A stretch of DNA of 63,128 nt from an uncultured Nitrospira sp. Its GTDB lineage: Bacteria > Nitrospirota > Nitrospiria > Nitrospirales > Nitrospiraceae. How positions within the stretch are numbered: the stretch's first letter is position 1; each line of letters opens with the position of its first letter. The notes beneath the pieces were generated by a model. It was not told the origin of the DNA and made no database searches. It saw nothing but the letters and a program-made list of their open reading frames with translations. The DNA is taken from assembly GCA_902500825.1 (NCBI GenBank), contig CABVRX010000021.1, positions 1 to 63,128 on the forward strand. Direction: 5' to 3'. Shown piece by piece: positions 1 through 63,128 of this stretch. The position numbers and the translations under genes were made by a program.

Positions 1-134
1 TGCGACAGTGACCTCAGTATCCCCGTCGAAACCGGTCGCCCCCTTTGTTCAGGTTATTGTCCAACTCATTACAGATACTCATGATACCGCACAGATCAAT
101 GGGACGCTACTGGTATGTATTGAGTCGCCAGTCC

Positions 135-1382
135 CTACTCATCCAGGCTCGGACGGACAAGGAATCGCCCATAGTGAAGCGCGAAGAGTCCATAGGCCCC
201 ACTCCAACAGAGTGCCGATAGCCCAAGTATTGTATAAGTGAGAGTCGTTGGCGTCTCGGAGTGCGGGGAAAAGATACGCAATAACGCCCCGATGTTGACC
301 AGCAGATAGATCGCCACCGTAAGCCGATCGGCATGCCGTGGTCGTCCCGTGTGGCCGAGGCTCGCCCGGGTCATCACCGCCAACGTCATCGCCCCCATCG
401 CGCCAGTAGTAAGAAGATGAACCGCATTTTCGATGGAAAATCCGATGCCGAGAATCGCTCCACCCAGAGCGATGAGAAACAACCCCACCCATCCATAGCC
501 CACGTGCAAAATCAGCACAAGCGGCTCTTCCCAGGTTCTCCATCCTCCCCAGCGAACCAGTCGGGCGACACTCGCCAGACCGGCTACGACCAGCATAATC
601 CCTGCCCAGACACTTTCCGGTTGAACAATCCACGTGAGGACGCCCACGAGGACCATGATGATCGCGATGCCATCGAATGTAGAAAAGACTTCCGGCAGTC
701 TTGAGATATTCCTTCCGGAGAGGTATTCGCGCGTAAAGGTGGGTGTGAGGCGCCCGCCGATGATCGTCAACATCAATGTCATGACCGATAAGGCAAGCCG
801 CTCGGGAAAGTCCGTCGGGCCACTACGTAGTGCTGCGAGATGAAACAGAATATTTGTGATCGCGTAGAGACTCACCAGGATGCCGATCGGTGCCCGATCC
901 CAGGCTCTCGCTGCAGCGATCTCCCGCCAGACATAAGTGGCCAAGATGACCAAAAAAGCTCCGTCGACTACAGCCGAGAACGGAGCCCCAAACCACGGCG
1001 AGGCCACAAGCAACCGTCCAGCCAGCCACAGTAGAAATAGCACCAGCAACGGCGCTCCCCTGAGCGGCATGCGGTCGGTCCAGTTGGGCATGGCCGTTAG
1101 CAGAAATCCCGCGATCAACGCCGGGATGAACCCAAACAGCATCTCGTGGACATGCCATTCTCGCGGGGTATAGAGAAACTCTGCTTGCGCCTTCCCCACA
1201 AACAAAACAATCCAGATGAGAATGGCCAGACAGGCGAACAGCGCGGCAGCCAGAAAGAACGGCCGGAATCCATACGATAAAAACGCCGGACCGGCATAGG
1301 GCGGAAACGTGGGTTCGTCATCACTATCGTTCGGAGTCGCCACCGGCTGACTGACGATCGGGATTACTTTATTCGATGACAT
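135..1382 (-). CDS. nnrS: NnrS family heme-copper membrane protein
   Basis: A 415-residue polytopic membrane protein with about twelve hydrophobic segments. The NnrS signature is visible as GFRPFF near residues 38-43, WHVHEM at 76-81 and TAMPNWT at 96-102; the histidines are candidate heme or copper ligands. Known family role: NnrS proteins accompany nitrite/nitric-oxide metabolism and protect cells from NO stress, though the biochemical activity is poorly defined. That would suit a nitrite-handling bacterium. The stop is TAG at 135-137 and the ATG start is at 1382. It stands alone, with a 435-bp gap upstream and only 134 bases of window downstream, so operon partners cannot be judged. The family call is firm; the role is inferred. 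Confidence 0.93.
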   Translation of the reverse strand: MSSNKVIPIVSQPVATPNDSDDEPTFPPYAGPAFLSYGFRPFFLAAALFACLAILIWIVLFVGKAQAEFLYTPREWHVHEMLFGFIPALIAGFLLTAMPNWTDRMPLRGAPLLVLFLLWLAGRLLVASPWFGAPFSAVVDGAFLVILATYVWREIAAARAWDRAPIGILVSLYAITNILFHLAALRSGPTDFPERLALSVMTLMLTIIGGRLTPTFTREYLSGRNISRLPEVFSTFDGIAIIMVLVGVLTWIVQPESVWAGIMLVVAGLASVARLVRWGGWRTWEEPLVLILHVGYGWVGLFLIALGGAILGIGFSIENAVHLLTTGAMGAMTLAVMTRASLGHTGRPRHADRLTVAIYLLVNIGALLRIFSPHSETPTTLTYTILGLSALCWSGAYGLFALHYGRFLVRPSLDE

Positions 1383-1817
1383 ACCGTGTGATTCTCGGCG
1401 GTGCGTCAGAGACTTGTCAACAGAAGATCATGAGTGTAATCGGCTTGCGGTTTGGGCTGGCGACACAAAAGGGAATCTGCCCGTTCAGACCGTGCGCGTC
1501 ATTGGCATATCTCGGTTTTCTACGTAAGTAGGCCTGTATCCTTTTGTCTTTTGAGCGTATCGTTTGAGATACGACCCGCCATTGAGATCCATACCCGGAA
1601 ATAATGCGTAGAACAGAGAGCGAGCGCCGCAGACCGGTCTACAAGCGGCAACTGGAGTTTGCTGGAAGGCCGTGAGGAATAGCAGGACACCGGAGGTGAG
1701 TGAGTTCGTGAAGATCCGCCTCACTCTGGCACTAGCATTGCTTATTTGCTGAGCTGATGACGACATGGATCGCGACTAGGGTCACCGGTTCTCAATAATT
1801 TACGATGGAGGGCTCCC
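1383..1817. other. Intergenic stretch, no supported gene
   Basis: This gap lies between the divergent starts of nnrS and the zinc-ribbon gene. A 93-codon leftward frame (1485-1766) exists, but it has no ribosome binding site and no recognisable family. I looked for an FNR/CRP-like palindrome in front of nnrS and saw no convincing one. Confidence 0.5.
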
Positions 1818-2039
1818 ATGAAATGCACGAGATGCTGCGGGCTGATGATCGTGGATCATTTGCTGGATATGCAGGAAAGTTCTGTACCGATGTGGATGCG
1901 GGCACTCAGGTGTGTAACGTGTGGCAATATCGAGGACCCATTGATTCATTATCATCACGCGGTTCGGCGCGCTCGCAGAGCGACGCGGCTCGCGTCGCAT
2001 TTGGCGAAAGCTGTCGCTCGGCCGGTCAAAGCAGCCTAG
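1818..2039 (+). CDS. Small zinc-ribbon protein
   Basis: A 73-residue basic protein with a cysteine cluster at residues 3, 6 and 7 and a second CxxC pair at 32/35, the layout of a small treble-clef or zinc-ribbon fold. The C-terminal third is rich in arginine and histidine. A strong ribosome binding site (GGAGGG at 1806-1811) sets the ATG at 1818. I recognise the general type (short Cys-rich proteins common in Nitrospirota and Deltaproteobacteria) but not a named family. Zinc binding is inferred from the cysteines; a role in nucleic-acid or protein binding is only a guess. It converges with recQ, whose stop lies 40 bp away, and no terminator hairpin is visible between them. Confidence 0.75.
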   Translation: MKCTRCCGLMIVDHLLDMQESSVPMWMRALRCVTCGNIEDPLIHYHHAVRRARRATRLASHLAKAVARPVKAA

Positions 2040-2078
2040 GTTTTGATGATTCTTTCATATCCTGAGAAAGTTACAGAG

Positions 2079-3941
2079 CTATTGATGTCCATTGACCACA
2101 GCCAACACTCGACGGCCATATCGTTCGGCTTTCATCTCGCCGATACCCGGAATCTCTAATAGGGCGGCCGGCGTCTCCGGTTTGCAACCGGCAATGGCCT
2201 TCAATGTTCGATCATGAAAAATGAGAAACGGCGCGACACCCTCTTCCTCGGCAAGTTCGGAGCGGAGTTGTCTGAGCCGCTCGATAAGCTGTCGATCCGG
2301 CGGTGAAGCGTGAGCAACAATCGTCAAGGCGGATTGCGAGCGATCCCGCTTCTTCACTGATCCACCGGACGGATCATCCTCCGCCTGTTCCAGGTCTACT
2401 GTGCGAAGCCCTTGCACAACCTCTCGTCCCTTGGGCGTCACATCGAGCGTGGGGTACTCCATCCCTTCAACCTGCAGATGTCCGGAGCCGATGAGGGCCT
2501 TCACAAGATTCGTCACCGACACCTTCGTCTGGGCGCGACAGATGCCGTAGGTCGGACAGTCTTCCGCGCCGCAGGCCAGCAACACCTTCGAACGGCTTCC
2601 ACGAAGAATGTCGACGATCCGACCCATGCCGAACCGTCCCCTACACCAGAACACGGTATCGATGATCGCCTTCGCGGATGTGGCGGTATCGTGAGAGATC
2701 ATCCGGCTCGGCTGCCGCGCCGGCGCAACGCAGCGGTCGCACAGGCCGCAAGGTCCCAAGGATGGCTTACCTTGATCGCTAAAGTAGTCAAGAATCGCAA
2801 GCTGTCGGCAGGCCGACGCCGACACATACCCCAGCAACTCTCGGAGCAGCGTCGTCATTCGTTCCGCGCGCTCGGCGCCTTCAGAATCCTTGGATGCCTG
2901 TGCAATGAAATATTCCTGCGTGGCCACATCACGTTCATGGAACAGCAACACACAGGCCGCGGGCTGTCCATCGCGTCCGGCACGCCCAGCCTCCTGATAA
3001 TAAGCCTCCAGACTGCCCGGAATGTCGAAATGGAGGACTAATCGGACATCGGGTTTATCGATCCCCATGCCGAAGGCATTCGTCGCCACCAGGATTCTCA
3101 ACGTCCCTTGGCGGAAATCGTCATGCACGAGCCGCCGTTGCTCATCTGAAAGTCCGGCATGGTAGTACCCGACCGACTGGTGGGATTGTCCCAACCAGGC
3201 CACTACCTCTTCTACCGTCCGGCGGGTTGCACAATAGATGAGGATAGTACCCTTCTCAGTCCCGCACACCAAACGCTCCGCCATCCCCAGTTTCTCTCGG
3301 AAGGTCCGACAATGATGGACGGACAAGGCCAGATTCGTCCGCCGAAAACCCGCGACCAATCGGAACGGATCACGAAGGGACAACCGCCGGCACAGATCCG
3401 TCTGCACACGATCGGTCGCCGTGGCCGTCAAGGCCAGGCAGGCTGGATTTGTCAGTTCTTGGCGCAGACGACCGATCTTGAGATAGTCGGGCCTGAAATC
3501 ATGACCCCACTGGGAAATGCAGTGCGCTTCATCGACCACTAGTAGCGAGACCCATAGAGAACGCAACAGTCGGAGAAACCCTTCATGTTGCATCCGTTCC
3601 GGCGCGAGATAGAGCAGTTGAACTCGCCGCTGCTGGAGATCCTGCATCGCCCGGCTCTTTTCCAACCCGCTGAGACCGGAGTGAAACGCCACCGCAGCAA
3701 TCTTCCGCTGCCGCATGGCTGCGACCTGATCTTGCATCAGCGCGATGAGCGGAGAAATCACCAGCGTCACCCCAGGGAGAAGGGTCGCCGGCAATTGATA
3801 GCAGAGCGACTTCCCCTGCCCCGTCGGCATGACGGCCATCGCATCGCGCCCAGCCAACACGGCGCGAATGATGTCCTCTTGGCCCGGCCTGAACGTCGCA
3901 AACCCGAACCGTTCGTTGAGCTGTCGAGTCAGATTATCCAC
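2079..3941 (-). CDS. recQ: ATP-dependent DNA helicase RecQ
   Basis: A 620-residue superfamily 2 helicase that unwinds DNA 3'-5' in recombination and replication-fork repair. Visible motifs: Walker A GQGKS at about 41-45, DEAH at 137-140, and helicase C-terminal motifs around GMGIDKPDVR and QEAGRAGRDGQ. The RecQ-C-terminal zinc site (C-x-GPCGLCDRC) follows near residue 395. The end carries an HRDC domain (about 545-615) with the helix-hairpin-helix stretch EIPGIGEMKAERYG. The length is close to the usual ~600. ATG at 3941; it is monocistronic, with the nearest upstream feature being a pseudogene 37 bp away. Confidence 0.96.
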   Translation of the reverse strand: MDNLTRQLNERFGFATFRPGQEDIIRAVLAGRDAMAVMPTGQGKSLCYQLPATLLPGVTLVISPLIALMQDQVAAMRQRKIAAVAFHSGLSGLEKSRAMQDLQQRRVQLLYLAPERMQHEGFLRLLRSLWVSLLVVDEAHCISQWGHDFRPDYLKIGRLRQELTNPACLALTATATDRVQTDLCRRLSLRDPFRLVAGFRRTNLALSVHHCRTFREKLGMAERLVCGTEKGTILIYCATRRTVEEVVAWLGQSHQSVGYYHAGLSDEQRRLVHDDFRQGTLRILVATNAFGMGIDKPDVRLVLHFDIPGSLEAYYQEAGRAGRDGQPAACVLLFHERDVATQEYFIAQASKDSEGAERAERMTTLLRELLGYVSASACRQLAILDYFSDQGKPSLGPCGLCDRCVAPARQPSRMISHDTATSAKAIIDTVFWCRGRFGMGRIVDILRGSRSKVLLACGAEDCPTYGICRAQTKVSVTNLVKALIGSGHLQVEGMEYPTLDVTPKGREVVQGLRTVDLEQAEDDPSGGSVKKRDRSQSALTIVAHASPPDRQLIERLRQLRSELAEEEGVAPFLIFHDRTLKAIAGCKPETPAALLEIPGIGEMKAERYGRRVLAVVNGHQ

Positions 3942-3978
3942 TAGGAAGGTGAATCACTCGCGCTTGTACAACAATCGA

Positions 3979-4303
3979 TCATACAGAAACAGTCACCCGC
4001 AAATAGGTCGCCGGAATGGAAGTGGCCTCCTTATTCGGGCTTTTGTTCTGACCTTCGAACAGAGTCTCAAGCTCCTTCTGCAGGTCAGCCGCCCGTCCAT
4101 TCTTCTCCACGGCATCGAACGCGTTCATCGTGGGTCCGTAGTAGCGCCTGAATGCGTCCACGAACGACGTGTACCGGGGTAATTGAAACCGTGAGCCCTT
4201 GCGTGATCCCGATGGCCTTGACGATGGCTTCCCCACTTTCCCTCATGCTCGCCGCAATGCGCGTAAAGTTGCCTTTTTCCCGGAGTGCCTTATTAGGATT
4301 CAT
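3979..4303 (-). pseudogene. SAM-dependent methyltransferase remnant (internal deletion plus frameshift)
   Basis: Two overlapping frames carry the two ends of one class I methyltransferase. The first (from ATG 4303) reads MNPNKALREKGNFTRIAASM and continues through GEAIVKAIGITQGLTV, the segment that normally leads straight into the SAM-binding DLGCGDG loop. The other frame supplies the family's C-terminal end, from FQLPRYTSFVDAFRRYYGP to the stop at 3979. The junction is near 4185-4192, where the SAM-binding core should be. From memory of the family's usual size, roughly 130 or more codons are missing, and the joined pieces are out of frame. The product cannot bind SAM, so I call it a dead gene. 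The two ends are well preserved, which suggests a recent deletion. Confidence 0.8.
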
Positions 4304-4405
4304 GGATGTACTCTCCCTTGTCGACTCAAAACCGTCGCAAGAGTAGGCAGTTCAGGGAGAGCAGTCAAGAGAGAGTTGAACAGGAGAGTTACGGCAAGAA
4401 GATTA

Positions 4406-4921
4406 TCAGGCAGCCAGCGAAGCTGGAGGAGCCACCTGGCCTGCCAGGTTCAGTGATTCGAGTCGGTCGCATTTTTGAGGATATGCATTCACCTTGCGCA
4501 TGATCATCGCTCTCAAATCTTCGTCGATATGAGAGAGCGCTTCCCGTACCCCTTCGACATCTCCGTCCTGCGCCAGATGAGCGGCAATGCCGATAAGCGG
4601 CAAGACGCCGGCATTGCCCATGGCCTTGGCAATCTCGATGGCTCCGGACCGATCCCCCGCTTTGACGAAAACTTGAGGCAGCTCGAGATAAAAGTGACTG
4701 GCCAAAAGCGACGGATCAGGGCATGAGACGATGATGTCTTTTACGGCTTGTATATTCCCCCGCTCCGATTCGATGAACAGCATCATTTGCCAGGCCTCTC
4801 GCAAGCATCGTCTGTCGACCATCCCGCTGACAGTCTGCCGCGCCTCGACAGTATCTCCCGCCAGAGCTTGTCTGATCGCCTGGTTCTTCAATTGTTCATC
4901 CGTCGGTGTTTGGGTTGGCAT
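4406..4921 (-). CDS. Helical-repeat protein of unknown function
   Basis: A 171-residue, largely alpha-helical protein with alternating small and hydrophobic residues. Stretches such as AIEIAKAMGNAG and GVREALSHIDEDL resemble TPR or HEAT-type helical pairs. There is no signal peptide or membrane segment, so a cytoplasmic protein-protein interaction role is plausible. The open frame runs upstream to 5179, but the ATG at 4921 is preferred: it has GAGGAG about 10 bases upstream, and the residues before it look unlike protein (many Arg and Trp, no repeat pattern). The last codons overlap a short inverted repeat (CCAGC/GCTGG near 4418-4430) that could serve as a weak terminator stem. I do not recognise a named family. 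Confidence 0.7.
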   Translation of the reverse strand: MPTQTPTDEQLKNQAIRQALAGDTVEARQTVSGMVDRRCLREAWQMMLFIESERGNIQAVKDIIVSCPDPSLLASHFYLELPQVFVKAGDRSGAIEIAKAMGNAGVLPLIGIAAHLAQDGDVEGVREALSHIDEDLRAMIMRKVNAYPQKCDRLESLNLAGQVAPPASLAA

Positions 4922-5246
4922 CGTCGTTGAGCTCCTCTCTGCACTCGGTCGGAGTACCAAATAGGAAACTTCAGGCGCCTGTTTCGAAATGTAGCGGCGA
5001 AAGCCGTTTTTGTCGATCTTTTTGCGCCAAATCGACCGTGCCACCCATCGCGCAACCGAGTGTGACCGAATCTCTGTTGCGGCAATCCGGTTTCGGACCA
5101 TGCCGGAGAAGCGATACTCGTGTATCGAGTCCGCCACCGCATAGTTCTCTCTCGGGAAATTGAACAGCCGTCTCGGCACCCTGAAACTCCCCGCAGCCTG
5201 TTACGGGGAATGTCAGGGTCCTTTGCGCTCCCAATATACATAGGCC
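4922..5246. other. Intergenic stretch, no supported gene
   Basis: A 325-base gap between two leftward genes. Open frames here are short, Arg-rich and without ribosome binding sites. It presumably holds the promoter of the 171-residue gene, but no clear -35/-10 pair was found. Confidence 0.45.
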
Positions 5247-6086
5247 TCAGTATGCGGCCGACGCTTTTCGAGTAAACTCCGCAAGCCGGTGGAGGTAGGC
5301 CCGCCCCCCTACCACATACGTATCGTTATGATTCGCTCCTGCAATCGCATACCATTCCTTCGGCGATTTGGCCGCATCGAACACTTGGCGTCCTAATTCG
5401 ATGGGGATAATGTCGTCTCGATCACCGTGAATGATCAGCTTCGGCAGCGAGAGCGCCGGCAGACGATCGATCAATCGAAATTCTGAGCCGAGAAACCAAT
5501 GGGTCGGGAAGCCGCCATAATGCGACCTGGCGACTGCTTCGATGGAAGGAAACGACGATTCAAGTATGAGGGCTGAGGCAGGTCGTTGCACCGCCAGCTC
5601 GCCCGCCACGGAGGCTCCGAGCGAGCGCCCGAAGAGGACAACTCGTTCCGAGCGAATCTTTCTGGTTCGTGTGAGGTAGTCGTAGGCCCCGTATGCATCT
5701 TGGTACAGTCCTTTCTCACTGGGACGGATACCCTGACTCTTCCCATATCCTCGATAGTCGAACAGGAAAATCGACAAGCCCATCTGGTACAGGAGTTTGA
5801 GATTGTCGAGACGATTGATGATATTACCCGCATTACCATGGCACCAGAGGATGACCGGACGATCGGCCGCTGCCTCAGCATACCAGCCGAACAAACGGAC
5901 GCCGTCAGAAGCCTGAAACCACACGTCTTCCAGCGGAATCCCGCTCAGCCTTGCCCAATCTCGGTCTTGCCAAGGTTCGGGATAATAGACAAAGAATTGG
6001 TCGAGAAAACTCACGGGCAGAGGATAGCGAAACTTATCCAGAGAAGGAAGAGTAGGGCTGTAGCCACTCAAATGTGGCCGGCACAT
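5247..6086 (-). CDS. Alpha/beta hydrolase (Bem46-like serine hydrolase)
   Basis: A 279-residue hydrolase. The oxyanion-hole loop is HGNAGN (83-88), the nucleophile elbow GRSLGA puts Ser at 155, the acid is Asp224 in HGDRDD, and the catalytic His is 253 in GANHND. The spacing matches the Bem46/YfhR group (esterase-like, physiological substrate unknown). The N-terminal ~35 residues include an aromatic patch (FLDQFFVYYPEP) often seen as a membrane-proximal segment in this group. The ATG directly abuts the upstream TGA (TGAATG), so translation is probably coupled to the DUF4105 gene and the two form an operon. Substrate cannot be read from the sequence. Confidence 0.88.
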   Translation of the reverse strand: MCRPHLSGYSPTLPSLDKFRYPLPVSFLDQFFVYYPEPWQDRDWARLSGIPLEDVWFQASDGVRLFGWYAEAAADRPVILWCHGNAGNIINRLDNLKLLYQMGLSIFLFDYRGYGKSQGIRPSEKGLYQDAYGAYDYLTRTRKIRSERVVLFGRSLGASVAGELAVQRPASALILESSFPSIEAVARSHYGGFPTHWFLGSEFRLIDRLPALSLPKLIIHGDRDDIIPIELGRQVFDAAKSPKEWYAIAGANHNDTYVVGGRAYLHRLAEFTRKASAAY

Positions 6087-7991
6087 TCAAAAAAACGCCT
6101 GTACACTGAACAGGACGTCGTTGTCGCGATCGCGATGATTGTATTCCAATCTGACCGCCCAATTTTGAGCCACTGCGAAGCGCGACCCGACATACCACCG
6201 GAAGTCGTCGGATTTGTCGCCCAGCGGGAATTTTAGATATGTTCCCGTGGCCATCAATTTCCACCGTTCGGTGATGTCGGCCAACATGCCGACCGTTCCA
6301 CCGCCACCGACTCGGTGCATCTCATCATAGGCCTTGCTGACGCTTGCTTCAGTTTCGGCGAAGGCAAACAGGACTTCTCGCTTGAGCAGCCGAAACTCCT
6401 TCGCCCCTCCGATCCCGACGTTGAGGAAACCGTTGCTGCAAAGCTGACAATCGTGATGCCGGATGGTGTTCATCCCAACGTTGAGCTTCCAGGAAGGGGC
6501 ATGAAAGACGGAATCGATCGGCGAGAGGGAAAGAAGGTTCAACAGCGTGGCCCGTTCTACCCGCGTCTGATCCGCTCGATTGTAATGTCGCACTGTAATA
6601 GAGGCCATTTCGATCTGCGCATCGGGCGTGTAGCCGACTTCGGGATCAAGCAAATCGTGATAGCCGCCGCGAAAGGTCGCTTCTTCGAATGTATCGTTGT
6701 TGCGCCACCCTCCTCCGATTGCAGCTCGGTGCATTTTATGGCCGAGTTCAGGCTGTTTCGCGAAGGGGCGAACGGTAAACCCCTCGGACGGGATGCGGAG
6801 CTGGCTGCGGGCCGTCAGCACCGCTCTATTACGATCCTTCCATTCTGGTTTCGGAGAATCAGTCGTCTCAATCCGGTAGCGCAGATAGTCTGATGCTAAA
6901 TCAAGCACAAATGCTTGTTTGGCAAGAACCAATTGAGTAAATGTCGGCAAAGTAAGCTCTTCAACGTCCTGTGTAATCCGATGAGCAAGCTCTCGCTCCT
7001 CTGCCGGTAAGGATTCTCGCTTTCGTTTGATGACGGTACTACGGGAAGGGCGATAGGTGATATCCGACACCAGACCAGGTTTTGAGACGATCAATCGAAC
7101 CGTATCGGCCGGGACCGTCCATCCAATAAACTCCTCCGTCAAATGCAAATTGGGGTCGGCATAATCCAAGAGGGCGAGAAGATGGTAGGAGCAATTTTCC
7201 TTAAAAAAGAAATAGTCGAAGTACGCATTCCCCAACTCCCACGCATGCATCAAAAAGCGACGCAACTGGGTTTCCGTGAGATTGAGCCGATATTCCCAAA
7301 TATCCCGGTTTTCGATGTCTCGATACTGCTGCACCTTGAGGTAATAAGGAATGGTCGAAAAGTATCCTTTATAGCTTCCGAAGATACCGCGTATAGGATA
7401 CGCAAGACCGGCTCCAGGAGGAACATCTGCGGCATAGTTGATGGTGTAGGCAAGGATGCGTGTCTGCTCTGTCTGCCCCTTCTGATCGACACGAAACAGG
7501 GTATGGCCGAACATGGAAGCCGGGTTGTTCAGAAAAGCCGATGGAAAGATCAAAGAAATAGATTGAACCTCGAAATCCTCGTACCATCGATCAAACCGTT
7601 CGCAAGCGAGTGAGAGAAGCCGGGTCGGATCAAACTGCAGTTGTTCTTTCAACCAGTGGTATCGAGCAATGAAGGCGCATTGGGCCGGCTGTCGAGAGCG
7701 ACCGACCAGTTCGTCTGAGAAAAATTTTGCGAGAGTGGCATTGAGTTCTGCAGCGGGATCCGTCTTCCCATTGGGAGACAAGAAAAAACCAGGATCGTCC
7801 TGCTCGCTCTCATATCCGCCGAAAACCCCCTTCCTGTAGTGCAGCAAGAGATGCCATTCGCGCTGTTCCGCAAGCTTGGCCTGCCCGGCATGGTCGATGA
7901 GCTGCTGAAGATACAGCGCACCATCGGATGGCTGGGCGCCGGAAGGAACAGGAGCAAATAAACAGGTCAGCAATGCAAGAAGAACCAGCAC
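6087..7991 (-). CDS. DUF4105 domain periplasmic/outer-envelope protein
   Basis: A 634-residue exported protein with an N-terminal signal sequence (hydrophobic LVLLALLTCLFAPV, then cleavage near SGAQP). The DUF4105 (Lnb N-terminal-like) region spans roughly 130-290, with the typical SFLNNPASMFGHTLF-like and FKENCSYHLL segments holding conserved His and Cys. The C-terminal third alternates aromatic and polar residues and probably forms a beta-rich domain. Known family context: outer-envelope proteins of unknown activity, with a distant link to lacto-N-biosidase chaperone domains. The start is GTG at 7991: an in-frame TGA lies upstream and no ATG is available. No strong ribosome binding site is seen. 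The 8010-8039 hairpin sits in the leader. Confidence 0.85.
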   Translation of the reverse strand: MLVLLALLTCLFAPVPSGAQPSDGALYLQQLIDHAGQAKLAEQREWHLLLHYRKGVFGGYESEQDDPGFFLSPNGKTDPAAELNATLAKFFSDELVGRSRQPAQCAFIARYHWLKEQLQFDPTRLLSLACERFDRWYEDFEVQSISLIFPSAFLNNPASMFGHTLFRVDQKGQTEQTRILAYTINYAADVPPGAGLAYPIRGIFGSYKGYFSTIPYYLKVQQYRDIENRDIWEYRLNLTETQLRRFLMHAWELGNAYFDYFFFKENCSYHLLALLDYADPNLHLTEEFIGWTVPADTVRLIVSKPGLVSDITYRPSRSTVIKRKRESLPAEERELAHRITQDVEELTLPTFTQLVLAKQAFVLDLASDYLRYRIETTDSPKPEWKDRNRAVLTARSQLRIPSEGFTVRPFAKQPELGHKMHRAAIGGGWRNNDTFEEATFRGGYHDLLDPEVGYTPDAQIEMASITVRHYNRADQTRVERATLLNLLSLSPIDSVFHAPSWKLNVGMNTIRHHDCQLCSNGFLNVGIGGAKEFRLLKREVLFAFAETEASVSKAYDEMHRVGGGGTVGMLADITERWKLMATGTYLKFPLGDKSDDFRWYVGSRFAVAQNWAVRLEYNHRDRDNDVLFSVQAFF

Positions 7992-8009
7992 GGTGTGACA
8001 AGAGACAGC

Positions 8010-8039
8010 AAGGGCCCTGACAACCTTGCCAGGGCCCTT
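8010..8039 (-). terminator. Hairpin terminator between DUF3015 and DUF4105 genes
   Basis: A perfect 10-bp inverted repeat (AAGGGCCCTG / CAGGGCCCTT) with a 10-base loop lies 11 bases past the DUF3015 stop. The T-run is better on the + strand (TTTTCT) than on the leftward transcript, so termination of the leftward gene may be partial. Confidence 0.65.
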
Positions 8040-8049
8040 TTCTCATGAC

Positions 8050-8559
8050 TTAGCGGATCGATGCTTGCGCCAGGACCGGATGGCCCGCGATGGCATCATT
8101 GAGGGACTTCACCAATGCGACCGGAGAAGCTTCTCCCGCCTGCACCAGAGACGTATACCGTTCCTGGGTCATGGCGAAGAAAGCGGGATGCTGCTCAGCA
8201 GGCACCCCCATCAAAGAAGCCAGCGAAGCAAGGTGTTCACCTTGTCCCTGAGCCATCTCCGCGGTGAGCGCCTCGAAGTTCAACGACGCAAACACCGTGG
8301 TCTTCTGCTCACTCATAATCTTGCCGTCATTGGTACAACCGGAGGTGCCGGTGCTGATCCCAAATGTTTGGCTACCGAATGTGCCATTTGTGGTCGCCAT
8401 CAACACCTGAGGGGCAATTTCCTTTTGAGCCTTGTAGTCCGACCATGCCAATTTCCCCAACCCACAGCCCGGACCAGTGTCTGGATTTGCCGCCATTGCC
8501 AGACCCACCTGAGCGCCGAACAGTACGGCGATAGACAATACAAGCACTTTCTTCGACAT
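8050..8559 (-). CDS. DUF3015 family secreted protein
   Basis: A 169-residue protein with a clear Sec signal peptide (MSKK, a hydrophobic core to about residue 20, cleavage near AMA/ANP). The mature part has the DUF3015 pattern: CGLGKLAWSD near the N-terminus, a GTFGSQTFGISTGTSGC segment, then a helical C-terminus. Known family: small periplasmic proteins found in Nitrospirota and Gammaproteobacteria, function unknown. The two cysteines could form a disulfide. A strong ribosome binding site (GGAGGAGG) precedes ATG 8559. A TATACT -10 on the minus strand at 8620-8625 may drive it. It is monocistronic and followed by a hairpin. Confidence 0.88.
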   Translation of the reverse strand: MSKKVLVLSIAVLFGAQVGLAMAANPDTGPGCGLGKLAWSDYKAQKEIAPQVLMATTNGTFGSQTFGISTGTSGCTNDGKIMSEQKTTVFASLNFEALTAEMAQGQGEHLASLASLMGVPAEQHPAFFAMTQERYTSLVQAGEASPVALVKSLNDAIAGHPVLAQASIR

Positions 8560-8822
8560 AAGTCCTCCTCCGTTAGAATTAGTTAAGCACCCGTGCTACT
8601 GCAAAAAACATTGAGACGAAGTATAACGAAACTGGCTATCGATGTTGATAAAAAAGTTCGCCACTAGAGAAGCGACTAGGTCTGCATCTGTTGGACGGCA
8701 ATTATAGACGAATCGAAGCGAAGCGCAACAACTTTTCTCGGCCTGAGGATTCTTACGTATTCACTGGTTCATGATCAGTCCAAATGCCATCATTCACTGA
8801 CTCGCGTCGGCTCAATTTATAA
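8560..8822. other. Divergent intergenic region
   Basis: Leader and promoter region of the DUF3015 gene (leftward) and upstream region of the lipoprotein gene (rightward). On the minus strand TATACT (8620-8625) is a good -10, but no consensus -35 stands 16-18 bases before it. A short GCAC/GTGC stem lies at 8587-8596. No gene seen. Confidence 0.45.
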
Positions 8823-8851
8823 TTGACGAAAATACTGTGTGCGACTATACT
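8823..8851 (+). promoter_or_regulatory. Sigma70-type promoter for the TRL-like lipoprotein
   Basis: TTGACG (8823-8828), a 17-base spacer, then TATACT (8846-8851): five of six matches at each hexamer with ideal spacing. It predicts a transcript start near 8858 and a leader of about 58 bases before ATG 8916. Confidence 0.8.
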
Positions 8852-8915
8852 CCGCCTCGGCGATTGTCTTGATACCTAGGCAATCAAACTTTCCAACTTT
8901 TATTAGGGAGGACCC

Positions 8916-9239
8916 ATGAAACACGCATCCCGTTTATCCCTTGCGGTTATTGCCCTTGTCGGTCTCAGCTTGAGCGGCTGTCAGATTGTCGCCACTCCGA
9001 TGTTAGGTACAATCTATACCGAAGCGAAGTACGGCGATGTCGCAACCGATGAGGCAGGAGCCTCCAAAGAGGGTAAGGCCTGCGGTCAGTCAATTCTCGG
9101 ATGGGTCGCAACCGGTGATGCGAGCGTCCAGGCTGCAAAGGTTGCCGGGGGTATCACCAAAGTCTCCTCCGTAGACCACTCCGCCAAGAATATCTTGGGC
9201 ATCCTCGGTGAATGGTGCACGATCGTTCGTGGTAACTAG
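8916..9239 (+). CDS. TRL-like family lipoprotein
   Basis: A 107-residue lipoprotein: signal peptide with lipobox LSGC, so Cys22 would be lipidated. The mature domain carries the small-protein motif ATPMLGTIYTEAKYGD, a glycine-rich KACGQSILGWVATGDAS segment and a final WCTIV, as in TRL/TRL-like lipoproteins (function unknown, occurring singly or in tandem). A strong AGGGAGGA site precedes ATG 8916, a near-consensus promoter lies upstream and a hairpin terminator follows, so this is a complete single-gene unit probably expressed well. Two mature cysteines may form a disulfide. Location: periplasmic face of the inner or outer membrane. Confidence 0.85.
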   Translation: MKHASRLSLAVIALVGLSLSGCQIVATPMLGTIYTEAKYGDVATDEAGASKEGKACGQSILGWVATGDASVQAAKVAGGITKVSSVDHSAKNILGILGEWCTIVRGN

Positions 9240-9258
9240 TCGGTTATAGCAGCCGCAG

Positions 9259-9293
9259 AAAGGGCCTTCGGAATGATACCGGAAGGCCCTTTC
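9259..9293 (+). terminator. Rho-independent terminator after the lipoprotein gene
   Basis: Inverted repeat AAAGGGCCTTC...GGAAGGCCCTTT with a short loop, 20 bases past the stop codon, ending in a TTT run. It closes the transcript begun at the 8823 promoter. Confidence 0.8.
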
Positions 9294-9321
9294 ACTTCCA
9301 TTTTCATCCTCTCGTGCAACC

Positions 9322-9972
9322 GTGGGATTGACTTCCCTCGCACGTCTGATCATTCCGCCAACCCTGCTGCTCTGCTGCCTGTGCTTACGTGATGTCGCTG
9401 TAGCCGCTTCATTCGGTGACGTGGAGTTGAGCGCGTATGCACTGGGTAGTTGGCCGCGCGATCAGGATATTTTCAACCAAGGAACGACGGTCGCCGCTTC
9501 GATTCAAGAGGGGTTCGGTGCCGGGTTCAAGATCGGGATCTTTCCTTCCGCATTCCATCGAGTGGTGGGGCTTGAGATGGATTCCAATATGCACGGCACA
9601 GCGCTTTCCTTTCCCAACATCGCAAATGGACGGAACAATGAGACCGGCCGCTCTGACATGTTTGTGAGCAATACAATGTTCAACCTCGTCCTGCGATATC
9701 CAGGCGAGACGGTTCGCCCTTATGCCGGCATCGGCGCGGGTTGGTCACGCGGGACACTTCTCAACCCAAACATCGCCGGGCGCGATGATAAAGATTTTGA
9801 CACGGCTCATGCCTTAGCACACCAGTTTCTCGGCGGCACACAACTTTTCATAGGCCCTAAAGTCTTTCTATTTGCGGAATACCGCTATTTCTCCGCCGAC
9901 TACCACTGGAAAGGTCTGGCAGTCGATTTTCGAACGCATTATGGATTAGTGGGTGCAGGGCTGCGGTTTTGA
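9322..9972 (+). CDS. Outer-membrane beta-barrel protein
   Basis: A 216-residue protein with a signal peptide (about 1-30, cleavage near AVAA) and an eight-stranded-barrel pattern. Amphipathic strands alternate with loops, there is a glycine-rich middle (RPYAGIGAGWSRG), and the C-terminus ends in Phe after GLVGAGLRF, the outer-membrane targeting signature. It fits the OmpA/OprF-like or 'outer membrane beta-barrel' group without a peptidoglycan-binding domain. The start is GTG at 9322, and no strong ribosome binding site is visible. It begins just after the lipoprotein terminator, so it likely has its own promoter or depends on read-through. Function is unknown (structural barrel or small porin). 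Confidence 0.8.
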   Translation: MGLTSLARLIIPPTLLLCCLCLRDVAVAASFGDVELSAYALGSWPRDQDIFNQGTTVAASIQEGFGAGFKIGIFPSAFHRVVGLEMDSNMHGTALSFPNIANGRNNETGRSDMFVSNTMFNLVLRYPGETVRPYAGIGAGWSRGTLLNPNIAGRDDKDFDTAHALAHQFLGGTQLFIGPKVFLFAEYRYFSADYHWKGLAVDFRTHYGLVGAGLRF

Positions 9973-10038
9973 TCCCTCAATGGCCGGTTTCACAAATCCT
10001 TGCAACCTCTTCGAGAGAGCTACGTCGCTGACATTGGG

Positions 10039-10605
10039 CTATTGCCACTGAGCGATGGATCGCAGTTGCTCCTGGCTCCATCGATTGACTATTCGACAAT
10101 CCCCATCGAGAAGGCGAACACTGCCGTCGGCTCCATACTCGGCCTCCGACAAAAGGCTTCCGTTATCAGCGATGAAGCGATAACCCGTTGCACTGGCCAC
10201 GATCGTGGCACGGCGCTCGACAACACCATCGCGTTCATAGGTCACGGTTGCGCCATCATCCGAAGGAATCCATCGGATGGTGGTTTCTCCTAAAGTGACA
10301 AACCTCGTTCCTCCATCCCTATCCAAGGCGGAGGATTTGATCGGACTATCCCCGGTCCAAAAATGAATCGAGTTGAAAATGAAGGTATCCAACAAGAGCG
10401 AAAACTCATACACTGGGATAATAAACATCCCGAAAAACACGATTTCTCTCATCCATTTGCTGTTCACTTCACCGCTGCCTTTGATGTTGCTGTTCCAGTG
10501 ATAGACATTCCTCGTGAGATTGAATGGGCCGTAGCAAGCCGTACTGACCGTTATGAAGCACATCAACACCACCGCAGCGAGAAGTCGCCGAACCATTGTG
10601 TTCAT
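10039..10605 (-). CDS. DUF3332 family lipoprotein
   Basis: A 188-residue protein with a signal sequence and lipobox STAC (Cys24). It shows the DUF3332 layout: CYGPFNLTRNVYHWN just after the cleavage site, a hydrophobic IVFFGMFIIPVYEFSLLLD stretch (about 57-75) that may re-insert in the membrane, then a beta-rich C-terminal region. The family's function is unknown. The open frame extends to 10935, but AAAGGA precedes ATG 10605 by about 10 bases and a signal peptide begins exactly there, so the longer form is rejected. It lies convergent to the beta-barrel gene and downstream of the YfcE-like gene (133-base gap). Confidence 0.85.
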   Translation of the reverse strand: MNTMVRRLLAAVVLMCFITVSTACYGPFNLTRNVYHWNSNIKGSGEVNSKWMREIVFFGMFIIPVYEFSLLLDTFIFNSIHFWTGDSPIKSSALDRDGGTRFVTLGETTIRWIPSDDGATVTYERDGVVERRATIVASATGYRFIADNGSLLSEAEYGADGSVRLLDGDCRIVNRWSQEQLRSIAQWQ

Positions 10606-10738
10606 TTCATTTGTTCCTTTCTCTGAAGCACAGGAAAACATGCGCCATTCCGTGTGCCGGACGCCTGATCTAGCGCAGTGCGAACGAGTTCCCCTCTCCC
10701 GATAAAATCTCGCGCTCCCCTGACTGTGTAAGTCGATC

Positions 10739-11224
10739 TCACAACCTGATGTGTTTGGCTGATACCCGAGCGCTGATCGTAATCTTTCCCAGCATTCTGG
10801 GCAACGTGAAGCGCTTCGGTCCTGCCGATCCCGGATTGAACAGTAGCATGTCCCCGAGCCATTCATGCTTCGGTTGATGCGTATGCCCGAAGATGCAGAT
10901 GTCTGGTCTGGTACGATCGAGAAACGCTTTTCCATCTTTGGTCAGCTGTCCTGCTTCGAGTACCACATGCCGAATCGCGATGCGGAACCCATTCAACTTG
11001 ATGAGAGCCTCTGTCGGGAAACCGCTCTTTTCATATTCATCGACATTGCCTGAGACAGCCGTCACAGGAGCAATTGTCTCCAGTTGTTCGATGACCGATC
11101 TCTTCCCGATGTCGCCGGCGTGCACAATATAATCCACACCACGAAAATGCCGCGCGATCACCGGATCGAACAGCCCATGCGTGTCGGCAATGACCCCGAT
11201 GCGGATCGGTTGTAGACGAATCAC
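10739..11224 (-). CDS. YfcE/MJ0936-type metallophosphoesterase
   Basis: A 161-residue calcineurin-like phosphodiesterase. The dinuclear-metal motifs are all present: DTH at 14-16, GD at 37-38, GN at 59-60 and GHTH at 113-116. Known family activity is divalent-metal-dependent hydrolysis of phosphodiester model substrates; the natural substrate is unknown. The start chosen is GTG 11224, which overlaps the upstream M48 stop by four bases (GTGA) and implies coupled translation. A longer frame to 11269 would overlap the protease by nearly 50 bases and adds residues foreign to the family. It is cytoplasmic, with no signal peptide. Confidence 0.9.
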   Translation of the reverse strand: MIRLQPIRIGVIADTHGLFDPVIARHFRGVDYIVHAGDIGKRSVIEQLETIAPVTAVSGNVDEYEKSGFPTEALIKLNGFRIAIRHVVLEAGQLTKDGKAFLDRTRPDICIFGHTHQPKHEWLGDMLLFNPGSAGPKRFTLPRMLGKITISARVSAKHIRL

Positions 11225-12366
11225 GGGACGCCGCCAGGAGTGTCGAGAGAAGCTCGAACCTTGGCCCACTCGAACGTAAAAGGTTCGGTGCTCTGTTTCG
11301 GCAGCTCCGCCAGCTGAGTTTTAAGACGATCGGCTCTGGCGATGCTCATCGGATGGGTGGAGAGCCACTCGACCCGTCCTTCATCCTTCTCAGCCAGCCG
11401 CTGAAAGAACGTGATCATACCGGATGGATCGATCCTGGCGCGATAGAGGAGTTGCAAGCCGGTTACATCCGCTTCTGTTTCCTGAGCCCGGCCGAACTTC
11501 AGCGTCATCAATTCAATGCCGAGCTGCTTCATCACGCCGCCTAATCCTGGCGGGTTTCCCAGCGCGATCGACACAACGGCCACAAATCCCAGCTGCTTGA
11601 CGATGCGTTCGAGTCCATGCCGCTGCAGCACATGATTCAGCTCATGAGCTAAGACGCCCGCCACCTCTTCCGGACTTTCGGCCTTTTTCATCAGTCCGGT
11701 AAAGACGATAATGTAGCCGCCGGGTAGGGCAAAAGCATTCACGACGTCGCTCTTCACGACGGTCACATCGAAGGCGTATGGATTATCCGGAATTTGGCCG
11801 GCCAGGCGATGTATCATCTCTTTGACGGCTGCTACGGACGGACCATCCTTCACGACATCATGCTGCGCAAGGAAGTCATGATAGGCCGATTCGCCTAGTT
11901 TCCGTTCCCACCCGACCGGGATTCGATCGACGGCAAGTCCTACCAGCAGGTCGCTCCCAAACCAGAGCCCCAGCACCGACGCCAGAAGCGCCCCTCCAGC
12001 AATACTCCACACGATCCGACGCCGTTGCCGGACCTGACGTACTTGTTTTGCCGCCCGTTCAAGCGGTTTGGTCAGATGACCAGGCGCCGCTTGTCGGAAC
12101 GCACGAATTACATCTGGATTTTTGAGATAGAGTGTCCGCTGCCCTGTCTGCGCGCTCCATGTCACGACGAGCTGGTCATGATCCAACCCGCCTGCTGAAA
12201 CGGTGAGTTCTGAAAATGGCACGGACTCGGAGCGGCTTTCACCTGCCTCACGATCCGAGGGAAAAGTCATCGTGAGGCCATGTCCCTCGACATGGACAAG
12301 GCACGGCGTACCATTGGCAGGGAATTCCTCACCGAAGCAGAGCGCGTTGGGAGTGCTGGCGGTCAT
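11221..12366 (-). CDS. M48 family zinc metallopeptidase with membrane anchor
   Basis: A 381-residue protein. Residues 1-110 form an N-terminal beta-rich domain, a single transmembrane segment follows the very basic RQVRQRRR stretch (about 118-140), and the protease domain holds HELNH at 241-245 with the third ligand Glu296 in ETEAD. It resembles the periplasmic BepA/YfgC-like or membrane-anchored HtpX-type M48 peptidases that degrade misfolded envelope proteins. The positive-inside rule puts the N-domain in the cytoplasm and the protease outside. ATG 12366 has no obvious ribosome binding site and lies 10 bases from the palindromic repeat at 12377-12545. It forms an operon with the phosphoesterase. 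Confidence 0.92.
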   Translation of the reverse strand: MTASTPNALCFGEEFPANGTPCLVHVEGHGLTMTFPSDREAGESRSESVPFSELTVSAGGLDHDQLVVTWSAQTGQRTLYLKNPDVIRAFRQAAPGHLTKPLERAAKQVRQVRQRRRIVWSIAGGALLASVLGLWFGSDLLVGLAVDRIPVGWERKLGESAYHDFLAQHDVVKDGPSVAAVKEMIHRLAGQIPDNPYAFDVTVVKSDVVNAFALPGGYIIVFTGLMKKAESPEEVAGVLAHELNHVLQRHGLERIVKQLGFVAVVSIALGNPPGLGGVMKQLGIELMTLKFGRAQETEADVTGLQLLYRARIDPSGMITFFQRLAEKDEGRVEWLSTHPMSIARADRLKTQLAELPKQSTEPFTFEWAKVRASLDTPGGVP

Positions 12367-12376
12367 CGCGGAATGC

Positions 12377-12545
12377 GCGGCAGCTCAAAATGGCTGTGAA
12401 CGAGGCCGTAGGCAAGCAAAAACCGGAAGCATGGTAGTTTCCACCCTCCCGCCCCGAGCTGCCAAGACAGCTCTCGCCTCGTGCGGGGTACGGTGAGGAT
12501 TTCTTGCGAGGCGAGCACAAAGTTGACGCCCATGTTCAGCTGCCG
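12377..12545. repeat. Palindromic intergenic repeat, family A copy 1
   Basis: An imperfect palindrome filling the gap between the AIM24-like gene (stop 12546-12548) and the M48 gene. Left arm 12377-12400 (CGGCAGCT then CAAAATGG) pairs with right arm 12522-12545: read in reverse complement the latter is CGGCAGCT then GAACATGG, about 19 of 24 matching. The centre holds a second stem, GAGCTGCC...GACAGCTC (12455-12473), and the core GGGGTACGGTGAGG (12484-12497). It shares arms and core with copies at 43160-43331 and 57901-58024. Confidence 0.8.
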
Positions 12546-13229
12546 TTACTCGCTCACCGGAATGAATTGCCTCACCCATGCTCCGAAGCCGCCTGGATTC
12601 CGGCTCTGAATGAACACAAGACCTGGTCCGCGAAAGCGGCAGACAAAACCTTCGCCCGATGTGAAGCTGGCCACCCATCCAGAAGTGGCTTTCTCGATGT
12701 TATAGGTGGTGGTGGTGGACCAAGCCACCAGATGGCTATTGTCCACGATATATTCCTGACCCGGTTTCAACTCGATTTTGTGAACGGCTCCGAAGCTGTT
12801 CAGGAGGAGCATCCCCTTCCCACTCATTTTGAGGATGAAGAATCCCTCCCCGCCCAGCAATCCACGGCTCATACTCTGCATCTGGCTATCGATCGTCACA
12901 CCATCAGCACCGGCCAGGAATCCATCCTTCTGCACCATATACTCGTTGATGCCATCGAGATCAAGAACAACGATCTCGCCCGGCACGGTCGGCGCGAGCA
13001 ATACCTCGCCGGCACCTCGGCTGGCGCGCAATGTCTGGAAGAAAAACTTCTCTCCCGTCAGAAACTTTCTCGACAGCGCCCCCAGAAAACCTCCCTCCAT
13101 TTTGCTCTCAATGTCGATGGTCGGCGAGCACGCCACCATCGCGCCTGACTCGGCCTTGATGTGTTCTCCATCTGCCAACTCAACGCGCACCATCGGAAAC
13201 GCACCGGGATACAGAATTTCACTTTTCAT
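12546..13229 (-). CDS. AIM24/TIGR00266 family protein
   Basis: A 227-residue single-domain beta-sandwich protein of the AIM24 (YhgD/TIGR00266) family. Diagnostic stretches are ADGEHIKAESGAMVACS near the N-terminus, the repeated glycine-rich GGFLGALSRKFLTGEKFFF, and the C-terminal NPGGFGAWVRQFIP. The family is widespread in bacteria and in yeast mitochondria; its role is unclear (a membrane-organisation factor in yeast). No signal peptide or metal motif is seen. Start ATG 13229 is preceded by AGGAGAGGCGG. The stop codon directly abuts palindromic repeat copy 1. A 146-base gap separates it from the amidohydrolase stop, and that gap has no recognisable gene. Confidence 0.9.
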   Translation of the reverse strand: MKSEILYPGAFPMVRVELADGEHIKAESGAMVACSPTIDIESKMEGGFLGALSRKFLTGEKFFFQTLRASRGAGEVLLAPTVPGEIVVLDLDGINEYMVQKDGFLAGADGVTIDSQMQSMSRGLLGGEGFFILKMSGKGMLLLNSFGAVHKIELKPGQEYIVDNSHLVAWSTTTTYNIEKATSGWVASFTSGEGFVCRFRGPGLVFIQSRNPGGFGAWVRQFIPVSE

Positions 13230-13375
13230 CCGCCTCTCCTTTTTTCCTCATCCATCCACGGACGGAGCAGGTCGATGTCTCGTTGCGCATGCATCGAGCA
13301 CCTCCCGCAGTCTAGCTCTACAATCATTCCTGCGTGCGCGGTGCGCGAGCAGAAGACACGATCTGCTCCGTCCGC

Positions 13376-14860
13376 TCACCTCACCACCCATCCATACACT
13401 CTTCGGCTTGGCTCCGGCCCCTCTTCCAGATAGCTCATTCTGAGCCGGCCCAGTGCGTCATTTGGCACCTCACGCCGTTTTGCTTCGACGTCGACCCCGA
13501 ACACCCTGACCGCATTCAATCCAAAAACCCGTTCCTTCACCCGCCTCGTCAGAGGCTGATACTGATGTTTCTCGATCACCTCTTCGGGGATCTGGAATCG
13601 CCGGAACGCCTCGATCTGCCACTGCGGTGTCCCATACCAGATGGAGTCCGTGCCCCACAGTACGTGATCAATACCGAACGAGCGGATAATCTGCCCCAGC
13701 AGATGCGCACAGATCAACGGATACGTTGTCACCAATTGCGCAAAGGTAGACCCCAGCTCCATATAGATATTGGAGATACTCGGCGCCGCTTCCTTCATCC
13801 GGCAGAACTCGGTGGTCCACGGAATCTCACCGGTCTTCGCAAATATCTGATCGATCGATGCCACGCCTCGGAACCCGGCGTGATACACCAAAAAGTTGAG
13901 ATCTGGGAAGTCCTTGGCCGCCTTGATCAAATCTCTCGGATGATTGTAGCCCGGCACTGGACCAAGAGGCAGCCCCTTGTGGACACATACCCGCTTCACG
14001 TTGAGCTTTCGCGCCTGTTCCAACATCGGATAGGCGATGCGCTCATCGTCCATCCGCCAACCTCGATCAAATCCCTTTGGACAGGAACCGGTATAGCATT
14101 TCCACGCATCGACCTTGAGGGTTTCAGCCTGCATCGCCATGAATTCCAAATCAGCAGCACCCAGTTGGGGTGTCGCCAGACCATGCGCCAGCATCCGTTG
14201 CGAACCGGCCAACCGATTGATCTCGTCTCGAATATGAGCCATTTCCTTCGGTGGAACGACGGCCTCTTGTGGATAGGGTCCCGGCGGCGTGCTGATTAGA
14301 CCCACGGTGGTTTCGCTATCGAAAAATACTTCTTTCACAAAATTCTTCCACGAGAGATCATCGAGGGTGCCTTGATCCCCCGCGGGTTTTGGGTTGATCC
14401 CTGCTTCACGAATGTGCTTTCTCAACGACAGCAGTGCTTGTTTGGAAACAGCGCCCTTCCGACTGGATTCGGCGTCGGAAAGATCGTAGTGGGAACTGAC
14501 GTAGTGGGTCTGCACATCGAAGATAAAATACGGATCTCCCTGCTGCTCGGCAAACGCCGCTGTTTCGAACAGTTCGATTTCCCCGATATTGAAAAAGCAT
14601 CCGAATGCCTCGTTCATCGCCAGTAACGCCGCCGCCACGCCGCCGGTGGTTTTCAAGAAATCTCGACGCGTCAAGCCATGCCTAGCCGCTGCCTTTTCCA
14701 CCAATTCGCACGTGACTTGCTCAACGCGAACCTGCTCGGCGGTTTGGCAAATCGGAAGAAACTCCTCGTTGGATACGATCTGGGTTGGAACAGCAGTCCG
14801 AAACGTCGCGCCCTTCTTCACAGGGAGACCGCTGAAACATTGGCTTGGTGAATGCCCCAT
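13376..14860 (-). CDS. Amidohydrolase-family protein with Tat-type motif
   Basis: A 494-residue protein of the amidohydrolase-2 (TIM-barrel) superfamily. A twin-arginine motif LTRRDFLKTTGG (RR at 65-66) precedes a hydrophobic AAALLAMNEAF stretch, so Tat export is likely; the true start may be later than ATG 14860, as 60 residues before RR is long. Barrel motifs include DVQTHY (114-119), HKGLPLG, the YHAGF strand and WGTDS with the catalytic-site Asp. The first metal motif is normally HxH, but here its first His is Gln, so metal binding may be altered. Substrate is unknown; decarboxylase- or lactonase-like reactions are typical of relatives. Confidence 0.85.
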   Translation of the reverse strand: MGHSPSQCFSGLPVKKGATFRTAVPTQIVSNEEFLPICQTAEQVRVEQVTCELVEKAAARHGLTRRDFLKTTGGVAAALLAMNEAFGCFFNIGEIELFETAAFAEQQGDPYFIFDVQTHYVSSHYDLSDAESSRKGAVSKQALLSLRKHIREAGINPKPAGDQGTLDDLSWKNFVKEVFFDSETTVGLISTPPGPYPQEAVVPPKEMAHIRDEINRLAGSQRMLAHGLATPQLGAADLEFMAMQAETLKVDAWKCYTGSCPKGFDRGWRMDDERIAYPMLEQARKLNVKRVCVHKGLPLGPVPGYNHPRDLIKAAKDFPDLNFLVYHAGFRGVASIDQIFAKTGEIPWTTEFCRMKEAAPSISNIYMELGSTFAQLVTTYPLICAHLLGQIIRSFGIDHVLWGTDSIWYGTPQWQIEAFRRFQIPEEVIEKHQYQPLTRRVKERVFGLNAVRVFGVDVEAKRREVPNDALGRLRMSYLEEGPEPSRRVYGWVVR

Positions 14861-14980
14861 GACGCTTCTTCATCTATCCGTGTCGTAAACTTTCCCGTCC
14901 GAATGCTTTTACCACGCTGATTGTGTGGAATACTTCCTGCGCTGTCAATCTGGGGCGGACCGGGAGTTGTGGGAAACCGT

Positions 14981-17900
14981 CTATCTAGGCTTGGATGAAG
15001 CGATCGATGATTTTACCGGAGAGGTAGAAGTTTGTAGTGGAATGTCTACCACCACGTCCGACTGTGGATCGGCATCTTGATCTTTGCCGTCGTGTCCAAC
15101 GCTGTAGAGGGAGCCTTTTTTCATGTTTACCAACATCGGCAACCCTGTATAGGGGTCATAGAACTTTTGCCCTGCTTTCGCGATCTTCGTGAGGAGTTCT
15201 CCATCCGGAGGTCCACGTCTCAGCCAGGCTTGTAAGCTGGCAAGCCGGAGGTGGGCATCCGTATCGACCACGAATCCGTTGTACCGGTCCCATGGAGCAA
15301 GCGGTTCAAGGCCGACAATGTTCTCGATCGGATTAGTGAAATAGTCCATCAGGCCGGATGCCGGAAAGCGGATATAGTTTTTCCACTTCGGCAACGAACC
15401 ATATTGGCCTTCACCGACAGCTTTGTACGATGCGTCGTAATATTCCGCATAGTCATTGAGACGGCGTTGCATCGGCAAGGGGAGAGCCGATGCCACCATC
15501 GTGTACACCGGCTGTTCCTCAGCTCTCGCTGCTTTCAGTTGGGCCTGGTAGGTCTTCGAGGCCGAGACCAGTTCGCTTTGCATGGGCCAACGCATCGAGA
15601 GTTCCGGTTGGTCAAGCGGGCGAAGGAACTTCGTAATCCGCGCCAGGTATTTTCCATCAAAGTCGGAACGGATAAGCAATCCCGAGGCGACGGCAATATC
15701 GTCATTGATCGCCTGCAGCGCCAGCATTTTCATCGGCAAGGTCCTCGCCTGACCCAAGACGATGCGCCATGCTTCCATGTCCATTTCAAGTCGGTCGACG
15801 CCAAGATCGGCACTTTGCAGAAATCCATCCGCCACGTGGAGTTGATGGGCGAAGGTCATCGCGCTACAAGGCGGACCGGTAGGTTGGCCATACCCCCAAT
15901 CTTCAAAGGGAAGTTTTTGCCACCGGTCATACCGATTGAGCGTCGATTGATACTGATTGGCCCATCCCTTGATGGTCTCCTGATGAGACTTGAACTTACC
16001 GACAGGGTCTGCGCTACGAACCCAGCCACGCATGACATTAGCTGACGCAGTCGCTCCCTCGATCGTCTTCGATCCGGAACCACCAAAACAAGCAAGCGCC
16101 GAATTGCTATCGATGGTTTCAGGCTTCCGATCATACCCAGCCTGTATCGGATCTTGTCCGACCGAGGCGTCAATTCCGAGGAGGAGAAAGTAGCCGTTGT
16201 TTTTAAAATCCGACACTGTGCGTTGAGGAGCAGTCGTGAGGCTTTGAAACGCCGGAGATGGCGACTCTTCCATGATGATCCAGGTCAAACCTATGGCTCC
16301 GATCGTTAACGCGGTGAAGATCCCCGAGAGCATCACCAAACCCACACAGGTCACCACAATCGCGCGCGTGGTTGAAAAGCACGAGCTGATAAAGCCGGCA
16401 ATCGCAATGCGGATTCGACTCAGCGTAGTACTGGATTCTCGGCGGGGCTTTGGCTCGGCTATAGATTCGCGAGTCTCAGACGTCTTGACATTTCGGGACG
16501 ACTCGAAGAGCACATCGACAGCAGCGGCAGCTTCCGCCATCGACCGTCTGACTTCGTGCCTTTCTGAAATCGATGGGTGTACGTGGGCAATCGAAGAGGC
16601 TTGAGGCGGCTCGACAAATTGAATCGAGTTTCCTACCTTGCCCCATTCCGCTTCCGGCGCTGATTCAGGAACCGGTTCAGAAGCGGTTTCAGGAATAGGC
16701 AACCGCGCCTCCGCAAATGCCATTGGCTGGGGCTCATGCGTCCGCACCTTGGTCGTTTCTTCAGCGAGCTGGAGAATCGGTGGTGCTTCAGGAGGCAATT
16801 CACAAACTCCCTGCTGCTCTTGTAATGGCGGGGGAATCGGAATCTCTTCGGTCTCCTTGCTCAGAGTCTCGCTGATATATTGTGATGAAGTGACGAGAGC
16901 TTTCCGAACAGGGCTCTGAACTGCAGCAATCGCGTGGTCATTGCCCTCGCTCAAGACGAGGTCGGCATTCTTGGGCTGAACTTCTGTGAGAGCGACCACA
17001 TCGTCTGCAACTGGGTTATTGTCGAAAATCGAGGGTGCTACCGCGACCATAGGAGCTTCCAACGGTAGTGGTACCTCCGCCGTCAGAGAGCTCGCTTCTT
17101 GAAACGGCTGTTCCGGTTCTACAAAGGCAAACTCCCTTTCTGTCTGAACAGAAGCTTGTCCAAAATCAGCAACGGGAATTTGCGGCTCAGGCGAGACCTG
17201 CGTCGTTTGAGTTGGAGCAATCGAGAACGTCTCAGTTTCAGCAGCAGAACTAATCGGAGGGATCGGAGGTTGCGTTTGAATTTCACTAGCTTTCCGTGCT
17301 GAGTCAGTTTCAGCAGCCGATCGGTCTACCGTTGCCTCTATGCTTTCGGCAATAGGCTGATCCGGTTGCGTCGGGAGAATCGAAATGACCGACTCCTGAA
17401 CCTGATCCCATGGCATCGGCGCAATTGGAGATCCAGAAGAGGTTTGATCTCCAAGCAACCTCGATGTTTCACGTTCTGGAATTTCAACCGCTCGATCTTC
17501 CAACTGCGGTTCCCGGAGAGGTGACGCTTCTGAGACCGGAGTAAGCGCTTCATCAACATTCGTCTGGGATACCTCGGATGAGGAACCATTTGCTGAAAGG
17601 TCACTTCCGAACTTCCATGCGCTATTAAACAAGGATTCCCATGAGAAACCTGGTTTCTTCCATGGTTCTGAGGTCTCACCGGCTGAAACCGGCTCTGGGC
17701 CTGATGGGACACGCGTGCCTGGAGGCTCGTCTGTAACTACTTCCTTTGAATCGGTCTGGACAGGTGGTCGTGGCGAGGGTTGTCCATCTTCGGTCGCTAT
17801 TGGTTCAGCAGTCGAGGATTCCGTTCCCCATGTAGGCGCTGGTTTCTCTTCAATCTGGGGCGAAGGCATTCCGCCGGCGTCTTCAATAGACTGAGCCAAG

Positions 17901-19075
17901 CTAATCGAAGGATCCGAAACACTAGCAGCCTCCGTGGGTGTGGAGATTGTAGATGAGCCACCTACCTCAGGGTAGGATGCCGCTGGTTCAGCGTCGGCCG
18001 ACAACATGTCTTGTTTCCGGACTGCGGCAGGGCCATCTCCAGATTGCATCTCGGAACTCTCAGCAGCAGGCGCTGATGGTTGAGCGCATAGATGCGAACC
18101 TCCAAGACCAACCTGTCCGGACAAATCATCCGGCTGGACTTCGGAAGGTGTGCTCTCAACTTCACGTGTGAGCGATTCTTCCGGTGAGTCGCTTCGCACT
18201 TCACTGGCGCTGCTGGGTGTCAACTCTTGTACGGGTAGATCAGAAGACACCGACTCTTCTCCGAGACTCGCCCCTTGATGTGCAGCACCGCCCATGATCA
18301 CCGGTTGAATCAGAGCCTCTGATGAATCAGGTACATCGATCACTTTGAGGACATCCGGTGATGTCGCTTGAGAATCCTGAAGCTCCCACGGCATCGCCCC
18401 ATCAATCGGTTCAAGAGTTGCCTGAGTACCCTGACCTGCTTCAGACATGTTGGGTGATGGAGCGACCGCCGATTGTCCAACATCGCCGGACTGAGGGACC
18501 ATCAACTCACCGGTTTGCGCGTCAAAAAAGGAAGCCAATCGAAAGGCCACTGGACTCGCCGGCGCGAGTTCTCGTATTTTGGCGTAGAGTTGAGTGGTGT
18601 GGTGGGGGTTGTCGGGATCGGGATCTTCGATCAAAATATCGATCGCCTTGCCGAACTCGACAACGGCCTCGAGTGTATTGCCTTTTTCTTGATAGAGTGC
18701 CCCAAGTTTTTCAAGGAAAGGCACACATCGCGGTCCGGCAGCGAGATATTCACGAAGCAACGATTCTGCGAGCCAATAGTCTTGGCGCTGAAATGCTTCG
18801 CTGATGAGCGCGTCGAAGGCTTGTCTCGCGGGAATCAGGCTCCCCAGGCGAAGATGGAGGGTGGCAAAAAGCCGCCGAGCCTCCATGTTGTTCGGATCAA
18901 GCGCCAATAACTCCTTCAGCGCGGCAGAAGAACGCCCATATTTTCCGGCATTCATTTGGGTGATGGCTTCCTCAAGAAGAGCGGTCTTCCTGCTGTAGCC
19001 GACCACGCCGCGCTTGTAGCTACGGACACCCTGTGTTTTGTCTGATTTTAAAGGGGATTTTTTGTTCGCGCGCAC
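14981..19075 (-). CDS. Giant TPR / disordered / membrane protein
   Basis: A 1364-residue protein in four parts. Residues ~30-190 form TPR-like helices (NAGKYGRSSAALKELLALDP and repeats). Residues ~195-880 are low-complexity, rich in Ser, Pro, Glu and Gln, with scattered short aromatic motifs (MPWELQ, FSWESLF, MPWDQV). A single transmembrane helix follows (IVVTCVGLVMLSGIFTALTI, about 900-925), then a ~430-residue globular domain ending in DPYTGLPMLVN and YSVGHDGKDQD, reminiscent of the C-terminal segment of type II secretion pseudopilins. Predicted topology: TPR and linker inside, C-domain in the periplasm. It diverges from a secretin gene, suggesting an envelope-machine scaffold (inference). 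I recognise no named family for the whole. Confidence 0.85.
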   Translation of the reverse strand: MRANKKSPLKSDKTQGVRSYKRGVVGYSRKTALLEEAITQMNAGKYGRSSAALKELLALDPNNMEARRLFATLHLRLGSLIPARQAFDALISEAFQRQDYWLAESLLREYLAAGPRCVPFLEKLGALYQEKGNTLEAVVEFGKAIDILIEDPDPDNPHHTTQLYAKIRELAPASPVAFRLASFFDAQTGELMVPQSGDVGQSAVAPSPNMSEAGQGTQATLEPIDGAMPWELQDSQATSPDVLKVIDVPDSSEALIQPVIMGGAAHQGASLGEESVSSDLPVQELTPSSASEVRSDSPEESLTREVESTPSEVQPDDLSGQVGLGGSHLCAQPSAPAAESSEMQSGDGPAAVRKQDMLSADAEPAASYPEVGGSSTISTPTEAASVSDPSISLAQSIEDAGGMPSPQIEEKPAPTWGTESSTAEPIATEDGQPSPRPPVQTDSKEVVTDEPPGTRVPSGPEPVSAGETSEPWKKPGFSWESLFNSAWKFGSDLSANGSSSEVSQTNVDEALTPVSEASPLREPQLEDRAVEIPERETSRLLGDQTSSGSPIAPMPWDQVQESVISILPTQPDQPIAESIEATVDRSAAETDSARKASEIQTQPPIPPISSAAETETFSIAPTQTTQVSPEPQIPVADFGQASVQTEREFAFVEPEQPFQEASSLTAEVPLPLEAPMVAVAPSIFDNNPVADDVVALTEVQPKNADLVLSEGNDHAIAAVQSPVRKALVTSSQYISETLSKETEEIPIPPPLQEQQGVCELPPEAPPILQLAEETTKVRTHEPQPMAFAEARLPIPETASEPVPESAPEAEWGKVGNSIQFVEPPQASSIAHVHPSISERHEVRRSMAEAAAAVDVLFESSRNVKTSETRESIAEPKPRRESSTTLSRIRIAIAGFISSCFSTTRAIVVTCVGLVMLSGIFTALTIGAIGLTWIIMEESPSPAFQSLTTAPQRTVSDFKNNGYFLLLGIDASVGQDPIQAGYDRKPETIDSNSALACFGGSGSKTIEGATASANVMRGWVRSADPVGKFKSHQETIKGWANQYQSTLNRYDRWQKLPFEDWGYGQPTGPPCSAMTFAHQLHVADGFLQSADLGVDRLEMDMEAWRIVLGQARTLPMKMLALQAINDDIAVASGLLIRSDFDGKYLARITKFLRPLDQPELSMRWPMQSELVSASKTYQAQLKAARAEEQPVYTMVASALPLPMQRRLNDYAEYYDASYKAVGEGQYGSLPKWKNYIRFPASGLMDYFTNPIENIVGLEPLAPWDRYNGFVVDTDAHLRLASLQAWLRRGPPDGELLTKIAKAGQKFYDPYTGLPMLVNMKKGSLYSVGHDGKDQDADPQSDVVVDIPLQTSTSPVKSSIASSKPR

Positions 19076-19652
19076 GCTACAACCTTAGCAGATCTCTATA
19101 CCGTACAGACCTGCACCAGCGGCCAATCCGCACTCCCCGACTAACTTGAAGTTGATCTTTGACATAGTCGTGAAACCTTCTCGAGGCTGCAATCTAGATG
19201 CCCCACTCTCTAATGATTCGTTAAGTCAAGCCATTGAAAATTAATGGCTTGACGCATGAGTATCTCCTACATTTCCTTCATCTATCCAATTTTGGACAGA
19301 TCTTTTGCTCTTTCCACTTGATCAGTGGGAATGAACAAACGCAGCTCAATCACAATTTATTGAGGAAATGCCCGGACGAACTGTCTGGCACTGATGGTTG
19401 ACCTACAACTCGCTTGATCCAGGGCATATTGCCTCTCTCTATCGGCTTTTTCGTGAAAGCAATTAACTGCCTGCGAAACCCCACGGCTTCAGGCAGGTGA
19501 AGAATCGGCTCTCCGATCAAGAATAAGGATCAAGCGGCCGAGATAGCCCTTGTACTGAACCAGAGCTTTGGCTCCCTTTCGAAAAACTCCATCCTGGTTG
19601 TGTCCTTCGATATGCCTATGATACGGTCAGACTCACGTAACGACCTCAACTG
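19076..19652. other. Divergent intergenic region between TPR giant and secretin
   Basis: 577 bases with no supported gene. It must contain the promoters of both divergent genes. The clearest structure is the perfect palindrome at 19225-19253, described separately. Weak hexamers (TTGTGT near 19597) precede the secretin start, but spacing is poor. Confidence 0.5.
19225..19253. promoter_or_regulatory. Perfect 11-bp inverted repeat, candidate operator
   Basis: GTCAAGCCATT, a 7-base AT-rich spacer (GAAAATT), then AATGGCTTGAC. There is no T-run on either side, so a terminator is unlikely. It lies 150 bases upstream of the TPR gene and 400 bases upstream of the secretin gene. The form suits a dimeric regulator binding site, but no regulator gene is adjacent. 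Confidence 0.5.
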
Positions 19653-21260
19653 ATGCCACCGAATACATCGTCCATCGTGCAAGCCAGTCAAATAGTTTGC
19701 CATTCCAAAACGACCAGGAGACTTGAAGCCTACCTGGTTTTGTTACTGTTTTTATTCCTAATCTTCCCATCTTCTCTACTCTCGCAGGGACCAGGGAGTC
19801 AGCCGGCAAAGGTCGCTCTAGATTTTAATGAAGTCGATATCCCTGTTTTTGTCCGATTTATCAGCGAGCTCACCGGAAAAAACTTCGTGTTGGACGAGAC
19901 CATTAAGAAGCAGGGCGGGAAAATCTCTGTGTTTTCCCCGAGCAAGGTCTCACCGGACCAGGCTTTCAACATGTTCGTCGCGGCATTGGAAGCGGCTCGT
20001 TTGGCTGTGGTTCCGAAAGCCGGGAACCTCTATCAGGTTGTGCCCATGGGCGACCTTCCTCCGGAGCGGGGTGTGTTTGTGTACAAACTCAAACATGCCA
20101 ATGCAACGGATCTGGCCGCTGTGCTGACCAATCTGGTCGCCCGCTCGCAAACCGTGGCACAGATCACGCCCGGCACTAGGCCTCCAATAAGACCGCTGAC
20201 GGAATTCGAGGCTCCGGTCCAGGTATTTGCCGATAAGGCCACGAACTCCATCGTCATCAGTTCGACCAAGATCGCCTGGAATCATCTTCAATCAGTGATC
20301 CGCGACCTCGACATACGGCGTAAGCAGGTCTTTGTGGAGGCGGTTATCCTGGAAGTCCAGGTCGATCGCCTGCGCCAGATCGGCACCGACCCCACTCAGG
20401 TACTAGGGGCAGGAAAGTCTGGATTTTTTCAACTGCTCGGTGGATTCAACAGAGCGCCGGAAGACCTCGCCTCCGTCGCTCAGGCCATCAGTGGCGTCGC
20501 CGCGGGGGGAGCGACCGGTGGCGCAATCACCGTGTTGAACACGGTCAACGTCCGTGCATTCATGAACCTCCTGATGAACCTGACCGATACAAATATCCTT
20601 TCAACCCCCCAAGTCCTGGCTGCCGATAACCAGAAAGCCAAGATCGTCGTCGGCGAGAATCGCCCATTCCCAACCGGGCAGGCCCAAGGCATCACTGGTG
20701 GAACCCTCGTAACCATTGAACGGAAAGACGTAGGCGTCACGTTAGAGTTGACGCCGCAGGTGCTTGAAGATGATTTGATTCGCCTTGAAATCAAGCAAGA
20801 GATTACGGCCATCGCAGAAAACGTGGCTCAGACCATCGGCTCCGGTTCGGCAAGCATCCCGGTCGGTCCCACAACGAGCAAGCGATCCATGGAAACGACG
20901 ACGATTGCTCAGGATCAACAGACACTCGTAGTCGGTGGACTCGTACGGGATAATCTCACCCTCAGTGAAAGAAAGGTTCCTCTGTTGGGAGACATTCCGT
21001 GGCTCGGCTGGCTCTTCAAAACTCAGACTCGCACGACCGAGAAACTCAATCTTCTCGTTTTTCTCACCCCCCACTTGGTTCGTGATGATGCGGACGTCGT
21101 TGAACTGAATGCCAGAAAAGCTAAAGACATCAATGTATTACAGAGGGATAACCGAATTGAGGAACCGACGAAACTGAAGCAAGATGTACTTGAACGACTC
21201 GAACTTCCGTCAACGATCCCTCCTGCTGCCCATTCGACGGAAAAAACCAACAAACCTTAG
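19653..21260 (+). CDS. Short GspD-type secretin
   Basis: A 535-residue outer-membrane secretin monomer. A signal anchor at about 27-45 is followed by an N0 domain (VALDFNEVDIPVFVRFISEL, about 54-120), one N1-type KH domain (about 140-205, ending FADKATNSIVISST), then the secretin domain with NVRAFMNLLMNLTDTNILSTPQ-type walls. The family signature is VPLLGDIPWLGWLFK near 443-457. Type II GspD proteins usually have N0-N3 and about 650 residues, so two periplasmic rings are missing; the length resembles minimal T2SS or pilus-associated secretins. No other secretion or pilus genes are in the window. The start ATG 19653 lacks a good ribosome binding site. It converges with nothing and is followed by a PilZ gene. 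Confidence 0.92.
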   Translation: MPPNTSSIVQASQIVCHSKTTRRLEAYLVLLLFLFLIFPSSLLSQGPGSQPAKVALDFNEVDIPVFVRFISELTGKNFVLDETIKKQGGKISVFSPSKVSPDQAFNMFVAALEAARLAVVPKAGNLYQVVPMGDLPPERGVFVYKLKHANATDLAAVLTNLVARSQTVAQITPGTRPPIRPLTEFEAPVQVFADKATNSIVISSTKIAWNHLQSVIRDLDIRRKQVFVEAVILEVQVDRLRQIGTDPTQVLGAGKSGFFQLLGGFNRAPEDLASVAQAISGVAAGGATGGAITVLNTVNVRAFMNLLMNLTDTNILSTPQVLAADNQKAKIVVGENRPFPTGQAQGITGGTLVTIERKDVGVTLELTPQVLEDDLIRLEIKQEITAIAENVAQTIGSGSASIPVGPTTSKRSMETTTIAQDQQTLVVGGLVRDNLTLSERKVPLLGDIPWLGWLFKTQTRTTEKLNLLVFLTPHLVRDDADVVELNARKAKDINVLQRDNRIEEPTKLKQDVLERLELPSTIPPAAHSTEKTNKP

Positions 21261-21407
21261 ACCAGCCCATTCATAAATCGTGGTAAATCCGCACCACGCT
21301 CTTGTAATCGCCAGCTTAACGGAGCCTCTGATCCCCTAGCCCCCCCTCCGAGGAATGGTGGCCTGCCGATCGCCCGAATACACTGCGGGTCTATGGAGGA
21401 CATAACG

Positions 21408-21761
21408 ATGGCTGATACGACCGTTAACTGGCGAATCCATCCGCGACTCCCCGTGGCCTATCCGGTGATATTTGGAGGCGCCCCATTTGTAGGAGAAGGG
21501 ATGGTTTCGGACCTCTCCCTTTCAGGCTGTTCAGTCACCTGTGAGCGAACAGTTCTCACTGGGAGCTATATCAAACTGAGCGTTGTGTTACCCGATCCAA
21601 CCTCCTCTCTGTTCATCGAGTTGGGGAAAATCCGCTGGGTTCGGGAGAATGCCTTCGGCGTGGAGTTCATCCGTGTGCCGACCCTCACCCGGCACAGGCT
21701 GGATCGAGTGGTATCTGGACAACTCTCCCCAGATCAGAACCTCTTCCCAGTATTGCTCTGA
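21408..21761 (+). CDS. PilZ domain protein
   Basis: A 117-residue single PilZ domain. The c-di-GMP-binding pattern is present in variant form: RIHPR near the N-terminus (an Arg-x3-Arg box) and DLSLSGCSV matching the D/N-x-S-x-x-G motif. A full match suggests it can bind c-di-GMP. The start is placed at ATG 21408 because GGAGGA lies 8-13 bases before it; an in-frame ATG at 21393 would place that site inside the gene. It lies 147 bases after the secretin stop in the same direction and could tune the same envelope machine, but that link is only positional. Confidence 0.88.
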   Translation: MADTTVNWRIHPRLPVAYPVIFGGAPFVGEGMVSDLSLSGCSVTCERTVLTGSYIKLSVVLPDPTSSLFIELGKIRWVRENAFGVEFIRVPTLTRHRLDRVVSGQLSPDQNLFPVLL

Positions 21762-21884
21762 GCTTTATAATTGCTCCTCAAGTCGAGACTACTCGCTCAC
21801 GCTCTGAATTCGATCGGGAGCAGGATAAAGGAGCAACTCAGTGTTCTAGATGATAGACTCTCCAGCGACTGGTGAACGACTTAC

Positions 21885-21989
21885 CTAAGGAAGGTCTGAA
21901 TAGTTCCCGATTTCTATCAGTCAGCGCGCAAAACGCGTGAATCTGATTGATTCGTGCCCAGAACTTCGAATTAATCAGACCTTCCCTAG
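21885..21989. repeat. MITE-like inverted repeat, 105 bp
   Basis: The ends are 19-bp inverted repeats: CTAAGGAAGGTCTGAATAG at 21885-21903 pairs with TTAATCAGACCTTCCCTAG at 21971-21989, 16 of 19 matching and 11 contiguous. Inside is a smaller palindrome, GAATC-TGATT-GATTC (about 21936-21950). It encodes nothing. It could be a small non-autonomous element or a long hairpin in RNA. Confidence 0.6.
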
Positions 21990-22011
21990 ATTATTCGTTT
22001 TCCCTCTTCAC

Positions 22012-22039
22012 TTGCGCATCTGAAATGTCCAGCTATACT
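22012..22039 (+). promoter_or_regulatory. Promoter-like hexamers before the HicB-like gene
   Basis: TTGCGC (22012-22017), a 16-base spacer, TATACT (22034-22039). Transcription would begin near 22046, which is itself an ATG, implying a leaderless message. The -35 is weak. Confidence 0.4.
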
Positions 22040-22045
22040 TTCCCA

Positions 22046-22390
22046 ATGCATTCCATGAAATACATCATCATGCAAGACAGAAACGGGTGGCGAGGCTATC
22101 TAGAGGGCTACCCGGAGCAGGAGATCTATGGGGAGTCGTTCGAAAACTTGCAGATCAAACTGTGGCAACTGCACCAAGATCTCATCGCCCAAGGATCAGA
22201 ACAGAACCAGTACCGATACCACAACACAGAACACAGCCAATATGGGAACGGAGAGCATGATCGGCATCATAATCACACGTCCACACTATCCCGTCACATC
22301 CCCACGATGTCTCGCACCCTGTCGCGCGCCCAGATCAAGCGCCGAGCCCGGGTGGAACAGCTCCTCTTTGCGATGATTAGTAATCACTGA
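22046..22390 (+). CDS. HicB-like N-terminal domain protein (orphan)
   Basis: About 114 residues. The first 50 (MKYIIMQDRNGWRGYLEGYP, then an EIYGESFENLQIKLWQL helix) match the HicB/YcfA-partner alpha/beta fold used by type II antitoxins. The rest is polar, His- and Asn-rich, then basic. No HicA toxin gene is adjacent on either side and no ribbon-helix-helix domain is evident, so an antitoxin role is doubtful. Starts at 22046 or 22055 (ATG) are both possible; neither has a ribosome binding site, though a -10-like TATACT ends seven bases before 22046. It may be a relic or an independent small regulator. Confidence 0.5.
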   Translation: MHSMKYIIMQDRNGWRGYLEGYPEQEIYGESFENLQIKLWQLHQDLIAQGSEQNQYRYHNTEHSQYGNGEHDRHHNHTSTLSRHIPTMSRTLSRAQIKRRARVEQLLFAMISNH

Positions 22391-22600
22391 ACGCAGCCAA
22401 CCTCCGTCCCGGACTATTTCATGTCGCGAAATAGAACTCGAGTCAATCGAGACCATGCCATCGGCGCTGATCAGCCACAGACAGTGTTTCACGGGGATTC
22501 TTGACCCATCGGCAAACGCATGTTGGAATAAATCCAGCACCCCTGGAGGCCGGGCGGCTTTTCGGCGATCCAGGTCCATAACGTAAAGACGAGGTGCCTT

Positions 22601-22786
22601 ATGCAGACCATCAAATGTTTTTACTTGGATAATGAAAAACAGTGGTTGGGCTATTTGCCGAATTTTCCTGACCATTGGGCACAAGGAGAGACCTTTGAGG
22701 CGCTGCAGCTCAACCTGTACCGTCTAAACTTCGATCTGACATTGCTGGAAGCGCTGCGAAAAGTTTCTGAGATCAGTCTTTCATGA
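22601..22786 (+). CDS. Second HicB-like small protein (orphan)
   Basis: A 61-residue protein, MQTIKCFYLDNEKQWLGYLP, then NFPDHWAQGETFEALQLNLY. It has the same pattern as the start of the gene at 22046: strand, acidic turn, GYL, F-P, GE-F-LQ-L-L helix. It is therefore a paralogue or a broken duplicate of a HicB-type domain. GAGG precedes the ATG by six bases, supporting translation. No toxin partner is visible between it and the methyltransferase gene 300 bases downstream. The two copies 210 bases apart suggest local duplication followed by decay. Confidence 0.55.
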   Translation: MQTIKCFYLDNEKQWLGYLPNFPDHWAQGETFEALQLNLYRLNFDLTLLEALRKVSEISLS

Positions 22787-23086
22787 ACGACCACAGAGTG
22801 CCCTGCTGACAATACAGCCTCCATTACGCTTCGGTTTGCGCTCCTGACTTCGATTCTCCGCATGGTTTTCTACCGGTGTTACAGCCTGCCACAGCCACCA
22901 TTTCGGACTCGAATACTTTGAAATAGCTGTAAGATTCACGGCCCGAACTCGACTCTGAAAAAGAGATGATCGGATATTCCCTTCACTGATTCCTGCGCAC
23001 CCTAGTGAAGCTCCGATTGACCCCATAGGTGGAGTGTTGATACACATAATTTGCAGTTTTCCTGAGCAATCTTTGCGAGGCTGGCC
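22787..23086. other. Upstream region of the arsenic/phosphate operon
   Basis: 300 bases without a gene. Near its right end stand TTGACC (23017-23022) and, 18 bases later, TACACA (23041-23046), a plausible but weak promoter for the operon. Just upstream a 7-bp inverted repeat CTTCACT/AGTGAAG (22981-23010, 16-base spacer) is a candidate operator for the ArsR-like regulator. Confidence 0.4.
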
Positions 23087-24277
23087 ATGCACACTGATGA
23101 GATCACACAAAAAGTCAGCGACCGGTACGCGAAAGCCGCCAATATGGGCGAGCAGATGTGTTGCCCCACCACTTACGACATGGGGCATCTCAAAACTTTC
23201 ATTCCCGAGGAAGTGCTGAAGATCTCCTATGGTTGCGGCACACCGGCAGGGCTCAAGACGGTGCAGGCCGGGGAGACGGTCCTGGACATCGGTTCTGGCG
23301 GCGGTATCGATTGTTTTGAAGCCTCTCGCCTCGTCGGCCCTACAGGCCGCGTGATCGGCATCGACATGACCGATACGATGCTGGAGATCGCCCGCAAGAA
23401 TGCGACAACAGTAGCTGCGAATCTCGGCTATCCCGCATCGAACGTGGAATTTCGCAAAGGCCTGGCCGATGCGATGCCGGTGGAAGACAGCACGATCGAT
23501 CTGATCCTCTCGAATTGCGTGATCAATCTGGCTCCGGACAAGCGGAAGGTGTTTCAGGAAATGTATCGCGTTGCCAAGCCGGGGGGACGGTTCACCATCT
23601 CCGATATCGTCTCGGATCAAATGGTGCCACAGTACCTCGTCCACGACACCCAGAAATGGGGAGACTGTTTATCCGGCGCCTTGACGCTTACCGATTACAT
23701 GAACGGCATGTCGGCAGCCGGATTTCTTGGCACCCATCTCATGAAGTTTTCGCCGTGGCGGGTCATCGACGGAATCCATTTCTTTTCCGTCACATTGACG
23801 GGTTACAAGCTGCCTTCGGCACCAACGACCTCTTTGATCCGTTACGCCACTCTTCGAGGGCCTTTCAGCCGCGTCATGGATGAGCGAGGGACTACATATC
23901 AACGCGGCATCCCCCAGGCAATCAGCACGGACGATGTCAAACTGTTGAGCCATCCTCCGTTCGTCGACCATTTTCTCCTAACGGCCGACCCTGTTGTGCT
24001 GGATAACCGTGATCCACGCTGGACCGCCGTGTTTCCGGCGCAGGCCCCCTGCACCTGGCAAGGCCATTATGCACTGCTGGCCGGCCCCTTCATTGAGGCA
24101 ACCGACGACGACCACCATATCTATCGCCGTGGCGAACCGCTGGAAATCTGTTCCAAGACGCTGGTCGTGCTGGAGACTGAGGGATATCATCCTCATTTTG
24201 TCGTTCTCAATCGTGCCGGCGATCGTGTGAGCGGTGAAGCCGTAACCTGCCCTCCCAACGAAGGGGGGTGTTGCTGA
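23087..24277 (+). CDS. arsM: Arsenite S-adenosylmethionine methyltransferase-like protein
   Basis: A 396-residue cytosolic methyltransferase. The SAM-binding loop is VLDIGSGGGID (about 65-75). ArsM hallmarks follow: NCVINLAPDKR (Cys144) and WGDCLSGAL (Cys184), the two arsenic-binding cysteines of the family, plus a Cys pair at 25-26 and Cys50. Known reaction: SAM-dependent methylation of As(III). A ~130-residue C-terminal extension (from about 265) ends in EGGCC, unlike ordinary ArsM; its cysteine tail could present or bind metal. GAGG lies six bases before ATG. The stop overlaps the next ATG by one base. The neighbouring ArsS points to arsenosugar synthesis rather than simple volatilisation (inference). 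Confidence 0.8.
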   Translation: MHTDEITQKVSDRYAKAANMGEQMCCPTTYDMGHLKTFIPEEVLKISYGCGTPAGLKTVQAGETVLDIGSGGGIDCFEASRLVGPTGRVIGIDMTDTMLEIARKNATTVAANLGYPASNVEFRKGLADAMPVEDSTIDLILSNCVINLAPDKRKVFQEMYRVAKPGGRFTISDIVSDQMVPQYLVHDTQKWGDCLSGALTLTDYMNGMSAAGFLGTHLMKFSPWRVIDGIHFFSVTLTGYKLPSAPTTSLIRYATLRGPFSRVMDERGTTYQRGIPQAISTDDVKLLSHPPFVDHFLLTADPVVLDNRDPRWTAVFPAQAPCTWQGHYALLAGPFIEATDDDHHIYRRGEPLEICSKTLVVLETEGYHPHFVVLNRAGDRVSGEAVTCPPNEGGCC

Positions 24278-24633
24278 TGAAACCCTCATTAAATGCCAAG
24301 ATGCTGACTCCGCGTCAATGCGCCATGGTTCTCAAAGCATTGGGCGATGAAACGCGATTACGGATATTGGAATCCTTGCTCATCAGTGAAAAATGTGTGA
24401 CCGACCTTGTGCAAGAACTCCAGTGCTCTCAGCCTCATGCCTCCCATCATCTCCGTATCTTGCGCGATTCTGGACTGATCGAAGGACAGCGAGACGGCAA
24501 ACAGGTGTGTTACAAAGTCTCTCCCGCGATTCAACGAGCCTTGGGAAACGGGCAAGGACAGGCCCTGGATTTGGGCTGCTGTGAGTTGCGATTTCCGGAG
24601 ACGGTCTTGATGACCATCGGTCATGCGCACTGA
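24277..24633 (+). CDS. ArsR/SmtB-type metalloregulator
   Basis: A 118-residue winged-helix repressor. The recognition helix region reads LQCSQPHASHHLRILRDSGL, classic ArsR. Candidate As(III)-binding cysteines are in EKCVTDL, LQCSQ, QVCYK and the C-terminal GCCEL pair; this is not the standard ELCVCDL site, so the sensor site has probably moved. Start ATG 24277 overlaps the methyltransferase TGA by one base and has AAGGGGGG about eight bases upstream; the GTG at 24268 is rejected. Its place inside the operon implies autoregulation, possibly through the inverted repeat at 22981-23010. Whether the effector is arsenite or another thiophile is not decided by sequence. Confidence 0.88.
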   Translation: MKPSLNAKMLTPRQCAMVLKALGDETRLRILESLLISEKCVTDLVQELQCSQPHASHHLRILRDSGLIEGQRDGKQVCYKVSPAIQRALGNGQGQALDLGCCELRFPETVLMTIGHAH

Positions 24634-24680
24634 AGAAGACCGTATTCTGAGAGGCGTTCCTAATTCTATAGAGCACAGAT

Positions 24681-25718
24681 ATGGCGCTGACCCTGCTGGG
24701 ACGACACAATCCGCTCGCCTCTCCTTCTGAACAGCTCAAGGTGCTGGCACAACCCAGCCCTCGCCTTCCTTTTGAAGCCCAACTGGATCAGGCCGGCTTA
24801 TATCCGCTACGTGCCACCAGGATCACGGTCTTGCAGATCAACGTCGGCAAACTGTGCAATCAGACCTGTCGCCATTGCCATGTTGATGCCGGTCCGGATC
24901 GTCCCGAAGCCATGTCCTTGGAAACAGCTGAGCAATGTATTGAGGCTTTGGCGAAAACCGATATTCCGACGATGGATATCACGGGAGGCGCGCCGGAATT
25001 GAATCCTCACTTCCGTTGGCTCGTCAAAAAGTCTCGTGACCTTGGCCGACATGTGATAGATCGCTGTAACCTCTCCGTGTTACTGCTTCCATCGCAGACA
25101 GACTTAGCCGAATTCCTGGCCAATCATCGTGTCGAGATCATCGCCTCGCTTCCCTCATATCGTGCCGGCCAGACCGATGCGCAGCGGGGCGATGGCGTCT
25201 TTGAGAAATCGATGGAGGCGCTTCATCTCTTAAATCGTTTCGGCTATGGACAACCGGACAGTGGGCTCATCCTGAACCTCGTCTACAATCCAGTCGGCGC
25301 ATTCCTACCTCCGAAGCAAGAGGCTATCGAAGCCCAGTTCAAGAAAGAACTGCGCACTCACCATGGCATCGAGTTCAACCGGCTCTACACGATTACCAAC
25401 ATGCCGATCAGCCGATTCCTGGAGTTCCTCGTCGAAAGCGGCAACTATGAACAGTACATGACGCGCTTGGCCAACGCATTCAATCCCGCCGCCGCCGCCG
25501 ATGTCATGTGCCGCTACACCCTGTCTGTCGGATGGGACGGCCGGCTGTATGACTGTGACTTCAATCAGATGCTCAACCTACCCCTCAACCATGGAGCGCC
25601 GTCGCATGTTCGAGACTTCGATCCCGCGCAACTTCATGATCGTCAAATCGTGATACGCAACCATTGCTATGGTTGCACGGCAGGTTCCGGCTCATCGTGT
25701 GGCGGTTCTGTCACTTGA
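24681..25718 (+). CDS. arsS: Arsenosugar biosynthesis radical SAM protein ArsS
   Basis: A 345-residue radical SAM enzyme. The 4Fe-4S motif CNQTCRHC lies at about residues 57-64, a GGAPEL segment follows the SAM site, and the DUF3641-type C-terminus ends in HCYGCTAGSGSSCGG. This is the ArsS family, named for arsenosugar formation in which a 5'-deoxyadenosyl group is joined to methylated arsenic. Many homologues are selenoproteins; here the frame closes at a normal TGA after SVT with Cys at the expected positions, so this is a Cys form. It follows the ArsR gene by 47 bases and precedes pstS by 35, all in one direction. Confidence 0.9.
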   Translation: MALTLLGRHNPLASPSEQLKVLAQPSPRLPFEAQLDQAGLYPLRATRITVLQINVGKLCNQTCRHCHVDAGPDRPEAMSLETAEQCIEALAKTDIPTMDITGGAPELNPHFRWLVKKSRDLGRHVIDRCNLSVLLLPSQTDLAEFLANHRVEIIASLPSYRAGQTDAQRGDGVFEKSMEALHLLNRFGYGQPDSGLILNLVYNPVGAFLPPKQEAIEAQFKKELRTHHGIEFNRLYTITNMPISRFLEFLVESGNYEQYMTRLANAFNPAAAADVMCRYTLSVGWDGRLYDCDFNQMLNLPLNHGAPSHVRDFDPAQLHDRQIVIRNHCYGCTAGSGSSCGGSVT

Positions 25719-25740
25719 ATAATCACCTTCGACTAATATA

Positions 25741-25754
25741 TCTAGTTGTCTAGA
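25741..25754 (+). promoter_or_regulatory. Small hairpin at the pstS start
   Basis: TCTAG-TTGT-CTAGA forms a 5-bp stem whose last base is the A of the proposed pstS ATG. It could hinder ribosome access or be coincidental. Confidence 0.25.
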
Positions 25755-26620
25755 TGTATAGATTTATTCATTTGTACCGATTGAGAATGTGTGCTTCGCT
25801 CGCCGCGTTCTTAGTTGTCGCTGGCTTCGGGACTCCGGAATCGGCGCCAGCTCAAACGATCACCGCAGATCCACTATCCGGCAAGCTGGTGATTACCGGC
25901 GCTAGCACCTTGGCTCCACTGATAGCCGAGATCGGCAAACGATTCGAGAGTATCTACCCCAAAGTGCGTGTGGATGTTCAGACCGGTGGCTCATCCCGCG
26001 GGGTCGCCGACGCTCGCCAGGGTCTCGCCGATATCGGCATGGTCTCGCGCGCGATGAAAGACGACGAGAAAGATCTGCGTGCGTTTCCAGTGGCCCGCGA
26101 CGGCGTGGGAATCATTGTGTACAAGGAGAATCCCGTTCAGGTTCTCACCGACGAGCAAGTTGTCGCGATCTATACGGGCAAAATCACCAATTGGAAGGAT
26201 GTTGGCGGGAAAGACGCTCCCATTACCGTCGTGAATAAAGCCGAGGGGCGGTCTACGCTGGAAGTATTTTTGCACTACTTCAAGATGAAGAACACGGACG
26301 TCAAAGCTCAGATCGTAATCGGCGACAACGAACAGGGAGTCAAGACCGTTGCCGGGAATCGTCATGCCATCGGGTATGTCTCCATCGGCACGGCAGAATA
26401 CGATGAGTTGCAAGGGGTACCGATTAAGCTGCTCTCGGTCGGAGGGGTTACCGCTTCCACGGAAACCGTACGGAACGGCACATTTCCAATCTCCCGTCCA
26501 TTACACGTCATCACTCGTACTCCGCCAGTTGGATTGGCCAAAGCATTTATCGACTACGCACAGTCCAAGGCCGTGCATGACATCATTAAGCAGCAATACT
26601 TTGTCCCGCTGGTCGACTGA
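25754..26620 (+). CDS. pstS: Phosphate ABC transporter substrate-binding protein PstS
   Basis: A 288-residue periplasmic binding protein. A signal peptide (about 1-34, cleavage near APAQT) precedes TGASTLAPL (47-55) and GGSSRG, the oxyanion-binding loops of the PstS/PBP-like family, and a later GRSTLEVF. Role: captures phosphate for PstCAB, and arsenate can be a ligand for such proteins. An alternative start at ATG 25787 would drop the basic n-region, so 25754 is kept. Placed directly after arsS, it may serve arsenic-linked oxyanion uptake or arsenic-responsive phosphate uptake (inference). Confidence 0.9.
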   Translation: MYRFIHLYRLRMCASLAAFLVVAGFGTPESAPAQTITADPLSGKLVITGASTLAPLIAEIGKRFESIYPKVRVDVQTGGSSRGVADARQGLADIGMVSRAMKDDEKDLRAFPVARDGVGIIVYKENPVQVLTDEQVVAIYTGKITNWKDVGGKDAPITVVNKAEGRSTLEVFLHYFKMKNTDVKAQIVIGDNEQGVKTVAGNRHAIGYVSIGTAEYDELQGVPIKLLSVGGVTASTETVRNGTFPISRPLHVITRTPPVGLAKAFIDYAQSKAVHDIIKQQYFVPLVD

Positions 26621-27455
26621 CGAGCTCCTGTGTTGGGTCTTGCGCGGCACCGCGGCTATCGCCGGCACAATCGTCTTGCTCATCGTAGCCTTCCTGATCG
26701 TGGAAGCGCTTCCCGTTCTCCATCACATCGGTCTACTCCGATTTTTTACCGACCCTTCCTGGCATCCAGTCGAGGGATTGTACAACCTCACCCCGATGTT
26801 GTGGGGGACACTGTTCGCCATGACTGGTTCTGTGTTGATCGCCACACCCTTAGGCATTCTCTCGGCCGTCTTTTGTCATTACTATGCGCCACCTGCTCTG
26901 GCCAGGCCCTATCGGCGCCTGATCGAGTTGCTCGCAGGCATTCCTTCCGTGGTCTACGGATTCTGGGGACTCGTGGTGCTTGTCCCGCTGATTGCAGAGA
27001 TACAACCGCCCGGGCCAAGCCTATTAGCGGGCATCCTAATCCTCACGATCATGATTCTCCCCACCATCACGTTGATGGCTGATGCCAGTCTTGCCAACGT
27101 ACCTCAACAATACGTACGCGGGGCTGCCGCGTTGGGGCTTCCACGATGGGCGACAATCCGGGGTGTGGTGTTTCCAGCCGCAAAATCGGGGTTGTTCACT
27201 GGGGTGATCCTGGAAACCGGCCGAGCCATCGGGGAAACGATGGCGATTCTGATGGTCTGTGGGAACGTAGTCCAGATTCCTACCAGCATCTTCGACCCGA
27301 TCCGGACGCTGACCGCCAATATCGCTCTCGAAATGGCCTATGCGCTCGGAGACCATCGCGCTGCGTTGTTCGTCAGTGGACTCGTCTTGATGGCCATGAT
27401 CGTGGCGCTTGCTCTAGCCGCCGAATGGATCAGTCGCGGGAGAGTGTATGGCTAA
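26577..27455 (+). CDS. pstC: Phosphate ABC transporter permease PstC
   Basis: A 292-residue inner-membrane permease with six predicted transmembrane helices and the binding-protein-dependent loop GAAALGLPRWATIRGVVFPAA (EAA-type motif). The start is uncertain. ATG 26577 gives a typical N-terminus, has AAGG just upstream and overlaps pstS by 44 bases; TTG 26601 is the alternative. A longer frame to 26349 runs antiregister through pstS and is rejected. It pairs with PstA, whose gene overlaps the end of this one by eight bases. Confidence 0.9.
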   Translation: MTSLSSNTLSRWSTDELLCWVLRGTAAIAGTIVLLIVAFLIVEALPVLHHIGLLRFFTDPSWHPVEGLYNLTPMLWGTLFAMTGSVLIATPLGILSAVFCHYYAPPALARPYRRLIELLAGIPSVVYGFWGLVVLVPLIAEIQPPGPSLLAGILILTIMILPTITLMADASLANVPQQYVRGAAALGLPRWATIRGVVFPAAKSGLFTGVILETGRAIGETMAILMVCGNVVQIPTSIFDPIRTLTANIALEMAYALGDHRAALFVSGLVLMAMIVALALAAEWISRGRVYG

Positions 27456-28311
27456 GACTCTGAGCCGACTACAGAATCCCCGTGAATGGCTTGCGCTCGT
27501 TTTCGTCTGGGGAGCCGCGGCTCTCGTGACCGCTACATTCTGTTGGTTATTGGGCGATATCATCCGGCACGGGCTGAGCCACATCTCATGGACATTTCTG
27601 ACTGCTCCCCCGGAGAACGCGGGACGCCGAGGCGGAATTGGTCCTATTCTGGTTTCGACGTCCTTGATTCTGGGAGTCTGCCTCGCAGTCTCCCTCCCCA
27701 TTGGTATCGGCACCGCCGTCCTTCTTGCCGAATTTACATCCGACCAAAGCCTGTTCGGATGGATGACTCGCCGCAGCCTCGATATCCTGGCTGGTGTGCC
27801 GTCGATTGTCTTCGGCCTGTTCGGCAACGCATTCTTTTGCAAGACACTGGGGCTCGGCTTTTCGATCCTCTCCGGCGGCCTGACTCTGGCCTGCATGGTG
27901 TTGCCGATCTTGATCCGATCAACGGAGGAAGGATTTCGCGCTGTGCCGGCTAGTTACCGGCTTTCCGCCGCGGCACTAGGACTGTCCCGCACCACGACCC
28001 TCGTTCACCTCTTGCTACCGGCAGCGGTACCCGGTCTCTTGGTTGGTCTAGTCCTTGGAGTCGGCCGTGCGATTGCTGAGACTGCTGCGCTCATCTTCAC
28101 AAGCGGTTATGTGGATCGGATGCCGGAGTCGCTGCTCGATTCCGGTCGCGCATTATCTATCCACATCTTCGATCTCTCCATGAACGTGTCCGGCGGAGAC
28201 GCGAATGCCTATGCCTCAGCGCTGGTCTTGGTCATCATGTTACTCGCCATCAACGGTACCGCCTCTTGGCTGGCAACCTACGGACTTCACCGAAAGGTCG
28301 TGACAGTATGA
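27448..28311 (+). CDS. pstA: Phosphate ABC transporter permease PstA
   Basis: A 287-residue inner-membrane permease with six hydrophobic segments and the EAA-like loop ALGLSRTTTLVHLLLPAAVPG in the second half. A typical PstA segment RRGGIGPILVSTSLIL lies near residue 55-70. It overlaps pstC by eight bases and pstB by four (ATGA), so translation of the transporter genes is coupled. It forms the heterodimeric channel with PstC and is powered by PstB. Confidence 0.92.
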   Translation: MAKTLSRLQNPREWLALVFVWGAAALVTATFCWLLGDIIRHGLSHISWTFLTAPPENAGRRGGIGPILVSTSLILGVCLAVSLPIGIGTAVLLAEFTSDQSLFGWMTRRSLDILAGVPSIVFGLFGNAFFCKTLGLGFSILSGGLTLACMVLPILIRSTEEGFRAVPASYRLSAAALGLSRTTTLVHLLLPAAVPGLLVGLVLGVGRAIAETAALIFTSGYVDRMPESLLDSGRALSIHIFDLSMNVSGGDANAYASALVLVIMLLAINGTASWLATYGLHRKVVTV

Positions 28312-29147
28312 CGCCGGTCGAACCCATCACAGGGCTGCGCGCTCGACATCCGCTCGAAGAGCGACCTGCTTGCCCTGCGCCTCAACCCATCGTTGAGGTC
28401 GATCGGCTCAGCTTGTACTACGGGGAAAAGCCGGCGTTTCAGGACGTGACCTTGTCGATCAATAAGGGATGCATTACGGCTCTCGTAGGACCTTCCGGAT
28501 GCGGAAAGACCAGCTTCCTCACTTGCCTGAACCGCCTCACCGATCTAATCACCGGGTGTCGTGTCTCGGGGCGGATTACGATCGATGCGCTCGATGTGTT
28601 GGCACCAAGTACCAATGTGATTCAGCTCCGCCGCCGCATCGGTATGATTTTTCAGAAACCGAATCCCTTTCCGTTGACGATCCGGAGAAACCTAGAGTTC
28701 CCCCTGCGTGAGCATGGGCTACAAGATCGAGAACAGATTACCCAGACGATGGAGGCCACCTTACGAGATGTCGGCCTCTGGGACGAGGTCAAGGATCGGC
28801 TGGACTCACCGGCTCTGGCCCTATCGGGAGGCCAACAACAACGCCTCTGTATCGCCAGAGCTCTTGCTCTTTTTCCTGAGGTACTGCTCATGGATGAACC
28901 GTGCAGCGCCCTCGATCCGCTCTCCAGCGGCGTAGTCGAAGATTTGATTGTGAGCCTGCGGAGCCACTATACCGTGTTGATCGTCACCCACAACCTGGCT
29001 CAGGCCAGGCGCATTGCGGATTATGCTGCCTTATTCTGGGTTCAGAATGGAGCCGGACAGTTGATTGAGACCGGAACCGCGAAGCAGATATTTGAGGAAC
29101 CCCGTGATCCACTGACCGCAGCGTATGTCAGCGGGATGCGAGGATAA
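28308..29147 (+). CDS. pstB: Phosphate ABC transporter ATPase PstB
   Basis: A 279-residue ABC ATPase: Walker A GPSGCGKTS (about 62-70), signature LSGGQQQRL, Walker B EVLLMDEPCSALDP and switch His in VTHN. An extra ~30 residues precede the first strand compared with E. coli PstB. ATG 28308 overlaps the pstA stop in ATGA; a frame starting at 28266 is less likely because it would lie inside pstA. It is the last gene of the operon. No phoU follows, so Pho signalling, if any, is handled elsewhere. Confidence 0.94.
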   Translation: MTPVEPITGLRARHPLEERPACPAPQPIVEVDRLSLYYGEKPAFQDVTLSINKGCITALVGPSGCGKTSFLTCLNRLTDLITGCRVSGRITIDALDVLAPSTNVIQLRRRIGMIFQKPNPFPLTIRRNLEFPLREHGLQDREQITQTMEATLRDVGLWDEVKDRLDSPALALSGGQQQRLCIARALALFPEVLLMDEPCSALDPLSSGVVEDLIVSLRSHYTVLIVTHNLAQARRIADYAALFWVQNGAGQLIETGTAKQIFEEPRDPLTAAYVSGMRG

Positions 29148-29227
29148 GGGCCATCTAGATCTTGTCACCCGTATCACACTCTGCTAAGGTGTCCCTCGTT
29201 TTCTATCGCTATTAAATTACACACTGA

Positions 29228-30355
29228 ATGGTCTGGGACCCAAAAGATCCGTGGGGCAAAAAGCCTGATCCGCTTGAAGAGGCCTTCAAGCAGGCCCAGT
29301 CACAATTCAAGGACATGTTCCCTGCCGGTGGATTGAAAAGTCTTCTGCCATCAGGCGGCATCGTAAATCTCGTCATCGCCGCTGTGCTGATCTTTCTCGT
29401 CTGGCAAAGTGTGTTTATCGTCGCGCCGGATGAAGAGGGTATCGTGAAACGGTTCGGCATTCCGGTCCGTACGGTGGAGCCAGGCCCACATTTCAAGATT
29501 CCTCTCGTTGAAACCGTCCTCCAGCCGAAAGTCGCCAAACTCTATCGCGTGGAAGTCGGCTTCCGCACCAACCAACAAGGCCGGCAGCAGACGGTACCCC
29601 AGGAAGCCTTGATGTTGACCGGCGATATGAACATCCTGGCGATCGAATTCATTGTTCAATACAAGATCAAAGAAGGCCGCGACTTCCTGTTCAATGTGGC
29701 CGATATCCATGAGACCATCGGCAAAGCGGCTGAGGCTTCCATGCGGGAAGTAGTCGGCAAGAGCAAGATCGACGAAGCCCTAACCACCGGGAAAGCGGTG
29801 ATTCAACAAGACACTATGACGTTGCTTCAGACGATTCTCGATCAATACCACTCAGGTGTGCAGATCGCCGCCGTACAACTCCAGGACGTCGATCCTCCAG
29901 AAGCCGTTGCTGCCGCGTTCAAAGACGTGACGAACGCCAAAGAAGACCGGGAAAAGCTCATCAATCAGGCGCAAGGGTACCGCAATGACATCATTCCAAG
30001 GGCCAAGGGCGAAGCTGCTGAGCTAGTCAACCGAGCGCGAGGGTTTGCTCAGGCGCGGGTCAATCGTGCTCAGGGGGAGACGAATCGGTTCCTTGCCACC
30101 TTGAAGGAGTACAATCAAGCGAAAGACGTCATCAGCAAGCGGATCTATATAGAAACCTTGGAAGAAATCCTTCCCAATATGGAGAAAATCATCATCGATG
30201 GGAAAGGTGGAGAGCGCCTCTTGCCGTATCTTCCACTGGATCGCATCTCCAAATCCGGACACTCAACCGTCGCTAAACCGGCCCCGCAACTTGAAGGTGA
30301 GGAACCCAGACCTGATCCATCGTCCACCCTAAAGTCGAGGAACACCAGGCCATGA
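29228..30355 (+). CDS. hflK: HflK, membrane-bound FtsH modulator
   Basis: A 375-residue SPFH/prohibitin protein. A Gly/Pro/Asp-rich N-terminus (WDPKDPWGKKPDPLEE) is the usual HflK leader, a transmembrane segment lies at about 48-66, and the band-7 domain follows with VAPDEEGIVKRFG. Long coiled-coil stretches (about 230-310) contain the conserved QAQGYRNDIIPRAKGEA. HflK-HflC form a periplasmic-side cage around FtsH and modulate membrane-protein degradation. It overlaps hflC by four bases (ATGA), the typical operon. No good ribosome binding site is seen before ATG 29228. Confidence 0.95.
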   Translation: MVWDPKDPWGKKPDPLEEAFKQAQSQFKDMFPAGGLKSLLPSGGIVNLVIAAVLIFLVWQSVFIVAPDEEGIVKRFGIPVRTVEPGPHFKIPLVETVLQPKVAKLYRVEVGFRTNQQGRQQTVPQEALMLTGDMNILAIEFIVQYKIKEGRDFLFNVADIHETIGKAAEASMREVVGKSKIDEALTTGKAVIQQDTMTLLQTILDQYHSGVQIAAVQLQDVDPPEAVAAAFKDVTNAKEDREKLINQAQGYRNDIIPRAKGEAAELVNRARGFAQARVNRAQGETNRFLATLKEYNQAKDVISKRIYIETLEEILPNMEKIIIDGKGGERLLPYLPLDRISKSGHSTVAKPAPQLEGEEPRPDPSSTLKSRNTRP

Positions 30356-31212
30356 CGAAGCAGGGATTGGTGATCGCACTCCTCGCTCTAACGGTTGCCC
30401 TGTTTGTGCTCGGGGCTTCCCCGCTCTTCGTCGTGGACGTGATCCAGACGGCAATCGTCGTGCAACTCGGAAAGCCCGTTCGAAACATCACTGAGCCGGG
30501 ACTGTACGCGAAAATGCCGTTCGTCCAGGAAGTGACCTACTTTGAGAAACGTTTACTGGATTACGATTCGAACGCCCAGGACGTCATTACTTCGGACAAG
30601 AAGACCCTGTTGCTGGATAACTTTGCAAAATGGAGAATCGTCGACCCTCTAAAAGTTTACCAGAACTTCCAGAGCCAGCGAGGCGCTCTCCAACGGTTGC
30701 ACGATATCATCTATTCCGAGCTCCGCGTGGAGCTAGGCCGGCACGAGCTGCTCGAAATCGTCTCGAGCACGAGGGCCGACATCATGAGGGTGGTCACCGA
30801 ACGGGCGAACGAAAAGGCCTCGGCCTACGGCATCGAAATCCAGGATGTTCGGATCAAACGAGCTGATTTGCCCGAACAAAATGAGAAGGCAGTCTTTGCG
30901 CGCATGCAGGCCGAACGGGAGCGGCAGGCCAAGCAATATCGCGCCGAGGGAGCGGAAGAAGCTCAAAAAATCAGGTCGGAAGCCGAAAAAGACCGGGAAA
31001 TTATTCTAGCCCAGGCTTATAAAGAGTCGGAAGAACTACGAGGAGGCGGAGACGCCAAGGCATTTCGAATCTATGCCGACGCTTACCGGCAGGACCTGAA
31101 GTTTTTCGAGTTCACCCGTTCGATGGAAGCCTATAAAAGCGCCTTCAAAGACGGCTCAACTTTGGTGATGAGCCCGGATTCTGAATTCTTCCGATATTTG
31201 AAGCAGCGCTGA
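30352..31212 (+). CDS. hflC: HflC, membrane-bound FtsH modulator
   Basis: A 286-residue partner of HflK. An N-terminal membrane anchor (about 5-27) leads to an SPFH domain beginning FVVDVIQTAIVVQLGKP and a C-terminal coiled coil with the typical RMQAERERQAKQYRAEGAEE and FFEFTRSMEAYK segments. The stop at 31210-31212 is only four bases from the convergent fhs stop, so the two transcripts must run into each other unless stopped within coding sequence. Confidence 0.95.
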   Translation: MTKQGLVIALLALTVALFVLGASPLFVVDVIQTAIVVQLGKPVRNITEPGLYAKMPFVQEVTYFEKRLLDYDSNAQDVITSDKKTLLLDNFAKWRIVDPLKVYQNFQSQRGALQRLHDIIYSELRVELGRHELLEIVSSTRADIMRVVTERANEKASAYGIEIQDVRIKRADLPEQNEKAVFARMQAERERQAKQYRAEGAEEAQKIRSEAEKDREIILAQAYKESEELRGGGDAKAFRIYADAYRQDLKFFEFTRSMEAYKSAFKDGSTLVMSPDSEFFRYLKQR

Positions 31213-31216
31213 GCAC

Positions 31217-32899
31217 TTATGAAAGCCCTACAATTTTCCCGCTTGTCGGATCAAGCTTAATCCGTTCACCGGCTGGCTTCTTGGGCAATCCCGGCATGAG
31301 CTGAATTCCTGAGCAGACTGCGGTCACAAATCCTGCTCCGGCTAGAATCCGCAACTCTCGGATAGGCACCGTAAATCCACTTGGTCTCCCCTTTAGTCCA
31401 GGATCGTGTGATAGAGACAGAGGAGTTTTTGCCATACAGATCGGTAAGCCGCCATACCCCAATGTCTCGGCGGTATCTATTTGACGTTCGGCCGCTGGCT
31501 CAAATGTCACTCCGGCGGCTCCGTACATGCTGGTTGCAATGGTTTCGATCTTTTTCCTGATCGGCCAGGACAATTCGTAAAGATGTTTGAAATGAGCCGG
31601 CCCTTCAGATGTCTTGACGACGGCGGCGGCCAGCTGTTCTGCTCCCTTCCCTCCGTCGGCCCAGTGGGTTGAGACTGCCGCATCTGCCGCTCCCATCTTG
31701 AGCGACTGTTCGCAAACCCAGTCCAATTCGTCCTGAGGGTCATCTGTGAAGGCATTGACGGCGACAACGACTGGTACTCCGTGCACGAGAACGTTGGCGA
31801 TATGCTGTTGCAGATTGGTGATTCCCTTTGAGAGTGCTTCCTGATTCGGACCCGTTAGCCCCGCAGGCAAGGCAACGCCTGCTTTGGCAACCCCTCCGCC
31901 GCCATGGAGTTTCAGCGCCCGTAATGTCGCCACGACCACCGCGACCGTCGGAGCAAATCCCGATGCACGGCACTTGATGTTAAAGAACTTTTCGCCTCCA
32001 AGATCGCTGCCGAAACCCGCTTCTGTAACGACGAAGTCAGCGCATCTCAGCGCAATCGCATCGGAAATGATCGAGCAATTGCCATGCGCAATGTTGCCGA
32101 ATGGCCCGGTATGGACGAATGCCGGCGTTCCTTCAAGAGTTTGGACGAGATTTGGCTTTAAGGCATCTTTCAGGAGAACTGCCATAGAACCCACACAGCC
32201 CAGCTCTTCAGCGGTGACCGGCCTCCCTGACGTTGTTAATCCGACCACCATTCGGCCAAGTCGCTCGCGGAGATCCCGTTGATCCTTCGCCAGAGCCAGC
32301 GCCGCCATCACTTCCGAAGCTTCGGTGATGACAAATCGCCCCAGGTGTCTGTCCGATTCTTCTCCCAACAGGACCTCCCGGAGAGCTCGATCACTGATAC
32401 TCAAGGTCCGAGGCCATGTAATCCGTTGAGGATCGATTGAGAGAGGATTGCCATGGAACAGATGATTGTCGAGAAACGCGGAGAGCAGATTGTGGCTGGC
32501 AGCCACCGCATGGGCATCTCCGGTCAAGTGAAGGTTGATATCTTCCATTGGAATGACTTGGGCATGTCCTCCGCCGGTTCCCCCTCCCTTCACCCCAAAT
32601 ACAGGCCCGAGCGAAGGCTGTCTGAGGGTGAGGGCAGCCCGGTGTCCTAGGCGCGAGAGTCCCATGGCAAGACCTATTGACGTCGTGGTCTTTCCCTCTC
32701 CTAATGGCGTGGGGTTAATCGCTGTAACCAGGACATAGCGGCTCTTCTGGACAGTCGTCAGGCGATCCAATATTCGTAACGAGATCTTCGCCTTGTCCTG
32801 CCCATATAGAGTGAGCTCTTCGGCACAGATCCCTAATTGGGAACCAATTTCGACAATTGGACGAAGGGTAACAGATTGAGCAATTTCGAGGTCGATCAA
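31217..32899 (-). CDS. fhs: Formate-tetrahydrofolate ligase
   Basis: A 560-residue ATP-dependent enzyme making 10-formyl-THF from formate and THF in one-carbon metabolism. The phosphate-binding loop TPLGEGKTTT is at 64-73. Further family signatures include QPSLGPVFGVKGGGTGGGH, the substrate-site motif EAGFGSDLGGEKF and the C-terminal LPKKPAGERI. The length matches the usual 555-560. Standing alone without folD or purine genes, it could feed biosynthesis or formate use. The start ATG 32899 has GAGCC-type upstream sequence (AGAGCC) but no strong ribosome binding site. Confidence 0.96.
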   Translation of the reverse strand: MIDLEIAQSVTLRPIVEIGSQLGICAEELTLYGQDKAKISLRILDRLTTVQKSRYVLVTAINPTPLGEGKTTTSIGLAMGLSRLGHRAALTLRQPSLGPVFGVKGGGTGGGHAQVIPMEDINLHLTGDAHAVAASHNLLSAFLDNHLFHGNPLSIDPQRITWPRTLSISDRALREVLLGEESDRHLGRFVITEASEVMAALALAKDQRDLRERLGRMVVGLTTSGRPVTAEELGCVGSMAVLLKDALKPNLVQTLEGTPAFVHTGPFGNIAHGNCSIISDAIALRCADFVVTEAGFGSDLGGEKFFNIKCRASGFAPTVAVVVATLRALKLHGGGGVAKAGVALPAGLTGPNQEALSKGITNLQQHIANVLVHGVPVVVAVNAFTDDPQDELDWVCEQSLKMGAADAAVSTHWADGGKGAEQLAAAVVKTSEGPAHFKHLYELSWPIRKKIETIATSMYGAAGVTFEPAAERQIDTAETLGYGGLPICMAKTPLSLSHDPGLKGRPSGFTVPIRELRILAGAGFVTAVCSGIQLMPGLPKKPAGERIKLDPTSGKIVGLS

Positions 32900-33050
32900 G
32901 AGGCTCTCATCTTGTTTTACCTAGCCTTGCAGAAGGCCCGAGTATAAGTAGGGCCATGACTTGAAGCAAACTACCGAGACATAGTTGAGATTGGAGCTTG
33001 AGGCTAGCAAAACAGGCTGGCTAACTTGAAATCAGGATCTGACCCGATCG

Positions 33051-34073
33051 CTACTCTAGGATGTACTTGGTGGGGTCAAGTGCCTGGCCATTCAATTTCA
33101 CCATGTAGTGCAGGTGAGGACCGGTGGCCAAACCCGAGCTTCCAACAAGCGCAATGACGTCCCCTCGCTCGACCCTCTGGCCTTCCTTCACCAAGGCCTT
33201 TGCGAGGTGCCCGTAAAGAGTTTCAACTCCAAATCCATGATCGAGACGGACTAAGTTCCCAAGCTTAGGATCGTATCCTATGGATGTAATCCTTCCTTGG
33301 GCTGGTGCACGGACTGGAGTGTTTGGCGCGGCTCCTATATCCAGTCCATCATGCCAGGCAGGCTTCTCCGTGAAAGGCGAGATTCGAGGTCCAAACCCAG
33401 ACGTTACCCAACCTTTCACCGGCCAAATCGAGGGTGTCGAGGCCCAGCGAGACGAACGCTGTTCGGCTGCTTGTGACAATTCGTCAAGAATGCGTTCCTG
33501 CGCCGTTGCTTGTTTTGAAAGCGATTCCAAGCCTTCTTTCACTGATGCAATGGCCTGGAGGTTATCCCGAGATGACTCTAGGTCAACGGCGTAAGAATGT
33601 TCCTGATTACCGTCGGACGTCTGCATTGAAGCACCTGATGAAGGCTTCGGTGCATTTTCACCTGATATAGCGACTCCTTCTTCAGGAATCGGTACCTCTT
33701 CTCCACCTCTACCATTTGCCATATCCCCGGTCTTGGGAACTTCTATACCCAGCATAACTCGAAGTCTTTGATTGACTTCATTCATCGCACCAAGGCGCTT
33801 CTTCAGGTCATCAACGGCGGTTGAGAACGCCGCAGTCTGCTCCCGTGCACTCATGGCTTCGATACGGAACGCCGCCAGCTCCCATACCTCTCCCGTCCTG
33901 ATGACATAGTGCGAAACTACAAGAAGATCAGCAAGGACAACTACGCCCAAACAGACCAGCAATCGGCGAAGGAGCTTCTTCGAAAAGCTGAAGCGGATAG
34001 GCTTTGCAGTGGATCCTCTGAACACAACCACGGTGTAGGCATCGCCGTCTTGAATATTATTCGTCTGGCTCAT
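33051..34073 (-). CDS. M23 (LytM-type) murein peptidase with membrane anchor
   Basis: A 340-residue protein. A basic cytoplasmic N-terminus and a transmembrane helix (about 36-54) are followed by a coiled coil (about 70-105), a Ser/Gly-rich linker, a second helix, then the M23 domain with HDGLDIG (zinc ligands His and Asp), YGHL and HLHYM motifs, all intact. It is an active endopeptidase cleaving peptidoglycan cross-links, or an amidase-activator type; the intact ligands favour an active enzyme. It lies 151 bases upstream of fhs in the same direction, with no gene in the gap. Confidence 0.93.
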   Translation of the reverse strand: MSQTNNIQDGDAYTVVVFRGSTAKPIRFSFSKKLLRRLLVCLGVVVLADLLVVSHYVIRTGEVWELAAFRIEAMSAREQTAAFSTAVDDLKKRLGAMNEVNQRLRVMLGIEVPKTGDMANGRGGEEVPIPEEGVAISGENAPKPSSGASMQTSDGNQEHSYAVDLESSRDNLQAIASVKEGLESLSKQATAQERILDELSQAAEQRSSRWASTPSIWPVKGWVTSGFGPRISPFTEKPAWHDGLDIGAAPNTPVRAPAQGRITSIGYDPKLGNLVRLDHGFGVETLYGHLAKALVKEGQRVERGDVIALVGSSGLATGPHLHYMVKLNGQALDPTKYILE

Positions 34074-34181
34074 GTCCTTGGTCTCCCCTGCCGATTATAC
34101 CTGCCCGCAAGTTACTGATTTGGCCCCTTACTGGTCAACCCTAAAATAGTGTCTAGACGGGGGCGATTTCAACCACATCAT

Positions 34182-34535
34182 CTAGTGTGCCTCCTGAAGA
34201 ACCCACGCAAGATAAGGGAGAAACCCCTTGCTCACAGGAATCGCTACTATTTCTGGCACCTTGTACGAGTGAATCTTCCGTATTGTTTCTTGGAGGGAGT
34301 TAAACTGATCAGAGGCAGTCTTGATCAGCAGTAGCGATTCCTCGTCGTTCATCATCTTTCCTTCCCACCAGTAGGTCGAACGCACGGTGGGAATTATCGA
34401 AGCACAAGCAGCGAGGCGAGACCGTACTACCTCATCAGCAATCTTAACCGCTTCATCTTGGTTTGCTGCCGTGACCATGACAATCACTACATGGATCGGT
34501 TCAGCCCCCATAGGATCGCCAGGATACCCAAGCAT
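34182..34535 (-). CDS. cutA: CutA1 divalent-cation tolerance protein
   Basis: A 117-residue CutA1 protein forming PII-like trimers. Family features: VIVMVTAANQDEAVKIADEV at the first strand-helix, RLAACASIIP, STYWWEGKM with the conserved Trp pair, and SYKVPEIVAIPV. It is linked to copper tolerance in E. coli, but its molecular function is unsettled. The start may be ATG 34511 (MGAEPIHVV), which trims eight residues and gives the family's usual N-terminus; GAGGG sits directly against the 34535 ATG, too close to serve as its binding site. Neighbours are unrelated. Confidence 0.93.
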   Translation of the reverse strand: MLGYPGDPMGAEPIHVVIVMVTAANQDEAVKIADEVVRSRLAACASIIPTVRSTYWWEGKMMNDEESLLLIKTASDQFNSLQETIRKIHSYKVPEIVAIPVSKGFLPYLAWVLQEAH

Positions 34536-34806
34536 CCCTCTACAATCAACCCGATCCCATCAATTGCGAAACCAACTCCAATCTCTTAGCGAAGAATCAG
34601 CAACATCCGTGCCTGGCCAGTAAAGGCTCTCGTTGAGTATTACATTTATTTACAATGACTTATGATTCAATTCCCGCTCAATGGTGTAGCTCTTGGATGG
34701 GCGACTGCAAAGTGAACGGGGCGTCAAGCAATTTTTGGGACATGATGTTCAAAACTGACCTTTCTGGTCATCCCACGGGTGTTCCCCAAAATGGTCAATA
34801 GCGATC

Positions 34807-36174
34807 CTATACCTTCCTCATCTTTGCTAACTCCGAGAAGTAATGAACGAACGTCTTCATTCCCCCGGAAGCCTGGCCCCAATCATAATACTCATTGGGA
34901 GCGTGATATCCATGCTCAGGCAGGCTCAAACCTATGAAGAGGATTGGGGCCTTCCAGGTTTTCTGCATGGTAACCACCGCACCGATTGATCCGCCCTCTC
35001 GAACAAATGCGGGGTCCTTACCAAACCCTGCCTTTACGGCACGCTTCACACAATCCACGTAAGACCCTGCAAAACTCCCCTTGAAAGGATGCAGCATCCC
35101 TTCTCGCTCCACCTTCACACTCGGATTCACTTTAGCCACATGCTTCTTCAACAGGGCAAAGACTCTTTCGGGTACTTGGTTGGGGACAAGACGCATACTG
35201 ACCTTAAGCTCGGCATGAGCAGGCACAACCGTTTTGACACCCTGTCCGTGGTACCCCCCGCTGAGACCATGAATTTCGAAGGTCGGGGATGCCCAGATCC
35301 TCCGCATGACTTCTGCCGGGTCCTGTACTCGAAGCGATCGAAATCCATAGGCTTTCTTGAAATGTCTTACTTCAAAGCCTGATTTAAGGAAGTCTTTGAT
35401 TTCATTGGCGCTAGGCTCGACCACTTCGTCATAGAAGCCAGGAATCTTCACCTTTCCGGTCCTGGCATCAACACAAGCGTTCGCCACTTCCATCAACTCA
35501 GCCAGCGGGTTACGAGCTGCTCCTCCCGTTACACCCGAATGTGCATCTTTCTCTCCCGTCCGCAGAATCAGACGTGCGCCGAGGAGACCACGCAAGCCGT
35601 ATGGCACAGCAGGGCGCCCCTTGGCGATCCAGATTGTATCCGACACCACCACGGAATCCGGTCGTGGAATAGCACTCCGGTTTTTAAGCCCGGCGCCAAA
35701 ATGTGGACTCCCGATCTCTTCTTCCAGTTCCCACAAGAATCGGATGTTGATCGGCCAACCTTGTTCGATAGCATAGCGAGCGCCAAACATCGCCGTGAGA
35801 GCCGGGCCCTTGTCATCGGTCGCTCCTCTCCCCCGATAAATTCCGTTTTCATTCTTAAAGGCAAACGGCGCTTGCCTCCATTCCTGCTCCTGAGCCGGCT
35901 GCACATCCAGATGATTGTAGATCGTAACGGTCGGATACTCAGGCCCTGTTATCCACCCGCCGGAGACCATGGGATACCCACCGGTCTCTACCACTTGAAC
36001 CTCGGCATCCATCCCAGCCAAGTACTGCCTCGCAAGGTCGGCCATGCGTCGCATATCGCCCGAACGGGATGAATCCATACTGATCGACGGTACCTCCACC
36101 ATCTGCCCCAAGCGATCCTCAAATCTTGGACGGGACTCCTTTACAAAGCTCCTCAGTCGCCGCTCATTCACCAT
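34807..36174 (-). CDS. M20 family metallodipeptidase
   Basis: A 455-residue M20/M25 peptidase of the CNDP/DapE-like dipeptidase group. Zinc-site motifs: HLDVQPA (His and Asp), GATDDKGP (bridging Asp), ELEEEIGS (catalytic and ligand Glu), and the C-terminal LPEHGYHAPNE holding the last His. The domain between is the dimerisation lid with the GLSGGYHGQG motif. It is cytosolic. It hydrolyses dipeptides or related amides; exact substrate unknown. ATG 36174; its 5' region overlaps frames on the other strand, and the divergent secreted-protein gene begins about 110 bases away. Confidence 0.93.
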   Translation of the reverse strand: MVNERRLRSFVKESRPRFEDRLGQMVEVPSISMDSSRSGDMRRMADLARQYLAGMDAEVQVVETGGYPMVSGGWITGPEYPTVTIYNHLDVQPAQEQEWRQAPFAFKNENGIYRGRGATDDKGPALTAMFGARYAIEQGWPINIRFLWELEEEIGSPHFGAGLKNRSAIPRPDSVVVSDTIWIAKGRPAVPYGLRGLLGARLILRTGEKDAHSGVTGGAARNPLAELMEVANACVDARTGKVKIPGFYDEVVEPSANEIKDFLKSGFEVRHFKKAYGFRSLRVQDPAEVMRRIWASPTFEIHGLSGGYHGQGVKTVVPAHAELKVSMRLVPNQVPERVFALLKKHVAKVNPSVKVEREGMLHPFKGSFAGSYVDCVKRAVKAGFGKDPAFVREGGSIGAVVTMQKTWKAPILFIGLSLPEHGYHAPNEYYDWGQASGGMKTFVHYFSELAKMRKV

Positions 36175-36286
36175 GCGAGTGATCCTCCTTCACCAAAAGA
36201 CTGGGAATTATAACGATCACGTTTTGCAAGATAAAGCTGCTCCGAGTTCCATACTAAGAATGATGATAAGATGCCTTTCATCCACC

Positions 36287-36754
36287 ATGAGCACTTCAGC
36301 GCGAATCGTCATCCCTCTCGTTATCGTTCTGCTCACACTAATGGGAGCAAACACCCCGATACCGGTGCGCGCAGAGGAATCGACCAGCATCCAGCAAATA
36401 CTCGAAGAGCCTCGGGTCTATCATCTTCGACACGCCACGTTGCGAGGCATTGTACGGGATGTGCAGCCACTCGCCCCATATACCGTTCCCAATGGCGAAA
36501 ACTGTTACGGCGCTTACTTGTTCCGCCTTGAGGACGATGAAGCGACCATTCCGGTGGCAGTGTTGGGTATTTGTGGTAGACCACTTGTCCGCGATCCGGA
36601 AGTCGAGGATGGAGATCGAGTCGAAGTCAGCGTTACGATTCAGGCACCCAGTCATGGAGGGTACTACCTCAGTTTCAAAGGGTTGAAAATGGTGACCGAG
36701 CAGGAAGGAGTCGTGCAGGCCGTGGCCGATCGGATTCTTCCGATCGCGGAATAA
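36287..36754 (+). CDS. Secreted OB-fold-like hypothetical protein
   Basis: About 155 residues: a signal peptide (hydrophobic IVIPLVIVLLTLMGAN, cleavage near VRA/EES), then a beta-rich domain with RHATLRGIVRDVQPLAPY, a Cys pair (ENCYGAY and GICGRP) and DRVEVSVTIQAP. The pattern is that of an OB-fold nucleic-acid-free domain, as in periplasmic DUF proteins. Start options are ATG 36260, 36263 and 36287; none has a strong ribosome binding site, and 36287 gives the most compact signal peptide. The long frame from 36044 runs antisense to the dipeptidase and is rejected. I recognise no named family. Confidence 0.65.
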   Translation: MSTSARIVIPLVIVLLTLMGANTPIPVRAEESTSIQQILEEPRVYHLRHATLRGIVRDVQPLAPYTVPNGENCYGAYLFRLEDDEATIPVAVLGICGRPLVRDPEVEDGDRVEVSVTIQAPSHGGYYLSFKGLKMVTEQEGVVQAVADRILPIAE

Positions 36755-36873
36755 GGCGGCGCTGAGACACAGCGGATTTGAAATCTAGGCGTTGAAGGTT
36801 GGGGTGAAGATTTGCCCGGTATCATAATAGCGATATCCACATTTCCTGTGGTGAGAAGCATGAGAAACCTCTG

Positions 36874-37602
36874 ATGCAAGAGTCCAAGGCTGTCTGGTCA
36901 TTGATACTCCTGGTGGCAACCGGCTGTGCGAGTAGTCAAGGGTTCGATCGGACTGCGATGAGCAAAGCTCTTCATGTAGACCCTCCCTCAATCTCAGCTG
37001 GTCAGCCCATCGAGATCCAGGACATTCACCTTTCCACACCTCTTCGGCTCGGTGTCTTTTTTGTGGATCGCGATTTTCCGAATGGGCCCTCCATCCGGAA
37101 AGTAGAGTGGATGACCATGGATAAGGGACAGTTGCTCCGTCAGCTGGCACCGTTGCAAAATGAACAAATACTCGCGGACGCGTTCGTACTCATGGACGCC
37201 ACAATGCGTGGAGAGAATATCCCTGTGATTAGACAAGCCGGTGCGCGGTATGGGGCCGATGTAGTCTTGATCGTCGACGGAACAGCCGCCATTGATCGGT
37301 ACAACAACCGCAATGCGTGGTGGTATTCGACTTTGATCGGTGCCTATCTGGCTTCTGGCACTGAAAGCGATGGCCTGGTCATGGTCACCGGCAGCTTGTG
37401 GGCTGTCCGTTCCGAATGGCACACTCCGATCCAGACAGTCGAGGGCGTATCGAAGATGGTTGGATCGGCGGTTTTAGTTGAAGATAGCACAGCCCTACAA
37501 GAGGCGAAGGAGCGAGCAATCCAGGCATTGGGCATGCGCACAGTTGATCGACTACGGCTCTTGGCAGAAGAGTTACACCGGGCGAAACCTAATTCACGGT
37601 GA
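36874..37602 (+). CDS. Putative lipoprotein
   Basis: A 242-residue protein with a short signal and lipobox ATGC (Cys18, VATGCASS). The mature domain is alpha/beta with GVFFVDRDFPNGP, RQAGARYGADVVLIVDGTA and a C-terminal helix EAKERAIQALGMRTVDRL. This layout resembles outer-membrane lipoproteins that adopt a Rhodanese- or TolB-N-like alpha/beta fold, but I do not assign a family. Its last nine bases overlap the end of the convergent porin gene (stop to stop), so the two mRNAs are complementary at their 3' ends. Confidence 0.75.
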   Translation: MQESKAVWSLILLVATGCASSQGFDRTAMSKALHVDPPSISAGQPIEIQDIHLSTPLRLGVFFVDRDFPNGPSIRKVEWMTMDKGQLLRQLAPLQNEQILADAFVLMDATMRGENIPVIRQAGARYGADVVLIVDGTAAIDRYNNRNAWWYSTLIGAYLASGTESDGLVMVTGSLWAVRSEWHTPIQTVEGVSKMVGSAVLVEDSTALQEAKERAIQALGMRTVDRLRLLAEELHRAKPNSR

Positions 37603-38889
37603 GTCGAAGCTCAAGAGAACTCCCAACAACAACAGATGTTGCCCCGGCGTAAGGCCGATTTGACCGGGACGAAGCTCGCCGTTCTTGAAAAAGCCACCAC
37701 CGACTCCAGTGGATTCATCGTAACGGTGCTCAACCCGCGCTATAGCGTTCATCCATTTGTACGGAAATTTGTACTCGACGGTGGACGTGATGGCCTTCAC
37801 GAACTGCTCCGCCCCTGTCCATCGACCGTTCCGATCCCAGTAGAACTCGGGGCGCAGCACGACGGACCAAGGACCGGCGACATGCCATCGCACGACCATG
37901 TTGCCTCCCATGACAAAAGCACGTGGGCTACCAGGCTGGCCGGCGATGCTTTCGGTTCCAATATCAAAAGACGTTGCCACTGTCACATCATCGCATTTCC
38001 ATTCCAGGATGTGATTTCCATACACACGCCAGAATTCCAGGGATGTATCTGTCTGATCCGGCCCTCCGTAGAGAGTTTGTGTGAAGGTTAGCCTTGGCGT
38101 CGCCTTCCAGACCCATCTTCCGCCGTAGCTTGGGAGATCGTTCGGATGCGCGAGGTGATAGTAGCTATTCACGATGAAGGCGGTGACGATGAAATCGTCG
38201 CTCACTGGGTACTGTGCATTCACCCCAAACATCATGTAGGGCGTGTTGTCGGCAATCCACGATCTCGTATAGCTGGCGTTGTCTCTGGCATAGAGGGATT
38301 CGTATCCCATCAAGCTGTTGAAGAGGCCTGCGGTAATCGTCATCCCTTTTCCGATCGGAGCCAAATACGATACATTTGCCCGATGGACATGTCTCAACAC
38401 ATCAGCTCCTTCAACGCGACGTTCACCCACCAAAAATGCGAACTCTTCTGTATCCCGGCCGCCTTGGAAGCCGAGCTCCATGCCCCATCGTGAGGATTCG
38501 TTGGCATCTTTGCGTACGTATCCCAGACCCATGTTGGGTGAAAGCTCGTTGTGGACGAATGCAGTGGTACGATGGCGCCAGAGGTGGTTATCGGGAGAAT
38601 TGAAGTTCCCAATATAACCGACATCTACATACGCTCCGTAGTGCCAGTCGGTCTTCCCGAACCACGTGGGATTGGATGAACCGGCTGGTGGCAGCCTGTC
38701 CTTTTCCGACTGGTTATTCAAATCTTGAGCTATGCAGACAGGCACGAACGAAAAAATCCACCCTGCAAGCACCAACCAACCAATAGGGTTGCGCCATCCC
38801 GGTCCATGATGTGTCCTTTCCGCATTGATCGTGGCTAAATTTCCGGCAATGGCTTGCATCATGTTCGGTCTCAGTCCAAGAAACTGCAT
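37594..38889 (-). CDS. Outer-membrane beta-barrel porin linked to kdp
   Basis: About 431 residues. After a long n-region, a signal sequence (WLVLAGWIFSFVPVCIAQ) leads to a barrel of alternating strands with many aromatic girdle residues, of the putative beta-barrel porin-2 (BBP2/OmpL-like) type: HYGAYVDVGYIGNFN at the start and LLLLGVLLSFDSP at the end. ATG 38889 is preferred to the TTG at 38907 because GGTGAG lies six bases upstream. It sits 97 bases downstream of kdpE in the same direction, so it may be co-transcribed and carry ions across the outer membrane for the Kdp pump (inference from position). Confidence 0.82.
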   Translation of the reverse strand: MQFLGLRPNMMQAIAGNLATINAERTHHGPGWRNPIGWLVLAGWIFSFVPVCIAQDLNNQSEKDRLPPAGSSNPTWFGKTDWHYGAYVDVGYIGNFNSPDNHLWRHRTTAFVHNELSPNMGLGYVRKDANESSRWGMELGFQGGRDTEEFAFLVGERRVEGADVLRHVHRANVSYLAPIGKGMTITAGLFNSLMGYESLYARDNASYTRSWIADNTPYMMFGVNAQYPVSDDFIVTAFIVNSYYHLAHPNDLPSYGGRWVWKATPRLTFTQTLYGGPDQTDTSLEFWRVYGNHILEWKCDDVTVATSFDIGTESIAGQPGSPRAFVMGGNMVVRWHVAGPWSVVLRPEFYWDRNGRWTGAEQFVKAITSTVEYKFPYKWMNAIARVEHRYDESTGVGGGFFKNGELRPGQIGLTPGQHLLLLGVLLSFDSP

Positions 38890-38985
38890 CCCAAGCTCAC
38901 CGACCAACTATACTTCGTCAGATATCAAAACGGGATAAAAACAGGCGAGGTGAGTATCAGAATAGCGTGAAGAAGGGCGGTGAGG

Positions 38986-39678
38986 TCATTCCGTCCGGAG
39001 TCGATATCCAACTCCCAGCTCTGTCACAAGATAACGCGGGTGCGCCGGATTGCGTTCCAGTTTGTTTCTCAATTGACGCATATAGACCCGTAGGTAGTGC
39101 CCTTCATCTACATGAAGCGGCCCCCAGACTTCTTTCAACAACTGGCGGTGGGTCAACACTTTGCCGGCATACCGGATCAACGTCGTGAGCAGCTTGTATT
39201 CAATCGGTGTGAGGTGCGCTTCCTTTTCTGAGACAAACACCTGCCGCCGCCCAAGATCGACCTTCAGATCGCCGAGCGCAAACACCGATTCCCCGCCATC
39301 ACCGGTTCGAGTTGCATGACGAAGTGCGGTTCGTATCCGTGCGAGAAGTTCGTTCACCCCGAACGGCTTCGTCACATAATCATCGGCGCCGAGGTCAAGT
39401 GCCGCGACCTTCTCCTGTTCCTGATCGCGAGCGGACAGTACGATGATCGGCGTTGAGGTCCATTCCCGTACCTGACGAATGACTTCGCCTCCGTCAAGAT
39501 CCGGAAGGCCGAGGTCCAAGAGAAGGAGATCGGGATTCCTCGCTTTCGCTTCTGTGAGCCCCTCCTGTCCCGTTGCGGCTTCGTGGAGGCGAAAGCCATG
39601 CACAGGGAGTGTCGTCCGCAGGAACCGACGAATCTCCGGTTCGTCTTCGATGAGAAGTATCATGACTTCCTGTGACAT
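38986..39678 (-). CDS. kdpE: KdpE response regulator
   Basis: A 230-residue OmpR-family regulator. Receiver domain: acidic pocket EDE (11-13), phospho-acceptor Asp55 in LLLLDLGLPD, Lys in VTKPFG. Winged-helix DNA-binding domain: HLTPIEYKLLTTLIRYAG, VWGP and YLRVYMRQLRNKLE. Together with KdpD it controls the kdp operon in response to low potassium. It lies 27 bases after kdpD. A direct repeat at 47718-47737 upstream of the operon is its likely binding site. Confidence 0.95.
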   Translation of the reverse strand: MSQEVMILLIEDEPEIRRFLRTTLPVHGFRLHEAATGQEGLTEAKARNPDLLLLDLGLPDLDGGEVIRQVREWTSTPIIVLSARDQEQEKVAALDLGADDYVTKPFGVNELLARIRTALRHATRTGDGGESVFALGDLKVDLGRRQVFVSEKEAHLTPIEYKLLTTLIRYAGKVLTHRQLLKEVWGPLHVDEGHYLRVYMRQLRNKLERNPAHPRYLVTELGVGYRLRTE

Positions 39679-39705
39679 AGGGTCCGCTGCCTTACCTGAC
39701 CAGAA

Positions 39706-42408
39706 TTACGCTTGCCGATGCGCTGACTGCTCCGTTTCCACAGAGGGCTGCTGTTCCGTAAGCGGAATTGAAAAGCGAAAGACCGCTCCGCCTCCGGAGC
39801 GATTCTCAGCCCAGATGCGGCCACCGTGCGCTTCGACAATTCCGCGACAAATCGTCAGCCCCAGCCCGACCCCTCCCTCTCGCGCAGGTTTTGCCCGATA
39901 GAATTTGTCGAAAATGCGGGATTCCTCTCCAACGGGAATTCCTGGTCCGCGATCCACAACTTCGACGATCACCTCGCGATCATTGGCCGATGCGGATAGA
40001 TTAATCGAGCTTCCCGAGGGCGTATGCTTCACGGCGTTCTCGATAAGATTGAGGACGACCTGTTCCAAAAGGACCCCATCGACAAGCACAAGCGGAAGAT
40101 CGGTAGGAAACGATGTATCGACGGCATGATCATGCAATCGTCCGTCAAGCCTGGACAACGCAGCACCGATAACCTCGTCCAAAGGATGCCACTGTTTGCT
40201 GAGTTGTATGGCTCCGGCTTCAAGCCGCATCATATCGAGAAGGTTCTTGAGCAATCGATCGAGACGATCCGCTTCTCGATGGATGGATTGGGCGAGCTCG
40301 CGCCGTGCCATAGGATCGAGTTCCCCTTGCTCCACCGCCAAGCTACTGGCGGCGCCGGTGATCGTAGCGAGGGGGGTTCGCAGGTCGTGAGACACCGAGC
40401 TCAGTATGGCGCTGCGCGTGCGTTCCGTTTCTGCCCGGACGTGCGCCTGCTGAGCTTCATCCGATAAACGAGTCCGCTCAATCGCCAAGGCCACTTGGTT
40501 GACGAGCGATTCGAGCAAATGCAGTCGTTCAGGATCCAACAGCAGAGCGGTATCTTTGGGCCGCACCGCCACGACACCGATGGCGCCGGCTGACGCCATC
40601 AACGGCAAATACAGCGCACTGGCTCCCGGAAGGGTATCGGTCCCGAGTCCGGCTCGCTCGCTGTGGTCGTAGACCCATTGAGCCACACCTGACTCTTTTG
40701 GGTCCAAATCAAAGAACAGGAGTTCCCCGCGTTGCAGCTGCACCTTTTTAACGGCATCCGCAAGGAATACGGCAACCTGTGCGTCAAACACGTCCCGGAG
40801 ATGCTTAGCTGCGACCTGAGCCAACATACTGGTTCCACGATGGGTGGCAAGATCTCGACTCATGGTGTAGAGCACTCCCGTGCGTCTTTCACGGTAGCGG
40901 GCGAGCTCCGCTTGCTGCTGGAGACGCACAGCAAGATTGCTGATGACCAGCGCGACGGCTAACATCACGCCGAAGGTCAACAGGTATTCAATATCGGAGA
41001 CGGCAAACGAAAAGTAAGGCGGCACAAAGAAAAAGTCGAAGAACGCTACGCTCAGGACGGAGGCCACGATCGACGGCATGCGTCCCCAGCCGATCGCGAC
41101 GGCGACGATGGCGATCAGATACGTCATGATCAGATTTGCGGACGCGAAATAGGGAAACATCAGCCAGTCAACCGCCGTCGCGACCAATGCCCCTGCTAAC
41201 GCATAGACATATCCTGAGACATCGCGGTTCCTTCGGAAGGTACGGCTCACAAGCGGTTGCCCCTCGCCGGCTGCTCCCGTGATGACATAGATATCGACCT
41301 CTCCACTTTGATGGACGAGCTCCGAGACCACCGACCCGAACAGCCATTCTTTCCAGGAGGGTCTGAGCGGCTTTCCGACAATGATCTTTGTGGCATTCCG
41401 GCTCCGTGCGTAGTTCAAGAGCTCCTTGGACACATTTTCTCCGGTTAATGTGACCGTTTCTGCTCCAAGCTGCTCTGCCAGCCGCAGGGTTTGCGCCAAT
41501 CGATCCCGTTCGGTTTGCGGCGAGCGAAGATGCCGGGGAATCTGCACATACACCGCAATCCATTTCGCATGAAGGTCGGCAGCCATTTGGCGGGCGGCCC
41601 TGATCAGGCGGGGGCCGCGGGGCTTCATGTTGACGCACACCATGATGGTTTCCGACGCCGGCCAGGTCCGCACGACTGCATGGTCACGCCGATAAATTTC
41701 CATCTGCTGATCGACCCGCTCGGCTGTGCGCCGGAGGGCGAGTTCGCGAAGTGCGATCAGATTGCCCTTGGCAAAGAAATTGTGAATCGCATGCTGGATC
41801 TGCTCCGGGACATAGACCTTGCCGTCTTTGAGCCGTTGGATAAGATCGTCCGGGGGAAGGTCGATTAACTCCACGTCATCCGCCCGTTCGAGCAGGGAAT
41901 CCGGTACAGTCTCACGCACCCGCACACCCGTGATCTGCGCAACCACATCGTTCAAGCTTTCGAGATGTTGCACGTTCACGGTGGTGTAGACCGTGATGCC
42001 GGCCTTGAGTAATTCATGAACATCCTGCCACCGTTTGATATGACGCAGACCCGAGGCGTTGCTGTGCGCGAGTTCATCGATGAGGATGACGGTGGGGCGG
42101 CGCGCGAGCGCCGCGTCGAGGTCGAATTCCTGCAGCAGGGTGCCACGATATTCGACCGCGCGTCGTGGTAGGACTTCCAACCCGTTCACCAACGCCTCGG
42201 TCTCCGCGCGACTATGTGTCTCTACGACACCAATGACGACGTCGACGCCGTCGCGCCGCTGTTCGTGCGCGGCTTCCAACATGGCATAGGTCTTTCCGAC
42301 GCCAGGATTGGCGCCGAAAAAGATCTTCAGTTTACCTTCCGTCCGACGTGCTTCTTCACCTTGTACACGCTTAAGCAGCGCGTCGGGATCTGGTCGCTGT
42401 GGGTTCAT
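39706..42408 (-). CDS. kdpD: KdpD sensor histidine kinase
   Basis: A 900-residue sensor. KdpD domain (about 20-230) with Walker A GANPGVGKT and Walker B-like VILIDELAH; a universal-stress-protein domain (about 245-370); four transmembrane helices (DUF4118, about 400-500); a GAF domain; then HisKA with SHDLRTPLATITG and HATPase with NLIENAVKHTP and GVGLGLTI. All catalytic motifs are intact. The frame extends to a TTG at 42426, but ATG 42408 matches the family start (MNPQRPDPDALLKRVQ). It senses potassium limitation or turgor and phosphorylates KdpE. The gap to kdpC is 123 bases. Confidence 0.95.
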   Translation of the reverse strand: MNPQRPDPDALLKRVQGEEARRTEGKLKIFFGANPGVGKTYAMLEAAHEQRRDGVDVVIGVVETHSRAETEALVNGLEVLPRRAVEYRGTLLQEFDLDAALARRPTVILIDELAHSNASGLRHIKRWQDVHELLKAGITVYTTVNVQHLESLNDVVAQITGVRVRETVPDSLLERADDVELIDLPPDDLIQRLKDGKVYVPEQIQHAIHNFFAKGNLIALRELALRRTAERVDQQMEIYRRDHAVVRTWPASETIMVCVNMKPRGPRLIRAARQMAADLHAKWIAVYVQIPRHLRSPQTERDRLAQTLRLAEQLGAETVTLTGENVSKELLNYARSRNATKIIVGKPLRPSWKEWLFGSVVSELVHQSGEVDIYVITGAAGEGQPLVSRTFRRNRDVSGYVYALAGALVATAVDWLMFPYFASANLIMTYLIAIVAVAIGWGRMPSIVASVLSVAFFDFFFVPPYFSFAVSDIEYLLTFGVMLAVALVISNLAVRLQQQAELARYRERRTGVLYTMSRDLATHRGTSMLAQVAAKHLRDVFDAQVAVFLADAVKKVQLQRGELLFFDLDPKESGVAQWVYDHSERAGLGTDTLPGASALYLPLMASAGAIGVVAVRPKDTALLLDPERLHLLESLVNQVALAIERTRLSDEAQQAHVRAETERTRSAILSSVSHDLRTPLATITGAASSLAVEQGELDPMARRELAQSIHREADRLDRLLKNLLDMMRLEAGAIQLSKQWHPLDEVIGAALSRLDGRLHDHAVDTSFPTDLPLVLVDGVLLEQVVLNLIENAVKHTPSGSSINLSASANDREVIVEVVDRGPGIPVGEESRIFDKFYRAKPAREGGVGLGLTICRGIVEAHGGRIWAENRSGGGAVFRFSIPLTEQQPSVETEQSAHRQA

Positions 42409-42531
42409 ACGGTGACAAATTCTCAACCGATCTTGGATGCGGCACGGACTATGACACCAGAATTCTAGGGCAGTGAGGAAAGAGGGTCAACGCGACCGTC
42501 GGAGCACTGTCCGCCGGGGGCGCCGTCTTGG

Positions 42532-43137
42532 TCAGGGCCGTGAACGATCCGGACTCACAACGGCATCCTGCAGCTCGTCCAGCGCCAGGTTGAGCTCAAG
42601 GACATTGACACGCGGCTCCCCCAACACACCGAACTGGCGTTCTTCCGTATGCATACTCACCAACGCCAGTACGCTGTTCTCATTCAGACTTCGCGCACAG
42701 GCCACTCGCTTGGCTTGATACGAAGCGGCTGCCGGGCTGATGTGGGGGTCTAGCCCACTTCCCGAGGCCGTGACCAGATCGACGGGGATGGGTAAGTCGT
42801 TGTCCGGATCTACGATTCGTAAAGCGGCTACTCTCGCTTTGACGGCGTCGATCAAGACCGGGTTGGTCGGTCCGAGGTTCGACCCTCCTGACGCAGCGGC
42901 GTTGTAGGGAAAGGGAGCGGTCGCCGACGGACGTCCCCAGAAATACTTGGGTTCGTCAAAATGCTGTCCGATCAACTTCGATCCGAACACTTTGCCGTCC
43001 TGAACGATCAGGCTTCCGTTCGCTTGCTCCGGAAAGAACAGTTGAGCTAGCCCTGTGACAGCCAGCGGATAGATGAGGCCTGTCAAAACGGTCAGAACGA
43101 TCAACATGCTCAGGGCAGGTCGTAGTTGGTCTTTCAT
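42532..43137 (-). CDS. kdpC: KdpC, potassium-transporting ATPase subunit C
   Basis: A 201-residue subunit with one N-terminal transmembrane helix (about 8-30, [21 protein letters not shown]) and a periplasmic domain containing [29 protein letters not shown] and the C-terminal [13 protein letters not shown]. It stabilises the KdpA-KdpB complex. A GAGGACC site precedes ATG 43137. Unusually, palindromic repeat copy 2 separates it from kdpB by 193 bases; these two genes normally lie nearly touching. Confidence 0.94.
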
Positions 43138-43159
43138 AGGTCCTCAGTAGTCTTTCTAA

Positions 43160-43331
43160 AGGATGATCAAAAAGGTCGTCCGGCAAGGCCGCAGGCGAAG
43201 CCAACACCACAGGTGTACCCACTTTTCATTCGCCCACCCTGAGCCTGCCAAGACAGGCTCTGCTCCCATGTGGGGTACATTGAGGATGTTGGCGAGCCGA
43301 GAACGAAGCTGGCGGCCTTTTTCATCACCCT
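43160..43331. repeat. Palindromic intergenic repeat, family A copy 2 (inside kdp)
   Basis: It fills the kdpB-kdpC gap. Left arm AGGATGATC plus AAAAAGG (43160-43175) pairs with the right arm, whose reverse complement is AGGGTGATG plus AAAAAGG (ending 43331). The stem continues as CG-C-GC on both sides. The centre has GAGCCTGCC-AAGA-CAGGCTC (43241-43260) and the core GGGGTACATTGAGG. The right end touches the first base of the kdpB stop triplet. Its internal 50 bases are very similar to copy 1. Confidence 0.82.
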
Positions 43332-45454
43332 CATACTAGATGCAGCGCGACGAGAATCATGTCGATGACCTTGATGCCGACAAACGGCACGATAACACCG
43401 CCCAACCCAAAGATCAGCAGGTGACGCCGCAGCAAGAGACCGGCACCGATCGGTTGATACTTGATTCCTCGTAAGGCAAGCGGAATGAGCGCGACGATGA
43501 TCAGCGCGTTGAAGATGACCGCTGACAGGACTGCGCTCTGGGGAGTCGCCAACCCCATCACGTTCAATGCGTCGAGCACCGGATAGGTCGTGGCAAAGGC
43601 CGCTGGAATGATCGCGAAGTACTTAGCCACATCGTTGGAGATGCTGAAGGTGGTCAACGCACCGCGTGTCATCAGCAACTGTTTGCCGATTTCTACGATT
43701 TCAATGAGCTTGGTGGGATTGGAATCCAAATCGACCAGATTCCCAGCCTCCTTGGCTGCTTGCGTTCCCGTATTCATGGCGACCGCCACATCAGCTTGAG
43801 CCAGCGCCGGGGCATCGTTCGTGCCATCGCCCGTCATGGCCACGAGTCGGCCTTCGGCCTGCATATCGCGGATCAATTTCAGTTTGGTCTCCGGTGTGGC
43901 CTGCGCAAGAAAATCATCCACCCCGGCTTCCGCCGCCACGGCCGCGGCTGTTTGTGGGTTGTCACCGGTGATCATGACTGTTTTGATGCCCATGCGCCGC
44001 AGCTCACCGAACCGATCTTTGATCCCGCCCTTGACGATATCTTTGAGCGCGATCACCCCGAGCACTTTTGCATTCTCTGCCACGACGAGAGGAGTCCCGC
44101 CTTGCTTCGCGATTGTCTCCACAAGAGCTTTCACGAATTGTGAGAAGTGTCCCCCTTTCGACGTGACATACGCTTCAATGGCATCGGCCGACCCCTTACG
44201 GATCTGCCGTCCGTCCAGATCGACTCCGCTCATGCGGGTTTGTGCCGTAAAGGGAATGAATTTGGCGCCTAGCTCATGGATGTCTCGCGCGCGCAATCCA
44301 TACTTCTCTTTCGCCAGAACGACGATGCTGCGGCCTTCCGGCGTCTCGTCAGCCAACGACGAAAGTTGGGCTGCATCGGCCAGGGCCTGGGCCTCTACTC
44401 CTTCTGCGGGAGTGAAGGTGGTCGCCTGACGGTTGCCCAGCGTAATCGTCCCGGTCTTATCCAGCAGCAGCACGTCCACATCGCCGGCGGCTTCGACCGC
44501 TTTCCCAGACATGGCAATCACATTCGCTTGCACCATCCGGTCCATGCCGGCAATCCCGATGGCCGAGAGGAGAGCCCCGATGGTCGTCGGAATCAGACAG
44601 ACCAAGAGTGCCACGAGCACCGTGACAGTGACCGGCATCCCCTGCCCCATGGCCTGCACGCTATAGAGCGAAAAGGGCAACAGAGTCACCGTTGCCAATA
44701 AGAAAATGATGGTCAGAGCTGCCAGCAGAATGGTCAGGGCGATTTCATTCGGTGTTTTCTGGCGCTTGGCTCCTTCCACCATCGCGATCATCCGGTCCAG
44801 GAAGCTTTCCCCAGGGCTCGCCGTGACACGAACGATGAGCCAGTCTGACAGAATCTTCGTGCCCCCTGTCACAGCACTGCGATCTCCTCCGCTTTCTCGT
44901 ATGACGGGCGCGCTCTCGCCGGTGATGGCGCTCTCATTCACGGACGCCACTCCCTCAACGATCTCGCCATCGGCGGGGATAAGATCTCCGGCTTCGACCA
45001 GGAATACATCCCCTTGCTTCAGTTGATTCGCCGACACCATGCTGAATGGATCGCCTCGCTGAAATTGACGGTTCCACACAGCAGAGTACTCGCTGCTGAG
45101 ATCGACCGTGCCAAGCTTCTTGGCCGTGAGTTCCCGTCGCGCCTTCTTGAGCCAATCGGCCTGCGCTTTGCCCCGACCCTCCGCCATCGCTTCGGCAAAG
45201 TTGGCAAACAGCACCGTGAACCAGAGCCACACCGTGATGAAAAGAATAAACTGGGTAGGAGCCTCGCCGACCCCCACCAGCGCTTGCAACAATAAAATGG
45301 TGGTGACGACACAACCGACCCACACTACGAACATCACCGGATTCTTGACCTGGTGACGCGGGTTTAACTTGCGAAAGGAATCGACTATTGCCTGGCGCAC
45401 GATCGTCGGCTCGAATAAGGACCGGCTCTTCTCCGCTTGAGTCTGTTTCGTCAT
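43331..45454 (-). CDS. kdpB: KdpB, potassium-transporting P-type ATPase
   Basis: A 707-residue P-type ATPase. Motifs: TGES in the actuator (ITGESAPV), phosphorylation site DKTGTIT, nucleotide-binding KGSAD, hinge [11 protein letters not shown]. The length equals or slightly exceeds the E. coli enzyme (682). It provides ATP hydrolysis for K+ uptake through KdpA. GAAGG before ATG 45454 lies just outside the edge of the repeat at 45467-45672, so that element supplies the entire kdpA-kdpB spacer but not the ribosome binding site. Confidence 0.96.
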
Positions 45455-45466
45455 GATGTTCCTTCA

Positions 45467-45672
45467 CCCCCATTATTCACGAACGCTTCTACTGCAACCG
45501 CCGATACACCGCTGCGACGAGCTTGGCCGCGTGGGTTGCGCGCCCAAGCGGTCAGGCTCACCCCGCGCGGCCTCAACGTACTGCACGAGTATGCCTCGGC
45601 CGCGTGACTTCGCATGTCCGTCTCGCTTGGCGTCTCGACGGTTTCGCGACGAACCCTCATGAATAATGTGGG
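45467..45672. repeat. Long palindromic repeat between kdpA and kdpB (family B)
   Basis: A 206-bp element bounded by 16-bp terminal inverted repeats: CCCCCATTATTCACGA (45467-45482) and TCATGAATAATGTGGG (45657-45672), 14 of 16 pairing. Complementarity continues inward (AACCGCCGA against TCGACGGTT). The centre, read leftward, is GAGGCATACT...CAGTACGTTGAGGCC, almost the same as the core of family A copy 3. A 75-codon frame crosses it but has no support as a gene. Its right end is 11 bases from the kdpA stop. Confidence 0.8.
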
Positions 45673-45683
45673 ATTCACAACAA

Positions 45684-47486
45684 TCAGCCCATCATCAACA
45701 GATGCTCGACGATCGGGCCCAGCGCCAGCGCCGGCACGAACGTCAGACCACCGACCAGCAGCACGACGCCGATCAGCAAGACTACGAACAACGGCGTATG
45801 CGTCGGCAACGTTCCGGGACCGGCAGGCGTCAATTTCTTCCGCGCCAGGGCGCCGGCGAGCGCGAGAGTCAGCACCGCCAGCCAGAAGCGGGAGGCGAGC
45901 ATCGCTAATCCACCCGTGGTGTTATAGAAAACCGTATTGGCGTTCAGCCCGCCGAACGCGCTCCCGTTGTTGTTGCCCTGAGAGGTGTAGGCATAGAGAA
46001 TCTCGCTAAGGCCATGAGGGCCGGGATTGAGAATCGAAGCCGTGCCGGCAGTCGTGACCGTGGCGACCGCCGTCAGGCCCAACACGACGATCGGCATGAT
46101 CAAAATGAGTAGGGAGGCCATCTTCATCTCATAGGGCTCGATTTTCTTGCCGAGGTATTCCGGCGTGCGGCCGACCATCAGCCCGGCGATGAACACGGCG
46201 ATGATCGCAAAAACCAGCATCCCGTAGAGGCCCGAGCCGACGCCGCCCAGGATCACCTCGCCGAACTGCATCAGGAACAGCGAGACCAGGCCGCCCAAGG
46301 GCGTGAACGAGTCATGCATCGAATCGACGGCGCCGGTCGACGTCGCGGTCGTCGCGGCGGCAAAGATCGCGGTGCGCGCGATGCCGAAGCGCGCCTCTTT
46401 GCCTTCCATATTTCCGCCCGGCTGGACACTGCTCGGGGCGTGATCGACGCCGAGCGTCGCGATCCGAGGATTTCCGGCGGATTCGGCCAGATAGCCGCCC
46501 AGCACAAAGACGAGCAACACCGCCAGCATCGCGGCGAGAATCGTCCAGCCTTGCCGCGTATCACCGACCATGACGCCGAACGTATAGGTCAACGCGGCGG
46601 CAAGCAGGGTTTCGGCCAAGATCAGCAGGAAGTCGGTAAACGGCGTGGGACTCTCAAACGGATGCGCGGCGTTCGCGTTAAAGAAGCCGCCCCCGTTGGT
46701 GCCGAGATGTTTAATGGCGACTTGCGAGGCGGCCGGGCCGACGGCCAATATCTGATGGTGCGCGGTCGCCGGCTCCGTCTTCGGCTTCCCCTGCTCATCC
46801 AACGACGGCTGTCCGTTGCCATCCGTCACCGGCTTCTCATACTGTACCGGCTGGACGACGCGCGCTGTTTTATAGTCATCGAACGTTTGGACGGCCCCCT
46901 GCCCGACCAACAGCAGCGCGACGATCATCGCGAGCGGAAGCAAGATGTACAGAGTGCTCCGAACGAGATCCACCCAGAAGTTGCCGATGGTCTGCGAACT
47001 GCGACGAGCCAGCCCTCGGATGAAGGCGACGAGAATAGCCATGCCGGTCGCCGTCGAGACGAAATTCTGAACGGTGAGGCCCATCATCTGCGTGAGATAG
47101 CTCATCGTTGATTCGCCGCCGTATGCTTGCCAGTTTGTGTTGGTGGTAAAGCTGGCCGCCGTATTGAACGCAAGATCAGGCGCCACGGCGCCGAACGCCT
47201 GGGGATTGAGCGGCAGGAGTCCCTGTATCCGTTGCAACAGGTAGAGGGCCAGGAGTCCGAACACGTTGAACAGGAGCATCGCGACAGCGTAGGTCTTCCA
47301 CGTCATCTCTTCATGGGAACAGACGCCGCAGAGTCGATAGAGGCTTCTCTCAGCGGGACCCAGCACGCGATCCAAGCCGCAGGGCTTACCTTCATGTACG
47401 CGCGCCATGTACCAGCCAAGCGGCTTGACGAGCGCGAGCAGAACTCCAAAAAAGAGGACGATTTGCACGAGGCCGTTGATTGTCAT
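45684..47486 (-). CDS. kdpA: KdpA, potassium-translocating subunit
   Basis: A 600-residue membrane subunit of the superfamily of K+ transporters, with ten-plus transmembrane helices and four filter-type loops: [42 protein letters not shown] and [12 protein letters not shown]. It selects and conducts K+. ATG 47486 is taken as start because its A overlaps the kdpF stop (TGATG), the classical arrangement; the frame itself begins at GTG 47495. The C-terminus is intact to TGA at 45684. Confidence 0.96.
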
Positions 47487-47575
47487 CAGAACCACTCCGC
47501 CTTCAGTAAGGCGACCATGAGATAAACGAGCAGGCCCAAGGAAAGCATGCCGCCGAATAAGTACGTACCGTTCAT
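47486..47575 (-). CDS. kdpF: KdpF, small membrane subunit
   Basis: A 29-residue hydrophobic peptide: [10 protein letters not shown], then [19 protein letters not shown]. It is one transmembrane helix with the Y-L-x-x-AL-L-K-x-E-x-F end typical of KdpF. It stabilises the Kdp complex. GGGGGA lies six bases before ATG 47575, and the stop overlaps the kdpA start by one base. It is below common gene-finder length limits and easily missed. Confidence 0.9.
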
Positions 47576-47594
47576 AGCCATTCCCCCAAGCCCC

Positions 47595-47675
47595 CTACAA
47601 TCGATCCAACACCGAGATGAGCCAGCCGGACGCGAGAAAGAAACCGATTGCTAATCCGATGAACACGATATCCAT
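47595..47675 (-). CDS. 26-residue membrane peptide upstream of kdpF
   Basis: MDIVFIGLAI followed by GFFLASGWLISVLDRL: one hydrophobic helix with an N-terminal Asp and a C-terminal LDRL. AAAGGA stands seven bases before ATG 47675, an excellent ribosome binding site, and kdpF starts 19 bases after its stop. Similar tiny open frames precede kdpF in some other bacteria to my recollection, but I know of no assigned name. It is probably the true first gene of the operon and an extra single-helix partner of the pump (inference). Confidence 0.75.
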   Translation of the reverse strand: MDIVFIGLAIGFFLASGWLISVLDRL

Positions 47676-47717
47676 ATTGAAATCCTTTCTGTCCCGATGA
47701 AGAGCCTAACAAACGAC

Positions 47718-47737
47718 GCGTAAAAACGGCGTCAAAA
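47718..47737 (-). promoter_or_regulatory. Candidate KdpE operator (direct repeat)
   Basis: On the minus strand TTTTGACGC is repeated as TTTTTACGC with an 11-base period, 43 bases before the first small open frame of the kdp operon. Direct half-sites 10-11 bases apart are the normal binding form of OmpR-family regulators. No clear -10 could be placed, so the exact promoter is open. Confidence 0.45.
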
Positions 47738-47809
47738 TGGTCGAGAGGATCGTCAAGAAGGGATTAAAATTGACTGGAAAGAGGAGCGTTATGACAGGAG
47801 TAACGGTAG

Positions 47810-48562
47810 TTAGGTGAACAGCCGGCGATACTGACGCAGCAAGATGATGCCTCCCCAAACAAAGGAGGCGAGCATGAGCAGAATTCCGACGTTATACGTG
47901 AGATGAGCCAACCAATGGTCCCATTCCAATAAATCCAGCATCGTCAGGATATTGTTCCAGTCGTGTCCATCGGTCTCTTTTCCAGTGACTCCGCCTAGCA
48001 AGAGGAGATCCATCGCTCTCGCATCATCGATGTACGGAGCGACATCCATCATGCTCTCGGCTGTCCACCACAAAGCCACGGAGGCTCCGAAGGGATCACG
48101 AGTCTTCACAAGGAAGGTGCCAAGACATACGATTGGCATGAGGATCTGGCCGAGCGTTCCTCCCAGAATCGTCATGAAGCGACCGAACGGAACGAAGATC
48201 ACATGCCCGGTTTCGTGAAAGGGCAGATTGATCAGGTGAAGAAACGATTCGCCGGTGTAATTAGTTTCGAGGGGTGTGGTGATAAACTTCCAACCCCACC
48301 AGATCATCGCAGTCAACACAGCGACTCGACCGTAGAGCGTCATCGAATCGGTCGTGGTGTCCGATTCAATCAGCCAGTGCTTAGCCGTCATCAGCCATTC
48401 GGACTTCCTCCGCGACGATTGGCCTGACGAGAGGCGAGCCGCCACCACTTCCGGTCGATACTTGGCAAAGAGGAGGCCGCATCGAACACACTCCTTCCCC
48501 TCATCCAACCGTGGAGCCTGACATTTTGGACAACGGGTCGTAGAGGCACCGACCGTACGCAT
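47810..48562 (-). CDS. Zinc-ribbon membrane protein with M50-like HExxH
   Basis: A 250-residue protein. An N-terminal zinc ribbon has Cys11, 14, 25 and 28, then a linker and about five transmembrane helices. The motif HETGH (116-120) inside the membrane region (NLPFHETGHVIFVPFG) matches the zinc-binding helix of intramembrane M50 peptidases, and a later Asp-rich segment (MDVAPYIDDARAMD) could supply the third ligand. A proteolytic role is plausible but unproven. It follows a true site-2 protease gene by 83 bases, so two intramembrane peptidase-like genes are adjacent. Confidence 0.8.
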   Translation of the reverse strand: MRTVGASTTRCPKCQAPRLDEGKECVRCGLLFAKYRPEVVAARLSSGQSSRRKSEWLMTAKHWLIESDTTTDSMTLYGRVAVLTAMIWWGWKFITTPLETNYTGESFLHLINLPFHETGHVIFVPFGRFMTILGGTLGQILMPIVCLGTFLVKTRDPFGASVALWWTAESMMDVAPYIDDARAMDLLLLGGVTGKETDGHDWNNILTMLDLLEWDHWLAHLTYNVGILLMLASFVWGGIILLRQYRRLFT

Positions 48563-48645
48563 CTCTACACTTTAGGATCGCGCCAGAAATCGGACAAGGA
48601 AATCTGAAGAACGAGTACGAGCGAGGAGGAAGCGGCTGTGAAGCG

Positions 48646-49626
48646 TTAATGGAAAGAGAAAGGCACCGGCGCAAACGTGACGACAAAGACGACAAACGCA
48701 ATCCATCCGACAATCGTCCGATTACGACCCAACGGCACCTGAGGATCCATGACAGGGGGATGACCGACGCCCCACAGACCCGCCATGAACGCCCACAGAA
48801 ACCAGCCGGACCAGCCATAGAATCCCAAGACCAATAAGATGGGCAAAAAGGCGAGCGCCATCGTCCGCTGTCGCGGCCCCCACAAGGCGTAGGCGACATG
48901 GCCGCCGTCGAGCTGACCGATTGGAAGAAGATTGAGGCAAGTGACAAAGAGCCCGAACCAGGCGGCAAATCCGATCGGGTGGAGCACGACGTCAGCCTCC
49001 GGCGATAACGGTCCGATCACCACCCACGACATGAATTGCAACAGTAAGGGCTCACCTAGATGCAAGCCATACGTAGCCGTTCGATCCACGACCGTGGAGA
49101 GATTGAGGCCGATGATCAGCGCAATGACGGCGACTATAAAACCAGCCAAGGGACCGGCGACGCCGATATCGAACAAGGCGCGACGACTGAGAATCGGCCC
49201 CCGCATGCGGATGATGGCGCCGAACGTCCCAATGAAATGAGGCGGCCCAGGAATAAACAAGGGCAAGGAGGCCGGCACTCGATGGATCTTTGACAACAGA
49301 TAATGGCCCAACTCATGTGTCGTGAGGATAAAGAGCAGGGCACCGGCGAAAGGGATTCCACGCCAAAGCGTCTCAGGAGAGGTCAGAAGATAATTCACAG
49401 GCCCGCGCACCGGACCGTTATAGGCTTGGTAGGCCCCCGCCCATAAGGTTGTAAACACCGTCAGGAGAAAGAGGACGATCGGCAAGGTCCACTTCGAGAA
49501 AAACGACGGTTCTTCGTCATCATCGCTCTCTATTTGGTCCGCCGGCTGCGGAACCCGCTCTTCGCCGGCGTCCACGACGAGACCTCTATCGAGATCGCGA
49601 TGTTCAGGCCGTCCCAATCCATCCAT
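48646..49626 (-). CDS. Site-2 protease family (M50) membrane peptidase
   Basis: A 326-residue intramembrane metalloprotease. Zinc motif HELGH at 104-108; the second catalytic motif NLLPIGQLDGGH near 233-244 supplies the third ligand Asp. Six or so transmembrane helices. An acidic cytosolic N-terminus (about 1-45) precedes the first helix, and there is no PDZ domain, as in the plant-EGY-like and bacterial FtsH-independent group. Such enzymes release anti-sigma factors or other membrane-tethered regulators; no such substrate gene is next to it. It is 11 bases after the HTH-hydrolase gene, in one operon. Confidence 0.92.
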   Translation of the reverse strand: MDGLGRPEHRDLDRGLVVDAGEERVPQPADQIESDDDEEPSFFSKWTLPIVLFLLTVFTTLWAGAYQAYNGPVRGPVNYLLTSPETLWRGIPFAGALLFILTTHELGHYLLSKIHRVPASLPLFIPGPPHFIGTFGAIIRMRGPILSRRALFDIGVAGPLAGFIVAVIALIIGLNLSTVVDRTATYGLHLGEPLLLQFMSWVVIGPLSPEADVVLHPIGFAAWFGLFVTCLNLLPIGQLDGGHVAYALWGPRQRTMALAFLPILLVLGFYGWSGWFLWAFMAGLWGVGHPPVMDPQVPLGRNRTIVGWIAFVVFVVTFAPVPFSFH

Positions 49627-49637
49627 GTCTTCCCTGT

Positions 49638-50480
49638 CTATTGAATGACCCCAAACGGATTATGGTCGAGTTCTTCCTCAACAGTCGTGGCAGGTCCATG
49701 TCCGGGCAAGAGACGATGGTCTGGCGAGAGAGTCAGCACGTGCCGGCGCACCGAGTCGAGATGCGTCGAGTACAACTCCTTGGGATTGGAGCGGCCGATT
49801 GATCCGGCAAAGAGGGTATCGCCGACGAAGCACACAGGCCATTGTGCATCATCGACACGATAACAGATGCCGCCCGGCGTATGGCCCGGCGTTAATAAAC
49901 ATTGGACGGCACGATGCCCGACCTGGATAGAAAAACCATCGCCCGGCACAACCAACAAATCCGTTCGTGGCTGCCAACTCAGTAGGTCCAGATCCTCCGA
50001 TCCAAGATAGACCGGAACTTCATGTCGGCCCAGAATCTGCTCGATCCCGTCTGCATGGTCCGCATGGCCATGTGTCAGACAAATTCCGATGAGACGCAAT
50101 CTGTATCGACGAAGCAGATCAAGCATCGCGGGGGCGTTATAGGCCGTATCAACCAACAGCGCCTCACCCTCATCATGCAAGATGTACCCCTGTACACCAT
50201 ACCCATTGATAGACCCATGAACCATCTCCACCCAGGGCGGCATGCGCTGCGCAACCGGCTCCCACTTATCGATGGCGATTTGCTCGAGCGACTCAGCTCG
50301 CAAACCCAAGGCCTTTGCCAGTGCGCGCACCTCCGCACGGTCTCGCGGTCGATCGCCACGTTCCAGCGCCGTAATATCGCCGCCGGGCAACCCCGTCATC
50401 CGCGCAACATCGCCGACCGACAACCCTTGTCCGGTACGCGCTTTTTTAAGAATGTCGGAAAAGTCGTCTTCTAACGGCAT
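49638..50480 (-). CDS. HTH-XRE / metallo-beta-lactamase fusion hydrolase
   Basis: A 280-residue two-domain protein. Residues 8-62 form a Cro/cI-type helix-turn-helix (LSVGDVARMTGLPGGDITAL), and residues 75-280 a metallo-beta-lactamase domain with HGHADH (137-142), PGHTPGG, FVGDTLF and LPGHGP, all zinc ligands present. The hydrolase part resembles glyoxalase-II-type thioesterases. DNA binding and thioester hydrolysis in one polypeptide suggests a metabolite-gated regulator or simply a bifunctional fusion. It lies in the same operon as the M16 peptidases and the site-2 protease, 15 bases after the former. Confidence 0.9.
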   Translation of the reverse strand: MPLEDDFSDILKKARTGQGLSVGDVARMTGLPGGDITALERGDRPRDRAEVRALAKALGLRAESLEQIAIDKWEPVAQRMPPWVEMVHGSINGYGVQGYILHDEGEALLVDTAYNAPAMLDLLRRYRLRLIGICLTHGHADHADGIEQILGRHEVPVYLGSEDLDLLSWQPRTDLLVVPGDGFSIQVGHRAVQCLLTPGHTPGGICYRVDDAQWPVCFVGDTLFAGSIGRSNPKELYSTHLDSVRRHVLTLSPDHRLLPGHGPATTVEEELDHNPFGVIQ

Positions 50481-50495
50481 GACGGCTACAGCCCA

Positions 50496-51974
50496 TCACC
50501 CTTCCGGACTCAGTTTAATTTCCTTCACATCTCCGAACGTCGCAAGGGCCTTCGGCAAGGCCTCACCTGACCCGACGGCGACGATCTTCAAACGGTCCGG
50601 ATGCAAATGTTTCTTGGCCGCCGCTAAGACGTCTTCCTTGGTCAGCTTCACCACCTTGGCGCGCAACTGTTGGAGAAAGTCCTTCGGCAATCCATCGTAC
50701 TCTAACTCGACCAACCGGCTGACGATCGCCGAAGGGCTGGAAAAAGAAAACACGAACGAATTGACGTACGCTTCTTTGGCCTCGGCAAGCTCTGCATCGG
50801 TCACCGGCTCAGCGCGCATGCGGTCGATATTCGCCACAAATCGCTCGATCACTTCCTGAGTGGAAATCAACTTGGTTTCCGCCCGCATCAGCCAGATACC
50901 TTGGTCATGCATGCCGGTATTGAGACGGCTGCCGACGGAATAGGCCAATCCCCGTTTCGATCGCACGTCGTTGAACAGGCGGCTGCGGAATGAGCTTCCA
51001 CCCAAAATATCGTTCGCGATGGCCAATGCCACATAGTCGGGATCATTCTCCTTGATCGAGAGATGTCCCACCCGGAGATGGGTCTGTGAGGTATCTTTCC
51101 CGACGAACCTGACAACCGGTCTGGATATTTCCGCGTCCGGCACATTGGAAATCTTCAGCTCCGGCACCATTCCCTTTTTCCAATCTCCGAACACTGTACG
51201 AAGAGAGGCGATCATCTCGTCTCTCTTGAAGTCTCCCGTCACACCGAGGATCATACCGTTCGGGTGAATCGTGTTGCGATGGAACGTGACGAGATCATCC
51301 CTCGTGATACGTTTCACCGAATCCAGCGAGCTTTCTCGCGCGCTCGGATGATCCGCCCCATAGAGCATCTTGGCAAATTCCCGGCCGACGATGGAGCCGG
51401 GATTATCCTGACGGCGGCGGATCGCCTCGATGGCCTGCAACCTGACCAATTCAACACGGGCGGGATCAAACGCTGGAGTCCGAATGAGACCGGCGAAGAT
51501 CTCCAATCCCCGATTCACGTCCTTGCTCAAGACATCGAGAGATGCCGACCCTGATTGTCGCCCGATCCCAATACTCACATCGGCCGCGAATTGCTCCAGT
51601 TCGGCATCAACCTGTTCCGCGGAAAGGCCACCGCCACCACCGGTCCGCATGACTGCCCCGGTCATGCCCGCCAGTCCGACCTTATCGGATGGATCAAGCC
51701 AGCTACCGGTCCGCATCGTAGCCGTGATCGTCACCAACGATAATTCATGGTCTTCCAGGAGATAGAGGACCATGCCGTTGTCCAGCACGACTCGTTCGGG
51801 CTCCGGCGGTGAAAATTCCACCGGTTTAAACGTCATAGTTCTGGGATCGCTGACGGTCGGATCGGCCGAATAGGCGATCACAACAGATGCCAGCAGCATC
51901 ACCAACATGCCAAGTGCCCTTCCCATATGATGCAGGCTCCTCCACTCTGACCTATGCCCCTTGACCTGCCTCAT
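50496..51974 (-). CDS. M16 family peptidase, catalytically degenerate subunit
   Basis: A 492-residue exported protein (signal segment about 18-36, LGMLVMLLASVVIAYSA). It has the two-lobed M16 fold but lacks the HxxEH zinc motif; the corresponding region reads MTGAVMRTGGGGGLSAEQV. It keeps the C-lobe substrate-binding SKRGLAYSVGS with Arg-Tyr. Such inactive partners form heterodimers with an HxxEH-bearing M16 subunit, encoded by the neighbouring gene, as in mitochondrial MPP and bacterial periplasmic pairs. ATG 51974 overlaps that gene's stop by four bases; ATG 51926 is an alternative giving a shorter n-region. Confidence 0.92.
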   Translation of the reverse strand: MRQVKGHRSEWRSLHHMGRALGMLVMLLASVVIAYSADPTVSDPRTMTFKPVEFSPPEPERVVLDNGMVLYLLEDHELSLVTITATMRTGSWLDPSDKVGLAGMTGAVMRTGGGGGLSAEQVDAELEQFAADVSIGIGRQSGSASLDVLSKDVNRGLEIFAGLIRTPAFDPARVELVRLQAIEAIRRRQDNPGSIVGREFAKMLYGADHPSARESSLDSVKRITRDDLVTFHRNTIHPNGMILGVTGDFKRDEMIASLRTVFGDWKKGMVPELKISNVPDAEISRPVVRFVGKDTSQTHLRVGHLSIKENDPDYVALAIANDILGGSSFRSRLFNDVRSKRGLAYSVGSRLNTGMHDQGIWLMRAETKLISTQEVIERFVANIDRMRAEPVTDAELAEAKEAYVNSFVFSFSSPSAIVSRLVELEYDGLPKDFLQQLRAKVVKLTKEDVLAAAKKHLHPDRLKIVAVGSGEALPKALATFGDVKEIKLSPEG

Positions 51975-53587
51975 GGCTTCACCTCGCCGACCGGCATAGC
52001 CGCAACGGTTTTATCCGTACCCTTCTTTACCAAGACCGCAACGGTACGATTCGACTTGGTAAAGTACTGTCTCGCCACTCGCTGTATATCTTCAGCCGTG
52101 ACCGCGGCAACCTTGTCGCGTGATGTCAGGATATAGCGCCAATCACCGGCCACCGCCTGATACAAGGACAGTTGGGAAGCCAATCCGCTGTTCGATCGCA
52201 GACCCCGCACCAAATCGGCGTCCAAATTGTTCAGCACCTTCTCCAACTCCTTGGAAGAGACCGGTTCACGCTTCAGCCGCTCGATCTCCTCATAGATGGC
52301 GGCTTCTACTTCCGCCGTCGTATGGGGGGCCAACGGCGTAGCTGTGAAAATGAAGAGGTTCGGCGCACGCACGCCCGGATGATTCGCATCCGATCCAACT
52401 GAGGCCGCCAGACGTTTCTCCCGTACCAACGTCTGATGCAAGCGAGATGTGAGTCCATCGCTCAACACCGCATCGATCACGTCAAACACATCGTCGTCCG
52501 GATGCCCCAACCCCGGCTTGTGATACCCGATGACGATAGCCGGTTCCGCATCAAACTCCACTTCGATTCGTCGCTCACCCCGCTGGTCCGGCTCGACCGT
52601 CACCAAGGGCGGCGGCGGCGGCGCGGCAGGAATCTTTCCGAACGTCTGTTCGATTAAGGCAATCGTTTCTTTCGGATTGATATCACCCACGAGAGCAATC
52701 GTAGCTTGATCAGGCCCGTAGTGGGCTTTAAAGAAGGCCTCCGTCGCCGCAGGTGTCAAGGATAGGATATCGGATCCCCATCCGATGGTCGGAACCCCAT
52801 AGCCATGGGCCCGGAAAGCCGTGGATGTGAACGTCTCAAACAACAGACCATTCGGGCTATCGTCGTTGCGGAGGCGCCGTTCTTCCATCACGACGCCGCG
52901 TTCCTTATAGAACTCACGCAATACAGGGTTGGCCATTCGATCCGACTCAATCGCCGCCCACAAGGGTAATCGATTGGACGGCAAACTGATCATGTACCGT
53001 GTCACGTCTTTGCCCGTCGATGCATTGAGCCCCACCCCACCGTGCCGCTGGTACAACAGAGCCATTTCATTCCCGACCACGTACTGAGCGGCCCGATTCT
53101 GTAGCTCTATGAGGCGCTTCTGAAGTGATTCAATCAAGGCTCGCTCTTCAGCCGCCGCGCCACCGCTCTTTGTGGCTGCGTCGCGCTGACGCTGGTCGAG
53201 CTCGGTCCCGACCAGCGAGAGTTCGTCCAAAATCGGTTTTTCTTTCTCATAGTTTGCCGTGCCGACCGACTGAGTACCTTTAAAGGCCATATGCTCATAG
53301 AGATGCGCGAGACCGGTTTGGCCGACCTGCTCATTGATGCCGCCCACTGCGAATGTGATATTGATCGAGACAACAGGCGTCTGATGTCGTTCGACCAGGA
53401 GAACGGTCAGCCCATTGGCCAGCCGATGCTCGATCACGCGTTCGGCAAGACTGGGCGCGGCAGCATAGAGAAGGTCAAGGTTGAGGTTAAGACTTAGGAT
53501 GACGCCCAAACAAGAAATCAGAATTTTATCTCGCCTGCGGACAAGACCCTCGCTCAACCTAAACCTCAGCCTTAATCTGGATTTCAT
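51971..53587 (-). CDS. M16 family zinc peptidase, catalytic subunit
   Basis: A 538-residue exported metallopeptidase. Signal segment about 20-42; zinc motif HLYEH at 95-99 with the supporting Glu further on, and the C-lobe DGLTSRLHQTLVREKRLAASVG. Between residues about 118 and 185 there is an inserted helical stretch with many Glu, Arg and Ala residues before the second ligand. ATG 53587 overlaps the HAD gene's stop in ATGA and is chosen over the frame start at 53629. It works with the M16 partner downstream; substrates are likely periplasmic peptides. Confidence 0.94.
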   Translation of the reverse strand: MKSRLRLRFRLSEGLVRRRDKILISCLGVILSLNLNLDLLYAAAPSLAERVIEHRLANGLTVLLVERHQTPVVSINITFAVGGINEQVGQTGLAHLYEHMAFKGTQSVGTANYEKEKPILDELSLVGTELDQRQRDAATKSGGAAAEERALIESLQKRLIELQNRAAQYVVGNEMALLYQRHGGVGLNASTGKDVTRYMISLPSNRLPLWAAIESDRMANPVLREFYKERGVVMEERRLRNDDSPNGLLFETFTSTAFRAHGYGVPTIGWGSDILSLTPAATEAFFKAHYGPDQATIALVGDINPKETIALIEQTFGKIPAAPPPPPLVTVEPDQRGERRIEVEFDAEPAIVIGYHKPGLGHPDDDVFDVIDAVLSDGLTSRLHQTLVREKRLAASVGSDANHPGVRAPNLFIFTATPLAPHTTAEVEAAIYEEIERLKREPVSSKELEKVLNNLDADLVRGLRSNSGLASQLSLYQAVAGDWRYILTSRDKVAAVTAEDIQRVARQYFTKSNRTVAVLVKKGTDKTVAAMPVGEVKP

Positions 53588-54231
53588 TCGAATATCTCCA
53601 TGAGTTGTTCCGGTTTTTCGATGAACCAATCCGGCTGACAGGCTTCCATCTTCGCTCGATTTCCCATGCCATACCCGACGGCACAGACACGGATACCGGC
53701 GTTATGCCCTCCGTTGATATCATTCGTGCTGTCACCGATCAGGATGGTCCGTTCTTTCGGCATACCCAATTGTTCCATGACATGCAACAGCATGCCGGGC
53801 TCCGGCTTGAGTCCGAACCCGTTGTCCCCGCCCACCATGTACCTGAAATGTTGCGGACCCAACCCGTTCAAGATCACGCGCGTGTAGTCGATCGACTTAT
53901 TGGTCGCGATCGCTTTGGGCTTATTCACAAAATGCTCCAGCATCGGCTCGATACCGGGATAGAAGCTCGTCCGGTCCAAGCAATGTTCCAGATAATGCGC
54001 ACGAAAGACCTTCAGCGCCTCTTCGAATCTGGCCTGATTGCCCTCCCCGACCGCAAGACGCAGCAGTCGCTTGACGCCGTCGCCGACAAACCCGAAAATT
54101 TCTTCTATGGGGCGTTCCGGCAATCCCAACGCGCCAAGGGTGAAATTGACGGATTGCGCGATGTCCCACTTCGATTCGATCAGCGTACCGTCCAGATCAA
54201 AAATCATCAAATCCACAGGGATTCTAGCCAT
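53584..54231 (-). CDS. HAD-family phosphatase, phosphoglycolate phosphatase-like
   Basis: A 215-residue HAD hydrolase: motif I FDLDGTL (nucleophile Asp11 or 12 with Asp+2), motif II ATNKS, motif III Lys in GLKPEPG, motif IV GDSTNDING. The four-helix cap between motifs I and II matches the Gph/PGPase-like subfamily, which clears 2-phosphoglycolate and similar phosphates. ATG 54231 shares one base with the upstream stop (TAATG), and its stop overlaps the peptidase start, so translation is coupled on both sides. Substrate is not fixed by sequence. Confidence 0.9.
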   Translation of the reverse strand: MARIPVDLMIFDLDGTLIESKWDIAQSVNFTLGALGLPERPIEEIFGFVGDGVKRLLRLAVGEGNQARFEEALKVFRAHYLEHCLDRTSFYPGIEPMLEHFVNKPKAIATNKSIDYTRVILNGLGPQHFRYMVGGDNGFGLKPEPGMLLHVMEQLGMPKERTILIGDSTNDINGGHNAGIRVCAVGYGMGNRAKMEACQPDWFIEKPEQLMEIFE

Positions 54232-54821
54232 TACTCGACCTTTCGCAGGGAATCAATAAGGGCGGCGAGCACGATGCGTTGTGCTCCATCCTGTTCGTGG
54301 ACCTCCGCCTCTCGTGCAAAACTTACCATCCGTTTCAGTCCGACGTGCGGAGGAATGACCGGCGAAACGATGCGCCAGTAGTTCCCCACGACCTTCACGT
54401 GAAAACGAACCTCTTCTGTCGTTTCCCCAGGCACAAAGGTAGCGGTCTCCAGATAGACCGCCCCCCGCACATGAAATGTGACCGGAATGATCACTTCCAG
54501 ATTGTTGAGGATCTCCCATTTTCGATAATCCTCCGGAACGGTTGTTTTCTGGATGACAACGACGCGGCCCCATGCGGGTTCTTCTTTCCATTCGATATAG
54601 GGAGTCAAGGTTTCGAATGATGGAGCGTCTAAGCGAGCGCCCTTCTGGTCCAACAGAACATACCGCTTCACGACTTCCACCGGAGACCGCCTCATTGAAC
54701 CGCTCGGATTCAGTTGCGCATTCGAAGGGGCGGCCAAGACGAAGACAGCAATCGCGACAAGATAACGGATGAGGCACCTGGGTAAAGGTTTCACGCGTCT
54801 AACCGGATGGATTTCAGACAC
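54231..54821 (-). CDS. Secreted hypothetical protein
   Basis: A 196-residue protein with a signal peptide (CLIRYLVAIAVFVLAAPSNA, cleavage near SNAQ). The mature part is mixed alpha/beta: SPVEVVKRYVLLDQKGARL resembles the opening helix of NTF2-like folds, followed by strands with VVVIQKTTVPEDYRKWEI and a closing VVGNYWRIVSPVIPP. I do not recognise a named family; NTF2-like is only a suggestion. It opens the operon running leftward through HAD, M16 pair, HTH-MBL and membrane proteases. Its start faces the RNase gene 139 bases away. Confidence 0.75.
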   Translation of the reverse strand: MSEIHPVRRVKPLPRCLIRYLVAIAVFVLAAPSNAQLNPSGSMRRSPVEVVKRYVLLDQKGARLDAPSFETLTPYIEWKEEPAWGRVVVIQKTTVPEDYRKWEILNNLEVIIPVTFHVRGAVYLETATFVPGETTEEVRFHVKVVGNYWRIVSPVIPPHVGLKRMVSFAREAEVHEQDGAQRIVLAALIDSLRKVE

Positions 54822-54959
54822 AGCGCACGCATAAGTATCCTCATTCTAGCAAACGGGATCAGAGACATCCAGGGAACGAGGCTGTGTGGTTTGACCTTCT
54901 TGAAACGAGAATGCTACGGTCCCCCTGCGGATCAACGTCTTGCCAAGGAAGAAGAGCCT

Positions 54960-55388
54960 GTGTTCTCCCTTCGATGGAGATGGATTCGGTTCATCGGTCT
55001 TCTCATCCTGTTATGCACGTTCGGTCTGTCGACCTCGGTCTCGATCTCCGCTACCGACCTCGGCGATGGACATTTGAATGCCGACACGATTGGCAGCTCG
55101 CCGGATCGAATCGAGCCGCCGGATTTGCTCACAACAGCTCCCCAGAAAGCCTATGACCTGCTCAATCAACTCAAAGAGCGAGGTGGGATCCCGCTGCCTG
55201 GCTACATCGGGGGACGCGACTTCCAAAATCGAGAGCGACGTCTTCCACGAGGCTACTATCGGGAGTATGATGTCAATCCCAAGAGACGAGGCCGCGGGCG
55301 CGATGCCGAACGAATCGTCATTGAGCGGCGAACCGGGAAAGCCTACTATACCGGAGACCATTACCGAACATTTGTTCCGCTTAACTAA
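54960..55388 (+). CDS. Secreted barnase-family (N1/T1) ribonuclease
   Basis: About 142 residues. A signal peptide (WIRFIGLLILLCTFGLSTS) is followed by a barnase-like domain. AYDLLNQLKERGGIPLPGYI matches the N-terminal helices, GGRDFQNRERRLP the substrate loop, YYREYDVNP holds the general base Glu, ERIVIERRTG the catalytic Arg, and YTGDHYRTF the general-acid His. All three catalytic residues are present, so activity is expected. GTG 54960 is chosen because AGGAAG lies upstream and the signal peptide starts there; the longer frame to 54807 reads through non-family sequence. The barstar gene follows 27 bases later. Confidence 0.88.
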   Translation: MFSLRWRWIRFIGLLILLCTFGLSTSVSISATDLGDGHLNADTIGSSPDRIEPPDLLTTAPQKAYDLLNQLKERGGIPLPGYIGGRDFQNRERRLPRGYYREYDVNPKRRGRGRDAERIVIERRTGKAYYTGDHYRTFVPLN

Positions 55389-55415
55389 CGAGCGTCCAAA
55401 CCGACGAACATCTCT

Positions 55416-55964
55416 ATGACGGGAAACTCTGCCTTACAGACTCATCTTGGCAATGCCACGCCTCCCTGGTCGGCTCTTCTTGTCGTCCCTCGGGGAACCT
55501 CAACTTCGGCGTTGGTAAAAACGCCGCCGGGATATGCCGTCCGGACCATCCAGGGGAAGAAATGCCGAACTCCAGCGAGCCTCTTCGGGGAGTTCGCACG
55601 GGCACTCGCCTTCCCGGATTACTTCGGACACAACTGGGACGCGCTTGAAGAATGTCTGGCCGATTTGGAGTGGCTTCCGGCCAAAGGATATGTCTTACTC
55701 ATTACCGACACACAAGCCGTGCTTCCGGAGGACGAAGAAGAGTACGACACACTGCTGGAAGTCCTCGACGACGCCGGCGAAGCCTGGAGCAAGGGACAGA
55801 CCGCCGACGGTCGGTGCGCCCCATTCCACGTCGTGTTTATCATTGCCGAGCAGGACAAGTCGAAGCGGAAGCATTGGGAACTGGAGGAGTTTTCTTCTAC
55901 CGAGGCGAAGACACCCAAGACGAAATCCAGCCCGAAACGTTCAGCCAAGCGGTCTAGAAAATAA
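55416..55964 (+). CDS. Barstar-family RNase inhibitor
   Basis: A 182-residue protein with a barstar domain at about 45-150. The inhibitor helix region is FPDYFGHNWDALEECLADLEWLP in the standard layout: Tyr, Asn-Trp-Asp-Ala and the acidic helix that plugs the barnase active site. The N-terminal ~40 residues and a basic Lys/Ser/Arg-rich tail (about 155-182) are extra compared with the 90-residue Bacillus barstar. No signal peptide: it protects the cytoplasm against the RNase encoded just upstream. It converges on the small zinc-protein gene with a 12-base gap. Confidence 0.9.
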   Translation: MTGNSALQTHLGNATPPWSALLVVPRGTSTSALVKTPPGYAVRTIQGKKCRTPASLFGEFARALAFPDYFGHNWDALEECLADLEWLPAKGYVLLITDTQAVLPEDEEEYDTLLEVLDDAGEAWSKGQTADGRCAPFHVVFIIAEQDKSKRKHWELEEFSSTEAKTPKTKSSPKRSAKRSRK

Positions 55965-55976
55965 AACCCTGCACGA

Positions 55977-56252
55977 CTAGTCACGACCCTTTGGGGTAGA
56001 ACCCCTCAAGTTAACATAGAGCCGCACGACTGATCGCACCACCCAGCGAATATACGAGGATTGAGCTTTCAGGCTTTCGCCGGACGTTCGACATGAATTG
56101 ACACTCCATTGATAGGCAGTCCATCGAGTTCGCACCGCCTGCTCATGCTCGATGCAGATGCTATGCGTCTCTCGGCGGTCTTCGAGAGGAGCCTTTTCTC
56201 CAACGAGTCCGACCCGACCTTCTCCGCGGCACCATGAACAGATGACTTGCAT
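55977..56252 (-). CDS. Small Cys/His zinc-binding protein
   Basis: A 91-residue protein whose first half carries CSWCRGEG (Cys5, Cys8) and THSICIEH (His30, Cys33, His36), with spacing suited to one zinc ion. The sequence GLVGEKAPLEDRRETHSIC resembles the short 'PAS-associated' or response-regulator-linked zinc modules that I have seen in Nitrospirota, with no assigned function. The C-terminal half is basic. Start ATG 56252 has GAGAGACGGAA before it; the frame open to 56375 adds unrelated residues. It lies between barstar (convergent) and hemL (divergent). Confidence 0.65.
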   Translation of the reverse strand: MQVICSWCRGEGRVGLVGEKAPLEDRRETHSICIEHEQAVRTRWTAYQWSVNSCRTSGESLKAQSSYIRWVVRSVVRLYVNLRGSTPKGRD

Positions 56253-56504
56253 TTCCGTCTCTCTTTCCGACAATCGACTTATCAGTTGAGCAAGAATCGC
56301 GCCGTCAACCAAAAACGACGACCGGGACGGAAAGAAAGAGAACTTCAATTCCCAGTCGGACTTAGAATCCGTCACCGTCTCTGAATCGATAGAACCGTAT
56401 CTCTTAGGACATTTTTTGACCTCTCACGACGCTCTTACGAACAGATCGCACACAATGGATTTCTTGACCGACTCTCGCTCTGCGTGATAGGGTGCGCCCC
56501 CGTT

Positions 56505-57788
56505 ATGAAAACATCCCGCTCTGCCAAGCTCTTTATTGAAGCTCAGCAACTCATTCCCGGTGGCGTCAACAGCCCTGTCCGGGCCTTCCGCTCGGTCGGA
56601 GGGCAACCGCGCTTTATCGCACGCGCGAAAGGCTCGCGGCTCTATGATGTGGACCGCAACGTCTATATCGACTATGTGCTGTCGTGGGGGCCGATGATTT
56701 TAGGCCACGCCCCTTCCGCGGTGATCACCGCGATCAAGAGCGCAGCTGGGCGAGGCACGAGTTACGGAGCGCCGACGGAGTCAGAGGTATTACTGGCCTG
56801 GGAAATACGGAGCGCCTTCCCTTCCATGGAAAAGATCCGGCTTGTCAGCTCCGGCACCGAAGCCGTCATGAGCGCGATCCGCGTGGCGCGCGGATTCACG
56901 AAGCGAGCCGGCGTCTTGAAGTTCGAAGGCTGTTATCATGGCCACGGCGACTATCTATTGGCAAAGGCCGGGTCAGGTCTGGCTACCTTGGGGATTCCGG
57001 ACTCACCGGGCGTACCGGATGACTTTGTCAAACATACTCTCACCGCTCCCTATAACGATATCCGTACGGTTCAGCAACTGATCAAGGCCAACCGCGATCG
57101 GCTTGCTTGCATCATCGTCGAGCCGATCGCAGGAAATATGGGAGTCGTCCCTCCCGCTCCCGACTTCCTGACGGCACTGCAGCAACTAGCCAACGATCAC
57201 AACATCCTCTTGATTTTTGACGAAGTCATTGCGGGGTTCCGTGTCGGTTATGGAGGGGCACAGGCACTCTACGGCATCACACCGGACCTCACGGTTCTGG
57301 GGAAGATCATCGGTGGCGGATTGCCGGTCGGCGCCTACGGCGGACGGAAAGAGATCATGGATCTCATCGCGCCGGTTGGACCCGTCTATCAAGCCGGTAC
57401 GCTCTCCGGTAATCCGCTGGCGGTATCAGCGGGATTGGCAACCCTCAAGCAATTGCGGGTGAAGGGCGTGTACAAGAAACTCGAAGAGCGATCAGCCGCT
57501 CTAGCCAAGGGAATCGGCGAGGCTGCCAAGAAGGCCGGGGTTCCCGTGACACAAACGCGAGTCGGGTCGATGCTGACGACCTTCTTTACTCCAGGTCCTG
57601 TTGTGGATTGGAATACGGCGAAACAATCCGATACAAAGCGGTACGGCCAGTTTTTTCACCACATGCTGGAGCAAGGCGTCTATCTCGCGCCTTCTCAGTT
57701 CGAGGCTGCCTTCCTTTCGACTGCCCACAGCACACAGGACATCGAGAAGACCATCCGCGCCGCGCACACTGCCTTCAAAAAACTCTAA
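56505..57788 (+). CDS. hemL: Glutamate-1-semialdehyde 2,1-aminomutase
   Basis: A 427-residue PLP enzyme converting glutamate-1-semialdehyde to 5-aminolevulinate in the C5 route to heme. The Schiff-base Lys is 267 in [11 protein letters not shown]. Other landmarks: [10 protein letters not shown] at the N-terminus, [20 protein letters not shown] and [14 protein letters not shown] 56505 is taken as the start (family N-terminus [12 protein letters not shown]); the GTG at 56484 is less likely. It ends 28 bases before the tandem GTATC palindromes at 57816-57852. The length is standard. Confidence 0.96.
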
Positions 57789-57815
57789 CGACATCCTTTG
57801 GAACCCGGACGTTCT

Positions 57816-57852
57816 GTATCTTGCAAGATACGAATGGTATCAGTTTAGATAC
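57816..57852. promoter_or_regulatory. Tandem palindromes GTATC-N6-GATAC
   Basis: Two boxes: GTATCTTGCAAGATAC (57816-57831, a perfect 16-bp palindrome) and GTATCAGTTTAGATAC (57837-57852). They start exactly 21 bases apart, two helical turns, as do paired operator sites. They lie in a convergent gap behind hemL, where no promoter is expected, so RNA processing, replication-related or repeat-derived roles are also possible. Confidence 0.5.
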
Positions 57853-57900
57853 AGGGACCATGGATGTTTTTTGCTCCCGCTTCGCGGATATGTTGCATTC

Positions 57901-58024
57901 GCAGGCGGATCAAAACGGTTGTCCAGCGAGGCCGCAACGAACGAGAGGCTGAGGCGTACTTCCCAGTACGTTGAGGCCTTGAGAGACGTGAGAACAAAGC
58001 TGGCGATCGTTTTCATCTGCCTGC
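57901..58024. repeat. Palindromic intergenic repeat, family A copy 3
   Basis: Left arm GCAGGCGGATCAAAACGG (57901-57918) pairs with the right arm (reverse complement GCAGGCAGATGAAAACGA, ending 58024), and the stem continues with TTGTCCAGC against TCGCCAGC. The centre is the core GAGGCGTACTTCCCAGTACG followed by TTGAGGCC. It is shorter than copies 1 and 2. The right end shares its last base with the stop triplet of the leftward 76-residue gene. Confidence 0.82.
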
Positions 58025-58254
58025 TATTCGTCGTCCTCGTCTTCTGCCTCCATCGCCTCCTGCCGCTTCTGTTCTTCCATCGCGTTGTGAAGCAGCATGC
58101 GGATAAACATGGAATAGAGCGACCCTTTTTCCAACGTTCCGCCTGGCGGAATGGCGATTTTCCCCTCTTTAATCATGCGATCCATCCAGGCCTTTTGATC
58201 GGGGGCGATCAAGACTGGGATTTCAATCAGCCCCACACGTCCCATCATATCCAT
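58024..58254 (-). CDS. Small acidic-tailed hypothetical protein
   Basis: A 76-residue cytoplasmic protein: MDMMGRVGLIEIPVLIAPDQ, then an amphipathic region and a strongly acidic tail (EAEDEDDE). GGAGG stands nine bases before ATG 58254, fixing the start; the open frame to 58602 is antisense to the thermonuclease. No domain is recognised. The acidic tail and short helix suggest a binding partner of a basic protein or nucleic-acid mimic, a guess only. Its stop is contacted by palindromic repeat copy 3. Confidence 0.65.
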   Translation of the reverse strand: MDMMGRVGLIEIPVLIAPDQKAWMDRMIKEGKIAIPPGGTLEKGSLYSMFIRMLLHNAMEEQKRQEAMEAEDEDDE

Positions 58255-58396
58255 AACCGTTAACCTCCATTTACGTAATCGATGTCCGAGACCTCTGAGA
58301 AACGACAACGACGCTTCACTCAAAACAAACCGGGAGCCATTCCAGCATGCCGTTTTGCACATTGTCAATCGATCGAATCTGGCACGACACCTGCGT

Positions 58397-59005
58397 ATGC
58401 GACATGCCATGAGCTTGCGCCTAAGATCCATTACAGCTACAGCTTGGTTACTCATCGGCTGGATGCTTGTCGCGTCACCACCCGATGCCTCGGCAGAGTC
58501 TCTGCAGAAATCCGATCTCGGCTCCACCCTCAACCAGCAATGTGATCTCTGCTGGTATCCGTCGCCGAATGACCAAGACTCGGATCGCCTCCCGACATAC
58601 AAGCAACCTCGGCACCGACGTCCGCCGGACAGTCGACCACAGCGCTATCCCAAAGGACGTTACAAACTGGGGCCCACGCACAAGCAGTCGCGACTCTCCA
58701 CGCTTCGAACCCGTTCGAGGCACGAGATGAAGGTGCTGAGCACGTTCCAAGTGCGCGTGGTCGATGGCGATACAATTCGTCTTGGAGGTGAACGGATCAG
58801 ACTCCGTGGGATCGACACACCCGAGTTGAGTGAGCCACAAGGTCCGTCAGCCAAGCAACGGCTGGAAGAGCTCTTGCGCAGCGGCTCGATCCGCATCGTG
58901 CCCCACGGCCGGGATGTCTACAATCGACTCCTGGCCGATGTGTTTGTGAACGAACAGGACGTAGCGGAGATTCTTCGAAGTGAAGGATTTTCGAAAGCAG
59001 GATAG
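58397..59005 (+). CDS. Secreted thermonuclease-family (SNase) protein
   Basis: About 202 residues: a signal peptide (TAWLLIGWMLVASPPDASA), a ~80-residue Arg/Pro-rich spacer with a Cys pair (CDLCWYP), then an SNase/TNase OB-fold domain. VVDGDTIRLGGERIRLRGID holds the calcium-site Asp and catalytic Arg, TPELSEPQG the catalytic Glu, and RDVYNRLLADVFV the second Arg. The calcium-dependent nuclease fold looks complete but lacks the usual C-terminal helix extension. Starts at 58397 or 58409 (ATG) are both possible; none has a clear ribosome binding site. A secreted nuclease close to a secreted RNase is notable. Confidence 0.82.
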   Translation: MRHAMSLRLRSITATAWLLIGWMLVASPPDASAESLQKSDLGSTLNQQCDLCWYPSPNDQDSDRLPTYKQPRHRRPPDSRPQRYPKGRYKLGPTHKQSRLSTLRTRSRHEMKVLSTFQVRVVDGDTIRLGGERIRLRGIDTPELSEPQGPSAKQRLEELLRSGSIRIVPHGRDVYNRLLADVFVNEQDVAEILRSEGFSKAG

Positions 59006-59070
59006 CGTCCGGTATCAGCGCTTCGGATCATTCTGCTCGTCTGCGGCAAGGCCGGACCCAGGAGCATTCA

Positions 59071-59379
59071 ATGAAATCTGTCACCCGAGGCAAAAACAGC
59101 CCTGCGGTAAAAGTCACAAACATCTCCAAACATGGACTCTGGCTGATTACAAGATCCGATGAGCTCTTTGTTTCGTTCAACGAATTCCCCTGTTTCCAAA
59201 ATGCTTCCGTCTCTAAGATCATGAATATCGAATGGTCTAACGCCGACTACCTGTATTGGCCGGATCTTGATGTAGATCTCGCTGTCGAATCCATCAGACG
59301 CTTCCCGCTCGTGTCGAAAGAGTTGAGCCTGGCAAAGCGTCCCCGCCAACGGGCCAAGGCAAAGATCGTAAGCGAATGA
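59071..59379 (+). CDS. DUF2442 domain protein
   Basis: A 102-residue protein with the DUF2442 fold signature: NISKHGLWLITRSDELFVSF, then NEFPCFQNASVSKIMNIE, and the closing YWPDLDVDLAVESI. DUF2442 proteins often pair with DUF4160 in toxin-antitoxin-like two-gene units; here no DUF4160 gene stands on either side, so this is an orphan. AGGAG precedes ATG 59071 by seven bases. It lies 65 bases after the thermonuclease gene, in the same direction, and may be co-transcribed. Confidence 0.85.
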   Translation: MKSVTRGKNSPAVKVTNISKHGLWLITRSDELFVSFNEFPCFQNASVSKIMNIEWSNADYLYWPDLDVDLAVESIRRFPLVSKELSLAKRPRQRAKAKIVSE

Positions 59380-59914
59380 CTCCTTTTACCGGCCCGCATG
59401 TCTTCTCCCATCTACTTGCTTCTGCCCTTGAGCGCTTTCCTGTGGGTCTGTATTAAGGCTCAGTCCTCCAACATCCTCTGCATCCAATCCGATCCACCCG
59501 GAATCCATTCAGATACAGATGCACGCTGTCCAACTTCGAAGCACATCATTCAGGTTGTTGAAATACCAGGTTTTCTGCTTTGAATGCGTGCGGCACAAGA
59601 GATGCGTTCGTGACGACCAGAATGTCGCGGAGACGTTGATGCAGGAGAGATATGAAAAGTGGTCGCCATAGGGAGTCTCATCGCATAGCACTGGGGCACG
59701 ACTGGTAAAGCTACCACACCGTACAAGCAACATAGCTCCAAGCGGGATAAGTCCATTGTTCCTTAGCCGTAAGACGAATAGATGAATCCGGTCGAGGTAC
59801 TACTGTTTGCACCGAAAAAGTCTTTGCAACGAAGGGTCGAGCCGATCTATGAGCCCTGCAATACCAGCGCAACCCCATAGTGTCGGAAACTCAATTTCCT
59901 GAAAGGAGATTGCC
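59380..59914. other. Intergenic stretch before the copper-oxidase genes
   Basis: 535 bases without a supported gene. Frames such as 59398-59583 (+) and 59509-59733 (-) are short, without ribosome binding sites or recognisable domains. The last bases hold GAAAGGAGATT, the ribosome binding site of the multicopper oxidase. The promoter was not recognisable. Confidence 0.5.
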
Positions 59915-61957
59915 ATGGCCACAATCGAATACTGGATCCAGTTGGAAAACCGTCCGTGGGACACATCGCCCCACAACATCGACCGGATAACCGGGATGGA
60001 CATGAAGGAAACCACGGGAAAAGACCCAATAGATGTGACCCTCAAATCGCCCGGGACGGGAGTGACGACAACGCGCAAGATGTTTAACCCTCTCCGCGAC
60101 AGCGACGGGAAGGTTAAGGACGCGCTCATTCTCCGTCGATACAAACCTCCCACGCAACAGGACCAGAGCGACGCCTGGACCATACCCGACGACCGCAAGG
60201 TGAACCCCTGGGACCTGAACGAGCCGGACCCGACGGATACCGGCACGATGGGCACGATTCCAGGTCCCGTCATCGAGTGCAACGTCGGCGACTCGGTGAT
60301 CGTCCACTTCCGCAACTTGGACATGCGCACGCACCTCGTAACGAAGCAAATCTGCATCGACTTTCCCTTTCCCTTTGGCGGCAACAACAAGATTTGTTTT
60401 CCATTCCCTGTCGCTGAGCCGATCGAAATCGAGAAGCGCGTGCACAGCCTCCATCCGCACGGGTTTGTCTTCAAGGCCAATTCGGACGGTGCCTATCCGC
60501 TTTCGCCGCCTGACGCGGCTCAGCCGATAGCAGGTACTCCGGGTCCGGACGAGACTACCTTTTGGGCGACCGTACCGGGATTTTTGGGAACCCGGAAGAA
60601 AGGTGATCGCGTGCCCCCGGGCGGGACGTTCATCTATCACTGGAACACGATCGGGTGGCCCTCCACATCCAATGTTTGGCTCTTTCACGACCACTCCATC
60701 TGCGACATGGAGAATGTTGAGTTAGGAGCCATTGGGATCATCGTGATCCATAACCCGGCCGACACTGAACAGGAAGTTGATATTCGAGCAGGCGATCCTA
60801 ATGATCCGAGTAAGCTCGACCCCGCGTTCCTACCGGACGGATCACCAAACGGCAGCCCCACCAATCTTACATGCTTCCCGTTCCCGGGAATCGATTTCCG
60901 TGTTCTCCCGCACGACCTGGAAGGGTTGGGTCTCCGTCACGACGATGTCCCTGGCCACGGTCACGCGGCTTTGCCTGGCACCCCTCAACCCGTGCCTACG
61001 GTCGGGAAGAAACCGCACAAGGAGGATGCGGAAGGCAGAAAGCCCGTCTTAGAGCGAATGATCAAGCGCGGTGATTTTCTGTTCGAACTCGACGAGAAGC
61101 TTGAGGTGATCAAGCAGCTATGCCTGCGGCGATACGACACTCCTCCGTCCAAGGCCCTCTATCTTCAGCTCTTCCACACGCTCGACGGTGTGCCGAGCAT
61201 GATGATCAACGGACGCACATTCATGGGCAATACGCCTACAATGGTCGCCGGTCGGGGGACGCGGATGAGGTTCGGCGTCGTGGGCATGGGCAACAGCGGG
61301 AGTGGCATCCACACGTTCCACCTTCATGGGCACCGGTGGATAGTGCCCGGTCCTCAGGGGAACACGCCGGGCACTATCCAAGGTAGCGCGCAGGTCCAAC
61401 CCGTCTCACAGTTCGAGGATACCCGCCTCTTCGGTCCGGCAAACTCCTTCGTCTTCACGATTGATGGACAGTCCAGCAGCTTCATGCGGGCGGGCGGGCC
61501 GAGCCCCGATGACTCGGTCGGTGAGTGGCACATGCACTGCCATGTCTTGGACCACATGATGATGGGCATGATGGGGTCTCTTCTCATCGTCAAGGGCGGC
61601 GAATTCGCGTCCGTTCTGCCCAGGGGCGTGCCGTGCGCGCATGATGATGGAGGCGGGCACGAAGAGCCTCCCGAAAACGGCGGCGCGACCCATCAGGTCA
61701 GCATCGAAAACGCCAGCAACGACGGATTTGTACCCAAGGTTATGAACATCAACGTCGGCGACACCGTTACCTGGAAGAACAACGACAGCCAGACCCACAC
61801 CGCGAGCAAGACCGGCGGCCCCGGCCTCAACTTCGACACGGGCAACATCGCCGCAGGAGCCACCTCGGCTCCGGTAACCTTCAATACCGCTGGCACGATG
61901 ACGTACCGGTGCAACATTCACACCAACATGACCGGCACAATCCAGGTTAACCCGTAA
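59915..61957 (+). CDS. Multicopper oxidase with C-terminal cupredoxin domain
   Basis: A 680-residue protein. Copper motifs in order: HSLHPHG (177-183), FHDHS (257-261), HTFHLHGHRW (about 469-478) and WHMHCHVLDHMM (about 535-546), together giving the trinuclear centre and type 1 site with Met as axial ligand. Residues about 595-680 add a plastocyanin-like domain (DTVTWKNNDSQTHTAS, YRCNIHTNM) with its own His-Cys-His-Met type 1 site. No Sec or Tat signal is visible: the protein starts MATIEYWIQL, odd for this family. AAAGGAG precedes the ATG by seven bases. A copper radical oxidase gene follows. Substrate unknown (laccase-, bilirubin- or metal-oxidase types are possible). Confidence 0.92.
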   Translation: MATIEYWIQLENRPWDTSPHNIDRITGMDMKETTGKDPIDVTLKSPGTGVTTTRKMFNPLRDSDGKVKDALILRRYKPPTQQDQSDAWTIPDDRKVNPWDLNEPDPTDTGTMGTIPGPVIECNVGDSVIVHFRNLDMRTHLVTKQICIDFPFPFGGNNKICFPFPVAEPIEIEKRVHSLHPHGFVFKANSDGAYPLSPPDAAQPIAGTPGPDETTFWATVPGFLGTRKKGDRVPPGGTFIYHWNTIGWPSTSNVWLFHDHSICDMENVELGAIGIIVIHNPADTEQEVDIRAGDPNDPSKLDPAFLPDGSPNGSPTNLTCFPFPGIDFRVLPHDLEGLGLRHDDVPGHGHAALPGTPQPVPTVGKKPHKEDAEGRKPVLERMIKRGDFLFELDEKLEVIKQLCLRRYDTPPSKALYLQLFHTLDGVPSMMINGRTFMGNTPTMVAGRGTRMRFGVVGMGNSGSGIHTFHLHGHRWIVPGPQGNTPGTIQGSAQVQPVSQFEDTRLFGPANSFVFTIDGQSSSFMRAGGPSPDDSVGEWHMHCHVLDHMMMGMMGSLLIVKGGEFASVLPRGVPCAHDDGGGHEEPPENGGATHQVSIENASNDGFVPKVMNINVGDTVTWKNNDSQTHTASKTGGPGLNFDTGNIAAGATSAPVTFNTAGTMTYRCNIHTNMTGTIQVNP

Positions 61958-62226
61958 GCCCTAACGAAAAGGCAGAAATAGCAAAGCCATGGGAAATGCA
62001 AGAAAAGGAGAGAATAAACAAAAGGGACGCAGGAAGGAAACTGAGGTGAAAGGCAGGTTTCTGATCGATAGAAAACCCGTTCGTAGCCTGCTTCGATTTT
62101 GCAGTAGCCCTTGAACTCCGGATGGTCTTGCATATGTGCCATTGAGCGAGATCGAACAAGGAGACGCTGAAACGTCTCAATAGTGGCATGGCGAATACCA
62201 CATGGCTCAGTGAAAGGAGATCAGTC

Positions 62227-63128
62227 ATGGCAAAAGCTCCCAAACGAAATCAGAGTAAGGGCAAGGTAAGCCCATCGAAAGAGGCCGAGACTGCAAATCT
62301 AACCGGGAAGATTGATGTTCACACCCAGGAGCGCGTTCTCCGCTTCGTCAACACAGCCCGGGTACCGACGGATCTGACAGTGCTGCCCCACGACCTCCGC
62401 GTCGTCGATGAGGCGTCCGCCCACATGGGGGACATCCCACACCATGTAGAGCAGAGACGCACCCTGGACATCAAGACCGCGATGCGGATCATGAAGGCGC
62501 GCCGCGAGGCCAACCTGCTCCACGGTTTTGTCGCCATCAAAGACTTGGTCGTCATTGATCGGCACATCCTGGACATTTTTTTCAGTGCCTTCGGCCCCGC
62601 CACATATGGACGCTGGGACTATCTGTATGACATGGAAGCAGGGGGCGTTGAGCTCTCCATTGAGCACGCGGCCTTATTGCGCACAGGCGAGGTCGTGTTC
62701 ATCGAGAGCGGCACGGATACCATCCTCTGGAATCCGGCCGATGAAGTGACTCCGCAGTTCACCACCATTCCTGGTTCCACTACGGGCCTGACCGCGGATC
62801 TCTTCTGCTCCGGGCATGCTTTCCTATCTGATGGGAAATTATTGGTGGTGGGCGGTGGTGGTGGTGGACCTGGGGCAGCCACCTCGAACCAGGGCTGGCG
62901 CTTCGATCCGGTGCTGCGCACCTGGACACGCACGGGCGACATGACGACCAGACGGTGGTACCCGACAGCGCTGATGCTGGGTGACGAGCAGGGACCCACG
63001 GGAGCGTGCGCACGCGTCCTCGTGGTCGGTGGTTCCGGTGGCACCGGCGGTATGGAAGTATACTCGGAAGCTACCAACGCCTTCCTGCCGATCACCGTGA
63101 ACGGCGTGATCACGAAGCACTTCAACCA
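62227..63128 (+). CDS. Galactose/glyoxal-oxidase-like copper radical oxidase (5' part)
   Basis: Open from ATG 62227 to the window end (300 codons visible, no stop). Kelch-type beta-propeller repeats appear as LLRTGEVVFIESG, FLSDGKLLVVGGG and RVLVVGGSGG. The cofactor residues of galactose oxidase are recognisable: Cys194 in DLFCSG (cf. DMFCPG) and Tyr245 in RRWYPTAL, which would form the thioether-linked Tyr-Cys radical site. Known reaction: oxidation of alcohols or aldehydes with O2 to give H2O2. The N-terminus MAKAPKRNQSKGKV is basic without a signal peptide. AAAGGAGAT precedes ATG. The 269-base gap to the oxidase upstream holds only a GAGACG/CGTCTC stem (62161-62178). Confidence 0.85.
   Translation, partial: MAKAPKRNQSKGKVSPSKEAETANLTGKIDVHTQERVLRFVNTARVPTDLTVLPHDLRVVDEASAHMGDIPHHVEQRRTLDIKTAMRIMKARREANLLHGFVAIKDLVVIDRHILDIFFSAFGPATYGRWDYLYDMEAGGVELSIEHAALLRTGEVVFIESGTDTILWNPADEVTPQFTTIPGSTTGLTADLFCSGHAFLSDGKLLVVGGGGGGPGAATSNQGWRFDPVLRTWTRTGDMTTRRWYPTALMLGDEQGPTGACARVLVVGGSGGTGGMEVYSEATNAFLPITVNGVITKHFN

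Follow-up and report, generated by a model that had tools for sequence, protein, structure and literature searches.

The window analyzed here, a stretch of 63,128 nucleotides corresponding to contig C21 of the genome of a Nitrospira relative (G000, 3.79 Mb, 50 contigs), carries three palindromes at 12377-12545, 43160-43331 and 57901-58024, as given in a preliminary description of this DNA. Each right end adjoins, as was also noted there, the stop codon of a gene reading leftward (TAA at 12546-12548, TGA at 43331-43333 and TAG at 58024-58026, respectively). All three palindromes are matched by a single covariance model of the sort proposed in that description, R1, which was built from the alignment and the consensus fold of 46 full sibling copies. 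Copy 1 is a long-form palindromic core of 172 bp (12376..12547, + strand, E 3e-7) with the outer arms CGGCAGCT/AGCTGCCG, and at its right end lies the target-site remnant TTAC (12546..12549), which is YTAR-like and contains the TAA stop of gene 12546-13229 (-). Copy 2, another long-form core (176 bp, 43158..43333, + strand, E 1e-17), overlaps with its right edge the native TGA stop of gene 43331-45454 (-). Copy 3 has a short-form core (124 bp, 57901..58024, + strand, E 2e-27) and is followed by the target-site remnant CTAT (58024..58027), containing the TAG stop of gene 58024-58602 (-).

The greater length of copies 1 and 2 is due to a second small hairpin repeat in the loop, GAGCTGCCAAGACAGCTC at 12456..12473 and GAGCCTGCCAAGACAGGCTC at 43241..43260, respectively (both on the + strand). 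In this second repeat, which was also observed at loci L016, L019, L241 and L249, CACCCNCCC-ACCC precedes a hairpin whose loop is CCAAGA. It is placed in the loop of the long-form copies or elsewhere within the core, and its hairpin arms change together (GAGCTG/CAGCTC, GGCGCG/CGCGCC). The copy-1 site is kept in 24 fetched species loci, in which the second repeat is present or absent and the short and long forms alternate; the TTAC remnant reads CTAT, CTAC or TTAT in the orthologues. An inverted repeat of 32 nt, the arms of which are 61 nt apart and 81% complementary, was also observed at 21875-21999 in the window.

A sequence search with copy 3 retrieved about 20 relatives in the same genome, where R1 identified 62 distinct copies, the three window copies included. 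The repeat was present in 55 of the 59 genomes covered by a genus-level search, and at least one R1 match was found in 188 of the 197 genomes searched in the order Nitrospirales. A strict-pattern scan of named organisms gave 12 contigs only, all of them belonging to Nitrospira, Nitrospiraceae or Nitrospirae. No match with Rfam was obtained at the gathering score within the window, and no description of this repeat in Nitrospira was found in the literature. About 11 copies occurring at separate places in the genome are 93-96% identical, which indicates that part of the family was dispersed recently.

The core palindrome in its short form is 125 bp long. The claim that the paired bases change together, previously made on three copies, was borne out by the test applied here: changes on both sides were found in 27 of 40 pairs, and the covariation score of the 46 copies was 0.264, versus 0.140 after shuffling (0 of 500) and 0.04-0.06 with slid partners. 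In this alignment, 94% of the cells are paired on the fixed consensus structure. The C-C mismatch reported for the three copies is retained throughout the family (columns 11/121 of alignment A1). The outer arms, which had been taken to be unrelated between copies, turned out to have diverged from a single arm of the family, GCAGGATG, which is common to most copies, and they form the region that differs most between copies. Two tandem G-A mismatches (CGA/TGAG), at columns 44-45/86-87 and 52-53/77-78 of A1, are strongly conserved on the + strand; such mismatches are also a feature of structured RNAs. The fold of copy 3 was much better than that of shuffled sequences, with z-scores of -6.9 on the + strand and -4.0 on the - strand and energies of -64.5 versus -50.3 kcal/mol, and z was about -3 for copy 1 and for the - strand of copy 2.

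Complete units and IS5-type insertion sequences

In several closely similar copies, the similarity extends leftward beyond the core. On this side, a terminal repeat that faces outward, CAGGCTGCGGAAAAACT, is found at about 75 bp from the core (the distances peak at 73-77 bp). The right-end terminal sequence of the full units is CAGG(A/C)TGYTGAAAAAG. The four bases outside CAGGCTGCGGAAAAACT are often the same as the four following the right end (CTAA/CTAA, CTAG/CTAG, TTAG/TTAG, TCAG/TCAG): exact 4-bp duplications were found in 18 of the 45 copies carrying the left repeat at three substitutions or fewer, a set to which the three window copies do not belong, versus 4.1 expected (0 of 10,000 permutations). 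The left repeat and the flanking duplications indicate that the 125-bp palindrome forms the right-hand portion of a longer unit, about 200 bp in all, organized as YTAR - CAGGCTGCGGAAAAACT - a variable stretch of about 75 bp - 125-bp palindromic core - YTAR, and carrying no transposase gene. In 86 of 131 copies, including the three window copies, no left terminal repeat was detected within three substitutions, and the IS5 origin of these copies therefore rests on kinship.

At the orthologous site of copy 3, genome G001 shows ACT-CTAG-MITE-CTAG-AGG directly after the stop of the left gene and genome G032 shows TTAG-MITE-TTAG, versus a single site in other species (a single CTAG in relatives). 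Copy 3 is also present in G028, G016 and G024, and is missing from many other genomes. A conserved motif, GTATCTTGCAAGATAC ... GTATCAGTTTAGATACAG, was observed nearby between two convergent genes (at about 57810-57855 in the window and in the orthologues L055-L084); it occurs in most of about 30 species, with or without the MITE. As far as the orthologous loci could be read, the core of copy 2 is confined to G000 and G012 within the genus. This site is either empty or occupied by the core in the species other than G010, where a different element with CAGGCTGCGGAAAAGC-type ends lies about 14 bp past the stop and encloses a CCCGCGAAAGCGGGAG repeat (L258); this element may be a MITE as well, belonging to the same IS group.

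Full insertion sequences were located by searching for DUF772 transposases across the genus. In sister species, autonomous elements of 1,251-1,357 bp were identified, the ends of which are the same as those of the MITE or very similar, and which are flanked by YTAR-type duplications (CTAG/CTAG in L328, L343 and L346, CTAA/CTAA in L330, CTAT/CTAT in L325). L326, also flanked by CTAG/CTAG, spans 2,498 bp and perhaps consists of two elements side by side. The ends are CAGGCTGCGGAAAAAC or close variants in L328, L330, L343 and L326. The two transposases tested match NCBIfam NF033581 (transpos_IS5_4) with 251 and 271 bits, the cut-off being 140, as well as Pfam PF05598 (DUF772) and PF01609 (DDE_Tnp_1). 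YTAR is the published target motif of IS5 (PMC10359306), and the IS5 duplication is 4 bp long (PMC11677980). An assignment to IS630/Tc1 elements, which duplicate TA, had been prompted by the TA of the stop codon and was dropped in view of the 4-bp YTAR duplications. No full insertion sequence with the ends of the MITE was found in the genome carrying the window.

Contact with stop codons

The observation made in the preliminary description is confirmed, and stands well above chance. Counted independently of gene calls, a stop triplet occupies the right edge in 109 of 210 copies, versus 8 of 210 for the left edge. With the gene calls, made with a hexamer-based caller trained on the window, the right edge overlaps the stop of the leftward gene by exactly one base in 47 of 131 copies, and the same one-base overlap occurs in 26 of another 79 copies, taken from two sister genomes that each consist of a single contig. 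The stops at the right edge are 30 TAG, 13 TAA and 4 TGA, versus 55 TGA, 33 TAA and 28 TAG in the background, and the preceding base is mostly C or T. The dominance of TAG and the preceding C or T show that the motif at the right end is YTAR followed by CAGGATG. Since YTAR contains TAA or TAG, the contact with stop codons is largely the outcome of the target (TAR) and not of the recognition of gene ends as such. Relatives lacking the element still have the stop codon at the copy-2 and copy-3 sites, the TGA of copy 2 being found at the same position, so that in these cases the stop is native and was not supplied by the element.

Stops are used more than the availability of YTAR predicts: 50 of the 79 right ends with an exact YTAR lie at called stops, versus 51 of the 355 available YTAR sites, these being the sites outside gene bodies (intergenic and stop-codon sites) as derived from strand-wise counts. 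Moreover, it is the right end of the core that faces the stop, by about 5-7:1 (73 exact cases, or 102 within three bases, versus 14 left-end cases). This over-use and this orientation bias imply either that features other than YTAR also guide insertion or that most of the other insertions have been lost. Recent copies are already biased, 6 of 11 being located exactly at a stop, which points to an insertion preference or to very fast loss.

Evolution of the fold and strand signal

The copy-1 site is old, and it is the one site at which compensatory evolution in place was shown: the outer arm has changed there from GGATGC/GCATCC to GGCAGC/GCTGCC or GGCTGC/GCAGCC, and mismatched intermediates are found in L238, L239 and L250. 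Wobble pairs were analyzed in 210 copies split by the direction of the left gene. In the outer arms, the ratio of G-T to A-C on the strand transcribed from a left gene that reads into the core (+) was 30:11, versus 22:32 when the left gene reads the opposite way (-) (p 0.0015 by permutation and 0.002 by Fisher's test). The trend was suggested by one set of copies, with 22:9 and 13:22, and a second set, with 8:2 and 9:10 (p 0.13 alone), repeated its direction and size. The fact that outer-arm wobbles occur on the transcribed strand above chance makes RNA-level selection, perhaps for termination, likely, if unproven.

In the inner stem, G-T was favored on the + strand in every gene context, in agreement with the better fold of this strand. 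The idea that this excess reflects transcription coming from the left gene was considered and rejected, the ratio being the same whichever way that gene reads (p was 0.88 for the first set, and Fisher's test on the pooled sets gave p 0.11); the preference is not explained by the transcription of either neighbor, and it departs from the pattern expected if the core terminated the transcript of the abutting gene.

A GC stem (GGNC) lies beside a T5 tract with at least four T in 183 of 210 copies on the + strand and 182 of 210 on the - strand, so that at least four of the five bases of the A5/T5 tract are preserved on either side in about 87% of the copies. A tract on both sides is what a two-way terminator would need; the classical intrinsic terminator, however, has a short loop, whereas that of the core is far longer. 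A simple terminator scan (loops 3-8) detected no terminator-like site in copy 3, because the loop greatly exceeds the lengths allowed. That the core may function as a terminator or a 3' protector is a reasonable reading of these sequence features.

Origin of the repeat and comparison with known systems

It is highly probable (about 0.82) that the palindromes are old copies of a MITE, non-autonomous and belonging to the IS5 family, which is targeted to YTAR and many copies of which seem to have been kept at stop codons as folded ends of transcripts. The terminal inverted repeats, the matching duplications, the matching insertion sequences, the recent copies and the sites that are empty in relatives all support this reading. 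The MITE is new in its sequence and range, and its kind is already known. An IS5-type transposase would mobilize it in trans into YTAR tetranucleotides, and stop codons would be harmless targets, frequent ones because TAA and TAG are part of YTAR. After insertion, the left part would be lost and the core kept at the stop codon; the arms would then evolve by compensation in place, the fold being selected as RNA, and it might act as a two-way transcription terminator or as a 3'-end protector of the abutting gene. Several observations weigh against this reading: a DDE transposase should insert the element either way round, whereas the right end faces the stop about 5-7 times more often; no full insertion sequence with matching ends was found in the genome under study; most copies show no left repeat; the inner stem favors wobbles on the + strand in every gene context; and the terminator scan gave no site in copy 3. 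The two proposals made in the preliminary description both hold in part: that of a mobile palindrome for the mobility, given the 4-bp YTAR duplication and the IS5-type ends, and that of a folded structure selected at gene 3' ends in view of the signs that selection has acted on the fold where it stands.

The further proposal that the mobile palindrome builds its outer arm from the target would account for the outer arms being the most variable part, but it is contradicted by the compensation with mismatched intermediates at the copy-1 orthologous site, and most copies have the GCAGGATG arm in common. The covarying arms might also have arisen without any RNA function, by template-switch correction of the palindrome during DNA replication, which is a known mechanism for quasi-palindromes. 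The outer-arm changes in the copy-1 orthologues, which often hit neighboring bases, are in keeping with this process; the family-wide persistence of the C-C and tandem G-A (columns 52-53/77-78) mismatches, the outer-arm wobbles on the transcribed strand and the A/T tract that holds its orientation while its neighbors swap make it unlikely.

The other possible origins concern the class of element. The present unit is bounded by two terminal repeats and by a 4-bp duplication, which IS200/REP-type elements are not known to make, and it is about 200 bp and not 20-40 bp long. A REP/BIME-like repeat that depends for its movement on a tyrosine (HUH Y1) transposase associated with REPs, with a foot tetranucleotide giving the stop, is thus quite improbable, even though Y1_Tnp genes occur in 64 of 79 genomes of the same genus and GTAG REPs often supply the TAG stop to flanking ORFs (PMC3733652). 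No association with these genes was detected, since only 2 core matches were found in 41 loci around them, which is about the number expected from copy density. RAYT-like Y1_Tnp genes, with products of about 234 and 290 aa, are present in most genomes of the genus (e.g., G000:C11:102641-102988 and G000:C1:259146-259466). Integron attC sites or cassette-array remnants would likewise have a folded strand and a position after stop codons, and in G022 seven co-oriented cores (L312, C1:1285745-1296231) resemble a cassette array, several of them abutting the stops of successive same-strand genes; this run has two genes for Y1 transposases within a few kb. However, no RYYYAAC/GTTRRRY boxes were seen by eye in the flanks and ends, and the full units have IS5-type repeats and YTAR duplications at both ends, so that there is very little to recommend this origin.

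If the MITE reading holds, an abundant and apparently undescribed repeat of Nitrospirales is accounted for by a known mobile-element mechanism, and YTAR targeting shows why repeats of this type touch stop codons. A broader proposal, which we put forward tentatively and regard as rather doubtful, is that an order-wide IS5-type MITE has provided genes with their 3' ends: it would hit the stop via YTAR and shed its left part, and the core would become a conserved, strand-adapted RNA terminator or 3' protector under compensatory selection. Should the core be selected as RNA, hundreds of natural insertions would trace, base pair by base pair, the passage from a mobile repeat to a gene-end structure.

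SPRITE, RUP and BOX of pneumococcus and ERIC of enterobacteria, which are likened here to the present repeat on the basis of the literature, are also small palindromic MITE-like repeats; as described, they differ from it in sequence and host. SPRITE contains a sequence resembling a terminator, and elements of this type are found nested within each other (PMC10969869). The GTAG REPs and BIMEs are likewise palindromic, intergenic and multicopy, with a foot that supplies or touches a TAR stop and with G-T pairs in the stem (PMC3733652), whereas the Nitrospirales element measures about 125-200 bp, shows no link with Y1 genes and has 4-bp duplications. It shares with the IS5-family insertion sequences and the MITEs derived from them the 4-bp YTAR duplication and terminal inverted repeats like those of insertion sequences encoding DUF772/DDE transposases (NF033581). 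It differs from these MITEs in that most of the Nitrospirales copies show one end only and keep a 125-bp core evolving by compensation, and in that it is order-wide, old and strongly placed at stop codons.

Follow-up and report, generated by a model that had tools for sequence, protein, structure and literature searches.

The 63,128-nucleotide stretch of DNA from an uncultured Nitrospira sp. analysed here (the window) carries a kdp operon whose kdpA and kdpB genes are both intact. Pfam recognises KdpA, KdpC and KdpD, and KdpB is known from its P-type ATPase domains and its position. Between kdpA and kdpB lies a 206-bp palindrome with 16-bp terminal inverted repeats (Table 1), and its span and repeats, as given in a preliminary description of the sequence, were both confirmed. 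The minus strand is the L-to-R strand of the element and coincides with the direction of kdp coding and transcription; read on that strand, the right end (45482-45467) is ...TCGTGAATAATGGGGG. The stop codon of kdpA (45684-45686) is 11 bp away from the element and the start codon of kdpB, at 45454, is 12 bp past it. With 206 bp and 16-bp repeats, the palindrome has no coding capacity and is too short to encode a transposase, which is the size of a MITE.

Table 1 Features of the kdpA-kdpB palindrome and its surroundings in the window.
Feature	Position	Strand	Basis
kdpA, intact, 603 aa	45684..47495	-	PF03814, 788 bits
kdpB, intact, 707 aa	43331..45454	-	P-type ATPase domains; operon position; matches in 27 other operons
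Presumed ribosome-binding site of kdpB (AAGGA), retained despite the insertion	45460..45464	-	Sequence; L132-L135, with empty sites, conserve AGGA
MITE, 206 bp	45467..45672	-	Ends; copies genome-wide; empty sites in relatives
Left terminal inverted repeat CCCACATTATTCATGA	45657..45672	-	Exact family-end match; identical to the IS1380-type end of L241 over 16 bp
Right terminal inverted repeat CCCCCATTATTCACGA	45467..45482	+	2 mismatches against the consensus
Target-site duplication, kdpB side	45463..45466	.	Reads TTCA on + and TGAA along kdp; overlap with the kdpB ribosome-binding site
Target-site duplication, kdpA side	45674..45677	.	TTCA on +
Apical arm of the conserved fold, with GA/GA internal loops	45550..45619	-	Alignment columns 55-129; compensatory changes
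Core hairpin GAGGCATAC-TCGTGCA-GTACGTTGA	45573..45597	-	Also present in family A and in further palindromes of Nitrospirota
Second hairpin of the fold	45521..45549	-	Pair counts; alignment A2, columns 130-161
Family A-type palindrome at the kdpB-kdpC border, with an additional insert in its loop	43165..43330 (about)	-	Ends unlike those of the MITE

The kdp operons of relatives show this site empty. In 27 other kdp operons of the same genus, the gap between kdpA and kdpB is about 17-29 bp where both ends could be placed; the four closest relatives, whose KdpB is 88-92% identical along the aligned N-terminus, have a gap of 21 bp, e.g. gattgttgCCGAggaacatc followed by ATG. None of the other kdp operons sampled has this insertion between the two genes. 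In the kdp direction, the window junction reads gattgttg TGAA T (element) TGAA ggaacatc followed by ATG, and the empty site of the relatives has CCGA/CTGA at the matching place. Comparison of the empty 21-bp sites with the window junction therefore places the target at a 4-bp site adjoining the kdpB ribosome-binding site, duplicated as TGAA with one extra base; the unmatched base, 45673, stands between the kdpA-side duplication and the element. No target-site duplication had been obvious in the preliminary description, but TTCA is present on both sides on the plus strand and is backed by the empty sites. The 21-bp junction is now about 230 bp long. Within its family, the window copy has slightly decayed ends besides the extra base, and its target TTCA departs from the usual CTAG.

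Searches beyond the operon recovered many more copies. In its own genome, the element has matches at eight separate places (E<1e-4), and 63 distinct copies were gathered within the genus (loci L001-L195). A search of 59 genomes found the exact end GCCCRCATTATTCATGA in 24, every one of the same genus, so that the genome-wide search for the terminal repeats suggested at the outset did not leave a single-copy sequence. An exact 4-bp repeat, mostly CTAG, stands on both sides of 27 of the 63 copies. Since some copies are flanked by direct repeats that are not palindromic (TTAG/TTAG, CTAA/CTAA, ATAG/ATAG), these flanks represent a target duplication and no mere extension of the inverted repeat. When the flanks of six further copies of the same genome were joined and searched in relatives, empty sites with a single target were found, in most cases CTAG or a near variant; empty sites are thus present for the kdpA-kdpB copy and for six others. 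For two copies, C28 and C11, an interrupted match to the flanks in some relatives makes the site appear occupied there as well, and therefore the family is not all recent. Copies have no preferred orientation with respect to neighbouring genes (15 against 21). Multi-copy ends, empty sites and target duplication bear out the earlier proposal of a MITE-like mobile unit, and on sequence criteria the palindrome is a MITE, i.e. a mobile element.

The position of the copies relative to reading frames was also recorded. An open frame of at least 100 codons enters the element and has the TAG/TAA of the target duplication as its exact stop codon in 23 of 61 copies; for frames of at least 200 codons, the count is 17 of 61. 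The comparison set, 60 CTAG sites of the window, gave 10 and 0, respectively, and is a small and imperfect null with coding sites purged. These counts are suggestive of enriched MITE insertion at stop codons. Insertion at a stop codon would keep the host gene whole.

The interior of the element is conserved as a fold. The window copy folds better than all its shuffled versions (z of -3.5 on the plus and -4.4 on the minus strand; none of 200 shuffles equalled either strand). An alignment of 37 copies (A2) supports a hairpin over the whole length that branches into two arms, the second of which (columns 130-161) is absent or shorter in a subfamily of 181-190 bp. In this alignment, 94.3% of the paired cells are complementary, compared with 29-41% after a shift of one side by 1-3 columns, and 36 of the 73 pairs have changed on both sides in at least one copy; none of 500 shuffles reached the observed values. 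Because related copies inflate such counts of pair changes, the changes were placed by parsimony on a FastTree tree. This yielded 66 double-compensatory events, 63 of them outside the 16-bp ends, against 2-7 in the slid controls, over which some advantage is expected since the structure was derived from the same copies. These counts show an interior in which compensatory changes have preserved the fold. Both the mobility of the 206-bp element and its conserved fold are well supported.

Several positions inside the fold are unpaired and nevertheless constant. GA stands opposite GA at columns 64-65/120-121, 71-72/112-113 and 80-81/104-105, and GA is also found at columns 28-29 and 50-51. These unpaired GA columns are 84-100% conserved, and the opposite strand would read TC/TC. 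With the ends and one constant G-U pair set aside, the imperfect pairs of the L-to-R strand are more often G-U (99) than A-C (61). The GA loops and the G-U excess thus point to the L-to-R strand as the putative folded strand, in a sample of 37-44 related copies that does not amount to a strict test. Rfam gave no match at the gathering threshold in the window, and the elements of related loci likewise had none above it; at a relaxed threshold, only tRNA, tmRNA and chance matches appeared.

The apex of the fold is not confined to this element. The core at 45573-45597 (minus strand, GAGGCATACTCGTGCAGTACGTTGA) is common to a second palindrome of the window at 57951-57974 (plus strand, GAGGCGTACTTCCCAGTACGTTGA), which agrees with the earlier claim of a core shared with the family A palindromes. 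The palindrome at the kdpB-kdpC border, however, matches more loosely than the "base for base" once claimed, as its loop holds an insert of about 49 nt. The copy in L161 lacks this insert, and the whole palindrome is absent from L159, L160 and L162. Family A elements of this genome have CAGGATG.TCAAAAAG-like ends, are about 125 bp long and lack the IS1380-type terminal repeat; what they have in common with the MITE is the apical hairpin GAGGCRTAC...GTAYGTYGA and the surrounding GA/GA loops. The two palindromes at successive kdp borders are accordingly related in these parts, but their ends differ and therefore they are separate elements and not copies of one. At the kdpB-kdpC border of another genome (G010, locus L163) there is yet another palindromic repeat, of the GTCATTCCCGC...GCGGGAATCCAG type, which means that insertion at this border has happened repeatedly.

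The motif GAGGCRTACN{4,14}GTAYGTYGA occurs 29 times in the genome of the window, and its reversed control does not occur. Across the Nitrospirota, the motif was found in 72 of 198 genomes and 27 of 95 genera, with up to 100 copies per genome and a single reversed-control match overall, and in another family of this phylum the same apex lies inside palindromes with yet other ends. Among 36 genomes selected for IS1380 elements, three contain the motif, and one of these, a Krumholzibacteriia MAG, has 22 matches. The copies in this MAG are MITEs of 178 bp that have the ends CCCGNATTATTCATGAAGG and the same apex. Where both flanks could be read, they show direct 4-bp duplications (TTAG, CTAG, TTCA, TTAA), and the TTCA cases indicate that the target of the window copy is used elsewhere too. 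An IS1380 element of the same MAG begins with TTAA followed by CCCGCATTATTCATGAA. R1, a covariance model built on the apical arm in Nitrospira, to which the window arm belongs by construction (58.2 bits), finds the Krumholzibacteriia copies at E values of 1e-5 to 7e-5. Scores were weaker for family A and other Nitrospirota copies, and a sequence-only model found fewer. These results are only partly independent because most of the scanned loci were chosen by the 18-base motif. As far as these comparisons reach, the shared core is a phylum-wide module and no proof that the kdp palindromes are copies of one element.

The strand of the core motif relative to replication was counted in five closed genomes (G022, G024, G059, G060 and G091), taking dnaA as the origin and the opposite point as the terminus. 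Sixty motifs lie against and 33 with replication, as raw counts with all gene directions together.

The lack of an orientation preference relative to genes makes a function of the mRNA strand less likely, which leaves a role in mobility, a role of single-stranded DNA, or covariation that is purely mutational. In the last case, the element would be an ordinary MITE in which template switching at replication hairpins copies one arm onto the other, and the fold would have no function. Such switching is a known process for quasi-palindromes. Many of the compensatory changes are isolated single pairs, which correction of this kind could also produce, and the absent orientation preference fits as well. 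However, template switching should erase the internal GA/GA mismatches, which are conserved on one strand throughout the family, and the apex recurs across the phylum and in Krumholzibacteriia. We consider a purely mutational origin rather unlikely; the conserved GA loops argue against it. We tentatively propose, as a possibility with some claim to attention, that the hairpin, with its stacked GA/GA loops, has an active role in the mobile element, functioning as RNA or single-stranded DNA in mobility or in host tolerance, and has been adopted by several unrelated transposon end-types across the Nitrospirota and in another phylum. In the favoured reading of the element, selection presumably maintains the folded L-to-R strand, as RNA or as single-stranded DNA, and the most likely benefit of the fold is movement or persistence of the element, or insertions that are tolerable to the host.

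The ends of the element indicate its probable source of mobility. The MITE ends CCCRCATTATTCATGA, flanked by YTAR, match those of 1.7-kb insertion sequences of the IS1380 family (PF13701). IS1380 elements were surveyed in the genus and in a collection of 84,980 species, and were found in Nitrospira, Rokubacteria, Acidobacteria, Proteobacteria and others. Those with such ends and flanks are about 1.68-1.74 kb long, have ends of the form CC[CT][AG][CG]ATTATTCA[CT]GA flanked by CTAG, and make 4-bp YTAR target duplications. The first 20 bp of a Nitrospira IS1380 element (L241) are identical to those of MITE copies L070 and L097, and 19 of the 20 end positions are identical to the window copy. Overall, 15-20 bp at one or both ends are common to the MITE and IS1380 elements such as L241, L198 and L104. 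These shared ends suggest that an IS1380 transposase probably moves the MITE in trans. Lacking a PF13701 transposase, the element is not an insertion sequence proper.

The identity of the ends over 16-20 bp would also fit an origin by simple internal deletion from a resident IS1380 element. Past the terminal 17-25 bp, however, the interior of the MITE resembles none of 11 IS1380 elements, save for short matches at chance level (e.g. 26 bp at 85-88% in L198), and is instead common to other palindrome families. Such a derivation is improbable, and the PF13701 elements were rejected as exact parents, as their ends agree and their interiors differ. The preliminary description had suggested looking for an autonomous transposase with the same ends; IS1380-family genes do share ends and target, but among the IS1380 elements examined, no autonomous insertion sequence had both ends and subterminal sequence like the MITE. 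A 1.2-kb pair of ends in G017 that was considered as an autonomous insertion sequence proved to be two separate MITEs, and lone ends checked for an adjoining transposase-like frame showed no obvious one. The window's own genome (G000) has no PF13701 match, and present-day mobilisation there is therefore not supported. The element is very probably a non-autonomous IS1380-family MITE that was inserted between kdpA and kdpB of this Nitrospira after its split from the nearest sampled relatives, with an IS1380 transposase supplied in trans presumably performing the excision and insertion.

In the kdp operon, the closing stem of the fold stops just short of the kdpB ribosome-binding site. The MITE may be pictured here as a structured non-coding spacer that would leave this site outside the stem and separate translation of kdpB from that of kdpA. 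Loss of kdpA-kdpB translational coupling through the insertion is a prediction. It could also be supposed that the copy has been domesticated at this site as a cis-acting RNA regulating kdpB expression, in that the element strand is the transcript strand and a strong fold stands immediately 5' of the ribosome-binding site. This is quite improbable, since no other sampled kdp operon has this insertion, copies adjoin unrelated genes in both orientations, and the element has neither an Rfam match nor, in a scan for them, any promoter or terminator pattern. A REP/BIME-type palindrome mobilised by a RAYT (HUH) transposase would likewise be intergenic, palindromic and multi-copy, but long terminal inverted repeats and 4-bp target duplications, as in the DDE (IS1380) family, make this highly improbable.

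The MITE of the window differs from the IS1380 insertion sequences, with which it shares terminal repeats and 4-bp YTAR duplications at loci from Nitrospira and other phyla, in its length of 206 bp, in the lack of a transposase and in an interior that departs from theirs after about 20 bp at either end. MITEs that fold, lie between genes or sit inside operons are already known (PMC10969869, PMC4133298, PMC11578231). TIMEs, QMITE2 and Chunjie (PMC10969869; TIMEs, PMC4133298) are similarly short and usually multi-copy, with terminal inverted repeats and target duplications, and they too are intergenic and fold as RNA. Chunjie, according to a title in the reference list of PMC10969869, lies within an operon that it leaves undisturbed. 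TIMEs are tied to Tn3 transposases (PMC4133298), whereas the MITE of the window is tied to IS1380, and its fold is backed by counted compensatory changes and by an apex shared with another phylum. MITEPye1 of Paracoccus yeei resembles it as a low-copy, intergenic element with IS-like ends and a long stem-loop, but is presumably mobilised by IS1182-family elements (PMC11578231). The family A palindromes of Nitrospira, to which the other palindromes of the window belong, have the same apex and GA/GA loops and differ in ends and length. No description of an IS1380-linked MITE was found in the literature searched, which is weak evidence given its incomplete coverage.

MITEs are usually viewed as leftovers of transposons in which only the ends are of importance. 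In the present element, dozens of compensatory changes have held the interior in a specific fold, and the apex of this fold is found again with other ends and in a second phylum. This raises a testable question, namely what the folded strand does for a mobile palindrome. The answer would also offer one structural explanation for many intergenic palindromes of Nitrospira and its relatives.

Follow-up and report, generated by a model that had tools for sequence, protein, structure and literature searches.

Two copper oxidase genes at the end of the window (the whole 63,128-nt stretch of DNA analyzed here) are well supported, by comparison with related genomes, as a horizontally acquired two-gene unit in an insertion hotspot between an SNase-domain gene and a patatin gene. 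The pairing of a laccase-type multicopper oxidase (MCO) with a copper radical oxidase (CRO) is likewise well supported, and the two enzymes probably work together. More tentatively, we read the unit as a transferred two-enzyme oxidation cassette in which the MCO, by re-oxidizing the CRO, would switch it back to the radical form in which it is active.

The two oxidases and their genes

The features of the pair, in window coordinates unless contig C19 is named, are as follows.

59902–59910, + strand: ribosome-binding site of the MCO gene, AAAGGAGAT
59915–61957, + strand: MCO gene, 680 aa, ATG at 59915, no signal peptide
Within 59915–61957: MCO copper ligands H180, H182, H258, H260, H466, H469, H471, H541, C542, H543, H547 and M552
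61685–61954, + strand: C-terminal plastocyanin/amicyanin-like domain of the MCO, aa 591–680, type 1 copper motif C666-x2-H669-x2-M672
61958–62226, + strand: intergenic gap between the MCO and CRO genes, 269 bp
62213–62221, + strand: ribosome-binding site of the CRO gene, AAAGGAGAT
62227–63128, + strand: CRO gene, first 300 of 626 aa; the rest lies on contig C19, reverse strand, with the stop near C19:70980
62806–62808, + strand: codon of CRO Cys194, the cross-linking Cys of the Tyr-Cys cofactor by alignment, in an LFCSGH motif
62956–62961, + strand: codons of CRO Trp244-Tyr245, the stacking Trp and cross-linked Tyr, of the GlxA type RWYPT

Chance open reading frames were ruled out for both genes by Pfam matches above cut-off and conserved motifs, and the earlier note's description of a tandem MCO and CRO, made from the letters alone, was borne out for both families, with intact active sites. 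In the MCO all copper motifs were found (HPHG180, HDH258, HTFHLHG466 and HMHCHVLDHMMMGM539), and the histidine and cysteine ligands, including the type 1 cysteine, are complete and unchanged across five aligned proteins. Pfam Cu-oxidase_2 scored 50.7 bits (cut-off 20.4), while the plastocyanin domain, on which the earlier note is silent, was recognized by Pfam PF00127 Copper-bind (27.3 bits, cut-off 21.2) and also by amicyanin and plastocyanin PDB chains. In the comparison with two-domain laccases, no middle Cu-oxidase domain was detected, but the protein has 680 aa and a further cupredoxin domain. Scores against the CueO, CopA and ascorbate oxidase equivalogs were 14–21 bits, below the curated cut-offs of 445–615. 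AlphaFold models of the MCO (pLDDT 34) and of one of the fusion proteins described below (pLDDT 36) were unusable.

The contig stops within the CRO gene. The end of the window (assembly G000, contig C21) equals the reversed end of contig C19 over an exact 55 nt, an overlap unique in the genome, and the join completes the CRO to 626 aa and adds a GO-like E-set domain, so that a broken or partial CRO was ruled out. In the part inside the window, whose last codon ends at 63126, Kelch motifs scored above cut-off and Glyoxal_oxid_N weakly; the joined protein gave 54.2 bits for Kelch_6, over its cut-off, and 67.1 bits for GO-like_E_set (cut-off 25). Alignment with GlxA (4unm) and other non-fused CROs showed that the active-site residues Cys194, Trp244-Tyr245, Tyr469-His470 and His566 are retained, the Tyr-Cys pair (C194, Y245) being encoded inside the window and the axial Tyr/His/His on C19. 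Judged by these residues, the Cys-Tyr/Tyr/His/His site is complete and the protein is a GlxA-type copper radical oxidase, with the cross-link bond predicted. It scored 186.3 bits against the GlxA equivalog NF052501, below the curated cut-off of 800. Its N-terminal 125 aa had no Pfam match, and within the plasmid set only the Variovorax CRO was related in this region.

The two genes are codirectional, MCO first, and a scan of the + strand found no terminator-like site in the gap between them. The similarity of the ribosome-binding sites, already remarked on in the earlier note, extends to TGAAAGGAGAT upstream of both ATGs, and the core AAAGGAGAT occurs in ~75 kb, both strands, in these two copies only. 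The claimed lack of Sec or Tat signals also stood. Within the first 70 residues of the MCO and the CRO the maximum 12-residue Kyte-Doolittle values were 0.39 and 0.58, respectively, versus 3.12 in a signal-bearing control, and neither protein has a Tat motif; the absence of signal peptides thus rests on a hydropathy test, not on SignalP. The CRO starts with the ATG at 62227, with an alternative in-frame ATG upstream at 62188. An upstream start supplying a signal peptide was ruled out for both genes: a stop four codons before the MCO ATG makes a longer MCO N-terminus impossible, and nothing hydrophobic is encoded from 62188. Type I secretion or anchoring genes, which the earlier note had proposed as possible neighbors, were not recognized in ~20 kb around the pair.

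Insertion between the SNase and patatin genes

The pair sits between SNase and patatin genes, and the site carries the following further features.

58355–59005, + strand: SNase-domain gene (Pfam SNase), left border of the insertion site
59071–59379, + strand: DUF2442 gene between the SNase gene and the pair; in G010 likewise between SNase and patatin
59601–59659, + strand: SNase 3'-end remnant before the MCO gene, 59 bp
C19:70795–70884: partner SNase 3' remnant, 96 bp past the CRO stop, a 90-bp match to the 3' end of the intact SNase gene at 82% identity

Three relatives (G010, G028 and G034) share the hemL-SNase-patatin order with no MCO or CRO in between and so display the empty site. In G029 and G086 the corresponding place is occupied by a CRO of a different clade, lying between SNase 3' copies, and in G075 a CRO of this same type lies between SNase remnants with patatin behind. 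No integrase was seen at the SNase-patatin site. The third-position G+C content (GC3) of the MCO and CRO genes is 0.73, compared with 0.62 ± 0.05 for 44 neighbors, which places both at the 98th percentile. The empty site, the SNase repeats and the raised GC3 together speak for insertion by transfer at a hotspot, as do the absence from 195 other relatives and the fact that the nearest relatives are found in other phyla. The transfer suspected in the earlier note is therefore supported, whereas the comparison of codon usage with the flanks that it proposed gave a divided answer, GC3 being raised and the overall codon preference of both genes being ordinary.

In the three same-genus genomes that have this unrelated CRO at the corresponding place, the SNase 3'-end direct repeats around it lie at L031, 405–560 and 4201–4797; L034, 6035–6244 and 9821–10537; and L033, 1–74 and 3658–3801. 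The CRO of L031 (724–4095, − strand) carries a His-rich C-terminal tail, GHGHDHPQDQDHDHDGGHH, which may perhaps serve copper loading.

Fusion proteins and other genomic settings

The exact MCO-CRO tandem was not found in any other genome searched. The MCO is absent from 195 other relatives, and among 392 planctomycetes it was found solely in an already-known Fimbriiglobus MAG; a pattern scan that covered 84,980 genomes and could pick up only close relatives returned this same MAG as the one MCO relative. The Fimbriiglobus protein (JANXWE010000049.1, L007) is 64% identical to the window MCO over its full length and, like it, lacks a signal peptide and has a C-terminal cupredoxin. Unlike in the window, its 6-kb contig holds no CRO, and the CRO-like domain of the MAG belongs to an MCO-CRO fusion encoded on a different contig.

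Such single-chain proteins, combining an MCO, a cupredoxin and a CRO-like domain, were found in three genomes.

L029, 1788–4904, − strand: fusion of 1038 aa, in a genome of the window's genus
L021, 7082–10261, − strand: fusion of 1059 aa, in the Fimbriiglobus MAG (planctomycete), 71% identical to L029
L051, 1–3057: fusion of 1018 aa, in another genome of the window's phylum, 93% complete and 1% contaminated

The L029 genome is rated 6% contaminated; the remaining genes and the G+C content of the contig match the genus by eye. All fusions share the domain order Cu-oxidase_3, cupredoxin, Cu-oxidase_2, Kelch and E-set, and the two with a visible start have no signal peptide. Phylogenetic analysis of 20 CROs placed the fusion CRO domains in a separate clade (100/100), and a single clade of the window CRO and the fusions was rejected (p-AU 2.5e-5). 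It follows that the MCO and CRO families were joined at least twice, and the fusions were ruled out as direct ancestors of the window CRO. The window MCO shares mainly motifs with the fusion MCOs (24–29% identity). A cupredoxin accompanies the MCO in the tandem and in the fused design, at different places. The earlier note had counted a lack of conserved linkage in other genomes against its proposal, and the outcome was mixed: the exact tandem recurs nowhere else, while linkage of the two families recurs as the three fusion proteins.

In each of the three fusions Ser stands in for the cross-linking Cys and Phe for the stacking Trp, whereas the Tyr, the Tyr-His and the His are kept; in non-fused CROs the Cys is kept in 19/20 aligned sequences and gapped in 1/20. 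Because of the change from Cys to Ser, the fused CRO-like domain is perhaps altered or inactive, and maybe no radical oxidase. Loss of the Tyr-Cys pair in close homologues had been named in the earlier note as evidence against its proposal. The closest CRO, that of Variovorax, retains the pair; its loss in the fusions makes activation less convincing where the two enzymes are fused. On sequence grounds the fusions support an MCO-CRO partnership, but they lend no support to Tyr-Cys chemistry in the fused proteins.

Among plasmid and same-genus CROs, most had no MCO within the 5–8 kb inspected, which ruled out MCO-CRO linkage as a bacterial rule and makes the MCO one among several types of CRO partner. 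The others include SCO chaperone genes, beside CROs of four plasmids; a DyP peroxidase, close to a single CRO; and a tyrosinase with a copper amine oxidase, in Variovorax. In Haliscomenobacter an MCO, a copper ATPase and a CRO lie together. Within 7.5 kb on a Sinorhizobium meliloti plasmid lie an MCO, a CRO and a small protein, cupredoxin-like by eye but unmatched in Pfam, a looser association in which an IS110 remnant separates the MCO from the CRO. We found no published description of a bacterial MCO-CRO pair or fusion in the open-access literature.

Several further loci were recorded in passing. The S. meliloti cluster, unannotated on pRRI128_2 (L057, 1645–9043), comprises an animal-type haem peroxidase fragment, the MCO, a small secreted protein, an unknown protein and the CRO, with the IS110 remnant before the CRO. 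On a Gloeothece plasmid (L083, 6396–14191) the 4 kb that follow a CRO contain a Dyp-type peroxidase and a GMC oxidoreductase. Signal-less proteins in which FG-GAP-like repeats, Pfam-tested in L023 only, are fused to a CRO occur at five loci (L023, L025, L026, L027 and L028) from four same-genus genomes, with two copies in G012. The Variovorax sp. WDL1 plasmid (L006, 3025–9788) encodes in tandem a tyrosinase with FG-GAP repeats, a copper amine oxidase and a CRO, none with a clear signal peptide.

Possible function and comparison with known systems

CROs lapse from the radical form and depend on a one-electron oxidant to regain it; in fungi this activator is a peroxidase encoded in tandem with the CRO, as EPR has shown (PMC9770985). 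Glyoxal oxidase is reactivated by HRP with ABTS, methyl syringate or Mn(II) (PMC10928124). In the mechanism that we tentatively prefer, the CRO would oxidize an alcohol or aldehyde, producing H2O2, and drift to its inactive non-radical state; the MCO, reducing O2 to water while accepting single electrons, would then restore the Cu(II)-radical state. The route from MCO to CRO could be direct, via the tethered cupredoxin, or could run through diffusible radicals or Mn(III) made by the MCO. Laccase-type enzymes are likewise able to make the oxidized forms of ABTS, methyl syringate and Mn(II). With its tethered type 1 copper domain, the MCO would thereby take the place of the peroxidase with no need for haem or H2O2.

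Joint action is suggested by the two intact active sites, by the position of the genome's sole CRO beside an MCO (one of five MCO matches in that genome), by the fusions and by the cupredoxin in both designs. Several points speak against activation in particular. The Ser of the fusions, the uniqueness of the exact tandem and the lack of a nearby MCO at most of the bacterial CRO loci examined would all count against it; the signal-less MCO and CRO would start in the cytoplasm, which is poor in free copper; and the type 1 potential of the MCO may be too low. That the two genes are chance neighbors, carried jointly into the hotspot with no shared function, seems quite unlikely. Such a reading would fit the uniqueness of the pair, the other CRO that occupies the hotspot in G029, G086 and G075, and the IS110 remnant in S. 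meliloti, but it sits poorly with independent fusions of the same two families and with the likeness of the two genes in ribosome-binding site and GC3; a random gene would, by estimate, fall beside one of the five MCOs among ~3,700 genes in roughly 0.3% of cases.

A shared substrate pathway, which we regard as possible though somewhat unlikely, would have the MCO act on phenols or a polymer and the CRO on the released alcohols or aldehydes while supplying H2O2, so that a cell-surface or environmental polymer is cross-linked or broken. GlxA, which acts in glycan deposition (PMC9040799), and the cellulose-like glycan of Streptomyces offer a comparison, and the Variovorax partners are oxidases of phenols and amines; the cassette, however, contains no gene for polymer synthesis or degradation, and a single-chain fusion would be less necessary for such a role. 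Copper handling offers another route to joint action. Formation of the Tyr-Cys link involves copper and O2, and the MCO could oxidize Cu(I) to Cu(II) and help to load or mature the CRO in place of an SCO chaperone. No SCO gene was recognized beside the window CRO, in keeping with such a replacement, and Sco matures GlxA (PMC9040799); the Haliscomenobacter cluster with its copper ATPase also fits. Against it, a CueO-like Met-rich copper-binding segment was not recognized in the MCO by eye, and the MCO scores nowhere near the CueO or CopA cut-offs; we consider this role unlikely. A far-reaching extension of the activation reading, which we hold to be very unlikely, is that bacteria assembled self-activating copper oxidases from an MCO, a CRO and a cupredoxin acting as the wire, once in the form of a mobile gene pair and, in separate events, within one polypeptide; under continuous oxidation by the MCO the fused form would have given up the Tyr-Cys link, leaving a plain tyrosine radical and intramolecular electron transfer to O2.

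To maintain CROs in the radical state, fungi encode a haem peroxidase alongside them. For bacteria the pair, together with the fusions of both families, offers a directly testable copper-only answer, and a partnership so far known as fungal peroxidase plus oxidase is now worth testing in bacteria. The Cys-less fusions bear on the need for the Tyr-Cys link when the oxidant is tethered. The pair and the fusions would also be ready two-enzyme or one-chain catalysts for oxidizing aldehydes and alcohols, where progress is now held back because peroxidase has to be added.

Among proteins of solved structure, the MCO core comes closest to two-domain (small) laccases such as PDB 8aip and 4w1t, which share its HxH motifs and align well in the last domain only. 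These laccases are trimers of ~300 aa with two cupredoxin domains, whereas the MCO has 680 aa, long insertions, a C-terminal plastocyanin domain and no signal peptide. GlxA of Streptomyces lividans is among the best solved relatives of the CRO: the Kelch propeller and E-set (PDB 4unm, 5lqi) are common to both by sequence, and the Cys, Trp-Tyr, Tyr-His and His align. The stacking Trp of GlxA adjoins the cross-linked Tyr (PMC13094651), the same arrangement as in the CRO. Unlike GlxA, the CRO has no signal peptide and its own 125-aa N-terminal region, and no CslA was recognized alongside. The sister of the window CRO in the tree (100/99-100) is WP_083944591.1 of the Variovorax sp. WDL1 plasmid, 41% identical over 97%, which has an N-terminal region of the same kind, every active-site residue and no signal peptide; its neighbors are the tyrosinase with FG-GAP repeats and the copper amine oxidase, where the window CRO has the MCO. 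In the tandem peroxidase-alcohol oxidase of Colletotrichum and Magnaporthe a CRO gene adjoins the gene of a one-electron oxidant, as it does across 269 bp in the window; the fungal partner is a class II haem peroxidase, with head-to-head genes and both proteins secreted (PMC9770985), whereas the window encodes an MCO, codirectionally and with no signal peptides. If the MCO does activate the CRO, the pair would be the haem-free bacterial counterpart of this fungal tandem.
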